IMG/VR virus record: IMGVR_UViG_3300009034_000119
Location: 1-37,620 of that record
Length of the DNA: 37,620 nt
Origin: a virus
Strand: one strand, 5' to 3'
The stretch's first letter is position 1, and the number at the start of each line of letters is the position of its first letter. Positions 1 to 37,620 of the stretch are shown piece after piece. A program made the translations under genes and the position numbers. The notes below the pieces were generated by a model. It did no database searches. It was not told the DNA's origin and saw nothing but the letters and a program-made list of their open reading frames with translations.

Positions 1-913
1 CCCCTGCGAGATACCCGATATAAGTTGCGTAAGTCCCTGAAGTATTAGCTTTCCCACTTCGATAACCTATAGCTGTTAAAGCATTTGAATCATTGTTATA
101 CCCAGCTTCATATCCTATCGCTATGTTGTTATTATTTCCAACTTGAAGAGCTAGAGCATTATGCCCGATAGCTATATTATAATCTCCGACATTTTCATTT
201 TTCCCAGCTGCAGTTCCTATGAAACAGTTGGATACCCCTTCAGTTAAATCTTCTCCAGCGAGATAAGAAATGCAAGTATTTTGTGATCCTGTAGTAATCG
301 CCCTTCCAGCATAAGCACCTATAAAAGTGTTTTGATTATGGCTCTCCCCACTAGCTCCTTCCCCAGCAAGATATCCTATGTATATATTATAGAGCCCAGT
401 TTCATTATAGTATCCAGCTTTTCCTCCGATTGCTAAACAGGTATCCCCAGTAGACATGCTATACCCAGCTTGCTCTCCTATAAAACAATGCCAAGTTCCC
501 CCAGCTGCTAAATTCTTTCCAGCTTCAAATCCTAGCGTCATAACATGCTCAGTGTCTTTATCGAAATAAATATAATCAGTGATAGTAAGCCCAGCAAAAG
601 TAGGCGAAGCTGAAGTCTGGATATCTTGGATAGTATTTAGAGTGATGAAATTCCCACCATCAGTATAGCTTAAGCTGGCTCCAGTTCTTAAGACTCCAGC
701 GCCAGCTGTAGCTCCAAGATAGCCAGCAGTAGCAGCTGCATCTACTTTGACTTTCTCATTTGTGCTGGCTGGAAGAGCTTGACTTACCCATTTAGTAGAA
801 GCTTGATCATAAGTTAAGACATCTTGATCACTAGGAGAGTTTAGATCTATATCAGTTAAACCTTCTAATGATAAAGCAAAATTTGTCCTTCTTAATTGAA
901 TATTTCCACCCAT
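1..913 (-). CDS. Tail fibre, 5' part only (redundant copy, cut by window edge)
   Basis: This is the first 304 codons of the fibre gene that is complete at 35986-37563, repeated because of the terminal redundancy. It begins at ATG (913) with AGGAGG about 11-12 nt upstream and runs off the left end of the window. It is not a separate gene: in the circular genome there is one copy. See the complete entry for domain details. Confidence 0.93.
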   Translation of the reverse strand, partial: MGGNIQLRRTNFALSLEGLTDIDLNSPSDQDVLTYDQASTKWVSQALPASTNEKVKVDAAATAGYLGATAGAGVLRTGASLSYTDGGNFITLNTIQDIQTSASPTFAGLTITDYIYFDKDTEHVMTLGFEAGKNLAAGGTWHCFIGEQAGYSMSTGDTCLAIGGKAGYYNETGLYNIYIGYLAGEGASGESHNQNTFIGAYAGRAITTGSQNTCISYLAGEDLTEGVSNCFIGTAAGKNENVGDYNIAIGHNALALQVGNNNNIAIGYEAGYNNDSNALTAIGYRSGKANTSGTYATYIGYLAG

Positions 914-955
914 CAGAAAAACTTCCTCCTTAGATCGCCATAGAGCAAAGATCTC
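910..955 (-). promoter_or_regulatory. Fibre-gene leader resembling the ParB-gene leader
   Basis: The 46 nt ending just inside the fibre start codon align without gaps to the 46 nt at 5070-5115 in front of the ParB-domain gene. I count 32 identities of 46, including GAGATCTT, GAGG and TTTTTCTGATGG. In this copy AGGAGG acts as ribosome-binding site with a long T-rich spacer. The same leader recurs at 37560-37605. Confidence 0.5.
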
Positions 956-973
956 AAGCTGCAGAATAGGATC

Positions 974-1162
974 CTATTCACTTGCTCCCTCTGTAAATCT
1001 AAAAGGCTCAAATTTTAGAATAAAGCTTTTTTGAATCTTGAAGTTTAATCTTGCAACATCTAAGCAGGGAGAAGAAGTAGTCTTGCATTGTCTACAATTA
1101 CAAGCCCATTCAAAAATAGGCTTTCCCCCTGTGTCCCATCCTCTAAATATTTTATAGAGCAT
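974..1162 (-). CDS. Small cysteine-containing protein after terminase
   Basis: A 62-aa protein of unknown function. It has a cluster of cysteines near residues 21-33 (CNCRQC then a further C), suggesting a small metal-binding knuckle. It starts 2 nt after the terminase large-subunit stop, with GAGG inside the terminase 3' end as ribosome-binding site, so it is probably translated from the same message. It lies between TerL and the fibre gene. I do not recognise the family, and a structural or packaging accessory role is only a guess. Confidence 0.65.
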   Translation of the reverse strand: MLYKIFRGWDTGGKPIFEWACNCRQCKTTSSPCLDVARLNFKIQKSFILKFEPFRFTEGASE

Positions 1163-1164
1163 TT

Positions 1165-2631
1165 TTATAGCCTCGTTATCCTTGGATCTGAGACTGGCTT
1201 GATATCAGCTAAAGCATAGATCACACTCTCTGCTTGATCTGGAGATCTGCCTAGCTTCTCTTTGATCTTATCTTTAGGAATAATGAAGAGCTGTCCTGCA
1301 GAATTTCTATCATACTTAATAGACATTAGCTGAGTTAGTAGCTCCCTGTCATTAGGAAGGCTGATAATATCTAACAGCTCTCTCAATCCCCAGTGGATCT
1401 CAGTCCTGACATTTTTGAATTTAATTGGATTCTTAGGCTTCCCAGCTCCATGGATCTCTAGTATCTTTATATACACTTTGAAAGAAGCTTCCGCAAGGCT
1501 TTCTCTAGCTTTTTTTGAAACATTCTTTAAGACCCATTTAGTGTAAAGAGCTTGCTTCTCTGATCTCTGCTCTTTGAGCCTATCTACTACTCCAGAGCCT
1601 AGCCCATCAGCATCTACTTTAATAGTGATCTTAAGGATTGCTTTCTTAGCTATTATTTCTATGCCAGCTTCTTTCCATTTAGGTAGGATCCTTTCTGCGC
1701 AGCACTTCCAGATCTCACCAGTAGTCTTCATGAGATCATGACCTTTAGCCTTGTTATAGAACTCTACTCTTGCTCCTTCCCTAAGAGTAATCACTGTCTC
1801 ATCTGAAGTATGTCTTTCAGATCTAGCTACATCTACTCCTATCTCAAGAGGTAGGGAAGCCTTTACTCTCCGCTTCATAGATGCCCTAATTGCAAGATAG
1901 AGATAGAGATTATCAGGCTCCCCTACAGCTTCCCAATCGCCTTCCATAAGTGCTTTATATGAGACTGGAGATAAGATCTTCTTCATGTTAGGAATGTAGT
2001 TAGGTGGTAAATTCTCTTTATTATCTTCTGGAAGAGAGGGGATAAAAGTATGATCTTCTAAATTCTTTTCTAAAAATCTCTCTTTGATCCAGCCTATGTT
2101 AGGGTTACATGAAAGAAGAAAAAAATACTTGATCCCCGGAAGATTCAATCTGAGTCTAGTAGATAACATGATGAACTGCTCTTCAGTGAATTGCTCTGCT
2201 TGATCAAGGGCTATCCATCCATATTCACCTGACATAAATTTATCCCAGTCGTCTTCTCTTTCTCCTAGCCCTCCATAGCGGATCCTAGATCCATTCTTGT
2301 AGTAGATATATTTTTTAGTTTCATTCCATCCTGCTATGGTCCGCTTATCTATGAACTTCTCTAGCTGGGGATAGACTGTATCAGTGAATGAAGGGAAAGT
2401 CCGTCTTAATAGAAGCCCAAAATTGCCAGGATAATCAAAACTAAGCATCTGCCCTTCATTGATCAATGCTGCAGTTTTCCCTCCCCCCATAGCTCCACCA
2501 AAGAGCTTATACATTTCTGGAGCTTCATGAAATTCTAACTGTTTTTTATTTCTCTCTGGATCATACTTGAGATCTATCTCTAAGATCTTAGTCTCAAGCT
2601 CAAAATCTTCAGTGATTCTTTTTTCCAGCAT
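1165..2631 (-). CDS. terL: Terminase large subunit (packaging ATPase and nuclease)
   Basis: A 488-aa DNA-packaging motor. The N-terminal ATPase carries a Walker A-type loop GGAMGGGKT (residues 45-53) and a Walker B-like strand GWIALDQAEQ (D143, with the following E146 as likely catalytic glutamate). The C-terminal RNase H-like nuclease starts near residue 263 (IGVDVARSE, D267) with a later acidic DADGLGSG strand. Length is normal for the family. The start overlaps the 3' end of the small-subunit gene by 23 nt, the usual terS-terL coupling. The protein cuts concatemeric DNA and pumps it through the portal. It is unusual that fibre genes, not the portal gene, come next. Confidence 0.97.
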   Translation of the reverse strand: MLEKRITEDFELETKILEIDLKYDPERNKKQLEFHEAPEMYKLFGGAMGGGKTAALINEGQMLSFDYPGNFGLLLRRTFPSFTDTVYPQLEKFIDKRTIAGWNETKKYIYYKNGSRIRYGGLGEREDDWDKFMSGEYGWIALDQAEQFTEEQFIMLSTRLRLNLPGIKYFFLLSCNPNIGWIKERFLEKNLEDHTFIPSLPEDNKENLPPNYIPNMKKILSPVSYKALMEGDWEAVGEPDNLYLYLAIRASMKRRVKASLPLEIGVDVARSERHTSDETVITLREGARVEFYNKAKGHDLMKTTGEIWKCCAERILPKWKEAGIEIIAKKAILKITIKVDADGLGSGVVDRLKEQRSEKQALYTKWVLKNVSKKARESLAEASFKVYIKILEIHGAGKPKNPIKFKNVRTEIHWGLRELLDIISLPNDRELLTQLMSIKYDRNSAGQLFIIPKDKIKEKLGRSPDQAESVIYALADIKPVSDPRITRL

Positions 2632-3136
2632 TTTTTTTCTTCTTCTTATCTTTAGGTCTAGGGATAGTAGACTTTATTAAAATCTTTTCAAGCCCAGGGA
2701 AGTCTAGCTCTTGCTTATCCTTCCAGCGTTTAGATCTCCTATTCTTAAGCCAAATAAAGCAAGCTGCTACATCAGGTGGGATGAACTTCTTTATTTTCTT
2801 AATAACTGTAGGGACAGCTTTAGGCTCTTCTTCTTTTTCCTTCTCTCCCTTCTTCTTAGCTGTCTTCTTTCTATCTTTCAATCTATACTCAGTGTGAGTC
2901 TCTTCATACTCATATCCTAAAGCTCTTTTGAGAAGCGCATTTTCTACTTTTACATCTACTGGACTTTTTCCCTTTTTTATAGCATCCGAAAAGTCCGAAT
3001 GATCTATCTGATATTGATAGTAAGTAGAGATAGATATCCCCAGCTTCTTAGCTATCTGCTTATCATTCAAACCTCTTCTAGCATAGTCTTGAGCTAAGAG
3101 AGGAAAATCTTTTTCTATATACTTTGGTTTAGCCAC
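2609..3136 (-). CDS. terS: Terminase small subunit
   Basis: A 175-aa protein starting with GTG. Residues 10-60 form a helix-turn-helix region (DYARRGLNDKQIAKKLGIS then TYYQY), typical of small terminase subunits that recognise the packaging site. Residues 60-80 (VENALLKRALGYEYEE) match the following helical segment of the family. The centre is very lysine/glutamate-rich (about residues 88-105) and the C-terminus is a lysine-rich tail. It directly precedes and overlaps terL. A GAGG sits about 12 nt upstream of the GTG, which is a loose spacing. Confidence 0.92.
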   Translation of the reverse strand: MAKPKYIEKDFPLLAQDYARRGLNDKQIAKKLGISISTYYQYQIDHSDFSDAIKKGKSPVDVKVENALLKRALGYEYEETHTEYRLKDRKKTAKKKGEKEKEEEPKAVPTVIKKIKKFIPPDVAACFIWLKNRRSKRWKDKQELDFPGLEKILIKSTIPRPKDKKKKKNAGKKNH

Positions 3137-3149
3137 TTTGCTTTAATCC

Positions 3150-3263
3150 TCACTTATGATAGAGTCTGATCACTATGAAGAGTGATTTTTCAGAGCCTTC
3201 TAAACCACCTGCAGAAAGTAGATTCAGAATGATCAACTGGATCTGCTCAATTTGTGGGCTCAT
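3150..3263 (-). CDS. Possible 37-aa ORF upstream of terS (competes with plus-strand ORF)
   Basis: This ORF of 37 codons plus stop has a good AGGAG 8 nt before its ATG and ends shortly before the terS start, so it could be a translated leader of the packaging operon. The predicted peptide (begins MSPQIEQIQLIILNLL) has no domain I recognise. It lies entirely antisense to the plus-strand ORF 3175-3354. At most one of the two is likely to be a functional protein gene. Confidence 0.33.
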   Translation of the reverse strand: MSPQIEQIQLIILNLLSAGGLEGSEKSLFIVIRLYHK

Positions 3264-3354
3264 AGTCTTAGCTCCTAAAAGTAAAAAGCCTCGCTTCTTC
3301 TCTAGCACTCCTCACATTCACCACTGCGAATTTAAGAAGAAGAGAGATCATTAA
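3175..3354 (+). CDS. Candidate plus-strand zinc-binding microprotein
   Basis: A 59-aa ORF on the opposite strand to every other gene. It encodes WICSICG (CxxC at residues 24-27) followed about 20 residues later by HIHHC (residues 48-51), a plausible four-ligand Zn site, and a basic tail KKKRDH. It ends with TAA 23 nt inside the 3' end of the convergent radical-SAM gene. There is no clear Shine-Dalgarno site and an in-frame stop lies just upstream, so the start is fixed at 3175 or the later ATG at 3229. The protein pattern looks real but the missing ribosome-binding site keeps confidence moderate. Confidence 0.45.
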   Translation: MKSDFSEPSKPPAESRFRMINWICSICGLIVLAPKSKKPRFFSSTPHIHHCEFKKKRDH

Positions 3355-4591
3355 ACCTCTCCTTTAACTTAGTGATATTTTCAGGATATTTCAAGTAGTC
3401 CCATTCTCTTTTCCTTACATAAGCTAACTTATCTAGCACTCTCCCTTCTCTTAAATAAAGCATTTTCTGAAAGTCTTTTAGATGCTGAAATTTCTTATTC
3501 ATGAAGTATTTCTCTAAGATTTCAGATCCTTCATTCCCTGCTCTATGAACTGCCATCCTTTCTACAAGCGAAGCCCGGGAGTCTATATAGCAAGAAGAGA
3601 GAACCTGCATTTTAGGGCTTTTATACATCATCCTTTCTTTCTCTAAGAAGAAGACTCTCCAGTTATGAGAAAAAACTGCAGCGCAATCTTCCATAGGAGT
3701 TAAAGGCTCTGGAGAGAAAGGAGTAGAATGAACTATGATAACAAATCTAGTAGATCCTTTAGCTCGATCAGCTTCAGCTACTGCTTCTTTAAACTCGTCT
3801 AAATAATGAGTGCTAGGCTCTTCCCATGGATAGCCACATATAGAGAAAATCTTAATGAAGATCTTCTTCTTGATATTTCTAGCTCTAATTTCTGAAAGCT
3901 TATCTACTATGTCTGAGTTCTTGATCATCTTATTTACTTTGAACCGCGAAGCTTCAGAGAAGCCATCTATAGCAGTTATGTAATGACCTGGCTCTTTGAT
4001 ATCCAGTGCTTTGATATCATCTTCTACTGAAGAGTCATAGATAGTAGAGTTATATTTCTTCACTGGAATAAGAAGCTTATGAGTCCACGAGTAAAAGCAG
4101 AATAAACATTTATTTCTACACCCTACATTTCTTTCACCATCTACTAAATTCTGAGGCTGTCTATAAGTGTATTTTTTCTCTAGTCCAGGATCTTGATCAG
4201 TGTCTAAAACATTATCTGGGCGATCACCTTCTAAGATCTTATTTATCTGCCCTTCAGCTCTTCCAAAAACAGCTAGATCAAAGTAAGGAAGATAGCTCCT
4301 TACATTGAGTAAGCCTTGTCCCCCTACTATAATTTTAGTCCCATTTCTAGGGATCCCTTTCACATTCTTGATCAGATTCATAGCATCCCTATAGCTATGA
4401 AGAGGCACTAAAGCAAAGTCAACTTCTGGAAGCTGTAGAGGAGAAATGAATCTTACTTTATGCTTCTTTTTATCCAGCTCTTTAACTACTGCATTGATCC
4501 CTAAATATTTAAAGCTATCAAAATAGACATTTTTTCTAGTAGCTCTGCATTTCACTAATTTAGAGAAAACTAAGATCCCTATTCTAGCCAT
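3332..4591 (-). CDS. Radical-SAM enzyme with B12-binding-like N-terminus
   Basis: A 419-aa protein. Residues 1-125 look like the Rossmann-type cobalamin-binding domain found in many B12-dependent radical-SAM enzymes (IIVGGQGLLNVRSY near 87-100, then DLAVFGRAEG). Residues 155-330 carry the radical-SAM core with the CX3CX2C motif GCRNKCLFC (C158, C162, C165), which would hold a 4Fe-4S cluster and cleave S-adenosylmethionine. The substrate is unknown. It overlaps the ParB-domain gene by 13 nt, so the two are probably co-translated and act together. It is too long and differently built to be QueE. A role in modifying DNA or a host macromolecule is inference only. Confidence 0.85.
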   Translation of the reverse strand: MARIGILVFSKLVKCRATRKNVYFDSFKYLGINAVVKELDKKKHKVRFISPLQLPEVDFALVPLHSYRDAMNLIKNVKGIPRNGTKIIVGGQGLLNVRSYLPYFDLAVFGRAEGQINKILEGDRPDNVLDTDQDPGLEKKYTYRQPQNLVDGERNVGCRNKCLFCFYSWTHKLLIPVKKYNSTIYDSSVEDDIKALDIKEPGHYITAIDGFSEASRFKVNKMIKNSDIVDKLSEIRARNIKKKIFIKIFSICGYPWEEPSTHYLDEFKEAVAEADRAKGSTRFVIIVHSTPFSPEPLTPMEDCAAVFSHNWRVFFLEKERMMYKSPKMQVLSSCYIDSRASLVERMAVHRAGNEGSEILEKYFMNKKFQHLKDFQKMLYLREGRVLDKLAYVRKREWDYLKYPENITKLKERFNDLSSS

Positions 4592-5073
4592 TTAAAGCCA
4601 CACTTAGGGCATATTCTCTCTAGCTCTTTTTTCTCTCCGGAGACTTCATCACTCGGAGCAAACCCCCCTAAAAGTTCTTTCAATGAGACAGGATCTTGAA
4701 GATCTATCTTGTAAGCCTCTAGTTCTATCTCATCTTTTAAAGCAAAGATCTCTTCTGCTATTTTTTCTTCAATCCAGATCCCAGAATTATCATTATCAGA
4801 AAGCGCATACTTCCACTTTTCAGCTTCAGTCTTTGGATGGACTAATGATAGATCTATTTTTTTATGCTTCAGATCTTTAAGCACAAAGTAGCGAGTCCTA
4901 CCACCTAAGATAAAATATCTTCCATTCTCAGGATAAGCTACAGCTGGCTTATAGACTCCTAAATCTTCTACTTGAGCTTTAGTCCTTTCATAGTCTTTAG
5001 TCTTAGTAGCTCTAGTCTGTAAATTCTTATTCCAGACTTCTACCAGGGAAATATCAACACTTACGATCTCCAT
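4579..5073 (-). CDS. ParB/Srx-fold domain protein with C-terminal zinc knuckle
   Basis: A 164-aa protein. Residues 1-100 resemble the ParB N-terminal/sulfiredoxin fold: VSVDISLVEVW at the start and the GGRTRYFVLKDL loop-helix (about 57-68), equivalent to the nucleotide-binding G-x-R-R region. The C-terminus has CPKCGFKW, a half zinc ribbon. No ParA partner or DNA-binding HTH is seen, so this is not a partition ParB; phage proteins of this type often accompany DNA-modifying enzymes or act as CTP/ATP-dependent switches. It is translationally overlapped with the radical-SAM gene. The start has only a distant GAGG and follows a terminator-like hairpin. Confidence 0.8.
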   Translation of the reverse strand: MEIVSVDISLVEVWNKNLQTRATKTKDYERTKAQVEDLGVYKPAVAYPENGRYFILGGRTRYFVLKDLKHKKIDLSLVHPKTEAEKWKYALSDNDNSGIWIEEKIAEEIFALKDEIELEAYKIDLQDPVSLKELLGGFAPSDEVSGEKKELERICPKCGFKWLE

Positions 5074-5119
5074 CAGAAAAAAAGCCTCGTGAGAGCTGTT
5101 CTAAGCGAAGATCTCGAGG
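5070..5119 (-). terminator. Terminator-like hairpin in front of the ParB-domain gene
   Basis: On the minus strand CCTCG (5119-5115) can pair with CGAGG (5089-5085), with extra AGA/TCT pairing inside. One base later comes a run of seven T (5083-5077). This is the shape of a Rho-independent terminator separating lysis genes from the ParB/radical-SAM pair. It also covers the only candidate ribosome-binding site of the ParB gene, so it could be an attenuator. Stem length is modest. Confidence 0.45.
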
Positions 5120-5157
5120 TGGTGAGTGCTATCTTATTAGACTCTCCCCTCTGGGAG

Positions 5158-5493
5158 CTATCCATCAGCATTTTTAGCGTCTATATGCTTTATGATATCT
5201 TTTTGATTATCTTCCATCATCTTGAAGATCTTCCCATGATCCTGTCTATTGTTTTCATGGACTGTTTTCAGTTGATCTCCTATCATCTCAATAGCCTTAG
5301 AATTAGCAGCTATATCTCCTTCATGTTTAAAGCATAGAGTCTTCTTGCTGATAGTATTCAAGTCCTTTGGGATGGTTGGAGCCTGAGTGTTCTTTTTCTG
5401 AAATTTAACTAAGAAAGCAAATACTATGATCAAGATCACTATAGCAAGACAGCCAGCTGGTCCGAGAATATGCCAAGGGATCTGTTGTCCCAT
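5158..5493 (-). CDS. Membrane protein with coiled-coil tail, lysis-region
   Basis: A 111-aa protein with one strong transmembrane segment at residues 10-32 (AGCLAIVILIIVFAFLV) and a long charged helical C-terminus. The short N-terminus is likely periplasmic or external and the tail cytoplasmic, or the reverse. Its start overlaps the stop of the upstream small membrane gene (TAATG). Position directly after the amidase and a two-TM protein makes a holin or antiholin/spanin role plausible, but the C-terminal AIEMIGDQLKTVHENN region also resembles phage haemolysin-like accessory proteins. Function not proven. Confidence 0.7.
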   Translation of the reverse strand: MGQQIPWHILGPAGCLAIVILIIVFAFLVKFQKKNTQAPTIPKDLNTISKKTLCFKHEGDIAANSKAIEMIGDQLKTVHENNRQDHGKIFKMMEDNQKDIIKHIDAKNADG

Positions 5494-5696
5494 TAGCCCT
5501 TCTTCCCAAAGATATCAGTTAAAGTTAGATATCCACCAGTGAAGCCTAGCACTCCTAAAGTGAGCATAGAGAATTTAAACCAATCTCCAGAAACATCACT
5601 TGAGAATTTTGCCAGTGCATAAGATAGCACTATAAGCACTAAAGAGGTGATCCCCAGCTTTAGCCTCCTGTTCCTTTCCTTGTTATTGACAGCCAT
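5493..5696 (-). CDS. Small two-TM membrane protein, holin candidate
   Basis: A protein of about 67 aa with a basic N-terminus (NNKERNRRLK) followed by two hydrophobic segments (LGITSLVLIVLSYALA and FSMLTLGVLGFTGGYLTL). That topology, size and position just after the endolysin gene fit a holin that forms membrane holes at lysis time. I chose the ATG at 5696 because GGAGG lies 7 nt upstream. The ATG at 5699 and TTG at 5702 are possible alternatives. Confidence 0.7.
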   Translation of the reverse strand: MAVNNKERNRRLKLGITSLVLIVLSYALAKFSSDVSGDWFKFSMLTLGVLGFTGGYLTLTDIFGKKG

Positions 5697-5715
5697 CATC
5701 AAGCCTCCTTTTGAT

Positions 5716-6150
5716 TTATTTAATGAATCCTTTTAAGCGATCCATATCAAATAAATTCCCCGGGCAAGTCTTCACCGCGAACTGGTGATGAGGGAAAATA
5801 TCAGACAAGGTAAGATTGGAATATTTAAGCCAAAGAGATATCAATTTAGCTCCAGCTATGAGCTGTGAATCTGTGGGAAGGATAGCATCAAAATTTCCTA
5901 TAAAGCAGATCCCTAGAGAGTGCTGATTTTGTCCTTTAGTATGCGCTCCTGCTATATCCCACATTCTGCCTATTAAGATTTCATAACAAAGCTCATTTCC
6001 ACTGAAGACTAATTCTACTCCAGCATGATAACCTATATCTTGCCAGTGTAAAGTCTGAGTGTGATATTTTCTGATAGCTCCCCATGATACAGAGCCTGAA
6101 TCTTTAGTAAGGGAATGATGAACAATTATTTTTGTAGGTTTGAATACCAT
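5716..6150 (-). CDS. Endolysin: N-acetylmuramoyl-L-alanine amidase, T7-lysozyme type
   Basis: A 144-aa Zn amidase that cuts the bond between muramic acid and L-alanine in peptidoglycan. The amidase_2 signature is complete: IIVHHS (H11/H12), IGYHAG (Y41), GAHTKGQNQHSLGICFIG (residues 68-85), and HHQFAVKTCPG (H121/H122, K127, C129). Zn ligands correspond to T7 lysozyme H17, H122 and C130. It has no signal peptide or wall-binding domain, so it needs a holin. Two small membrane genes follow at once. The start has no clear Shine-Dalgarno site and abuts an inverted repeat. Confidence 0.95.
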   Translation of the reverse strand: MVFKPTKIIVHHSLTKDSGSVSWGAIRKYHTQTLHWQDIGYHAGVELVFSGNELCYEILIGRMWDIAGAHTKGQNQHSLGICFIGNFDAILPTDSQLIAGAKLISLWLKYSNLTLSDIFPHHQFAVKTCPGNLFDMDRLKGFIK

Positions 6151-6180
6151 GACCCTATTTAGAATTAATAATCTAGGGTC
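6151..6180 (-). promoter_or_regulatory. Inverted repeat abutting the endolysin start
   Basis: GACCCTA (6180-6174 on the minus strand) and TAGGGTC (6157-6151) form a 7-bp inverted repeat ending at the base before the endolysin ATG. An RNA hairpin here would occlude the ribosome-entry region; as DNA it could be an operator. Immediately upstream is a possible promoter, TTGACT with a 17-nt gap to TATTAA on the minus strand. Confidence 0.5.
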
Positions 6181-6194
6181 AATTAAAAGTCAAG
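6166..6194 (-). promoter_or_regulatory. Possible promoter for the lysis genes
   Basis: On the minus strand TTGACT is followed after 17 nt by TATTAA. The -35 match is 5/6 and the -10 match 4/6 to sigma-70 consensus. It lies in the only sizeable non-coding stretch (6151-6315, 165 bp) of the lysis region. The rest of that gap contains no ORF I believe. Confidence 0.4.
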
Positions 6195-6315
6195 GTTAAT
6201 TTAGATAAAAATGATGGCGCTGGGAAAGATGCTAAAAACCTAGCTTTTGATAACTATGGGCGTCTATGGAAGTGGATTGAAGCATCCAAGGTTTGAAGAT
6301 CTTTTTTGTTTGCCA

Positions 6316-7056
6316 TCATTTAATCACGAATTTAAAAGTAGCAGTAATTACTACACCTACTACTACACCTATTATGATCCCTGTCTTAAGTCCTCTCCAG
6401 AAATTCTTACTTTTCTGCTTTTCGCATAGATCAAACTGGAAGTCTTTCTCTTCTATTATGCTCTTATAATTCATGATCTGAGATCCTTGAGCCCAAGCTA
6501 TTCTGTAGACATTCCATGTAGCTATCTTCTGAAAATGAACAGCTTCTAGAGCTTCAGAAAGACTAAAAGTAGTCTCATCTAATTCTTGTTTGATAAGCGA
6601 AAACTGGCTGATCATAGCTATAGCATTTCTAGCACACTCTACAGAAAATAAGACTCCTTTAGAAATAAGCTGGATCTCTGCACACTCTAAGATTTCCCTA
6701 GCTTCTTCTACTAGCCTTGAAGGTGGAAGCTCCATAATCACCTCTACTCTTTCTTCTCTTTTTTCTCTGAGATCTTTAATGGTGATATCTCTTTCTGCTA
6801 TGACAGCTAAGTTTTCTTCTACTCTAGCTTCAGCTGCTTCAGCCATCTTAACAGCATCTTCAATTATTACATCTTTCTTTAAGTTATCAGTCTCTAAGAC
6901 TTTAATTTTTTCATTACTCTCTTTGATATCTTTCTTATAACTAGCATCCCTACAAGCTCGATCTAGATATATGATCCCAATGAAAATAGCTATTGCTATA
7001 ATTATTTTAAGCCAATTTTTCTTTAACCATTCTGGACTAAATGTAACCATTTTCAA
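6316..7056 (-). CDS. Spanin-like membrane protein with long coiled coil
   Basis: A 246-aa protein. An N-terminal transmembrane helix lies at about residues 16-33 (LKIIIAIAIFIGIIYL), followed by a long charged coiled coil, and a second hydrophobic helix at the C-terminus (GIIIGVVVGVVITATF). It overlaps the upstream coiled-coil gene by 4 nt and sits upstream of the amidase. An N-terminal anchor with a periplasmic coiled coil recalls inner-membrane spanins, but the second, C-terminal membrane segment is unusual and would suggest a unimolecular bridging or structural role. Function inferred from position and shape. Confidence 0.7.
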   Translation of the reverse strand: MKMVTFSPEWLKKNWLKIIIAIAIFIGIIYLDRACRDASYKKDIKESNEKIKVLETDNLKKDVIIEDAVKMAEAAEARVEENLAVIAERDITIKDLREKREERVEVIMELPPSRLVEEAREILECAEIQLISKGVLFSVECARNAIAMISQFSLIKQELDETTFSLSEALEAVHFQKIATWNVYRIAWAQGSQIMNYKSIIEEKDFQFDLCEKQKSKNFWRGLKTGIIIGVVVGVVITATFKFVIK

Positions 7057-7403
7057 GCTCCTTTTGTCTCATTGTCTTCTTGTTTTATATGAAGCTTAAT
7101 CTTATCTCTAAGCCCTCTCCAGACAATCCTATCAATAGCTTTAGTTACTGGATCTTCTATCCATCCTTTGAAGGCAGGGAATTGAATAGCCTTTAAGATC
7201 ATGCGCCTTTCAAGTTGAGTGATCTGCATAGTTTCACCTGATTTTAAGATCCTTATTTGAGAAGCTTGTCCTTTTATTATGCTTTCTTTCTCTTCTACTT
7301 CTTTCTCTAAGAGATCTGCTTGCGTCTTGAATTTTTGAAGCTCTTTTCTTTTGAAGATCTTTTCTATGAGATCTCCAAAGAATTTCATGATCTTCTTTTT
7401 CAT
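7053..7403 (-). CDS. Coiled-coil protein of the lysis region
   Basis: A 116-aa protein of unknown function. A lysine-rich amphipathic N-terminus (MKKKIMKFFGDLIEKIF) is followed by a coiled coil (about residues 20-60) and a globular C-terminal half containing AFKGWIEDPVTKAIDRIVW. There is no transmembrane segment. Start overlaps the stop of the 40-aa ORF upstream by 4 nt (ATGA), and its own stop overlaps the spanin-like gene, so the three are translationally coupled. Confidence 0.7.
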   Translation of the reverse strand: MKKKIMKFFGDLIEKIFKRKELQKFKTQADLLEKEVEEKESIIKGQASQIRILKSGETMQITQLERRMILKAIQFPAFKGWIEDPVTKAIDRIVWRGLRDKIKLHIKQEDNETKGA

Positions 7404-7522
7404 GTAGTCTCTCCTCGCCCTTTAAATAGGGCTAAAAAATTCATAATATGCTTAGTTTCAACCTCATTAGCTAACAGGTATAGTGTCCTATTAGCTGGGC
7501 TTTTTCTTTGCTTAGAATCCAT
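7400..7522 (-). CDS. Short hypothetical protein (40 aa)
   Basis: A 40-codon ORF beginning at ATG 7522 and ending in an ATGA overlap with the next gene. Its upstream AAAAGG is a weak ribosome-binding site. The peptide has a basic N-terminus and a helical C-terminal half (LLANEVETKHIMNFLALF). No family recognised; the overlap and lack of other content in this gap support it. Confidence 0.5.
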   Translation of the reverse strand: MDSKQRKSPANRTLYLLANEVETKHIMNFLALFKGRGETT

Positions 7523-7534
7523 TAAATAGCCTTT

Positions 7535-7849
7535 TTATTTACTTACTTTTCTTAGGTCAATTCTGATAGTGCCAGCTACATCATTGAGCTTGTAGATCTT
7601 GTATTTCCACTTATCGCCTTTCCATTCACATTCTCCATCTATTCTTTGAAAACCATCATGAGTTAAAAGTTGTATTGCAGCTGGAGTTATGTCTTTAGGA
7701 TCATCAAAATTTTCAATGATTTCTTTAGCCATTTTCTCACCTCCTTTTAAAGCTATATATCCAATGCCTAAATTTTTTGCTGGACAGAAAGGGGGTTCAT
7801 TATCTTTGATTGCATACTTGCCAACAAAGGGATTATATTTTTCAGACAT
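7535..7849 (-). CDS. Hypothetical protein with two strong in-frame starts
   Basis: The long form (104 aa, start 7849) has AAGGAG upstream. An internal in-frame ATG at 7732 is preceded by AGGAGGTGAG, an even stronger site, and would give a 65-aa protein. Both forms end with the region IQLLTHDGFQRIDGE and WKYKIYKL, a small mixed alpha/beta fold of unknown function. The long form adds a segment with PPFCPAKN. Either the gene makes two products or an upstream reading frame has fused to the original short gene. Confidence 0.7.
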   Translation of the reverse strand: MSEKYNPFVGKYAIKDNEPPFCPAKNLGIGYIALKGGEKMAKEIIENFDDPKDITPAAIQLLTHDGFQRIDGECEWKGDKWKYKIYKLNDVAGTIRIDLRKVSK

Positions 7850-7851
7850 TC

Positions 7852-8127
7852 TTACTCCTTAATCTTTTCCTGTTTAACCCAATCTTCAGACTTCTCAAAA
7901 TTAAGTAAGAATCTGATAGCCATAGCTGCATTATGAATAAGCTCTTTTTGAAGCTGATGAGATCCAGCTCTTCCATAATAAAAATCAAGTGCTGCCTTCA
8001 CTACTGATCCAGCTTCTTCTGCTACTATAGCTGCTCCATGAACAGGATCTAAACTCCATTCAGGGTGAAGCTTTTTTGCCCTTCTGATCTCATTGTCAAT
8101 CTCTAAATAGATATGCTCTATTTTCAT
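7852..8127 (-). CDS. MazG-like/all-alpha NTP pyrophosphatase-type protein
   Basis: A 91-aa all-helical protein with IVAEEAGSVVKAALDFYYG (residues 34-52) carrying the EE pair of the MazG/all-alpha NTP-PPase superfamily and a C-terminal ELIHNAAMAIRFLL helix. Family members hydrolyse nucleoside triphosphates; only the first metal-binding EExx motif is clear, and the usual second glutamate (EEAGE) is serine here, so activity is uncertain. It stands in a run of small early genes next to nuclease genes. Confidence 0.7.
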   Translation of the reverse strand: MKIEHIYLEIDNEIRRAKKLHPEWSLDPVHGAAIVAEEAGSVVKAALDFYYGRAGSHQLQKELIHNAAMAIRFLLNFEKSEDWVKQEKIKE

Positions 8128-8128
8128 T

Positions 8129-8338
8129 TTAATCCTCCTTTAGCTCAAGATAGTCTATCCTATCACCTTCAGATATACCTAGAATATTAACAAGGTTTAT
8201 GATCGCTGATGCTTCACTTCCTTTTAAGATATTAACCATCTTGATCAAGAGATCTTCTTCAATCTCAACTTTATCTCTTAAAGAAATATGCCCTTCTGCT
8301 TTCTGCACTCCGATTTCGATTTTGTATAAAGTTTTCAT
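8129..8338 (-). CDS. Hypothetical early protein (69 aa)
   Basis: An acidic 69-aa protein of unknown function with predicted beta start and helical centre (IEEDLLIKMVNILKGSE). It begins after a consensus GGAGG site and follows the operator-like inverted repeats at 8362-8423, so it is the first gene behind that element. It is one base away from the MazG-like gene and probably co-transcribed with it. Confidence 0.65.
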   Translation of the reverse strand: MKTLYKIEIGVQKAEGHISLRDKVEIEEDLLIKMVNILKGSEASAIINLVNILGISEGDRIDYLELKED

Positions 8339-8361
8339 TTAACACCTCCTTTAATCACAAG

Positions 8362-8429
8362 ATATAGTGTATTAGTGCCGGGGATCCTAATCGAGATCTA
8401 AAAAAACTACACTATATATAGTGATCACT
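8362..8429. promoter_or_regulatory. Operator-like inverted repeats and palindromes
   Basis: ATATAGTGTA (8362-8371) and TACACTATAT (8408-8417) are a perfect 10-bp inverted repeat 36 nt apart. The right arm lies inside a 14-bp perfect palindrome CACTATATATAGTG (8410-8423), which overlaps a second 10-bp palindrome AGTGATCACT (8420-8429). This is the only gap (8339-8424) in the run from 8916 to 7535. A dimeric regulator site or a terminator stem are both possible. Confidence 0.55.
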
Positions 8430-8916
8430 TCTTTTTTTTCTCCTTCTTTATTTTCTCTCCAAAATCAAAAAGATACATTCCCTTAGCTGGAGTGAATTTT
8501 CCTGCTTGGATCTTTCCTAGATCAGCTACTATCATCTGTCCTGTAGTGCCTATAATAACTTTCTTAATAGATTTCCAGTTAGCTCTTTTGATCCAGATCA
8601 TTAAGGCTTCATACGGACCTAAAGCTGTGAAGTATTTTGAATACTCTTCAGTTCTTCTAGATATATGCTCATCTAGACTAGCTTGGATCCAGAGCCTTAC
8701 TCTTCCTTTTATGGCTATTAAATCACTTCCAAAAACATCATTATTCTGATGCACCCAAATTAGCTTCATCACTTTAGATCCTTTCTTTATAGGGATCGTT
8801 ATAGCTTTAGAGGTCATAGGGAAATTTCTTACAGTCCAGCCTCTTTCTTGAAGCCAATTTTTGATCCAGATCTGGAAGTCATTCCCTTTCTCTCTAAGTG
8901 ATTTTTTCTTTTTCAC
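8425..8916 (-). CDS. PD-(D/E)XK-fold protein resembling Holliday-junction resolvases
   Basis: A 163-aa protein. The N-terminal half follows the Hjc/restriction-nuclease layout: KGNDFQIWIKNWLQERGW helix (residues 10-27), then GSDLIAIKG (D65) and a strand RLWIQAS (about 74-80). The usual E-x-K is replaced by I-Q-x-S, as in several phage resolvase-like proteins. It may resolve branched DNA before packaging, consistent with the nearby recombination genes. The C-terminus is lysine-rich. Start is an in-frame MKKKK with a good GGAGG upstream. Assignment is by pattern only. Confidence 0.65.
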   Translation of the reverse strand: MKKKKSLREKGNDFQIWIKNWLQERGWTVRNFPMTSKAITIPIKKGSKVMKLIWVHQNNDVFGSDLIAIKGRVRLWIQASLDEHISRRTEEYSKYFTALGPYEALMIWIKRANWKSIKKVIIGTTGQMIVADLGKIQAGKFTPAKGMYLFDFGEKIKKEKKKK

Positions 8917-9034
8917 GGATCCTCCTTTCGATTTCCTTTAATCCTCTCTTACAAATAGCACCTTGCGTTATCTTCTCTCCACATATACAAGCATAAGGAA
9001 TCCCTGACTTATGAAGGGATTTTTTCTTCTTCAT
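8894..9034 (-). CDS. Tiny cysteine protein (46 aa)
   Basis: A 46-aa ORF with three cysteines in its centre (ACICGEKI then AICK), a likely metal knuckle, and a lysine-rich N-terminus nearly identical to that of the next gene (MKKKKSL). It is overlapped at its start by the stop of the previous small gene (ATGA) and its 3' end overlaps the resolvase-like gene by 23 nt. Ribosome-binding site AGGAG is present. Function unknown. Confidence 0.6.
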   Translation of the reverse strand: MKKKKSLHKSGIPYACICGEKITQGAICKRGLKEIERRIREKEKIT

Positions 9035-9198
9035 TTCTTTTTTCTCCTTTCTTTTATTTGAGTCGTGTATTCATAAGAAGCCTTACATCTTTTACAGTCT
9101 ATAAATTGAAGGAAGGGAGTCTGCTTAATAGGATAAAGTATGCCACAAGCAGACATGAGAGAAGAAGTGCTAAGGTGTATTTTATGCTTTTCTTTCAT
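9031..9198 (-). CDS. Small CxxC protein (55 aa)
   Basis: A 55-aa protein with DCKRCKA (CxxC at 35-38) and an earlier SACGI cysteine, ending in a basic stretch. It begins 17 nt inside the 3' end of the PD-(D/E)XK gene upstream with AGGAGAGG as ribosome-binding site, and its stop overlaps the next start. The tight overlaps on both sides support a translated gene. Function unknown; probably a small zinc-binding protein. Confidence 0.6.
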   Translation of the reverse strand: MKEKHKIHLSTSSLMSACGILYPIKQTPFLQFIDCKRCKASYEYTTQIKERRKKK

Positions 9199-9700
9199 TA
9201 TTCACCTCTCCTAATTTATTTGAAAAAAGAAGCTCGATAGGGATATCATAATATTTTTTTTCTGAGTATGTATCTTTATCCATGACCTTTGTTCTAACTT
9301 CTTGATGATGAACCATGATCCCCCTTAAAGCTTGAAGAGCTATCCAGTAGCTTCTGCCAGTCTTAACAGAATAAATATAAAAATATAATCTCCCCTCGCA
9401 AATTTCATTCCACCTTTCATAGCAAAGCCAGTCTCTAATTTTCATCTTCAAGCTATCTGTGCATCCCTTTACTTCAATGAAGAAATGATAGCAATCTTTG
9501 AACCATACAAAATCTGGAAGGCACCTGATCAAGTGAGGGATATCATAAAAGGTCTTACTTTTAACTCTATCATTTTTCTCATCAAATCCAAGCCTTCTAT
9601 ATTCTCCATCCTTTTTCATCCAACTGATACATAGATCTTCAGCTATGTTACTAGGCTCATTTCTTTTATTGAAATTTATTATCTTTGAGCTTTCAGGCAT
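9182..9700 (-). CDS. PD-(D/E)XK endonuclease-like protein
   Basis: A 172-aa protein with the catalytic pattern LPDFVWF (P62-D63) then FFIEVKG (E76, K78) on adjacent strands, the hallmark of the PD-(D/E)XK nuclease fold (VRR-NUC/resolvase-like). A following helix LKMKIRDWLCYERW fits the fold. It lies in the replication/recombination block between small zinc proteins. Likely to cleave DNA during replication intermediate processing; exact substrate unknown. Its end overlaps the next gene and its start overlaps the previous one. Confidence 0.75.
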   Translation of the reverse strand: MPESSKIINFNKRNEPSNIAEDLCISWMKKDGEYRRLGFDEKNDRVKSKTFYDIPHLIRCLPDFVWFKDCYHFFIEVKGCTDSLKMKIRDWLCYERWNEICEGRLYFYIYSVKTGRSYWIALQALRGIMVHHQEVRTKVMDKDTYSEKKYYDIPIELLFSNKLGEVNNERKA

Positions 9701-9921
9701 TTAATCTTCCTTTTTTTCGTTACTCTAAAATTTTCTGCAGATCTCGCCCGGGCAGCCTCGAGCTTTTTTCTAGTAACATACTTTTTATATGCTCTAGCGT
9801 GTGCCATCTTACAGGCATTACAACAGAAGCCATCTCTTCCTACAGGCTTAAAAGCCCTATAAGGCTTACTACACCATCTACAATGTTTATCGAATTTTAG
9901 ATATTCGTTCCACTTACTCAT
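9679..9921 (-). CDS. Zinc-finger protein (80 aa)
   Basis: An 80-aa basic protein with HCRWCSKPY (CxxC) and FCCNACKMAHARAY, giving a four-cysteine or Cys/His zinc site in residues 13-40, followed by an Arg/Lys-rich C-terminus suited to nucleic-acid binding. It is typical of small phage zinc proteins near replication genes. No good Shine-Dalgarno site is visible before the ATG. It overlaps the nuclease gene downstream by 22 nt. Confidence 0.65.
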   Translation of the reverse strand: MSKWNEYLKFDKHCRWCSKPYRAFKPVGRDGFCCNACKMAHARAYKKYVTRKKLEAARARSAENFRVTKKRKIKCLKAQR

Positions 9922-9981
9922 GTTACTAAAAAAGCGATATCTAAATTAACTTTTCTACTTGCCCTGGAATTGGGTAACTCT

Positions 9982-10272
9982 TTAATCTCCTATTTTATCT
10001 GGAGCATTAGGCATATCGCCACCGGGGGAATCAGCCTTTTTGCTAGAAGCTTTTTTCTGCTTACTTGTAAGATCTTCGACTAACTGCCCTTCATCTACAT
10101 ATTGAGCTTTCTGCATCTTTCCTTCTTTTCCTACTTTAGGCTCTACGCAATATTGTCTACAGCCATTCAGGTATTCAATCCTTGAAGTAATTGTCCCCTT
10201 GAATCCAGTTACTTTGTCTTTGACTTTTTCTCCTAGCCTGAAGTCCCATTCTGTTGAATAATTCTTAGTCAT
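9982..10272 (-). CDS. KOW/SH3-like small phage protein
   Basis: A 96-aa protein. Residues 11-65 match a recurrent phage pattern, LGEKVKDKVTGFKGTITSR followed by YLNGCRQYCVEP, which suggests a small SH3-like beta barrel. The C-terminal third is lysine/serine-rich and probably disordered. It overlaps the replication initiator gene by 4 nt (ATGA). Function is unknown; the family is common in early regions of siphophages. Confidence 0.7.
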   Translation of the reverse strand: MTKNYSTEWDFRLGEKVKDKVTGFKGTITSRIEYLNGCRQYCVEPKVGKEGKMQKAQYVDEGQLVEDLTSKQKKASSKKADSPGGDMPNAPDKIGD

Positions 10273-11171
10273 TTTTTATCTCCTTTTAATTTAGTTTTAA
10301 ATTTTTCTTCTAAATATTTAATAAAATCAGCTGGAGAATCTTTAAATTTCTCTACAGCCTCTTCTGCTTCTTTATCACTAAGAGAAAAGATTAGATCAGA
10401 ATATCTCCTATAGTCTTTCTTCTGCTTCTTTAAAATAACATATACTTCATGTAAGAATTGACTAGGATATTTTGTCTTATGCTTCCCTTTATCTCTTCCT
10501 ACTTGAGAAGCCCTGTATTCTGTTTTAGATCCCCCTTTTTCTTGTGCCCTAGTGAGCCAGTTAGTGATAAATCTTCTATAGTTTTTCTTCTTCTTTGAAG
10601 GGTTGCTTAAAAGCCACTCTCTCATTCCATTTAACTCATGATCAATATCTACAGCTGGATAAGCTTCTAGCCATCCAGCTTTATCTTCTATGGTTATATT
10701 AAAAAATTTTCTTTTTTTAAAGTCGAAGTATATTACTACTTCTTCTTTCTTTCTTTCATTCATTAAAGTTAAATATAAACTTAAATATAAAGCAGGAGTA
10801 GTCCCGTAGTTAGACTGTCCTTGTGTAGGAGCTTTAGAATACATTGAAGGAGCCTCTCTATCTTTCCTTATACTTTGAAATTCTTTAAAGGCTGTGAATT
10901 GGACTACTGGCTTTTTTGTCCTTAAATCTTCATAGAGGGTTAAAAGCTCTGCATCAGCTAAGTCTATCATTGATTCAGCTATCTTTTTAATTGAATATTT
11001 TAGATAAGGGCAACACTCAGTTTTTATCTCTTCTGGATCCCCACTAAATCTTCCTTCTCTATCAGTGTAAGCATAAACAAGACAATATAACACTCTAGAT
11101 CTATCAGTTTTTAGAGAAGCAAATTTCTTAGACTTCCCTAACCTTCTATCTATGATTCTTCCTCTTGCCAT
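10269..11171 (-). CDS. Putative replication initiator / replisome organiser
   Basis: A 300-aa protein. Residues 1-85 look like the winged-helix N-terminal domain of phage replication proteins (RVLYCLVYAYTDREGRFS, then IKKIAESMIDLADAELL). A mid-protein segment (WLLSNPSKKKKNYRRFITNW, about residues 187-206) is typical of phage DnaD/O-like replication proteins. The C-terminus is lysine-rich and helical. It would bind the phage origin and recruit host helicase. No helicase, primase or polymerase gene is present in the window, in line with this role. Lambda O-type function is inferred. Confidence 0.75.
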   Translation of the reverse strand: MARGRIIDRRLGKSKKFASLKTDRSRVLYCLVYAYTDREGRFSGDPEEIKTECCPYLKYSIKKIAESMIDLADAELLTLYEDLRTKKPVVQFTAFKEFQSIRKDREAPSMYSKAPTQGQSNYGTTPALYLSLYLTLMNERKKEEVVIYFDFKKRKFFNITIEDKAGWLEAYPAVDIDHELNGMREWLLSNPSKKKKNYRRFITNWLTRAQEKGGSKTEYRASQVGRDKGKHKTKYPSQFLHEVYVILKKQKKDYRRYSDLIFSLSDKEAEEAVEKFKDSPADFIKYLEEKFKTKLKGDKK

Positions 11172-11200
11172 TTTCTCATTCTCCTTTAAGTAGAAAAAGA

Positions 11201-11266
11201 GGGGGTTAGTCTTCAGCTTCTAAAAATTAGGAGTAAGAAAAAAAAGAAGCCTTAGATCTAACCCCC
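11201..11266 (-). terminator. Nested stem-loop with U-tract between early genes
   Basis: On the minus strand GGGGGTTAG (11266-11258) pairs with CTAACCCCC (11209-11201) and encloses a second stem GCTTCT/AGAAGC (11250-11245 with 11221-11216). The outer 3' arm is followed by TCTTTTT. It fills the 101-bp gap before the replication initiator gene. It may be a terminator/attenuator or a structured RNA leader. Confidence 0.55.
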
Positions 11267-11272
11267 AGTGAA

Positions 11273-11518
11273 TCATTTCTTCTTCTTTTCTTTTAGCTCT
11301 TTGTCTCTGAGTTTTACTGCTGAAGCAGCTGCCTTATCTAACTTCAGCCTTCTTGTTCTAAGGTCCGTAAGCTGATCTTCTTTTTTCTCTATCGAATCTT
11401 GGCAACTTTTAATATCAGCATCTACTAAGGATAGCTCTTCTTGAATAGTGTTATAGAGCTGATCTGCTTCCCCAAAGAGCCCGGGCTGTCCAGGCGTTTT
11501 TTTATTGTCTTTTTTCAT
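11273..11518 (-). CDS. Coiled-coil protein (81 aa)
   Basis: An 81-aa highly helical protein with heptad-like charged repeats through residues 20-75 and a poly-lysine end. GLFGEADQLYNTIQEELSLV leads into the coiled coil. It starts behind GGAGG just downstream of the 230-aa coiled-coil gene and may be its partner. Function unknown. Confidence 0.7.
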   Translation of the reverse strand: MKKDNKKTPGQPGLFGEADQLYNTIQEELSLVDADIKSCQDSIEKKEDQLTDLRTRRLKLDKAAASAVKLRDKELKEKKKK

Positions 11519-11532
11519 ATCACCTCCTTCGT

Positions 11533-12225
11533 CTACACTCTCTCAAAGTAGACTTCAATTCCAGGAATCTTGATAGTCCCTTTAGATGCCCTTACTGCTG
11601 TCCCTATTTTCACTTCATCAAGCTTCATGTAGTCTCTAGGCACTTCAGCTAAGTTGATCAATTTCCACTTTGGGATCTTCCTTATAACAGTCCCTTTAGT
11701 CTCAGGAGCTTTAGGGATCTTAGCCATTTTCTCAATCGAAGCCTTTACTTTATCATCTAGATCTACTGCTTCTTCTAGCTTCTCATCTGCCCTCTCATAG
11801 TCTCCAGCACTCTCTAAGGCTTCAGATTCTTTGAGAAGTTGATCTTGCTTTTTTTTCTCTGCTTCTATCTTAGCCCGGGCTTTCTCTTCTTTCTTCCTGA
11901 TCGCTTCTTGGATCTTAGTTTTATAAGCAATTATCTTAGGCTTGATGATGCTCTGTGCTTTAAGAAAAGGTCTAACATTTCGATCAATTTCAGCTATAGA
12001 GGCTTTCCATGCTTTGTGTGTATTCTCTCTAATGGGGTCTAAATGTTTATGGATCTCTTCAATGAAGACTTTGCAGACTTGAAAAAATTCATTAGCTTCC
12101 TGTAGGGATTTATTATCAGCTATAACAAAAGCCTCTGCTCGATCAGCTAGGCTCTCGCCTTCAGATTGAATCTTCACGAGAGCTTTATGTCTCACACTTA
12201 TAGGTCCGATACTTTCATTTTCCAT
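11533..12225 (-). CDS. Coiled-coil early protein of the recombination block
   Basis: A 230-aa protein with an N-terminal helical half, a long basic/acidic coiled coil (about residues 85-165, rich in KKEEKARAKIEAEKKK) and a compact C-terminal motif WKLINLAEVPRDYMKLDE followed by IKIPGIEVYFE. This C-terminal pattern is shared by many phage proteins encoded beside single-strand annealing proteins and exonucleases. It overlaps the Cas4-like gene by 11 nt. Molecular function is not established; a recombination accessory is the best guess. Confidence 0.7.
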   Translation of the reverse strand: MENESIGPISVRHKALVKIQSEGESLADRAEAFVIADNKSLQEANEFFQVCKVFIEEIHKHLDPIRENTHKAWKASIAEIDRNVRPFLKAQSIIKPKIIAYKTKIQEAIRKKEEKARAKIEAEKKKQDQLLKESEALESAGDYERADEKLEEAVDLDDKVKASIEKMAKIPKAPETKGTVIRKIPKWKLINLAEVPRDYMKLDEVKIGTAVRASKGTIKIPGIEVYFERV

Positions 12226-13228
12226 TAGTAGCCTCCTCTACTATAGTGAGAGTTACTTTAGTCCTAGTCTCAGGTCTGCCATAGATTTTCTTATGCTCTT
12301 CTGGATAGTCATAGACTGTAGCTTCATAGTCTCTAGAAGTGATCTCTACTCCTTCTACTATAGCGTTTACACCTTTAACTTTCTTCCTTAGGGCTGCATC
12401 AGTCTTCTTCCATGAAGTCCCTAGTGAGTGCCACTTCTTCCAGAATAAGAGATCTTTTATAACCTCTTCATCTATCTCGTCTGCATACTTAGTAACTTTA
12501 ACTGGTGCGCACTTATGATCAAAATCACATAAGCCACAAATTGAAGCATCATATTCAATCCTTTCTGGAAGTGTCCCTTTAGCTACATGATGATTGACTA
12601 GCTCACATTTCTTAATGCAATTCTCGCCTAACTCATAGTCTACTAGCATAGGCAAGATCCGCGGTCTTAGTCTATAGGTCTTTAGAGCTAAGAATCCATA
12701 TTCATAACCAGCCATGAGTAGATAGATATTCAGCTGTGAGATAGCTTTCTTGATCCAATAAGAGCTACTTGATTTAATCTCTTCTATAGAAGTCATACGC
12801 TTGAATAAATGAGGGGATGCAGTTTTGATCTCTAAGGGAGCCCTGCCCTTAAAATTTTGCTCTTCAATTTCAAATTCTAAGAAGCCATCAGTCCTTCCTG
12901 AGATCTGATACTTGTTCCAGTCAAAATACTTCTGAGCTAAAATGATCTTATAGCCTTCTTCTTCGATCATTCTCTTGATCTTCTTCTCTCCATCTTTCCC
13001 TTCTTCAAATATGTATTCAGTCTCTACTGAAGGAAGTTTTCTATCCCTCCAGTTTACCCGGGAATAGACTAAGAACCTTGCGCATGGATGATCAACTTCA
13101 GAAGCCCAGTTACTGATCTTCTTAGAGACTGTGCGATCAGACGATCTAGTGTAGTCCATCTTATTCAAAATGGAGTTACAGACCCCTTGAAGATCTTCCA
13201 GTGTAGGTTTATAAGTTTGGGTCTTCAT
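12215..13228 (-). CDS. Cas4/RecB-like PD-(D/E)XK nuclease with Fe-S cysteines
   Basis: A 337-aa protein. The nuclease core has GRTDGFLEF (D114), LEIKTAS (E133, K135) and SQLNIYLL (Q165-x3-Y169), the classical RecB/Cas4 motifs. Four cysteines that could bind a 4Fe-4S cluster are present: C49 (HPCARF) near the N-terminus and C231, C234, C240 (CGLCDFDHKC). It would act as an exonuclease supplying single strands for recombination. Neighbouring genes form an apparent recombination operon with 20-nt and 11-nt overlaps. No Cas1/Cas2 or CRISPR array is present, so this is a phage recombination-type Cas4. Confidence 0.88.
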   Translation of the reverse strand: MKTQTYKPTLEDLQGVCNSILNKMDYTRSSDRTVSKKISNWASEVDHPCARFLVYSRVNWRDRKLPSVETEYIFEEGKDGEKKIKRMIEEEGYKIILAQKYFDWNKYQISGRTDGFLEFEIEEQNFKGRAPLEIKTASPHLFKRMTSIEEIKSSSSYWIKKAISQLNIYLLMAGYEYGFLALKTYRLRPRILPMLVDYELGENCIKKCELVNHHVAKGTLPERIEYDASICGLCDFDHKCAPVKVTKYADEIDEEVIKDLLFWKKWHSLGTSWKKTDAALRKKVKGVNAIVEGVEITSRDYEATVYDYPEEHKKIYGRPETRTKVTLTIVEEATNGK

Positions 13229-14171
13229 CTGGACTCTCCATTTCTGCAGGAGTCTTTTTTTCAGGTGTCTCTTCTGCAGCTTCTCCAGCTGTCTCTTTTA
13301 TGACTTCCGCCTCTTCTTCTACTTCAGCTTCTATGACTGAAGCTTCAGTTTTGATTCTCTTATCTCCAGCTTCAGCTTGATCTGAAATGTCTGAAACAGC
13401 TTTAGCATCTAGCTCATGGCGCCATCCATAGACCTTTACTTCAGCTATAGCATTTTTTTTCTCTCTGTCTTCTTTGTCAAAAGTAACTGAGACTTGAGAG
13501 ATCCCTATAGCAGGGTGATCTTTCAAGCAATTTCTTTCAGCTATCTTCTGTGCTATTCGATCTCCAAATCTCTGCCTTTGAGTGTGATCTTCTAAGCAAG
13601 CTATGATAGCTTCATGAGAGTAGTCAATCCAAATCCCCAAAGGTCTAACCGTTTCAAAGAAGACCCATTTCCCTTCTTTTTCAGGCTTCTCTCTTCTAGT
13701 CCCATATTCAGCGCACCCTGGATATTTAAGATCTTCTTTTTGATAGATCTTCTGCTTCATCTTAGCTTGAATAGCTTGAATAAAATAAGTGTAGACATTA
13801 TAGAAGAGGGTCTTATCTATGGCTACTATATTCCCTACCGGAGAGAAGCCGATAGCCATCTTTCTTACATTCACTGTCTCTATAGCTTTAGTTACTTTGT
13901 GCCTTTCTACATGGGGATTAGGATAAGCCATTTTGTCTACTACCACACTTTGTGGGGTAACTAAATTGATTGAAGCAATCCTATTGAGGTGAACATAGCC
14001 TGTGCTAGAAATTGCATACTTACTTTTGATTCTGTATAGATGCCCTTTCTTTTCAGACAAGCTTAAGTGTCCCTCAAAGGGATTCAGGATCTGGCTTCCA
14101 TGCTTCCTTGCTAATACTTGTGCAAAGGAAAACTGGACTAAGCCTTTTTCTCCTTTCTTGTCTTCTGTCAT
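13209..14171 (-). CDS. Unknown early protein, candidate DNA-annealing partner of the Cas4-like nuclease
   Basis: A 320-aa protein I do not recognise. Residues 1-260 look globular (segments FSPVGNIVAIDKTLFYNVYT and FFETVRPLGIWIDYSHEAII), and the last 40 residues are strongly acidic (EVEEEAEVIKETAGEAAEE), like acidic tails of single-strand binding proteins. It is co-translated with the Cas4-like nuclease, the position often held by RecT/Erf/Sak annealing proteins, but no motif of those families is evident. A recombinase or ssDNA-binding role is inference from position only. Confidence 0.6.
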   Translation of the reverse strand: MTEDKKGEKGLVQFSFAQVLARKHGSQILNPFEGHLSLSEKKGHLYRIKSKYAISSTGYVHLNRIASINLVTPQSVVVDKMAYPNPHVERHKVTKAIETVNVRKMAIGFSPVGNIVAIDKTLFYNVYTYFIQAIQAKMKQKIYQKEDLKYPGCAEYGTRREKPEKEGKWVFFETVRPLGIWIDYSHEAIIACLEDHTQRQRFGDRIAQKIAERNCLKDHPAIGISQVSVTFDKEDREKKNAIAEVKVYGWRHELDAKAVSDISDQAEAGDKRIKTEASVIEAEVEEEAEVIKETAGEAAEETPEKKTPAEMESPDEDPNL

Positions 14172-14196
14172 TTAACATCTCCTTGACATTTTTTGA

Positions 14197-14310
14197 GAGG
14201 GTCATTATCTTAATGATAACTAGCCCTCATTCTCAAGCTGGTAGTTTTGCTCATTCTCACCAGCTCAAGAATCCATAGTCCTGAGAGAAGAGGGCTGTTG
14301 CCAGCCCTCT
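14197..14310 (-). promoter_or_regulatory. Cluster of three hairpins in an early intergenic region
   Basis: The gap 14172-14321 contains GAGGG/CCCTC (14197-14201 with 14224-14228) enclosing CATTA-TCT-TAATG, then AGCTGGT/ACCAGCT (14236-14242 with 14259-14265), then a perfect 9-bp stem AGAGGGCTG/CAGCCCTCT with a 4-nt loop (14289-14310). The last is the strongest and lies just after the upstream gene's stop on the minus strand; it lacks a clear U-tract. Together they look like a terminator or a structured leader before the recombination genes. Confidence 0.55.
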
Positions 14311-14321
14311 TACTCTCACTT

Positions 14322-14609
14322 TTACCCATTGGATCCTTTCTTCTTCTCTGTGCTATTACCACCTCCTTTATCTAGTGATAGAAGATCAGCTAAAGATCGG
14401 GCTTCTCTAGCTGCCTTCATTAATTCTCTCTCAAGCTTCCTTAGGCGCTTATGGATAAGTCTGATCTCCTTTCTTTTGGTTTCATGATGCTCGATTCTAT
14501 GAGTAGATTGACAAAAAATCTGATCTTTTCTGTTAGTGCCAAAAAGCTTCTTACACCGCGATAGAGAGCATTTCCTCTGATACTTATAGCTTTCTATAGG
14601 TCTTTCCAT
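14322..14609 (-). CDS. Zinc-finger/coiled-coil protein (95 aa)
   Basis: A 95-aa basic protein. Residues 13-36 hold KCSLSRCKKLFGTNRKDQIF followed by C and H residues, matching the small phage zinc-finger type (Cys4 or Cys3His) that begins C-x4-C and has an F-C after a basic loop. The rest is an Arg/Lys-rich helix and a glycine/serine tail. A promoter candidate lies directly upstream. Possibly a small nucleic-acid-binding regulator. Confidence 0.65.
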   Translation of the reverse strand: MERPIESYKYQRKCSLSRCKKLFGTNRKDQIFCQSTHRIEHHETKRKEIRLIHKRLRKLERELMKAAREARSLADLLSLDKGGGNSTEKKKGSNG

Positions 14610-14629
14610 AGCCCTGTCTTACTAGGCAT

Positions 14630-14655
14630 ATTATACATTTCTAGAGGGTTGTCAA
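14630..14655 (-). promoter_or_regulatory. Promoter candidate with short spacer
   Basis: On the minus strand a perfect TTGACA (14655-14650) and a perfect TATAAT (14635-14630) are separated by only 14 nt, shorter than the usual 16-18. It sits in the gap upstream of the zinc-finger gene at 14609. A short spacer suggests either a weak, activator-dependent promoter or chance. Confidence 0.42.
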
Positions 14656-14677
14656 GCTGTAGTTATAGACCTCTTGA

Positions 14678-14929
14678 CTATCGGGATTTAGTGTAGATGT
14701 CTCTGAATAATCTAACTCCAATGTCTATAGCTTTTTTTTCAGTGATCCAATGACACCTATCTCCCCAAATTGTCTTTCCAGATTCTAATTGAATGAGTGG
14801 AATAGGATCAGGAGCTTTAGCACCCTTGAAAATATCTTTAGCTTGAAAGGCTAACTTAATTATCTTCCCCCATCCTAGACAGTTATGCTTTTCTTCATCC
14901 CATACTTGGACTAAATCACCTTCTTTCAT
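14678..14929 (-). CDS. Hypothetical small protein with SH3-like start
   Basis: An 83-aa protein beginning KEGDLVQVWDEEKHNCLGWG, a beta-rich start resembling small SH3/Tudor-like domains, and ending in a helical GVRLFRDIY segment. It has one central pair of aromatic-cysteine positions (WGDRCHW). Good GGAG site upstream. Function unknown. It follows the zinc-ribbon gene by 9 nt. Confidence 0.6.
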   Translation of the reverse strand: MKEGDLVQVWDEEKHNCLGWGKIIKLAFQAKDIFKGAKAPDPIPLIQLESGKTIWGDRCHWITEKKAIDIGVRLFRDIYTKSR

Positions 14930-14938
14930 AGTGCCTCC

Positions 14939-15139
14939 TTAATCAAAAAATTCACCTTGACAGCTAGGGCATAAGCCTGAGATCTCATATTCTTTTCTAC
15001 TTAATTCGTCTTGGATCTCATCTACTTTCTCTTTGCATTGAATACAGATCTTCTTTCCATGGGCTTCAGCTAGGCTTATGCCAAAACACTTCCTAGCTAG
15101 ATCATCAGTTAAGTCTTGAAGATTCTTTGATCTCTCCAT
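14939..15139 (-). CDS. Zinc-ribbon protein (66 aa)
   Basis: A 66-aa protein with two CxxC pairs: KICIQCKEK (residues 31-36) and LCPSCQGEF (57-60), the layout of a small zinc ribbon. An N-terminal helix (LQDLTDDLARKCFG) may be a protein contact. It starts inside the 3' end of the tiny membrane ORF (34-nt overlap). Role unknown; zinc ribbons of this kind often bind nucleic acid or host transcription proteins. Confidence 0.65.
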   Translation of the reverse strand: MERSKNLQDLTDDLARKCFGISLAEAHGKKICIQCKEKVDEIQDELSRKEYEISGLCPSCQGEFFD

Positions 15140-15266
15140 GTTTACTCCTTTTTTGTTTGTAGTGATAAATCCATGCTTGCTTTAGATCATCTGGAATGAT
15201 CAGCCAAATGAGGACTAAGATTCCAGATCCAATAAGAAGATAAAAAATTAGATCTAAGAAATTCAT
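15105..15266 (-). CDS. Tiny single-pass membrane protein (53 aa)
   Basis: A 53-aa ORF with one strong hydrophobic segment (LIFYLLIGSGILVLIWLII, residues 6-24) and a basic cytoplasmic-looking tail. AGGGGGA lies just upstream of the ATG. It overlaps the next gene by 34 nt. Small membrane proteins in early phage regions may act in superinfection exclusion or host takeover, but nothing specific is visible. Confidence 0.55.
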   Translation of the reverse strand: MNFLDLIFYLLIGSGILVLIWLIIPDDLKQAWIYHYKQKRSKHGEIKESSRLN

Positions 15267-15275
15267 GGATCCCCC

Positions 15276-15656
15276 TTATTGAATTTTCAGAGTTATATCG
15301 CCTGGATATTTCTTAGCTCTTTCTTTAGCCTCAATCCAAGCTTCCTTTTTAGTAGAAGCATCTACTTTGAATCTATCTACTCGTGTGTTCAATGAAGAGA
15401 AGACTTCAAAGTGAAAAGGGATCATGATTTTCTTTTCAATTTCCTTAGCTTTTCTAGGAGTCGTGATAAGAATAGGTAGGACAGAATTAATCAATAAGCT
15501 ATAGAGCCTGGTCCGTAACTCTTCTTCTAATGCTTTTGCTTCTTCTGTTTTTACTTTAAGGATATTAGATCCAGCTGGTAGGTCTTCGATTTCTTGCATT
15601 AAGTAACAATGCTTAAGGGTCAATTCGAAAGCATTAAATTCTTTTAAGTTACTCAT
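15276..15656 (-). CDS. Hypothetical early protein (126 aa)
   Basis: A 126-aa alpha/beta protein of unknown function. The N-terminal half is helical (EEAKALEEELRTRLYSLLIN); the C-terminal half (FEVFSSLNTRVDRFKVDAST then KKEAWIEAKERAKKYPGDI) looks like a small beta-alpha domain. Good GGAG ribosome-binding site. No close family is recognised. Confidence 0.65.
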   Translation of the reverse strand: MSNLKEFNAFELTLKHCYLMQEIEDLPAGSNILKVKTEEAKALEEELRTRLYSLLINSVLPILITTPRKAKEIEKKIMIPFHFEVFSSLNTRVDRFKVDASTKKEAWIEAKERAKKYPGDITLKIQ

Positions 15657-15674
15657 TTTTTCTCCTTTCTAAAG

Positions 15675-15824
15675 TTAAATAAAGTTGATTTCGTATTGAT
15701 CTTTTTTGCTAGGGGGGATCCTTCTTTTAGCTTCCCGGAGAGTGCCACGATAGATAACTTTGTCTGGAAAATCTCTGAATTTCTTGATCAATACACACCT
15801 TCTTTTTTTCTCTGATTTTTTCAT
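15675..15824 (-). CDS. Short basic protein (49 aa)
   Basis: A 49-aa Lys/Arg-rich protein (begins MKKSEKKRRCVLIKKF) with FPDKVIYRGTLREAKRRIPP in the middle. The ATG follows GAGGG at a good distance, and the next gene begins 18 nt after its stop. Too short to classify. Codon and GATC patterns match the neighbours. Confidence 0.55.
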   Translation of the reverse strand: MKKSEKKRRCVLIKKFRDFPDKVIYRGTLREAKRRIPPSKKDQYEINFI

Positions 15825-15833
15825 TTTTTACCC

Positions 15834-16004
15834 TCACTTTTCTAAGTTAGCTTCAAGATAATCTGCGCAAAATTCATAAGCCTTAGCTGATCCTGACACG
15901 AACATTGAAGCTGGAGATTTATTGTATCTCCTTACTTTGTCTTCAGCTTCTTTTTGCCTGTGCCGAAAGAGCTTAATAGCCCTTTCAATTTTTTCTTTTT
16001 GCAT
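15834..16004 (-). CDS. Short helical protein (56 aa)
   Basis: A 56-aa protein with GGAG before its ATG. Sequence IERAIKLFRHRQKEAEDKVR suggests a basic helix, followed by KSPASMFVSGSAKAYEFCAD, which resembles a recurrent small phage protein pattern. It is sandwiched tightly between the zinc-ribbon gene and the 49-aa gene. Function unknown. Confidence 0.58.
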   Translation of the reverse strand: MQKEKIERAIKLFRHRQKEAEDKVRRYNKSPASMFVSGSAKAYEFCADYLEANLEK

Positions 16005-16038
16005 TTTCTCTTACTCCTTTTTTATGGATTTTAAAGCT

Positions 16039-16245
16039 TTACCAATTGACATTATCATAGTCAATGATAACTTCTTTCTTACACCATTCACATTCTTGGA
16101 CTAGATCTTGACCTAGTTTTTTATGGTGGATATGAGACTCTATGACTCCATCTTCTAGATCATTATCACCCTTACATTTAGGGCAGATCCAGCTTAAGAG
16201 GATAATGGTAGGGACTACTTTTTTAAGCTTTTTTTGATTGCTCAT
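16039..16245 (-). CDS. Zinc-ribbon protein, first gene behind a promoter
   Basis: A 68-aa protein with ICPKCKGD (CxxC) and ECEWCKKEV (CxxC) about 30 residues apart, and an intervening SHIHH segment. This is a small zinc ribbon. It is the first gene after the 16273-16301 promoter and tandem repeats, so it is a candidate early regulator. Ribosome-binding site AGGAG is present. Confidence 0.65.
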   Translation of the reverse strand: MSNQKKLKKVVPTIILLSWICPKCKGDNDLEDGVIESHIHHKKLGQDLVQECEWCKKEVIIDYDNVNW

Positions 16246-16272
16246 TTTCTTACTCCTTTAAACTGTAGCTTA

Positions 16273-16301
16273 ATGGTATAAGAACAGGGGTAAGCTGTCA
16301 A
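16273..16301 (-). promoter_or_regulatory. Early promoter candidate
   Basis: On the minus strand a perfect TTGACA (16301-16296) is followed after exactly 17 nt by TACCAT (16278-16273, 4/6 match to TATAAT); an overlapping TATACC gives a 15-nt spacer. It lies in the 108-bp gap 16246-16353 and points at the zinc-ribbon gene and the early operon. The weak -10 suggests it may need an activator. Confidence 0.6.
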
Positions 16302-16316
16302 GAAAAAGCAGTAGCC

Positions 16317-16340
16317 TTTAAGGGTGAATTTAAGGGTGAA
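16317..16340. repeat. Tandem 12-bp repeat upstream of the early promoter
   Basis: TTTAAGGGTGAA occurs twice without a gap (16317-16328 and 16329-16340). Relative to the promoter it begins 15 bp beyond the -35 box, the usual place for activator sites. It lies outside coding sequence, before the stop of the 134-aa gene. A regulator-binding site is inferred from position. Confidence 0.65.
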
Positions 16341-16353
16341 ATTTGAAGCTATT

Positions 16354-16758
16354 TTAGTTAGTTACTTCAGCTGTAGGATCTAAAATAGCAAGGGCTTGGG
16401 CTACTGTAAGAGGGGAAGTGTATCTTTTATTTATGAGCTTTTTTAGCATTGTGATATCATCTGCGCTTAGATCTATCAGTCCATTAGTAGAATGGATAGC
16501 TTGAGCCAGCTCCCACATCTTGATCTTTAGATCAGATGATATTTCTTTTGCTCTTTTAGTTATTTGATCAATCTCTATAGGTGGATTTACTAAGACTTCA
16601 ATACAGATTTTTCTCAAAGTAAGGGGAGATCCAAGCCTCAATAAAGGGAAGCCATCTTTATCTCTCTTAGGGTTTCCCTGCTCATCCTCATCTATGACTT
16701 GCTCTTTGATGATCTTCCCTTCTAAGCTTTTAAATTTGTAATTCATGTCTATCTTCAT
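16354..16758 (-). CDS. Conserved-type phage hypothetical protein, first gene after the tail operon
   Basis: About 134 aa from the ATG at 16758, preceded by GAGGTGA; a GTG at 16767 would add three residues but would leave almost no leader after the promoter. C-terminal half (WELAQAIHST, then IDLSADDITMLKKLINKRY and PLTVAQALAILD) matches a pattern I know from many siphophage genomes without a function. It stands behind its own consensus promoter, so it may be expressed early although it adjoins tail genes. Confidence 0.7.
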   Translation of the reverse strand: MKIDMNYKFKSLEGKIIKEQVIDEDEQGNPKRDKDGFPLLRLGSPLTLRKICIEVLVNPPIEIDQITKRAKEISSDLKIKMWELAQAIHSTNGLIDLSADDITMLKKLINKRYTSPLTVAQALAILDPTAEVTN

Positions 16759-16777
16759 TTTGCTCACCTCTGCAGGT

Positions 16778-16805
16778 ATTATATAAAAAGAGATCTCATT
16801 GTCAA
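16778..16805 (-). promoter_or_regulatory. Near-consensus sigma-70 promoter
   Basis: On the minus strand TTGACA (16805-16800) and TATAAT (16783-16778) are both perfect and separated by 16 nt. It lies in the 49-bp gap between the distal fibre gene and the 134-aa gene. This is the strongest promoter I can find and probably starts early transcription. Confidence 0.75.
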
Positions 16806-16816
16806 TCCTAGATATA

Positions 16817-17653
16817 TTAAGAAGTAGCTATGAAGCCTAGATTCTCTAAGACTACTAAGATAGCGTTTACTGCAGTAGCATCATCCCCAGCTGTGTTAGC
16901 TATATGAGCTGCTTGGGCTACCGGGGAAGCTCCAAAGAATCCAAATTTTAAAGTGCCATCATCAGTTATTCTAAAGTCTCCTGAAGACCCCCCTATAGTC
17001 CCCCCTAAAGAAAGGAGAATATCAGCGTCATAGTCAAAGCTGTCTCTATAGATCTCTAGGGCATAAGAAAGAGTAGCTATATCAGCTTGAAAATTATTAG
17101 CTATTCTGATCCCTACAGCTTTAGTTACTGTAGATCCAGATCCACCATCTAAGATAACTTCTGCTCCTCTCATCACTGTAGTTATGTCATAGACTTTAGC
17201 ATCTGCACTTATAGAGAGTCCTTCTAAGACAGCTACATTATTTCCTGTCTCTCCCGGTCTTCCTGCTCTAGCTTTAAGCTCTAAGCCTCTGATTGTTCCT
17301 GTGCAGACTTCATCCCCATTAGAAGCTTGAATATAAGCGCCTCTTAAAAGTCCAGTGAGTCCAGTAGTATCATCTTGATAAGCGTCTATCCTGAATCCAA
17401 ATCCTCCAGCTGCAAGTGTAGAGATACGGACCAGATCTACATAGCCAGCTATTGAAGTATCTACTTGAACTATTTCTTTCCATGCTGAAGCTTGTCTATG
17501 ATAAAGCTTCTCATCATCAGAATCAGAGAATAGAGATCCAGCTTGAGGATTAGAGGGAGCTGTAGCGCCTCTCCAATTCTGCACTATTCTATTAGCTTGC
17601 TGAAAGCTTAAGATGCTTCCACTTACAAAAGCGTCTCCATCACCTAATCCCAT
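16817..17653 (-). CDS. Tail fibre / distal tail protein
   Basis: A 278-aa protein. N-terminal part contains QQANRIVQNWRGATAPSNPQ and SLFSDSDDEKLYHRQASAWK, a pattern seen in phage fibre N-termini; the middle is glycine- and valine-rich beta structure; the C-terminal 41 residues begin GFFGASPVAQAAHIAN and match the end of the large YadA-like fibre (GFFKATPVVKQAHIVD). It is the last gene of the tail operon. Likely part of the receptor-contact apparatus. Confidence 0.8.
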   Translation of the reverse strand: MGLGDGDAFVSGSILSFQQANRIVQNWRGATAPSNPQAGSLFSDSDDEKLYHRQASAWKEIVQVDTSIAGYVDLVRISTLAAGGFGFRIDAYQDDTTGLTGLLRGAYIQASNGDEVCTGTIRGLELKARAGRPGETGNNVAVLEGLSISADAKVYDITTVMRGAEVILDGGSGSTVTKAVGIRIANNFQADIATLSYALEIYRDSFDYDADILLSLGGTIGGSSGDFRITDDGTLKFGFFGASPVAQAAHIANTAGDDATAVNAILVVLENLGFIATS

Positions 17654-18066
17654 TAGTGCCTCCTGTTTGAATTGATCTTACTAGGAAACATAATCTCATT
17701 AGCTATAAAGCTCTTCTTGAAGATCTGAACATTCAGTATAGTGCCTCTTCCTTTGACTAGCGATCCTTCTGAAGCTCCTTTCTTCAGATCTTCTTCATTA
17801 GCTAATCCATATAGCTCGTTATTTGCAAAATGAAAAGCCCTCAAAGAATTTCCAGTTATCTCGTCTAGTTCTTTTTTCCAGATCTTAATCTGCTTCTCAT
17901 CAGCATCATGTTTTATACGCTGGAAGACAAAATTAAGCTCTTCGATCAGATATATTGCTCCCCCTTTTCTTCCTTCAGATATCTTGCTCACCATTTCAAA
18001 GCTATCTCCATGTCTAGCCTTCCCAAAAGTTTTTTCTATCCATTCAATGATCTTTTGTTTTAACAT
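17653..18066 (-). CDS. Hypothetical tail-region protein (137 aa)
   Basis: A 137-aa protein of unknown function, placed between the hub C-terminal protein and the distal fibre. Charged helical N-terminus and a C-terminal VKGRGTILNVQIFKKSFIAN segment. Its stop overlaps the fibre gene's start by 1 nt, supporting coordinated expression. Probably a baseplate or fibre-attachment component by position. Confidence 0.6.
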   Translation of the reverse strand: MLKQKIIEWIEKTFGKARHGDSFEMVSKISEGRKGGAIYLIEELNFVFQRIKHDADEKQIKIWKKELDEITGNSLRAFHFANNELYGLANEEDLKKGASEGSLVKGRGTILNVQIFKKSFIANEIMFPSKINSNRRH

Positions 18067-18516
18067 TTAATAATCCTCCAATATCCCTTCATCTATTAAA
18101 GCCTTCCCCCCTTCACCATCAGCAAATCTATTGTCTGTCTCATCACAAAGATAACCGAACATTTTATCAGACTCAGTAGCAGAACTCCAATTAGAAGCTA
18201 TGACCCCTTCATCTCCTAAGACAAAATGTCCTTTTAAAATATGCTGCATATCTTTAGCTACTATATTTATTTTATCTGCCATGAAGTCATAAGTCATACT
18301 TTCTATAAAATAATATCTTCCTGACTCCCCTGCTCCAGTAGAAGAGATCCCCATTAGATCTTGCCATCTGAAATTATAAAAAACATCTAACTCGTCAAAG
18401 AAATGGATAGGGACTGAAAACTCTAACTTAGGATCTCCTAGACTAAATTCTACTAACCCTTCAGCTATTAATTGATCTACTAAACTTTGTGTTATGATAT
18501 AAGGAAATTGCCACAT
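18067..18516 (-). CDS. Tail hub C-terminal-like protein
   Basis: A 149-aa protein that looks like the C-terminal end of siphophage tail hub proteins: an aromatic N-terminal helix (QSLVDQLIAEGL), a beta segment ending in GDPKLEFSVPIHFFDEL, and YYFIESMTYDFMADKINIVA (residues about 68-87), a common hub strand pair. It begins 4 nt after the hub gene's stop but in a different frame. It may have arisen by splitting of one longer hub gene, or reflect a frameshift in the G/A-rich 3' end of the upstream gene. Confidence 0.65.
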   Translation of the reverse strand: MWQFPYIITQSLVDQLIAEGLVEFSLGDPKLEFSVPIHFFDELDVFYNFRWQDLMGISSTGAGESGRYYFIESMTYDFMADKINIVAKDMQHILKGHFVLGDEGVIASNWSSATESDKMFGYLCDETDNRFADGEGGKALIDEGILEDY

Positions 18517-18520
18517 TTTT

Positions 18521-20752
18521 TTATCTCGCCCAAGGTCTTCTTTTCCTTGTTCCCCTTCTTCCCCCTCCTGCTCTAGGAGTTGTCCTTGTGTCTTCTAAAG
18601 GTGTAATTTCCCAAGGATCTATTACTATATCTGCTCCTTGATAAGCATTAGATTTAAAGAGATCCCAAGTAGGGCAGTAGTCAAATTCTGCACTAATGGC
18701 GCTTATGGCATCTCTCAAATTATATTTCCTAAAAGCTTTCCCTACAGCTTCTAGCTGTCTGAATATAATTGGTGCTGGGTTTCCATTGTTAGTAGAAAAA
18801 TTTGACATATCTTTTTTTCCTACAGTTAGACGCCCATCTTTCTTAGTGAAGATTTTAGATCCAGCTAATAAGTCTTGTAAGACATCCATAGGATCTGCTT
18901 TATCTTGAAGGATAAGTTTCCCAGCTTCACCTTCTCCCATGTTATCATAGACAGTAGCTAGATCATCAAAAGAAGCAAAGTCTATTAAATCAGGAGAGAC
19001 ACTTAAGATCTCAAGCAAAAAATAAAGGGTGATATAAGCTGGATTTTGCACATATCCATTATCTGAATTTAACCCAGAATAAGAGACTCCTTTGCAATTA
19101 AAAGTAACTTTCTTGTCTTCTTGATCAGAAGTGAAAGTTATATAAGTCCTACCTTCTTCTACACTCACTGAATAATTAGAAGTAGAGACAGCGACTACAT
19201 CATCAGAGTAGACTTCATCTATAGAGTATAAAACTCCATTAGCTGCTAGATATTTATAATTAGCAGTATCAATGCAGATAGCTTCTACTTGCCCTCTGAA
19301 CTCTCCAGTAGTAAGGCTACATAGACCAACAACTTCAGGGACAGGTGCGCCATTATTATCAGGATGGATATTTGAATAATCTACATCTCCATAGTCAGAG
19401 CTACAAACATTTCTAGGCACATCTGCTCTAAAATATTTTTGAGTGATATCTTTTAATTTCACTTTAAAGATCTCATCTTCTAGAGAATAATCATCTATGA
19501 TCAAAGAGATAATATGAGATCTCCAGCCGAAAGGCTCATCTGGATAAGCTTGATAGACTTTTACTATTTGATTTTTCAAGATAGTATTCCCGGCAAGAAG
19601 CTTAGAAAATTCAAGATCATTATTAGCTAGATCTAAAGTTAGATCTGAGATTTTAAAAAGTCCTGTCTTACCTTCAAAGCCTCTAGGGATAGAAGAAATA
19701 GCTGAAAGATTTCCTTTATAGACTCGATCTGTCGCTCTGATATAATCCATAGCATAATATTTCATTACTTCAGATCCATCACTCCTATCTCTTAAATGCC
19801 AGTCTGAAAGAACAAGGGGAGCCTTCCTTTCTCTAAACTCCCTGTCTACATAAACATCACTTACATAAAAAGTGATCCTAGTAGAAGTATAACACCTTCC
19901 ATCTGAATCGCAGTTCCAGTCCCCAGCATAGCCAGTGATATCAGTATTAGCATCTAAGTTCACATTTTCTTTCTCAAGCTTAATATGATAAGTCCCAGCT
20001 GCTAGAGCAGGGAATTTATTAGCTGGAATAGTTATTTGAGTATTACTATCTACAGTGAAGTCTCCAGCTGTGCAAGATAAAGAAGTAGTCCCTTGCCCTT
20101 GAAGCCCTTCAAAGTGTATTTTATCTACTCGATCTTGCCAGCCTGAACCACCTCTAGCTGGTCCGCCTGTCTCTAGCTCTGAATCTAAATTATCAAATCC
20201 TAGACCTGTTAAGACTACTGCTACACCTCCAGCTGAAGGCGCCCAGAGTCTATCTAAACTATTTACTATAGGATTGAAATAAAAGATTGTAGTTCGCCAT
20301 ATCAAGCCACTAAAGTAGACATATTCTGAAGTTGCATCTGGAGCTGTAGGATCATAATTTACTATCTCCATATAGACACCATTATCTACTAAATAATCTT
20401 GCTTAGCATTGAGCCAAGTCCCTACTCCACTTTGATAAGATCTTAAGTGTAAGATCCCACTACTGCCTGAACCTGCATTTATTTGAGGCATACTATAAGC
20501 ATGGCTATAAGTAGGTAAGATCCCCCAGTTTAAATGACAGTGATCTAAGTCTGGACTTAAGCTCCTTCCCCAGTAGCCTACTCCATAATCCATCTCTGCC
20601 CTGCACATTTCATCTAAGCCCGGAAGAAGAGAAAGATCCCTCACTGAAAATTGAGGCTCATAATCTGTCCTAGATCCACCATTATAATAAGATCCTAAAA
20701 TTAGTAGAGAAGTAATTAAATTCATATAGTAGATTCTATTAGGGACTGTCAT
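18521..20752 (-). CDS. Tail hub / tip protein with IPT-TIG-like domain
   Basis: A 743-aa tail protein downstream of tape measure and Dit-like genes, the place of the Tal/hub protein. Residues about 170-270 form an IPT/TIG-like beta sandwich (APSAGGVAVVLTGLGFDNL, then AGTYHIKLEKENV). The later part (LLAGSKIFTKKDGRLTVGKK) resembles hub domains. The last residues are Arg/Gly-rich (TTPRAGGGRRGTRKRRPWAR), odd for a tail protein and encoded by a G/A-run region that could hide a frameshift into the next gene. Confidence 0.8.
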   Translation of the reverse strand: MTVPNRIYYMNLITSLLILGSYYNGGSRTDYEPQFSVRDLSLLPGLDEMCRAEMDYGVGYWGRSLSPDLDHCHLNWGILPTYSHAYSMPQINAGSGSSGILHLRSYQSGVGTWLNAKQDYLVDNGVYMEIVNYDPTAPDATSEYVYFSGLIWRTTIFYFNPIVNSLDRLWAPSAGGVAVVLTGLGFDNLDSELETGGPARGGSGWQDRVDKIHFEGLQGQGTTSLSCTAGDFTVDSNTQITIPANKFPALAAGTYHIKLEKENVNLDANTDITGYAGDWNCDSDGRCYTSTRITFYVSDVYVDREFRERKAPLVLSDWHLRDRSDGSEVMKYYAMDYIRATDRVYKGNLSAISSIPRGFEGKTGLFKISDLTLDLANNDLEFSKLLAGNTILKNQIVKVYQAYPDEPFGWRSHIISLIIDDYSLEDEIFKVKLKDITQKYFRADVPRNVCSSDYGDVDYSNIHPDNNGAPVPEVVGLCSLTTGEFRGQVEAICIDTANYKYLAANGVLYSIDEVYSDDVVAVSTSNYSVSVEEGRTYITFTSDQEDKKVTFNCKGVSYSGLNSDNGYVQNPAYITLYFLLEILSVSPDLIDFASFDDLATVYDNMGEGEAGKLILQDKADPMDVLQDLLAGSKIFTKKDGRLTVGKKDMSNFSTNNGNPAPIIFRQLEAVGKAFRKYNLRDAISAISAEFDYCPTWDLFKSNAYQGADIVIDPWEITPLEDTRTTPRAGGGRRGTRKRRPWAR

Positions 20753-21537
20753 AAGAGAGTTATCCCCCTTCCTTGTTCTATAAGCTCTAGAGAGACATTG
20801 TTATAATTGTAGTGGATCCTATCAGCATCTAGATCACTTAAGCAATTTACATACCATGAGTAAGCTGCAGCATCATTAGGGATGAAGATAAAAGGATCAT
20901 CCCCATCTATAGCCTCAAAAAAAGATTCTGCTTCAGATAATAAATTAGCATCTGTGATCCCTAAAAAATCCAAAGTGAATCTTTTAACTTTAGCTTTTTG
21001 ATTAAGCCATCTTTGACCATAAGGAGTTACAGTCTCCCCTCTCAAGTATCTAAGAATTTCCCTGTATGGATAAACAAAATTTTTAGTAAAACTAGAATGA
21101 GTGCCTAAAACAAATTCTCCTATTTCAGGATTCTCAGAGTTCCCAGAATCAGTGATCAATAGAGCCCAGTAGCGCATAGTCTCAGAGAGTGTTAAGAAGC
21201 TATTAGAATGCCCTGAAGTTACTGTAAAATCATCATCATAATCGCCAGCCTCACTTCCATCTGCAGGCTTCCCAGTAGCTGCTAAATAGCCTTTGAGCTT
21301 GAAGACTGTAGCACCTGTAGTTAAGTTATGATTCATGATCCCTGCAAAAGTTACAGCTGTGTCTGATCCTAGATCTATGATCACATATTCCCCTGATTTA
21401 CTTGTGAATCTTAAAGGGAGAGCTTGGATCTTGTTATAGATATTTTCTTTATCATAGAATCCACTAGCATCTTCAGAGCTTACTGAGTCTAAAGTCCCTG
21501 AAGTTATAAGATTGCCAGTTACATATTTTATAGCCAT
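20749..21537 (-). CDS. Distal tail (Dit-like) protein
   Basis: A 262-aa protein between tape measure and hub, the usual Dit position. It has a discoidin-like beta-sandwich region (YVIIDLGSDTAVTFAGIMNH, residues 51-70; MRYWALLITDSGNSENPEIG). The C-terminal half contains AKVKRFTLDFLGITD and a DDPFIFIPND loop. It would link the tail tube to the hub. Overlaps both neighbours by 1-4 nt. Confidence 0.75.
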   Translation of the reverse strand: MAIKYVTGNLITSGTLDSVSSEDASGFYDKENIYNKIQALPLRFTSKSGEYVIIDLGSDTAVTFAGIMNHNLTTGATVFKLKGYLAATGKPADGSEAGDYDDDFTVTSGHSNSFLTLSETMRYWALLITDSGNSENPEIGEFVLGTHSSFTKNFVYPYREILRYLRGETVTPYGQRWLNQKAKVKRFTLDFLGITDANLLSEAESFFEAIDGDDPFIFIPNDAAAYSWYVNCLSDLDADRIHYNYNNVSLELIEQGRGITLL

Positions 21538-23381
21538 TATTCTATCCCCAGCCTATCTTGCCATTTTTTCTTTTCTTCATTTACATCTAAAGCCTCGAGG
21601 ATCTGAGGGATCACATGACCCCGGACTATCCTCTGGGCTGTGAAAGGATCTAACTGATCTTGAACTATTATAGTGATATCTATTTTCCTTGCTCTTTGAT
21701 CGAAGAAGTTTTTAGTATCACTACTTTTAACTACATATTCTGGACCGCGCTCACCTACTTTAACTATTTCAGGTCCGCCCATTCCTACCCAGCCTCCCTC
21801 TTCTAATCCTCTTATTTTAGCAAACCAAGTCTTAATGAATAATACTGCAGCACCTACAGCTAAGAGATTAATAGGAAAAGGAAGGGCTTCCATGATCTTA
21901 GGGATAATTTGACCTATAGCCCATTTCTCAAAACTTCCTAAGATAGCTCCTACAAAGCCTTCAAGACTAGCTTCCATAGCCATAAATTCGCCTAGAGCTA
22001 CAGCTGCGAACTCTTTCTGAGCTTCAGTCATTCCCTTCATTATTACAGTATAATCATCTGCATAGCCTTCAGTTTCCCTTACAAAAAATCCCATACTTTC
22101 CATGACATTAGCAAAAGCTTCATCAGCTGTTTGTTCAAATTGCTCCCATTGGAGATCTAACTCTGGAGTCTCTACTAATGAAAATAAACGATCCCATTCT
22201 TCTAAGAGTTCTGATGGTGGCTTGAGAGCTTCCCAGTTTATATAGGGCATAGGTAACTCACCAGCTCTAGCCCAAATATCAAATAACTCCTCAGTCCTTT
22301 CAGTTAAATCCATAGTAGCTTTTATTGAGACTTCTTTTTCTTCATCAAGAAGCTTTAATTTATCGTGATAATCTTCAGCTATCTTAGCTAGTCTCTCTTG
22401 CTCTTTTTTTAAAGCCCTAGATTCAGCAGCACTTAAAGACATTCTCATAGCTATTATTTTCAAAGTGTCTGCAAAAGGTATGAAATACTCTACATTCTTA
22501 GCTGTCTCTTTAGCTAGATCTAACAGATATTCTAAGTATCCAGAGTCAATCAGATCTCGCATAGATTGAGTAACCAGCTTAATCATATCTCTAAGATCTT
22601 CATTTTCTGTAACTGTAGCTCCTATCTCTTCTTGGAGATCTCCATAAGTGTTCTTAAGTTGGGCTACTGCGCCTTCATAAGTCTCTACTGCAGCTCTAGA
22701 CATTCCCCCAAATTCTACTCTCAATTCTTTTAAGATCAGATTCTGTGCGCTTAGAACATCACCTGATTTTACTAGAGTTTTTATCTGCTCTTGCTGTTGT
22801 TCAGTAAAACTTACTCCTACTCTCCTTAAAGCTGTAACTCCTAAGATAGGATCATTTAAAGCTTTCCCTACTGAGATAGCACTCTGCTTTAGATCTACTC
22901 CTAAAGCAGTAGACATATCCATTACTATTTCAAGGGCATCCGGGAAGACTTCTTTCCCTATTCTAGTGAAGGTGAGTAAAAGATTTTGTGCGCCTATGAT
23001 AGTCTCATCACCATAAGTAGTAACTTCTTGAAGAGCTGAAGCCATGTCTAATAATTCTTTTTTATTTAGACCAGCTGCTTCGCTTGTAGATCTCAAGACA
23101 GCTTCTAACCTTTTCTCTACTGCTTGCTGCGCTGCAGATCTCTCTATAGCTTCTCCAGTCCAGCGCACTAATCCTTTAAGAGCTTGGCTGATCAGTCTTA
23201 CAGCGCCAGCTATACCAAGGCTAAGTCCAGTGCCAGCTGCTATCTGTTTCCATAAGCCACTAAATCCAGTGCTGGCTTTCTTAGTAGTAGCTGGGAGTCT
23301 CCCTACAGATTTATCTAATCTCTTTAGAGAAGCTTCACCTGTCTTAGAATCTACTGTTACTGTGAATTTAATTTCACTCAT
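21537..23381 (-). CDS. Tail tape measure protein
   Basis: A 614-aa protein setting tail length. N-terminal KFTVTVDSKTGEASLKRLDK start, hydrophobic segments (GTGLSLGIAGAVRLISQALK near residues 50-70; FPINLLAVGAAVLFIKTWFA near 490-510), a long helical body with ALNDPILGVTALRRVGVSFT, and a C-terminal GGWVGMGGPEIVKVGERGPE motif common in this family. The length implies a fairly short tail of roughly 90 nm if 1.5 angstrom per residue applies. It directly follows the chaperone frames. Confidence 0.92.
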   Translation of the reverse strand: MSEIKFTVTVDSKTGEASLKRLDKSVGRLPATTKKASTGFSGLWKQIAAGTGLSLGIAGAVRLISQALKGLVRWTGEAIERSAAQQAVEKRLEAVLRSTSEAAGLNKKELLDMASALQEVTTYGDETIIGAQNLLLTFTRIGKEVFPDALEIVMDMSTALGVDLKQSAISVGKALNDPILGVTALRRVGVSFTEQQQEQIKTLVKSGDVLSAQNLILKELRVEFGGMSRAAVETYEGAVAQLKNTYGDLQEEIGATVTENEDLRDMIKLVTQSMRDLIDSGYLEYLLDLAKETAKNVEYFIPFADTLKIIAMRMSLSAAESRALKKEQERLAKIAEDYHDKLKLLDEEKEVSIKATMDLTERTEELFDIWARAGELPMPYINWEALKPPSELLEEWDRLFSLVETPELDLQWEQFEQTADEAFANVMESMGFFVRETEGYADDYTVIMKGMTEAQKEFAAVALGEFMAMEASLEGFVGAILGSFEKWAIGQIIPKIMEALPFPINLLAVGAAVLFIKTWFAKIRGLEEGGWVGMGGPEIVKVGERGPEYVVKSSDTKNFFDQRARKIDITIIVQDQLDPFTAQRIVRGHVIPQILEALDVNEEKKKWQDRLGIE

Positions 23382-23382
23382 A

Positions 23383-24083
23383 TTACTTTTTCCTCAGTTC
23401 TTTCCTAGCTTTTGCTTCTGAGATTCTTAAGTCATTATCATAGATCATACTAGATGCTTTTAAGAATAATTTTTTAGCTATCCCTTTCAACTCAAGCTCT
23501 TTTAAAAGCCCACTGATTAAGTGTGCATCAAAAGTGAACTGGCTTACATTAGCCCTAAACCACATAAAGACAAAAAGCTCAAATCCTGATAGCTTTTCAA
23601 TGAGCTTCCAGACTTCGCAATTTTTACACCTTGAAGTATCTTCTCCCTTCTCGTGCTGATGCTCTTCTTCTTTTACTAAGGCGTTCCAAAAATCTAACTG
23701 GTAGCAGAGAAGGGTCTTTAGTTTTTTAAGAAGTTCTCTAAATTCTGAGCATAAGCTAATATAGAGTGCCCTAAAAGTTCTTTCTTCCCTTTCAGCCTTT
23801 CTCCTAGCAATCTCCTTAAGACTCTTTCTTTAATTTCTAGATCTTCAATAGGAAGAGGCTTTCCTTTCTGCTTAAGATTCCATTCAGCAATACAAGCCAT
23901 AGCTTTTCTTAAGACTACTTCTGAAAAAAGTCTGATTTTTCCCTTCTCGTCAAAGCTATCAATTTGATTGATCGAGTCTATAGGACTTAACCTTACTTCA
24001 ATCTCAGGGGGATCTAACTCTTTAGTATCAAGCTCATACTTTATCCATTCAGAGAGTGCTTTTCTCTCTTTGAACTCACTCAA
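23383..24083 (-). CDS. Tail assembly chaperone G-T fusion by -1 frameshift
   Basis: Reading starts at 24083, passes 121 codons in the first frame, slips -1 on the heptamer A AAA AAC (23727-23721) and continues open for 112 more codons to the stop at 23383, giving about 233 aa. The zero-frame stop TAA follows the heptamer directly. The extension has a CKNC pair and ends in SEAKARKELRKK. The position between tail tube and tape measure genes is that of lambda gpG-gpGT. The extension frame holds the 60-codon ORF 23383-23565, whose own ATG lacks a ribosome-binding site. Confidence 0.88.
23645..23727 (-). promoter_or_regulatory. Frameshift signal: slippery site and downstream stem
   Basis: Slippery heptamer at 23727-23721, a 6-nt spacer containing the zero-frame stop, then CCCTTCTC (23714-23707), which can pair perfectly with GAGAAGGG (23652-23645) across a 54-nt loop. 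Spacer length and stem position fit a -1 stimulatory structure, though the long loop makes the stem less certain than the heptamer. Confidence 0.7.
23718..24083 (-). CDS. Tail assembly chaperone, short (G-like) form
   Basis: A 121-aa mostly helical protein (IRLFSEVVLRKAMACIAEWN in the middle) ending in LENFLKN at a TAA that follows the slippery site. It is the unshifted product, expected to be the more abundant form, and binds the tape measure during tail assembly. It lies between the tail tube gene and the tape measure gene. Confidence 0.85.
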   Translation of the reverse strand: MSEFKERKALSEWIKYELDTKELDPPEIEVRLSPIDSINQIDSFDEKGKIRLFSEVVLRKAMACIAEWNLKQKGKPLPIEDLEIKERVLRRLLGERLKGKKELLGHSILAYAQNLENFLKN

Positions 24084-24105
24084 GATTTAACCTCCAGATT
24101 AAGAT

Positions 24106-24147
24106 GATAAAAAGAACTTCTTCGGAAGTTACTCAATTCTTTTTATC
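24106..24147 (-). terminator. Terminator hairpin after the tail tube gene
   Basis: GATAAAAAG/CTTTTTATC (24106-24114 with 24139-24147) encloses a second stem AACTTC/GAAGTT with a 4-nt loop (24115-24130); a side bulge of 8 nt interrupts the two. The loop is CGAA in the minus transcript. The 3' arm itself supplies the U-run. It starts right after the tail tube stop codon. It could reduce expression of the chaperone and tape measure relative to tube. Confidence 0.7.
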
Positions 24148-25191
24148 TTAAGCTAAATAATCAGTAGTCCTCAAATTAACTGGGCGAATGTAAGGGTATG
24201 GAGAAGAGAAGCCAGTATAAGTAGCTGCTTTTTCAGCTTGAAGTGTCATAGTGCAAGGGATGATCTCATCAAAAGGATAATCTACATTAATAACTCTAAG
24301 CCTTGGGAAGTAGAAGTCAAATTCATAGAGCTGTGCGCCTTGTAACACTGGTCCGTGAAACCACATACAGGCTTTTTTCTCAGTCTCTGCTATGAAGTCT
24401 GCAAAGTAAGGATCATTGATAGTATTCATCCGCGGGAATGTTAAAGTCATAGTGATTATAGGTGCGCCATTTTCCATAGGCTCGATTATAGAAGGTGAGC
24501 CTGATCCATGAAGTCCATCATGAGGTCTTTCAAAGTGCATGGAGATATCGCTTATTTCTATAGCTGTAGTTTGATCTGGATTAGAAGTATTAGTCTGATA
24601 AGTGATGTAAGATAAGAGATCTGAAAATTTAACTCTTAGCCCTCTGTTTGCATAAGTGAGGGCATCCATCTGAGTAGCTGTGTTTACTGTAGAAGTATTG
24701 ATCAGGTTATTCCCTCTTAGCCCTATAGAGCCTCTCATGAAGCCATCAGCAACTGAAAGATCAAAGGTGTAAGGTTTAGCACTAGGGACTTCAAAAATCT
24801 TACTACGCCTCTCTACTGCAAAAGTAGCAAATTCGCCATAGTTTTCATCAGTCCAAGTGAAAGTATGTCTCCACCCATTCCCAGCTGCAGCTGGCGCACC
24901 AGCTGTCCCAAAGAGCTGTGCTAAGAGAATCCCTATAGCTCCAGGATCATAGCGAAGATCAAATTCAGGTGCAAAGTCTACAGGATCTATCGGACCTAGA
25001 TCCCCTTCAGTAGGCATAGGAGTATCAGCACCTTTAGCAGGGAAGTAAGCTTGATTTCTTACTAAGCCTCCATCAGTATCTATATCCATCCCATAGCCAG
25101 CACCTAGAGCTTCTGCTGTTCCCCAATTTTGAGCTGATTTCTTAGCTCCAGCTGCAAGTAACCTCTTCTGTGCTATTGCTGGTGTAGTCAT
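24148..25191 (-). CDS. Major tail tube protein
   Basis: A 347-aa protein, likely the repeating subunit of the tail tube. Features: FAPEFDLRYDPGAIGILLAQ (about residues 73-92), beta-rich YTFDLSVADGFMRGSIGL, and PIITMTLTFPRMNT. This is the pattern of a tail tube family in which each monomer carries a beta sandwich. It precedes chaperone and tape measure genes, and a strong hairpin follows it, consistent with high-level expression. Confidence 0.85.
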   Translation of the reverse strand: MTTPAIAQKRLLAAGAKKSAQNWGTAEALGAGYGMDIDTDGGLVRNQAYFPAKGADTPMPTEGDLGPIDPVDFAPEFDLRYDPGAIGILLAQLFGTAGAPAAAGNGWRHTFTWTDENYGEFATFAVERRSKIFEVPSAKPYTFDLSVADGFMRGSIGLRGNNLINTSTVNTATQMDALTYANRGLRVKFSDLLSYITYQTNTSNPDQTTAIEISDISMHFERPHDGLHGSGSPSIIEPMENGAPIITMTLTFPRMNTINDPYFADFIAETEKKACMWFHGPVLQGAQLYEFDFYFPRLRVINVDYPFDEIIPCTMTLQAEKAATYTGFSSPYPYIRPVNLRTTDYLA

Positions 25192-25193
25192 TA

Positions 25194-25367
25194 TTAATCC
25201 TCCTCTTTAGATTTATCCTTGACATAAGAAGCAGCTTTAGTTTTCACCCATTCTGCTACTATGTCTTCAGGATAGTCTTCTACTTTATAGACCTTTCCTT
25301 TTTCTAGCTTCCCCCCTTTCCGGGGAGTGCAAGAATCGAGAAGCCATTTAAAGTATTTTTCTTTCAT
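25194..25367 (-). CDS. Short head-tail protein (57 aa)
   Basis: A 57-aa ORF with an ATG at 25367 behind a GAGGT site, ending just before the tail tube start (the tail tube ATG is 2 nt past its stop). Sequence LEKGKVYKVEDYPEDIVAEW resembles the C-terminal half of the 89-aa protein after the capsid gene (SSYTIGRDLDEDQARSWLKS): a beta strand, an acidic turn and a W-containing helix. These small proteins recur in head-tail operons; role unknown. Confidence 0.7.
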   Translation of the reverse strand: MKEKYFKWLLDSCTPRKGGKLEKGKVYKVEDYPEDIVAEWVKTKAASYVKDKSKEED

Positions 25368-25381
25368 AGTTCACCTCGTTT

Positions 25382-25864
25382 TTATAATTCTCCGAACTCT
25401 CCATCTATCCTGATCCTAATTCTCTGATCAAAGAATCCGAAGCCTTCTAAAGACAGATATCCGTTATCAGTTTCAGGTGGCTCTTCTATAGTAACAGCTG
25501 CAGCTAAAGCTCCTAGAGTCCCGGCGCTCTCGCCTTTAGAATCATCATTAATAGCTTTGCAGATATCCCTGATGGCTCTTTCTAGTTTAGTAACTGTATC
25601 TGAAGCATCCTGAACATAGCCTTTGACATTGATAAAATAATCTGCGCAGTAATTATTTTCTCCTATGTAAGTGATAGTGCCTCCACTATCTCTAAAGACC
25701 ATGTAAAGAGGTCTAGTAGGAGCGAGTTTAGCTTCTCTCCAGTGAACATATCTCTTAATAACATCTATAGGAGTGTAGAAATAATTAGCTCCAGCTGTGA
25801 TAGCTGCTAAGACTGTAACTATTCTCTCTATTACTTGCTGTGTCTTTGGATCAGTAGGAGCCAT
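25382..25864 (-). CDS. Tail terminator-like protein
   Basis: A 160-aa protein in the tail-completion position just before tail tube. N-terminal helix QQVIERIVTVLAAITAGANY, central strand RPLYMVFRDSG, and DYFINVKGYVQDASDTVTKL helix followed by a beta end (FFDQRIRIRIDGEF). This order fits tail terminator (gpU-like) proteins that cap the tail at the head side. Assigned by order and fold pattern rather than a firm motif. Confidence 0.65.
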   Translation of the reverse strand: MAPTDPKTQQVIERIVTVLAAITAGANYFYTPIDVIKRYVHWREAKLAPTRPLYMVFRDSGGTITYIGENNYCADYFINVKGYVQDASDTVTKLERAIRDICKAINDDSKGESAGTLGALAAAVTIEEPPETDNGYLSLEGFGFFDQRIRIRIDGEFGEL

Positions 25865-26424
25865 TATCTTTGTCCTCGCTTCATGACACTTAAGATCTGA
25901 GAGACTTGCATAGCTTTTGAAAGAGCTGGCTTCATCTGTCTTATAGATTCAGAGAGCCAGTGTCTAGCTGGAATATCTACTTCACTTTTTAGGGCAAAAA
26001 GAGGCTTGATCCCTAGTCCACTTTTCTCTACTATTAGAAGATTTCCTTTCTTAGATCTAATGATAAAAGCATCAGGATAATTAGCTGCTCTTCCTTTCAC
26101 TCCAGGAAGAGGGATAGTAAGCATCTTAGCTCTTTTAGGTCTTATCTTTCCCCCTAGCTCATGGATCCTAGCATACTTGACAGCTCTTCTTCCAAAGATC
26201 CCAGATCCAATAATAGCTTTTATGAATCGCCCTATAAAAGTTCTGCCAGTAACACTTCTTCTAAGCTGTGCGCTTCTAGTCTTTAAGATAGGACCGCTTA
26301 TATTCCTGATCACTCTTTTGACTGTTTGTCCAGTCCACTTCTGAAGCTGATAATGGATAGCTTTAGACATATCCTCTTTTTTTCTCCTCTTCTTGTATTT
26401 AGTTACATCTACTTTGATCTTCAT
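25864..26424 (-). CDS. Tail completion / minor head-tail protein (HK97 gp10- or Mu gpG-like)
   Basis: A 186-aa very basic protein with YARIHELGGKIRPKRAKMLT (about residues 82-101) followed by IPLPGV, the conserved core of phage virion-morphogenesis/tail-completion proteins. A PARHWLSESI helix is at the C-terminus. It overlaps the connector gene by 4 nt. It would join tail to connector. Confidence 0.8.
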   Translation of the reverse strand: MKIKVDVTKYKKRRKKEDMSKAIHYQLQKWTGQTVKRVIRNISGPILKTRSAQLRRSVTGRTFIGRFIKAIIGSGIFGRRAVKYARIHELGGKIRPKRAKMLTIPLPGVKGRAANYPDAFIIRSKKGNLLIVEKSGLGIKPLFALKSEVDIPARHWLSESIRQMKPALSKAMQVSQILSVMKRGQR

Positions 26425-27242
26425 AGAGTTTTTTTCTTATACCTCTCTAAGACTTCTTTAACAAAAGGAAGGAGATCATCAGTGAGTAGTCCTATAGATC
26501 CATCCCCAAAAGATCTAGAAGTCTCTCCCCATTCTTGCTTATCTTGCTCTTTCCAGAATCTCCCTATCTGCATCTTAGCTGCTAATTTGATATCAGTGGG
26601 GATCCCTGGACTGTCTTTAGCACTTCCCCCGGGCTCGTTCACTGTCATAACATTAGAATTTCCACCTGAAATATCTACAGTCTCATCATCAGTAAATTCC
26701 CCAGTGATAGAGGCTACTTCTACTTGACCAGCTGCATCTCCACCAGCCCAAGTGCCTGAAGTAACATAGACAGCTGAAACTACTCCAGATCCAGAAGCTG
26801 AAGTTACTGTAGCTCCTATAGCTGGCTCTTCAGATCCTGAGTCAAAATTAAACCGCGAGATAGCTACATATCCAGCTTTATAACTTACGCTTATATTCTG
26901 ATTTCCTTCACTCCAGTTAGCACCTACTCTCCATAAGTAGCCTTCATTCTGATAGATCATAAAATCTTCATCAGATCCTTCAGTAAGGGCATCATCATCT
27001 TCAGTAAGCGCACTCACTGAATTGATAGGATAATGCTTAAGATAAAGCCTTCTCTTGTTATTGCCATCATAGAGCTGTGTAGTATAGGTCTGCTCTGCTA
27101 AATTATATTTCACTATCTTATCAAAAGCAGTAGAGAGATCATTGATCAAGATCTCCAAGATAGCATCAAAAGTAGTCCCTGTCTCTTTCAGGTAGACTTT
27201 AAGATCAGCTAGACTCACTAAAGCATTAGCTTCAAGCGTCAT
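26421..27242 (-). CDS. Head-tail adaptor (gp6-like) with an inserted beta domain
   Basis: A 273-aa protein. The N-terminal helix pair (LADLKVYLKETGTTFDAILE) and NISVSYKAGYV to IPTDIKLAAKMQIGRFW are typical of HK97 gp6-like adaptors, but about 70-80 residues are inserted between these last two parts. The insert, glycine-rich and beta, contains SGTWAGGDAAGQVEVASITG, a domain pattern seen in other phage structural proteins. C-terminus LPFVKEVLERYKKK is standard. Confidence 0.82.
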   Translation of the reverse strand: MTLEANALVSLADLKVYLKETGTTFDAILEILINDLSTAFDKIVKYNLAEQTYTTQLYDGNNKRRLYLKHYPINSVSALTEDDDALTEGSDEDFMIYQNEGYLWRVGANWSEGNQNISVSYKAGYVAISRFNFDSGSEEPAIGATVTSASGSGVVSAVYVTSGTWAGGDAAGQVEVASITGEFTDDETVDISGGNSNVMTVNEPGGSAKDSPGIPTDIKLAAKMQIGRFWKEQDKQEWGETSRSFGDGSIGLLTDDLLPFVKEVLERYKKKTL

Positions 27243-27286
27243 GATAGACCTCGCTTTTTAGATACTTGAATTAAAGAGATCTCTTT

Positions 27287-27556
27287 TTATTTCGTCTCTG
27301 AAGGCGCTGGAGAATCAGCTACTTTTTCTATGAAGCCACTCTTCAGCCATGATCGAGCTTGATCTTCATCTAGATCTCTACCAATCGTATAAGAGCTTCC
27401 TGCTACATAGCAGACTCTAGGAGTGCCAAAAGTCCTGAGTGCTACAACCTTCCCTGTGATCTTAAGCTCTTTTTTAGCTTCAACTTTAGGCTTATTCTTG
27501 GCTTCTTTTTTAGCCTTGTCTTTCATTTTCTTATCAATGGTTTCTGCCTTAAGCAT
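27287..27556 (-). CDS. Small head-operon protein (89 aa)
   Basis: An 89-aa protein with a very lysine-rich N-terminus (residues 1-32) and a compact C-terminal part containing CYVAGSSYTIGRDLDEDQAR and WLKSGFIEKV. This C-terminal motif recurs in small proteins encoded after major capsid proteins and partly matches the 57-aa protein at 25194. Possible head accessory. AGGAGG precedes the start. Confidence 0.65.
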   Translation of the reverse strand: MLKAETIDKKMKDKAKKEAKNKPKVEAKKELKITGKVVALRTFGTPRVCYVAGSSYTIGRDLDEDQARSWLKSGFIEKVADSPAPSETK

Positions 27557-27581
27557 TAAAACCTCCTTTAGTTTTGAAAGA

Positions 27582-27606
27582 AGGGGAGAGCTAGAAGCCC
27601 TCCCCT
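27582..27606 (-). terminator. Terminator-like hairpin after the 266-aa head gene
   Basis: AGGGGAG (27606-27600 on the minus strand) pairs with CTCCCCT (27588-27582) over an 11-nt loop, followed by TTCTTTC. It lies in the 90-bp gap 27557-27646, a common place for attenuation after capsid genes. The U-tract is interrupted. Confidence 0.5.
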
Positions 27607-27646
27607 CTAATTCAATTCTGATCTTTGCTAATTTCTTCTCTTCTAC

Positions 27647-28447
27647 TTAAGGTGAGAGCTGTAGCATATACAGCTGATCACCATATCCAGATCCACCAGG
27701 AGTAGTGTTAGTGATTAAAAATCCAGCTCGTTGAGGGATATTATTTCCAGCTGTAGAAAAGTCTACATCAGATCCTGTCATTAAAGCTCCGTCAATATTG
27801 AAATAGAGTTCTCTATCTCTAGCATTTCTACCTGGCACTGTGCTATAGACAGTTCCGAAGCACGGTCCCCATGTCTGACCCCAGAAATAGGATCCACTAG
27901 CTACTGCTCTTAAAGCAACGACTACATTAGATTGAAATTCGCTACTTGTAGGTTGGATATCAGCATAGATATTTCTCCATGCAGTACACCAAGTAGAAGC
28001 TGCAATAGTTACCCTTAAAGGCTCTGCAAGAGTAAGGGCTATTGAAGTTCCTGCGCTTACTGGGCTACTTTTGATTCTATGAAATTGGTAGGCTCCACTC
28101 TTCATGATCCAAACATAGCCATTATTATAATAATCTACTACTCTAGCTGTAGTATCCAGAATGGTGAATACTGAATCTCCGATAGCATAAGCGTTAGCAT
28201 CTGAGTTACATTCAGTAGGAAGATTTCCACAATGCCCTGCTTTCATAGCAGTTAAGGCTCCACCAGCTTGACAGTATCTAAAGACTCGATCATCTATCGC
28301 CCAGCGAGTCCCTATGTCATAATTCTGGGTTGTGCTTACTTCATGAATATCTTGCAGCTTTCCTCCAGACTTCATATGCCCACTAGAGAAAATTTGATCA
28401 ACAAAGATTCCGTCTTTTCCCCTATCAGGGTTATAAGTGTTTTTCAT
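27647..28447 (-). CDS. Putative capsid decoration / head protein
   Basis: A 266-aa beta-rich protein starting only 19 nt downstream of the major capsid stop, where decoration or cement proteins are found. Early part MKNTYNPDRGKDGIFV, central VWIMKSGAYQFHRIKSSPVS and LTLAEPLRVTIA strands, and an asparagine/glycine-rich end. No catalytic motif. Function assigned only by position and expected abundance. Confidence 0.6.
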   Translation of the reverse strand: MKNTYNPDRGKDGIFVDQIFSSGHMKSGGKLQDIHEVSTTQNYDIGTRWAIDDRVFRYCQAGGALTAMKAGHCGNLPTECNSDANAYAIGDSVFTILDTTARVVDYYNNGYVWIMKSGAYQFHRIKSSPVSAGTSIALTLAEPLRVTIAASTWCTAWRNIYADIQPTSSEFQSNVVVALRAVASGSYFWGQTWGPCFGTVYSTVPGRNARDRELYFNIDGALMTGSDVDFSTAGNNIPQRAGFLITNTTPGGSGYGDQLYMLQLSP

Positions 28448-28465
28448 TTTATCTCATTTCCTCCT

Positions 28466-29638
28466 TTAAGCAGCTTCCTGCAAGATTCTCATAGCGTCTG
28501 CTCTGATAACTCCACCACCGACCCTCTTAGAAACTAAGATCCCAGTCATTCCAGCAGTAGCATAAAGCTCTAAGAGCATTTGGACTGTCATTCCTTGCCT
28601 GTCTATGATCCTGTAGCCAGCTCTGATATCTCCAAAGATAACTAGATCGCATTGATCTGAATCTCCTACTTCTGGAAGATCATCTTGAGTGTAGACCTTC
28701 TTTCCTGCCCAGGTTGCTGGAATATCTAAAGCTACTTGGGGTTGCCATAGATACTGACCATAAGAATCAGTGAGTTTCATAAGTGCCAGTTCTGTAGATG
28801 AGTGCATAATAAAAACTCCATTCTTTCTGTATTGAGCTGGCACTTCTTGTCTCAATCCAAGCATATCATTAGCTACTATAGCGTCTGCTGAAGCAGTGGC
28901 GAATCGTGTTACAGTAGTTCCATTAGTTATCCCAGCTGGCTGCTCGTTTGAGTGCCCTGTCCCTGCTATAAAAGCTGTATCTTCAGTCTCGCCTTGGGCT
29001 CTTCCAAAGCTATCTACTATGATAGATTGAAGCTGGACATCAGTATCAGCAAGCTCATCTTTTCCAATTTTAGCTAGACCTTCTAGATCTTCTACATAAT
29101 GAAACTCTTCAGTAGGAGTAACATCAGATTCAACTAGCTCTTTTCCTAGCTCAAGTTTTCCCCAACCTACGCTAACTTCAGTGAGGCTCCTCTTTCTGAT
29201 CCTATCTCTAGTAGTCTGCCTGATAAAAGCCAGACCTCTAACTATAGTGATCTTCTCTAAGGAGCGATAGATCTCAGATTCTAGATCTTCAGGGACTAGG
29301 ATCTGCCCGGTAGCATTTTCTACAAGCGCCTTTCTTTCTTCAGGATCCTGCTCTTTCTTTGTAGCTGTGCATCTTAGATAGTTAAAGAAAGCTTTATTCT
29401 TAAAGGCTTTCTTCTCTTCTTCCTCGTCTGATCCTGGTTTAGGTCGCTTGATTTCAGTTTGAAGCTTCTCAATCAGATCTTTGTTAGCTAAGAATTGAGC
29501 ATCTATTTTATCTTCAAATTCTTTAAACTCTGCTTTAGTGAACATATTTTTATCATACTCTTCATGTTTAGTTCTTATCTGATTGACAAGCTTCTGATTC
29601 TCTTCGATTAATTTTTTTGCTTCTTCTTCAGGTGTCAT
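28466..29638 (-). CDS. Major capsid protein, HK97 fold
   Basis: A 390-aa protein. Residues 1-75 are a charged coiled coil (scaffold-like delta domain, to be cleaved by the protease). The mature part shows the family pattern: ATGQILVPEDLESEIYRSLE, LEGLAKIGKDELADTDVQLQ, TAFIAGTGHSNEQPAGITNG and VSKRVGGGVIRADAM near the end. The start overlaps the protease stop by 4 nt. Confidence 0.95.
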   Translation of the reverse strand: MTPEEEAKKLIEENQKLVNQIRTKHEEYDKNMFTKAEFKEFEDKIDAQFLANKDLIEKLQTEIKRPKPGSDEEEEKKAFKNKAFFNYLRCTATKKEQDPEERKALVENATGQILVPEDLESEIYRSLEKITIVRGLAFIRQTTRDRIRKRSLTEVSVGWGKLELGKELVESDVTPTEEFHYVEDLEGLAKIGKDELADTDVQLQSIIVDSFGRAQGETEDTAFIAGTGHSNEQPAGITNGTTVTRFATASADAIVANDMLGLRQEVPAQYRKNGVFIMHSSTELALMKLTDSYGQYLWQPQVALDIPATWAGKKVYTQDDLPEVGDSDQCDLVIFGDIRAGYRIIDRQGMTVQMLLELYATAGMTGILVSKRVGGGVIRADAMRILQEAA

Positions 29639-30648
29639 TGATTGACCTCCATAGATTTATTGAGCTGTTTAAGCTCTTCTGTGAAACTAGACAATAAGTG
29701 AATCCTCGACTTATCATCTTTGAAATACGGCTTCTCACCTTGAGGAGTATCTTCAGGTGATGGCTCCTCAATGATAGGAAGTGCTTTTAGACTTTGTATA
29801 GCGTTTAAGACAAATTCAGAAGTATCTGCAGAGATCTCATTCTCTACTTCTAGATCTATGATAGTCTGCAGAACTCCTTCCAGTGATTTCTCGGCTGGCT
29901 CAAATTTTTCATACTTCACATTGTTATCTTTTAGCCAAGTTTTAGCTTGGGCTACTGTCCAATCTGAGATAGGGAATCTTATAGCTTGAGGGATTGGATT
30001 ATCTGAAGGCTTGTCATGTTCTTTTAGCTTTCCCCAAATTACTGCAGCTGTAGTTGGGACTTTGATCTTACCATAAATAGTGCCATCTTTTTTTCTTCTG
30101 AAATTCTTAGGATTGAATTGAGCTGGATCTTTTATCCTAGCTGAATGTTCATTAGGATAAGGCTTTAATTCAAATTCTCCTTCTCCGCAACTAGGGCAAA
30201 AATTTTTAACATCAGTGATAAGAGCTTCTTGATCCATTCCCCATGTTACTATAGAGACTTCCCAGAGCTTGATCTCTTTCAATGTTCTTATCCCAGTTAC
30301 TGTGTCCCAGCTTGACTTGATCACATCATAGCCGATAGATAGCATATTGACTACTTTCTTCTGCATTAAAGCATAAAGCTCTTTAGCTCTTTGCACTTCT
30401 AAGACTAGATAGCCTTGGACTTTTAGACCCTTGCTATCTTCTTCACCATGGATCCCCCCTACTGGCTCTAAGATCCTATGATACCAATGGACTGGAAATT
30501 GTTCATTTTCTTTTAGCGTCTTCTTAAAAGCTCCTGATACTATAAGATCGTTACCATGATCTACTTTATCAAAAGTAGAAGCATATCCTTCGAAAGTGCC
30601 ATCCTCGTTTAACTCTTTCAAGTCAAATTTGAATGATTTTTTTTCCAT
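29635..30648 (-). CDS. HK97-type prohead protease with C-terminal extension
   Basis: A protein of 337 aa from the ATG at 30648, chosen because GGAGG lies about 6 nt upstream; an earlier ATG at 30660 lacks a site. The S78 protease core holds FEGYASTFDKVDHGNDLI, catalytic histidine in VHWYH (H57 in this numbering, H61 from the earlier start) and serine in NMLSIGY (S104/S108). After residue 155 there is a cysteine pair (CPSCGE) and an unusual extension (ISDWTVAQAKTWLKDNNVKY) not part of the core. It processes the capsid protein downstream. Confidence 0.92.
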   Translation of the reverse strand: MEKKSFKFDLKELNEDGTFEGYASTFDKVDHGNDLIVSGAFKKTLKENEQFPVHWYHRILEPVGGIHGEEDSKGLKVQGYLVLEVQRAKELYALMQKKVVNMLSIGYDVIKSSWDTVTGIRTLKEIKLWEVSIVTWGMDQEALITDVKNFCPSCGEGEFELKPYPNEHSARIKDPAQFNPKNFRRKKDGTIYGKIKVPTTAAVIWGKLKEHDKPSDNPIPQAIRFPISDWTVAQAKTWLKDNNVKYEKFEPAEKSLEGVLQTIIDLEVENEISADTSEFVLNAIQSLKALPIIEEPSPEDTPQGEKPYFKDDKSRIHLLSSFTEELKQLNKSMEVNQ

Positions 30649-30728
30649 GATTTCCTCCATAAATACAATTTACGGAAAGCTATCCCAAAGCAGAATCCAG
30701 CTAAGAAGAGTAAGAGTTTTTCGATCAT
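30618..30728 (-). CDS. Tiny membrane ORF between portal and protease
   Basis: A 36-aa ORF starting in an ATGA overlap with the portal stop. It has a hydrophobic N-terminus (LLLFLAGFCFGIAF) followed by a basic, tryptophan-containing tail. It overlaps the protease start region in another frame. The overlaps suggest it is translated; function unknown. Confidence 0.5.
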   Translation of the reverse strand: MIEKLLLFLAGFCFGIAFRKLYLWRKSWKKNHSNLT

Positions 30729-32818
30729 TGATCTTCTAGTCCTTTTACTTCAGGATAGGTAGCACATTTACACTCTATCACATTTCCCGGAGAACCTGAA
30801 GGGTCTCCTGGATATTGTAATAACTCTCCCCCTACTTCAAAGGCTTCATTGAGTGGAATAGGATTATCAGAATAATGCTGATCAGCTTCTGCATGGCTCT
30901 CTCTAGTAGTAGGAAGGAAAGCTGATAGCCAGCCTTTGAGTTCTACTAACTCACTTTGCTTATAGCCTTCAAGCTGTCCCCAGTTCTCTACTTTAGCCAT
31001 TTCAGTATTAGCTATTTTTCTAGATCTTGAAAGTGCTAGTCCATCTAACCTTTCATGAAGATTCTGGGTTAGCTCTTCTATAGTCCAGTTTTCTCTTAAA
31101 GCTTTCTCTACCATTCTTTCTATTTTAGTAAGAGTAGTCTTAGCTATTTGAGTTCCACTCTCTAAGATCATTTTAGTTAAGTTCCTTCTTATTTCAGCAG
31201 AGACTATGAATCTCTCTTCAAGCTCTTGTTTTTCTTCTTGATCTAGATCTAAAAGTTTTCCTTGACTAGCTGCTAATCCAGCTTCCCCTGCTTTCTGGAC
31301 TGCATCTACATAGTAGTTATCAAATTTACGAGCATATTTCTTACCATGCTCTTCTACATCAAAGAGCTTGTTTATGTCAATACTAGAAGTATCGCGGAGT
31401 TGAGAAAATGCCTTCCTGACCTTCTGAGCCTGATTTTTTAAGTAAGCTTTGATTGGATTGTAGAGAATCCTCTCTTTCATCTCTACTCGCTTCATGAAAT
31501 GGAGCCATAAGAGCTTCTTACGAGCTTTATTCTGCCAAAAAGAAAGCTTATCTTCTGCTTTAATTCCTCCTTCTCCTTCTCCAGCTATATCTGAAATAGG
31601 AACAAAATTTAGAGGGACTAAGATCACATTCCCTTTTCCACTAGGATCTTCTTCATAACCTGTAGCTAATCTCTTCTCGTCTACTGTAAGCCAATGAGCT
31701 TTAGACATTCGATCAAAAGTTTTAGTAGCTTCTTCTTGAAGAGCTTGAATAGCATCCCTGTTATAATCGAGCCTTAAGTTAGTTCCAAATCTAGGAGTAA
31801 GCCAGTTATTAAATTCATCCCTAAAAAAGTCCATGATAGGAAGACAGACTTCTAAGTAAAGTGATTTCCTTGCTTCTTGGTAGTTACTAAATTTCTTCTG
31901 CTCTGTATCGCCTAATAATTCTGGAGCTAAATTAAAGACTGTGCAGATCTTCCTCAAAGTTACTTTATCTAAGTTAAGCCAGTCCATTTCTTTAGGACTT
32001 AAGCTCATCTGTTCCCACTTCATCCCAGCTTCTAAAAGTAAAGGTCTTCCAGCATTTTCAAACCCCCCATATTCAGTTTTGATATCTTCTTTTAAGCGAT
32101 CCCTCTGCTCATCATCTAGACCTTTTTCAGTTACTAAAGATCCTGAAGGTCTAGCATCATTCTGGAGTAATTTATAATTCCAAGCTAAAGACATATTCTG
32201 TATATCAATTCCCCGGGCTGCTACTTCTATAGGTGAGAGTCCATACCAATCATCTAGAGGATGGAAAGATCTCATATGTAAGATCTCACCTTCAAAGAAG
32301 TCTTCTTTGGTTGATCCAGATGAATAAGTATAGCCTTTCACTAATCCTAAAGAATCCCCAGGGATCACTTTAACTCGATCTGGGCGAAGGGCATAAAGCT
32401 CTCTAGGCTTTCCTGGATTAGGTCCGACTCTCTCTATATAAGTATTCCCTGCTAGCTTGAAAAATGAAATAGCTCTTTCTATGAAAGCACTTTGCCCTTC
32501 ATAAGGATTAGGTCTTCTCACCACATCTAAAAGATCATGCTTAGTAAGCTCTTGAATTTTTTCTCTCTGAGTTCTAGGAGTGCTGAATAACTGCCAAGGG
32601 ATCCCTGCGCAAGTTTGGGCTATAAGAGAGATGCAAGAATAGACTGTCATACAGTTTTGAAAGCCTTCTCTAGATAGGACAGAAAAATCTCTCTTGCTCC
32701 ATACTGGCTGCTTCCCAGTGATCATCAAAATAGCTCCCCAAGTTCTGCTCTGCTTAAAAGAAAAGTTCCTGAAGATCCTGGGGATCCTTGGAAGTCTGAT
32801 CGTTATTTTATCCATCAT
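30725..32818 (-). CDS. Portal protein fused to MuF-like head morphogenesis domain
   Basis: A 697-aa protein. Residues 60-430 are an HK97-type portal (VYSCISLIAQTCAGIPWQLF, VVRRPNPYEGQSAFIERAIS, RKICTVFNLAPELLGDTEQK). Residues about 560-690 form a MuF/minor-capsid domain (LSRSRKIANTEMAKVENWGQ, WLSAFLPTTRESHAEADQHY, GNVIECKCATYP). Separate in most phages, these two are one polypeptide here. The portal forms the ring through which DNA passes; the MuF part is likely internal or neck-associated. Confidence 0.93.
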   Translation of the reverse strand: MMDKITIRLPRIPRIFRNFSFKQSRTWGAILMITGKQPVWSKRDFSVLSREGFQNCMTVYSCISLIAQTCAGIPWQLFSTPRTQREKIQELTKHDLLDVVRRPNPYEGQSAFIERAISFFKLAGNTYIERVGPNPGKPRELYALRPDRVKVIPGDSLGLVKGYTYSSGSTKEDFFEGEILHMRSFHPLDDWYGLSPIEVAARGIDIQNMSLAWNYKLLQNDARPSGSLVTEKGLDDEQRDRLKEDIKTEYGGFENAGRPLLLEAGMKWEQMSLSPKEMDWLNLDKVTLRKICTVFNLAPELLGDTEQKKFSNYQEARKSLYLEVCLPIMDFFRDEFNNWLTPRFGTNLRLDYNRDAIQALQEEATKTFDRMSKAHWLTVDEKRLATGYEEDPSGKGNVILVPLNFVPISDIAGEGEGGIKAEDKLSFWQNKARKKLLWLHFMKRVEMKERILYNPIKAYLKNQAQKVRKAFSQLRDTSSIDINKLFDVEEHGKKYARKFDNYYVDAVQKAGEAGLAASQGKLLDLDQEEKQELEERFIVSAEIRRNLTKMILESGTQIAKTTLTKIERMVEKALRENWTIEELTQNLHERLDGLALSRSRKIANTEMAKVENWGQLEGYKQSELVELKGWLSAFLPTTRESHAEADQHYSDNPIPLNEAFEVGGELLQYPGDPSGSPGNVIECKCATYPEVKGLEDQ

Positions 32819-32840
32819 CCCTTTCCTTTTACCATAAATT

Positions 32841-33035
32841 TCATTCTGATATAAGCCTTATTTTCTTTTTTGTTATCAAGCCAAAAGGCTTGCTGATCAG
32901 GTCTGGAGTTCTCCTTCCCATGAAGGTGTACTTTCCTAGATCATTAAAAGTTCTATTAATGAGATCTAAAATAAGCCCATATCCTTTAGTTATAATTGAT
33001 ATTCCACCTATGCCATATCCTTTAGTTATGATCAT
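32841..33035 (-). CDS. Small MIITKGYG protein, copy B of a duplicated module
   Basis: A 64-aa protein beginning MIITKGYGIGGISIITKGYG, with the same unit repeated inside, and a basic end. It is a relative of the 76-aa protein at 35038 (MIITRGHG start). It overlaps the stop of the 667-aa protein (TAATG). It lies just upstream of the portal gene. No known function; the recurrent pairing suggests it works with the preceding large protein. Confidence 0.7.
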   Translation of the reverse strand: MIITKGYGIGGISIITKGYGLILDLINRTFNDLGKYTFMGRRTPDLISKPFGLITKKKIRLISE

Positions 33036-35038
33036 TAAATTCTTACCCTTTTGAAGACATTTTTTTCTGTGCGCTTACCTAGCTTATCAAATAAATTAAA
33101 TCTCAAAAGCTCTAAGTGATCTTCTTTATAAATGATCATCTGATTATCTTTTATCTCCCAGCATCCAGATTCTACATTTTTTAAGAACATGACTATATCT
33201 TTGATCTCTTGTGAAGTAGCCTCGAGTGCTAACTCGTTTATATCTGCTTTAAATTCATCTTTCTTTTCTAAGATCTCAGGCTGGATCTTATTAGCTTCAG
33301 TCTCTATGTCTCCAGTAGTCTTTCCGAAGGATCCTGGAGCTACATGATCAGCTTTAGTCTCATCCCAGACAGCATCTGCTATTTCAGCTGGATCTACTAA
33401 TGGGATTAGAAGAGTTATGTTTTCAGTGTGAATTGAAGAGACTACTAAAATGCTCTGGATGATATAACCAGCCTTATCAAAGAAGCAGTTATAATTAGTA
33501 GGTTTCCAGTCAAAATCATAAGTAAAAGGAGAGTGCTTAATTTGCCAGCTTTGACCATCATCAAAGTTGCAGCTGATATTAGGGAGATGAGATCCTTCTT
33601 CATTCTTGACATTGAAAGTTACAGTGTATTTAGAGACTGTCATAGTCATAGAATCTATAGTCTCTTTTGCTTGCTCATCTATGATCTTAAGCTGGCATAA
33701 GACTTGACCTGAATTATCAAAAAGATATTGAAAGTTTCTGATAGCTTCTTGTAGAGTTCCATATCCCCCTTTTAAGATCTGAGTCCATCCTGATCCTTCT
33801 ATGTCATATAAAGCTGCAGCGTTTTCGATATCACCATCTGGATCTGAAATAGTACAATCACTGAAAGGCTTTTTCTCTTCATGATCATAACAGTTCTTAT
33901 CAGTCCCAGCATAAACTATAGAGGGATCCCCTAAAGAAGCTGAGATCTCTACTGAATCTAACTCTACTTTCTGTGATCCATCACTGATCAAGAAAGCTTT
34001 GAACATGATCTTCTCATTCCCTATAGGAAATTGATCTATATTAGCATGGACTGTAGCTGCGTCATTATAATCTTCACCAGTAGTTATAGCCCAAGTGCTG
34101 CCATTCCAATATCGCCAGTTAGCGCCATCATCATCAGAAAGTTGATAAGCTACATTCCCTTCATTAGATCCACCTAGCACTTCTGAGAAAGCTGTATAAG
34201 ACACTACTCCTAAAGGCTCCCAAGATGAAGTAGGCTTGATAGTAGGCTTGTCTAAAGGATAGCCAGCAGGGGGAAGATCTTCAGTCCCAGACCCAGAGTT
34301 ATATCTGAAGCTTACTTGACTTTGATTTAAGACTAACTCATAGATCACCACTTCATCTAAATATCCTTTAAAATCTGTGATCCCATTCATAGCTGCGATT
34401 TGAAAAGTAGTTACAGGAGTTATCATGGATCCTGAAGACATAGTATTTTCATGAATTACAGTAGTTAAAGAGACTGAATCTACATAGATTTTTATTCCAG
34501 ATCCATCAGAAGAGCCATCATAAGTAAAGGCTAAATGATGCCAGTTATCATCATCATAAGTTCCTGGAGCTACTCCAATTATATTTCCATCTAAAGTTGC
34601 TAGAGTGAAAGCTAATTCATTAAATTCATTGATAAATAATCTATATCCTTGCCAGTCAGTTTCATTGAATCTAGAAACTATCATCATGTCTTTTGCTACA
34701 TTCAATACTCTAAACCAAGCTTCAAGAGAAAATTCATCTGTCCTTTCAAAGCCAGCTATATTCCCACATTCTACATATTCATTTCTTCCATCAAAATAAA
34801 GACAATTACTTAGCTTCCCAGCCATCCAGTCTACATCTTCCATCTGTATCAAGGTTCCATCTCTCCCATTCCCAGAAGAGTCTAAAGCTGTAGCTCCAGC
34901 AGATTCGTTTAAGTGCCAGTGAGCATAAGTAGACATTAAAATAGACTTAAGTTGTGCTAGACCTCCAGCTACTTCGATCTTAGCAGAATCATAGACATAG
35001 TTAGCTGGATTAGTGAAAGGATATAATTGATCAGCCAT
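33035..35038 (-). CDS. LamG-domain host-interaction protein, copy B of duplicated module
   Basis: A 667-aa protein. Residues 40-240 are a LamG/concanavalin-like sandwich (LDSSGNGRDGTL, LSNCLYFDGRNEYVECGNIA, DNWHHLAFTYDGSSDGSG), followed by Ig/PKD-like beta domains, a stalk with IADAVWDETKADHVAPGSFG, and a C-terminal 50-residue domain (FLKNVESGCWEIKDNQM, LLRFNLFDKLGKRTEKNVFK) shared with the 236-aa protein. It probably binds sugars or other surface ligands. Confidence 0.82.
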   Translation of the reverse strand: MADQLYPFTNPANYVYDSAKIEVAGGLAQLKSILMSTYAHWHLNESAGATALDSSGNGRDGTLIQMEDVDWMAGKLSNCLYFDGRNEYVECGNIAGFERTDEFSLEAWFRVLNVAKDMMIVSRFNETDWQGYRLFINEFNELAFTLATLDGNIIGVAPGTYDDDNWHHLAFTYDGSSDGSGIKIYVDSVSLTTVIHENTMSSGSMITPVTTFQIAAMNGITDFKGYLDEVVIYELVLNQSQVSFRYNSGSGTEDLPPAGYPLDKPTIKPTSSWEPLGVVSYTAFSEVLGGSNEGNVAYQLSDDDGANWRYWNGSTWAITTGEDYNDAATVHANIDQFPIGNEKIMFKAFLISDGSQKVELDSVEISASLGDPSIVYAGTDKNCYDHEEKKPFSDCTISDPDGDIENAAALYDIEGSGWTQILKGGYGTLQEAIRNFQYLFDNSGQVLCQLKIIDEQAKETIDSMTMTVSKYTVTFNVKNEEGSHLPNISCNFDDGQSWQIKHSPFTYDFDWKPTNYNCFFDKAGYIIQSILVVSSIHTENITLLIPLVDPAEIADAVWDETKADHVAPGSFGKTTGDIETEANKIQPEILEKKDEFKADINELALEATSQEIKDIVMFLKNVESGCWEIKDNQMIIYKEDHLELLRFNLFDKLGKRTEKNVFKRVRI

Positions 35039-35268
35039 TATTTAGTTATCCTCTTCTTTTTTTCTTCATAGATCTTCTTAGTCTTCCCATCTAGCAATTC
35101 AATCTCTCCACTTATAGAGACAGGTCTTTCTTTTCTCAGTAAGTAGATCTTCTCATCTGCTATTAGCCCGGGCTTTCTTTTGATCCTTACTATCTTTTTT
35201 ATGAACTGAAGCCCAAATCCTCTAATAGCTAGAGTCTGATCTTTCCCATGCCCTCTAGTTATTATCAA
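35038..35268 (-). CDS. Small MIITRGHG protein, copy A of a duplicated module
   Basis: A 76-aa protein starting at TTG, read through an overlap with the stop of the 236-aa gene (TTGA), with GGAG upstream. N-terminus MIITRGHGKDQTLAIRGFGL shows the same internal G-hG repeat as the 64-aa protein at 32841; the rest is Lys/Arg-rich and different. Part of a paired module with the preceding gene. Confidence 0.68.
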   Translation of the reverse strand: MIITRGHGKDQTLAIRGFGLQFIKKIVRIKRKPGLIADEKIYLLRKERPVSISGEIELLDGKTKKIYEEKKKRITK

Positions 35269-35975
35269 ACCCTTCTCCTGTCATAGACATTCTTTTGACT
35301 AGCTGCACCATAGATATCAAAGAGATTGAATCTAGCTACTTCAGTTTCGTTATCAGATTTATAGAAGACCATCTGATTATTTATGATTCTCCACCTTCCC
35401 CCTTCTATGTCTTTTAAGAAAGTGATATCAGTCCAGTCTATAGTATCAGTTTTAGCTTTAATAGCGTCTATTAGAGCATCCATAGTCTTAAGATTTTCAT
35501 CAGTCCATCCAGAGCCTTTAAGGTCTGTAAGATGAGTGATGAGAGTAGTCAAAGCTCCTGAATTTGGAAGGTTATCAGTTACTGCTTTTATAGCGTCTAT
35601 TAATACATCTAAAGCTGCTAGCTGGGAGTCTATGTCTGAATCATCAGCTGGATCTGCAGGGAGATTATCAGTCTTAGCTTTAACTCCATCTATGAGGGTG
35701 TCTAAAGCTGTGAGATCTTCAGTTACTTGCCCTACTTCATTAGTAGCGAAAATATAGCGATCATTAGCTGATAAAGAAGCTGATCCATCAGCTCTTATAC
35801 AGTAGTTTTTAGACTCATCATATCCAGTGAAATTATACTTATAGAATCCCCCGGCAATCTCAGCCATAGCTTGCGCTGTTACTACTTGAGTTCCATCATC
35901 TTCCCATACATCTATAGTAGCAGAAAGCCCAGTCTTAGGTGTCCCTTCTTCAGTGAAAAAAGCGATCAATAGCAT
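35265..35975 (-). CDS. Tail/fibre-associated protein, copy A of duplicated module
   Basis: A 236-aa protein. Residues 1-75 form a beta domain (IAFFTEEGTPKTGLSATIDV) known from phage minor tail proteins; residues about 85-180 contain three related helical repeats (ALDTLIDGVKAKTDNLP, ALDVLIDAIKAVTDNLP, MDALIDAIKAKTDTID); the C-terminal 50 residues match the end of the 667-aa protein (FLKDIEGGRWRIINNQM, ARFNLFDIYGAASQKNVYDR). Likely a fibre or fibre-linker. Confidence 0.75.
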   Translation of the reverse strand: MLLIAFFTEEGTPKTGLSATIDVWEDDGTQVVTAQAMAEIAGGFYKYNFTGYDESKNYCIRADGSASLSANDRYIFATNEVGQVTEDLTALDTLIDGVKAKTDNLPADPADDSDIDSQLAALDVLIDAIKAVTDNLPNSGALTTLITHLTDLKGSGWTDENLKTMDALIDAIKAKTDTIDWTDITFLKDIEGGRWRIINNQMVFYKSDNETEVARFNLFDIYGAASQKNVYDRRRV

Positions 35976-35985
35976 TGATTCTCCT

Positions 35986-37563
35986 TTAAGCTGTAGCTAA
36001 TAATCCATAAGTCTCTAAGTAGCTTAGCAAAGTGTTATATTTTGTAGTGATATCAGCTAGAGTTCCGTCTGCATCTACAATATGAGCTTGCTTGACTACT
36101 GGAGTAGCTTTAAAAAATCCCATTTTAGTAGTGTTGAATTGAAGGACTTCATTCCCGAACTCTCCATAGATGAGAGGGTCTGCTCTATTTGAGTTAGCTA
36201 TCCATAACTCATTAGAATCTGTAGTTATCTGTCCTTTCCCAGCGTTAAAACCGAGACATAAATTGCCTACCCCAGTTGTAATATTATAACCTGCATCTTT
36301 CCCGATTAGAACATTTTGATTCCCCCCTACATTAAGGCTAAATCCAGCCATATGCCCTATAACAGTATTAGCAGAATAGCTTTTTGTAGAAGCTCCAAAA
36401 CCAGCTCTATAGCCTACTATAGTATTATCTACCCCAGTTACTGTGTAGTAAGCAGCATCAGCACCTATGAAAACATTTTGATCAGCACCTACTGTGAACC
36501 TTCCTGCACGACTTCCTATGCAAGTATTTTCATGATGTTTTATAGCATAGCCAGCCTGATATCCTATGCATGTATTTTTTACATGAGTTTGGCAACTGAC
36601 TAAACTTTCTGCTCCTACTGCTGTGTTATAACTCCCGGTAGAAATTGAACCCCCTGCGAGATACCCGATATAAGTTGCGTAAGTCCCTGAAGTATTAGCT
36701 TTCCCACTTCGATAACCTATAGCTGTTAAAGCATTTGAATCATTGTTATACCCAGCTTCATATCCTATCGCTATGTTGTTATTATTTCCAACTTGAAGAG
36801 CTAGAGCATTATGCCCGATAGCTATATTATAATCTCCGACATTTTCATTTTTCCCAGCTGCAGTTCCTATGAAACAGTTGGATACCCCTTCAGTTAAATC
36901 TTCTCCAGCGAGATAAGAAATGCAAGTATTTTGTGATCCTGTAGTAATCGCCCTTCCAGCATAAGCACCTATAAAAGTGTTTTGATTATGGCTCTCCCCA
37001 CTAGCTCCTTCCCCAGCAAGATATCCTATGTATATATTATAGAGCCCAGTTTCATTATAGTATCCAGCTTTTCCTCCGATTGCTAAACAGGTATCCCCAG
37101 TAGACATGCTATACCCAGCTTGCTCTCCTATAAAACAATGCCAAGTTCCCCCAGCTGCTAAATTCTTTCCAGCTTCAAATCCTAGCGTCATAACATGCTC
37201 AGTGTCTTTATCGAAATAAATATAATCAGTGATAGTAAGCCCAGCAAAAGTAGGCGAAGCTGAAGTCTGGATATCTTGGATAGTATTTAGAGTGATGAAA
37301 TTCCCACCATCAGTATAGCTTAAGCTGGCTCCAGTTCTTAAGACTCCAGCGCCAGCTGTAGCTCCAAGATAGCCAGCAGTAGCAGCTGCATCTACTTTGA
37401 CTTTCTCATTTGTGCTGGCTGGAAGAGCTTGACTTACCCATTTAGTAGAAGCTTGATCATAAGTTAAGACATCTTGATCACTAGGAGAGTTTAGATCTAT
37501 ATCAGTTAAACCTTCTAATGATAAAGCAAAATTTGTCCTTCTTAATTGAATATTTCCACCCAT
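35986..37563 (-). CDS. Tail fibre with YadA-like IGxxAG repeats
   Basis: A 525-aa protein. Residues 1-125 are a fibre-type N-terminus (DVLTYDQASTKWVSQALP; SPTFAGLTITDYIYF). Residues about 126-443 carry about 19 repeats of the type N-x-x-I-G-x-x-A-G spaced roughly 14-25 residues, as in the left-handed beta-roll of trimeric YadA-like adhesins. The C-terminal 40 residues contain GFFKATPVVKQAHIVD, shared with the other fibre at 16817. It is the complete copy of the gene cut at the left window edge. Probably a trimeric receptor-binding fibre. Confidence 0.9.
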   Translation of the reverse strand: MGGNIQLRRTNFALSLEGLTDIDLNSPSDQDVLTYDQASTKWVSQALPASTNEKVKVDAAATAGYLGATAGAGVLRTGASLSYTDGGNFITLNTIQDIQTSASPTFAGLTITDYIYFDKDTEHVMTLGFEAGKNLAAGGTWHCFIGEQAGYSMSTGDTCLAIGGKAGYYNETGLYNIYIGYLAGEGASGESHNQNTFIGAYAGRAITTGSQNTCISYLAGEDLTEGVSNCFIGTAAGKNENVGDYNIAIGHNALALQVGNNNNIAIGYEAGYNNDSNALTAIGYRSGKANTSGTYATYIGYLAGGSISTGSYNTAVGAESLVSCQTHVKNTCIGYQAGYAIKHHENTCIGSRAGRFTVGADQNVFIGADAAYYTVTGVDNTIVGYRAGFGASTKSYSANTVIGHMAGFSLNVGGNQNVLIGKDAGYNITTGVGNLCLGFNAGKGQITTDSNELWIANSNRADPLIYGEFGNEVLQFNTTKMGFFKATPVVKQAHIVDADGTLADITTKYNTLLSYLETYGLLATA

Positions 37564-37620
37564 CAGAAAAACTTCCTCCTTAGATCGCCATAGAGCAAAG
37601 ATCTCAAGCTGCAGAATAGG
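36651..37620. repeat. 970-bp terminal direct repeat (right copy)
   Basis: Identical to bases 1-970 as far as I compared by eye. It contains the 5' part of the YadA-like fibre gene and its leader. It marks the circular join; the unique genome therefore measures 36,650 bp. Confidence 0.95.

Follow-up and report, generated by a model that had tools for sequence, protein, structure and literature searches.

What does a ParB-fold protein do beside a radical-SAM enzyme in a phage genome, and on what does that enzyme act? Both questions are raised by two overlapping genes that lie immediately before the terminase genes of a viral contig. Known phage DNA hypermodifications mostly rely on polar reactions at 5-hydroxymethyl or 5-carboxymethyl pyrimidines. 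Here, we report a computational analysis of this gene pair and its relatives, starting from IMG/VR record IMGVR_UViG_3300009034_000119, which was analyzed whole (37,620 nucleotides, a complete 37.6-kb record) and is called the window below.

The genes of interest are on the minus strand of the window, in the order parB, rSAM, terS, terL. parB (positions 4579 to 5073) encodes a ParB/Srx-fold protein of 164 amino acids (aa), a proposed NTP-binding adaptor, and rSAM (3332 to 4591) encodes a B12-type radical-SAM enzyme of 419 aa, the proposed DNA modifier. The end of parB and the start of rSAM share 13 nt (4579 to 4591, minus strand), an overlap seen in relatives too and probably reflecting translational coupling; these coordinates, lengths and overlap are as given in a preliminary description made from the sequence. 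Downstream are the terminase small subunit gene terS, the fixed neighbor of the cassette (2609 to 3136, minus strand; phrog_309, E = 1.9e-39), and the large subunit gene terL (1165 to 2631, minus strand; phrog_979, E = 2.3e-32; Terminase_3, E = 1.8e-8). The window thus has the layout that we use as a working definition of a ParB-modifier-terminase cassette, namely a CPKCG-type parB that overlaps a modifier gene, with terS/terL following directly. No base-modification enzyme (hmdU-type hypermodification pathway considered) was found among those window proteins scanned with Pfam and PHROG profiles, and no C5-methyltransferase or CmoA was found among the window open reading frames (ORFs) at E values up to 10 with profiles built from the loci collected here. 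A separate 59-aa ORF on the plus strand (3175 to 3354), opposite to its neighbors and overlapping the 3′ end of rSAM, has a CxxC...HxHHC zinc-finger pattern and is kept as a protein (53 to 71% identity) in contigs L036, L003 and L002, even after rSAM loss.

The ParB-fold assignment of the 164-aa protein is borne out by a match to phrog_620 (E = 1.4e-13) and by an AlphaFold2 model (pLDDT 80.6) that matches ParB CTPase domains, including ParB with a CTP analogue (Z 12.9); phrog_498 is matched at E = 4e-11. In comparison with canonical ParB of chromosomes and plasmids, which has helix-turn-helix and dimerization domains and a ParA partner, the structural matches span residues 1 to 128 (KorB up to 128) of the 164. 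In the GxxR NTP-binding motif (P-motif/Box II, G58 to R61; 4891 to 4902, minus strand), G58 and R61 do not vary among 21 aligned sequences; ParB-fold proteins need this arginine to bind NTPs (PMC12704722). The C-terminal CPKCG (4597 to 4611, minus strand) is invariant in the 21 as well, an invariance that is partly ascertainment because CPKCGFKW served as a search pattern; the same tail was also found upstream of rSAM genes recovered by rSAM-only searches. The tail had been called a zinc knuckle: its one CxxC (CPKCGFKW) is present, but this makes only half a zinc site.

The radical-SAM enzyme carries the [4Fe-4S] motif CRNKCLFC (residues 158 to 165; 4097 to 4120, minus strand), and this CX3CX2C arrangement (C158-x3-C162-x2-C165), already read from the window sequence, is kept in 17/18 aligned family members. 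One family member (L058, 851 to 2101) has glycine at the second motif position (CX3GX2C) and may be an inactive protein or else a sequencing error. The window enzyme scored 15.4 bits against Pfam Radical_SAM PF04055, below the curated cutoff of 29.5 bits, which is a threshold and not a biological feature, the sequence being too divergent for the profile. PHROG profiles gave no match for it, and a PDB sequence search gave nothing informative. Because no curated sequence profile was reached, the assignment rests on the motif, the family alignment and the structure. B12-binding radical-SAM profile TIGR03960 gave weak, below-cutoff matches in 14/18 members and TIGR04013 weak matches in 9/18; TIGR04014 (MgmA equivalog) gave no match to the window protein and weak ones in 2/18 members (best E, 4.6e-8). 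PF02310 was matched at sequence level in only 4 of the 18, and the family alignment showed no additional invariant cysteines that could ligate a second cluster. Every one of the 18 members is basic (mean charge, +13.1), whereas 23 other large proteins encoded at these loci average +0.8. Such a charge is consistent with a nucleic-acid substrate without proving it.

The enzyme was modeled with AlphaFold2 from 18 sequences (pLDDT 86.3, pTM 0.86), and the top VIA-align match was MgmA (Z 17.9, 304 residues, 3.6 Å), which methylates a glutamine of methyl-CoM reductase, a protein (PMC11796369). The next matches were CysS (Z 14.1), AprD4 (14.0), MiaB (12.7), RimO (12.3), OxsB (12.2), TsrM (11.4) and TokK (11.2); a family missing from the match list is not thereby excluded as a relative. 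The model aligns over 266 to 305 residues to MgmA, CysS, MiaB and TsrM, with a partial TIM barrel around the motif. Residues 1 to 124 alone (4220 to 4591, minus strand), a Rossmann domain, match the cobalamin-binding proteins 4jgi (Z 9.1) and 1y80 (Z 8.7), so that the B12-like N terminus of the preliminary description holds at the level of the fold; residues 340 to 419 are helical, and the whole model shows no evident TRAM-like domain. A structure-level relative was present in BFVD (A0A8S5QA32, Siphoviridae sp. ctdcr45; E = 3.6e-29, TM 0.76). The predicted architecture is B12-type radical-SAM, a radical-SAM barrel preceded by a domain of the cobalamin-binding fold, and from this model we infer cobalamin binding and methyl transfer. 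MiaB and RimO modify tRNA and a ribosomal protein, and AprD4, a relative by the same fold, is not a methylase. With the nearest fold matches acting on protein (MgmA), tRNA and a ribosomal protein (MiaB/RimO), the fold leaves the substrate unfixed.

IMG/VR relatives were first reached through ParB searches, and several had an rSAM gene adjoining. An alignment of five enzymes then gave 34 loci, and two alignments from other clades found a further 33 and 14, overlapping in part (L093, L104 and L114 belonged to the second alignment query). After exclusion of contig ends lacking upstream DNA, duplicates, a group linked to type IV CRISPR genes, and the very weak L184 and L185, 45 contigs were judged. 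A ParB gene lies upstream of rSAM in 39 of these 45 contigs, which are not all independent; it is adjacent in 36 and separated by a C5-methyltransferase gene in 3, which are near-identical. Nearly all 39 ParB genes overlap rSAM and end in CPKCG (those of L165, L169, L171, L173 and L175 were read from translations). Four more contigs have, in place of ParB, a two-CxxC zinc finger with endonuclease VII/HNH-type PHROG matches fused to the enzyme N terminus (L053, 4800 to 6209; L054, 4806 to 6224; L056, 4806 to 6215; and L059, 290 to 1696), and no ParB was seen upstream of them, L059 having only 290 nt of upstream DNA. The remaining two (L067 and L189) have neither an upstream ParB nor a fused zinc finger. 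The pair is conserved together across diverse phages; a lack of such conservation, which the preliminary description would have counted against its reading, was not what the survey showed. The terminase is usually downstream (12/12 TerL candidates tested were confirmed with PHROGs, and homology shows many more), and because these terminases differ in family (phrog_2, phrog_9, phrog_15 and phrog_38), the cassette moves between phages.

Within the sensitivity of the searches, no rSAM family member was found by tblastn of four different members against 50,697 phage records or by two pattern scans of 84,980 prokaryote species genomes; in the collections searched, the family is confined to viral contigs. 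A single-sequence pattern search of IMG/VR with rSAM also returned no relatives, a limit of the pattern search, because a relative of 77% identity existed and alignments gave about 45 contigs.

Classifying the gene that follows each CPKCG-tailed ParB gene gave 71 distinct loci, window included. The partner was a C5-cytosine methyltransferase (C5-methyltransferase) or CmoX/CmoA in 43, rSAM in 16, both a C5-methyltransferase and rSAM in 1 (L018) and another ParB-like gene in 1; the other 10 had none of these, several being followed directly by terS. By the residue at the HhaI Asn304 position, the C5-methyltransferases divide into GN (8), GR (11) and GM (24). A CmoA-like gene is present in 11/11 GR loci, which agrees with the published CmoX signature, Arg350 (PMC12783734); the same ParB type therefore accompanies an experimentally shown kind of DNA-modification system. 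The ParB tree, built on a short alignment and with several long branches, implies at least nine partner switches between rSAM and C5-methyltransferase. In L018 to L020, ParB, C5-methyltransferase and rSAM are consecutive, and there rSAM may act on 5-methylcytosine produced by the C5-methyltransferase; since neither a C5-methyltransferase nor CmoA was found in the window, the substrate there would be an unmodified residue or a host-modified one. The commonest ParB partner was a C5-methyltransferase with methionine at the HhaI Asn304 position (GMSV), a DGSPPCS active-site motif and no CmoA (L097, L099, L105 to L109, L111, L115, L120, L124 and others). This methyltransferase is of neither the ordinary nor the CmoX type and may use an unusual methyl donor or make an unusual product.

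Compared with relative L003, dN/dS was about 0.14 for rSAM, about 0.09 for ParB and 0.10 for TerL. This purifying selection shows that parB and rSAM are not chance ORFs, an explanation that was ruled out by dN/dS together with conservation. Codon 276 of the L003 rSAM gene (1463 to 2722) is a single in-frame TGA; the sequences before and after it are both under purifying selection, and the stop arose either by recent mutation or through faulty assembly. In a close relative (L002/L037; ParB 87%, TerL 82%), rSAM is gone, only its very start and about its last 30 codons being recognizable, and L041 (TerL 62%) has no cassette. Between the rSAM remnants is a 262-aa ParB-like gene (L002, 6681 to 7469; L037, 6332 to 7120). 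Such turnover is the behavior of accessory, arms-race genes.

A related group of B12-type radical-SAM enzymes was seen beside type IV CRISPR effector genes (L071, L072, L075 to L078 and L080 to L082, at around 4,100 to 6,100 in each). PADLOC identified Csf1/Cas8, Csf2/Cas7 and Csf3/Cas5 in L075, L076 and L080 (E down to 2e-45), similar effector gene sets were judged by eye in L071, L072, L077, L078, L081 and L082, and on a tree the group is separate from the ParB-linked clade (support, 99). Type IV-B systems normally carry a CysH-like gene, and the review that describes them (PMC8175902) makes no mention of radical-SAM partners; the enzyme perhaps sits where IV-B carries the CysH-like gene.

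The closest known arrangement is the CmoX system, for which ParB is a known neighbor and 5-carboxymethylcytosine DNA modification has been shown experimentally (PMC12783734). CmoX/CmoA/CmoY loci share with the window the same kind of ParB-CPKCG, the same overlap with the modifier and the same slot before terS/terL (L031, L033, L034, L116 and L134). The window modifier, however, is a radical-SAM enzyme without a C5-methyltransferase (Arg at the HhaI Asn304 position) or CmoA, and membership of the window in the CmoX system was rejected because neither is among its ORFs. Cassettes of ParB with C5-methyltransferase, and phrog_498 fusions (PMC12704722), likewise share position, ParB type and overlap, whereas polar methyl transfer would be replaced by radical chemistry in the window; L018 to L020 carry both. 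A 2025 survey of the ParB fold describes phage ParB-methyltransferase fusions and does not mention radical-SAM partners (PMC12704722). The enzyme resembles the class B enzymes MgmA, CysS, TokK, TsrM and OxsB in its Rossmann cobalamin-type domain, radical-SAM barrel and CX3CX2C but differs from them in identity (11 to 15% in structural alignments), in occurring on viral contigs only (collections searched) and in its ParB partner. Methylthiotransferases of the MiaB/RimO type resemble the enzyme in overall two-domain layout (Z about 12); unlike them, the rSAM family lacks the invariant cysteines of a second cluster and has a cobalamin-type N-terminal domain. DndB/DndC phosphorothioate systems also place a ParB-superfamily protein beside a [4Fe-4S] DNA-modification enzyme, but DndC belongs to the PP-loop proteins and is no relative of radical-SAM enzymes (PMC10853773), and no Dnd genes were seen in the window. 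No description of a ParB and radical-SAM pair in phages was found in the open full-text literature searched. The kind of system, a ParB-modifier cassette, is known; its chemistry is possibly new.

We consider DNA the probable substrate of rSAM, and C-methylation, a weaker inference, its candidate chemistry. We put at an even chance that these genes form a modular cassette for phage DNA modification, in which the B12-type radical enzyme is the modifier and ParB serves as adaptor or regulator. This reading is favored by the 39/45 rSAM contigs with ParB and 4 more with a fused zinc finger; by the pairing of the same ParB-CPKCG gene with C5-methyltransferase, CmoX plus CmoA, or rSAM; by at least nine partner switches and the three-gene cassettes of L018 to L020; by the structural matches (MgmA, CysS, OxsB, TsrM and TokK); by the basic charge of 18/18 members and purifying selection; and by the related group beside type IV CRISPR genes and ParB being a neighbor of CmoX. 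It is weakened by MgmA acting on protein, AprD4 not being a methylase and the B12 profiles staying below cutoff; by the dispensability of rSAM (replaced in L002, cassette absent in L041, stop in L003); and by CX3GX2C in L058 and some ten loci in which ParB has neither enzyme as a partner. The DNA-modification role in the preliminary description is therefore partly supported, through conservation of the pair and the rSAM enzyme holding the slot of C5-methyltransferases or CmoX/CmoA; its suggestion of action during packaging need not follow, adjacency to terS being typical of methyltransferase cassettes too.

Were the enzyme instead to modify a phage or host protein (e.g., the terminase or a capsid component), with ParB recruiting or regulating it, the nearest structure being a protein methylase (MgmA, Z 17.9; PMC11796369) and the terminase being the usual neighbor would be accounted for; we consider this unlikely, as the downstream terminases of different families (phrog_2, _9, _15 and _38) offer no obvious shared target and the exchange with DNA C5-methyltransferases would be left unexplained. 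A MiaB-like action on RNA (host or phage tRNA) would suit the structural kinship to MiaB (Z 12.7) and RimO (Z 12.3) and the basic charge of the family. The cobalamin-binding-like N-terminal domain, the model without an evident TRAM-like domain (residues 340 to 419 helical) and cotranslation with a ParB-fold protein common to DNA methyltransferases make it quite improbable.

Several phage hypermodifications start at the nucleotide level, and the cassette might make or alter a small molecule, such as a nucleotide precursor for the polymerase or a signal, or block a defense signal. ParB-fold proteins do bind NTPs (PMC12704722), yet the cassette has no recurring partner from nucleotide metabolism and the enzymes that replace rSAM act on polymer DNA, so we rate this possibility as low. 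Most doubtful is that the site before terS is a hot spot for unrelated accessory genes and that the pairing is without functional significance: another gene does occupy the slot in L002, with remnants of the rSAM gene ends, and ParB does occur without either enzyme, but 39/45 contigs pair rSAM with ParB, mostly in overlapping frames, and 4 of the 6 unpaired contigs fuse a zinc finger to the enzyme.

In a DNA-modification cassette, ParB, with its NTP-binding site and CPKCG tail, would bring, gate or stabilize the cotranslated enzyme on phage DNA. The [4Fe-4S] cluster of rSAM would cleave SAM, and the 5′-deoxyadenosyl radical would abstract hydrogen from a normally unreactive base or sugar carbon of DNA. 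That carbon would then receive a methyl group or some other modification, most likely by C-methylation as in MgmA-like enzymes, and the mark would most likely shield phage DNA from host nucleases. More tentatively, at a little under even confidence, we propose that these cobalamin-type radical-SAM enzymes form a family specific to viruses, perform radical C-H chemistry on DNA, leave an undescribed base or sugar mark and are guided or gated by exchangeable DNA-binding partners (ParB-CPKCG, a fused zinc finger and, in the related group, type IV CRISPR complexes).

The CmoX study noted ParB genes in 1660 contigs and raised the question of the role of the ParB-domain protein beside phage DNA-modification enzymes (PMC12783734). 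The partner exchange described here bears on that question and predicts one common ParB adaptor for several modifiers. If the modifier is indeed a B12-type radical-SAM enzyme, phages would be able to modify unactivated carbons, a chemistry undescribed for phage DNA in the literature searched, and would have a new route to evade restriction and CRISPR.
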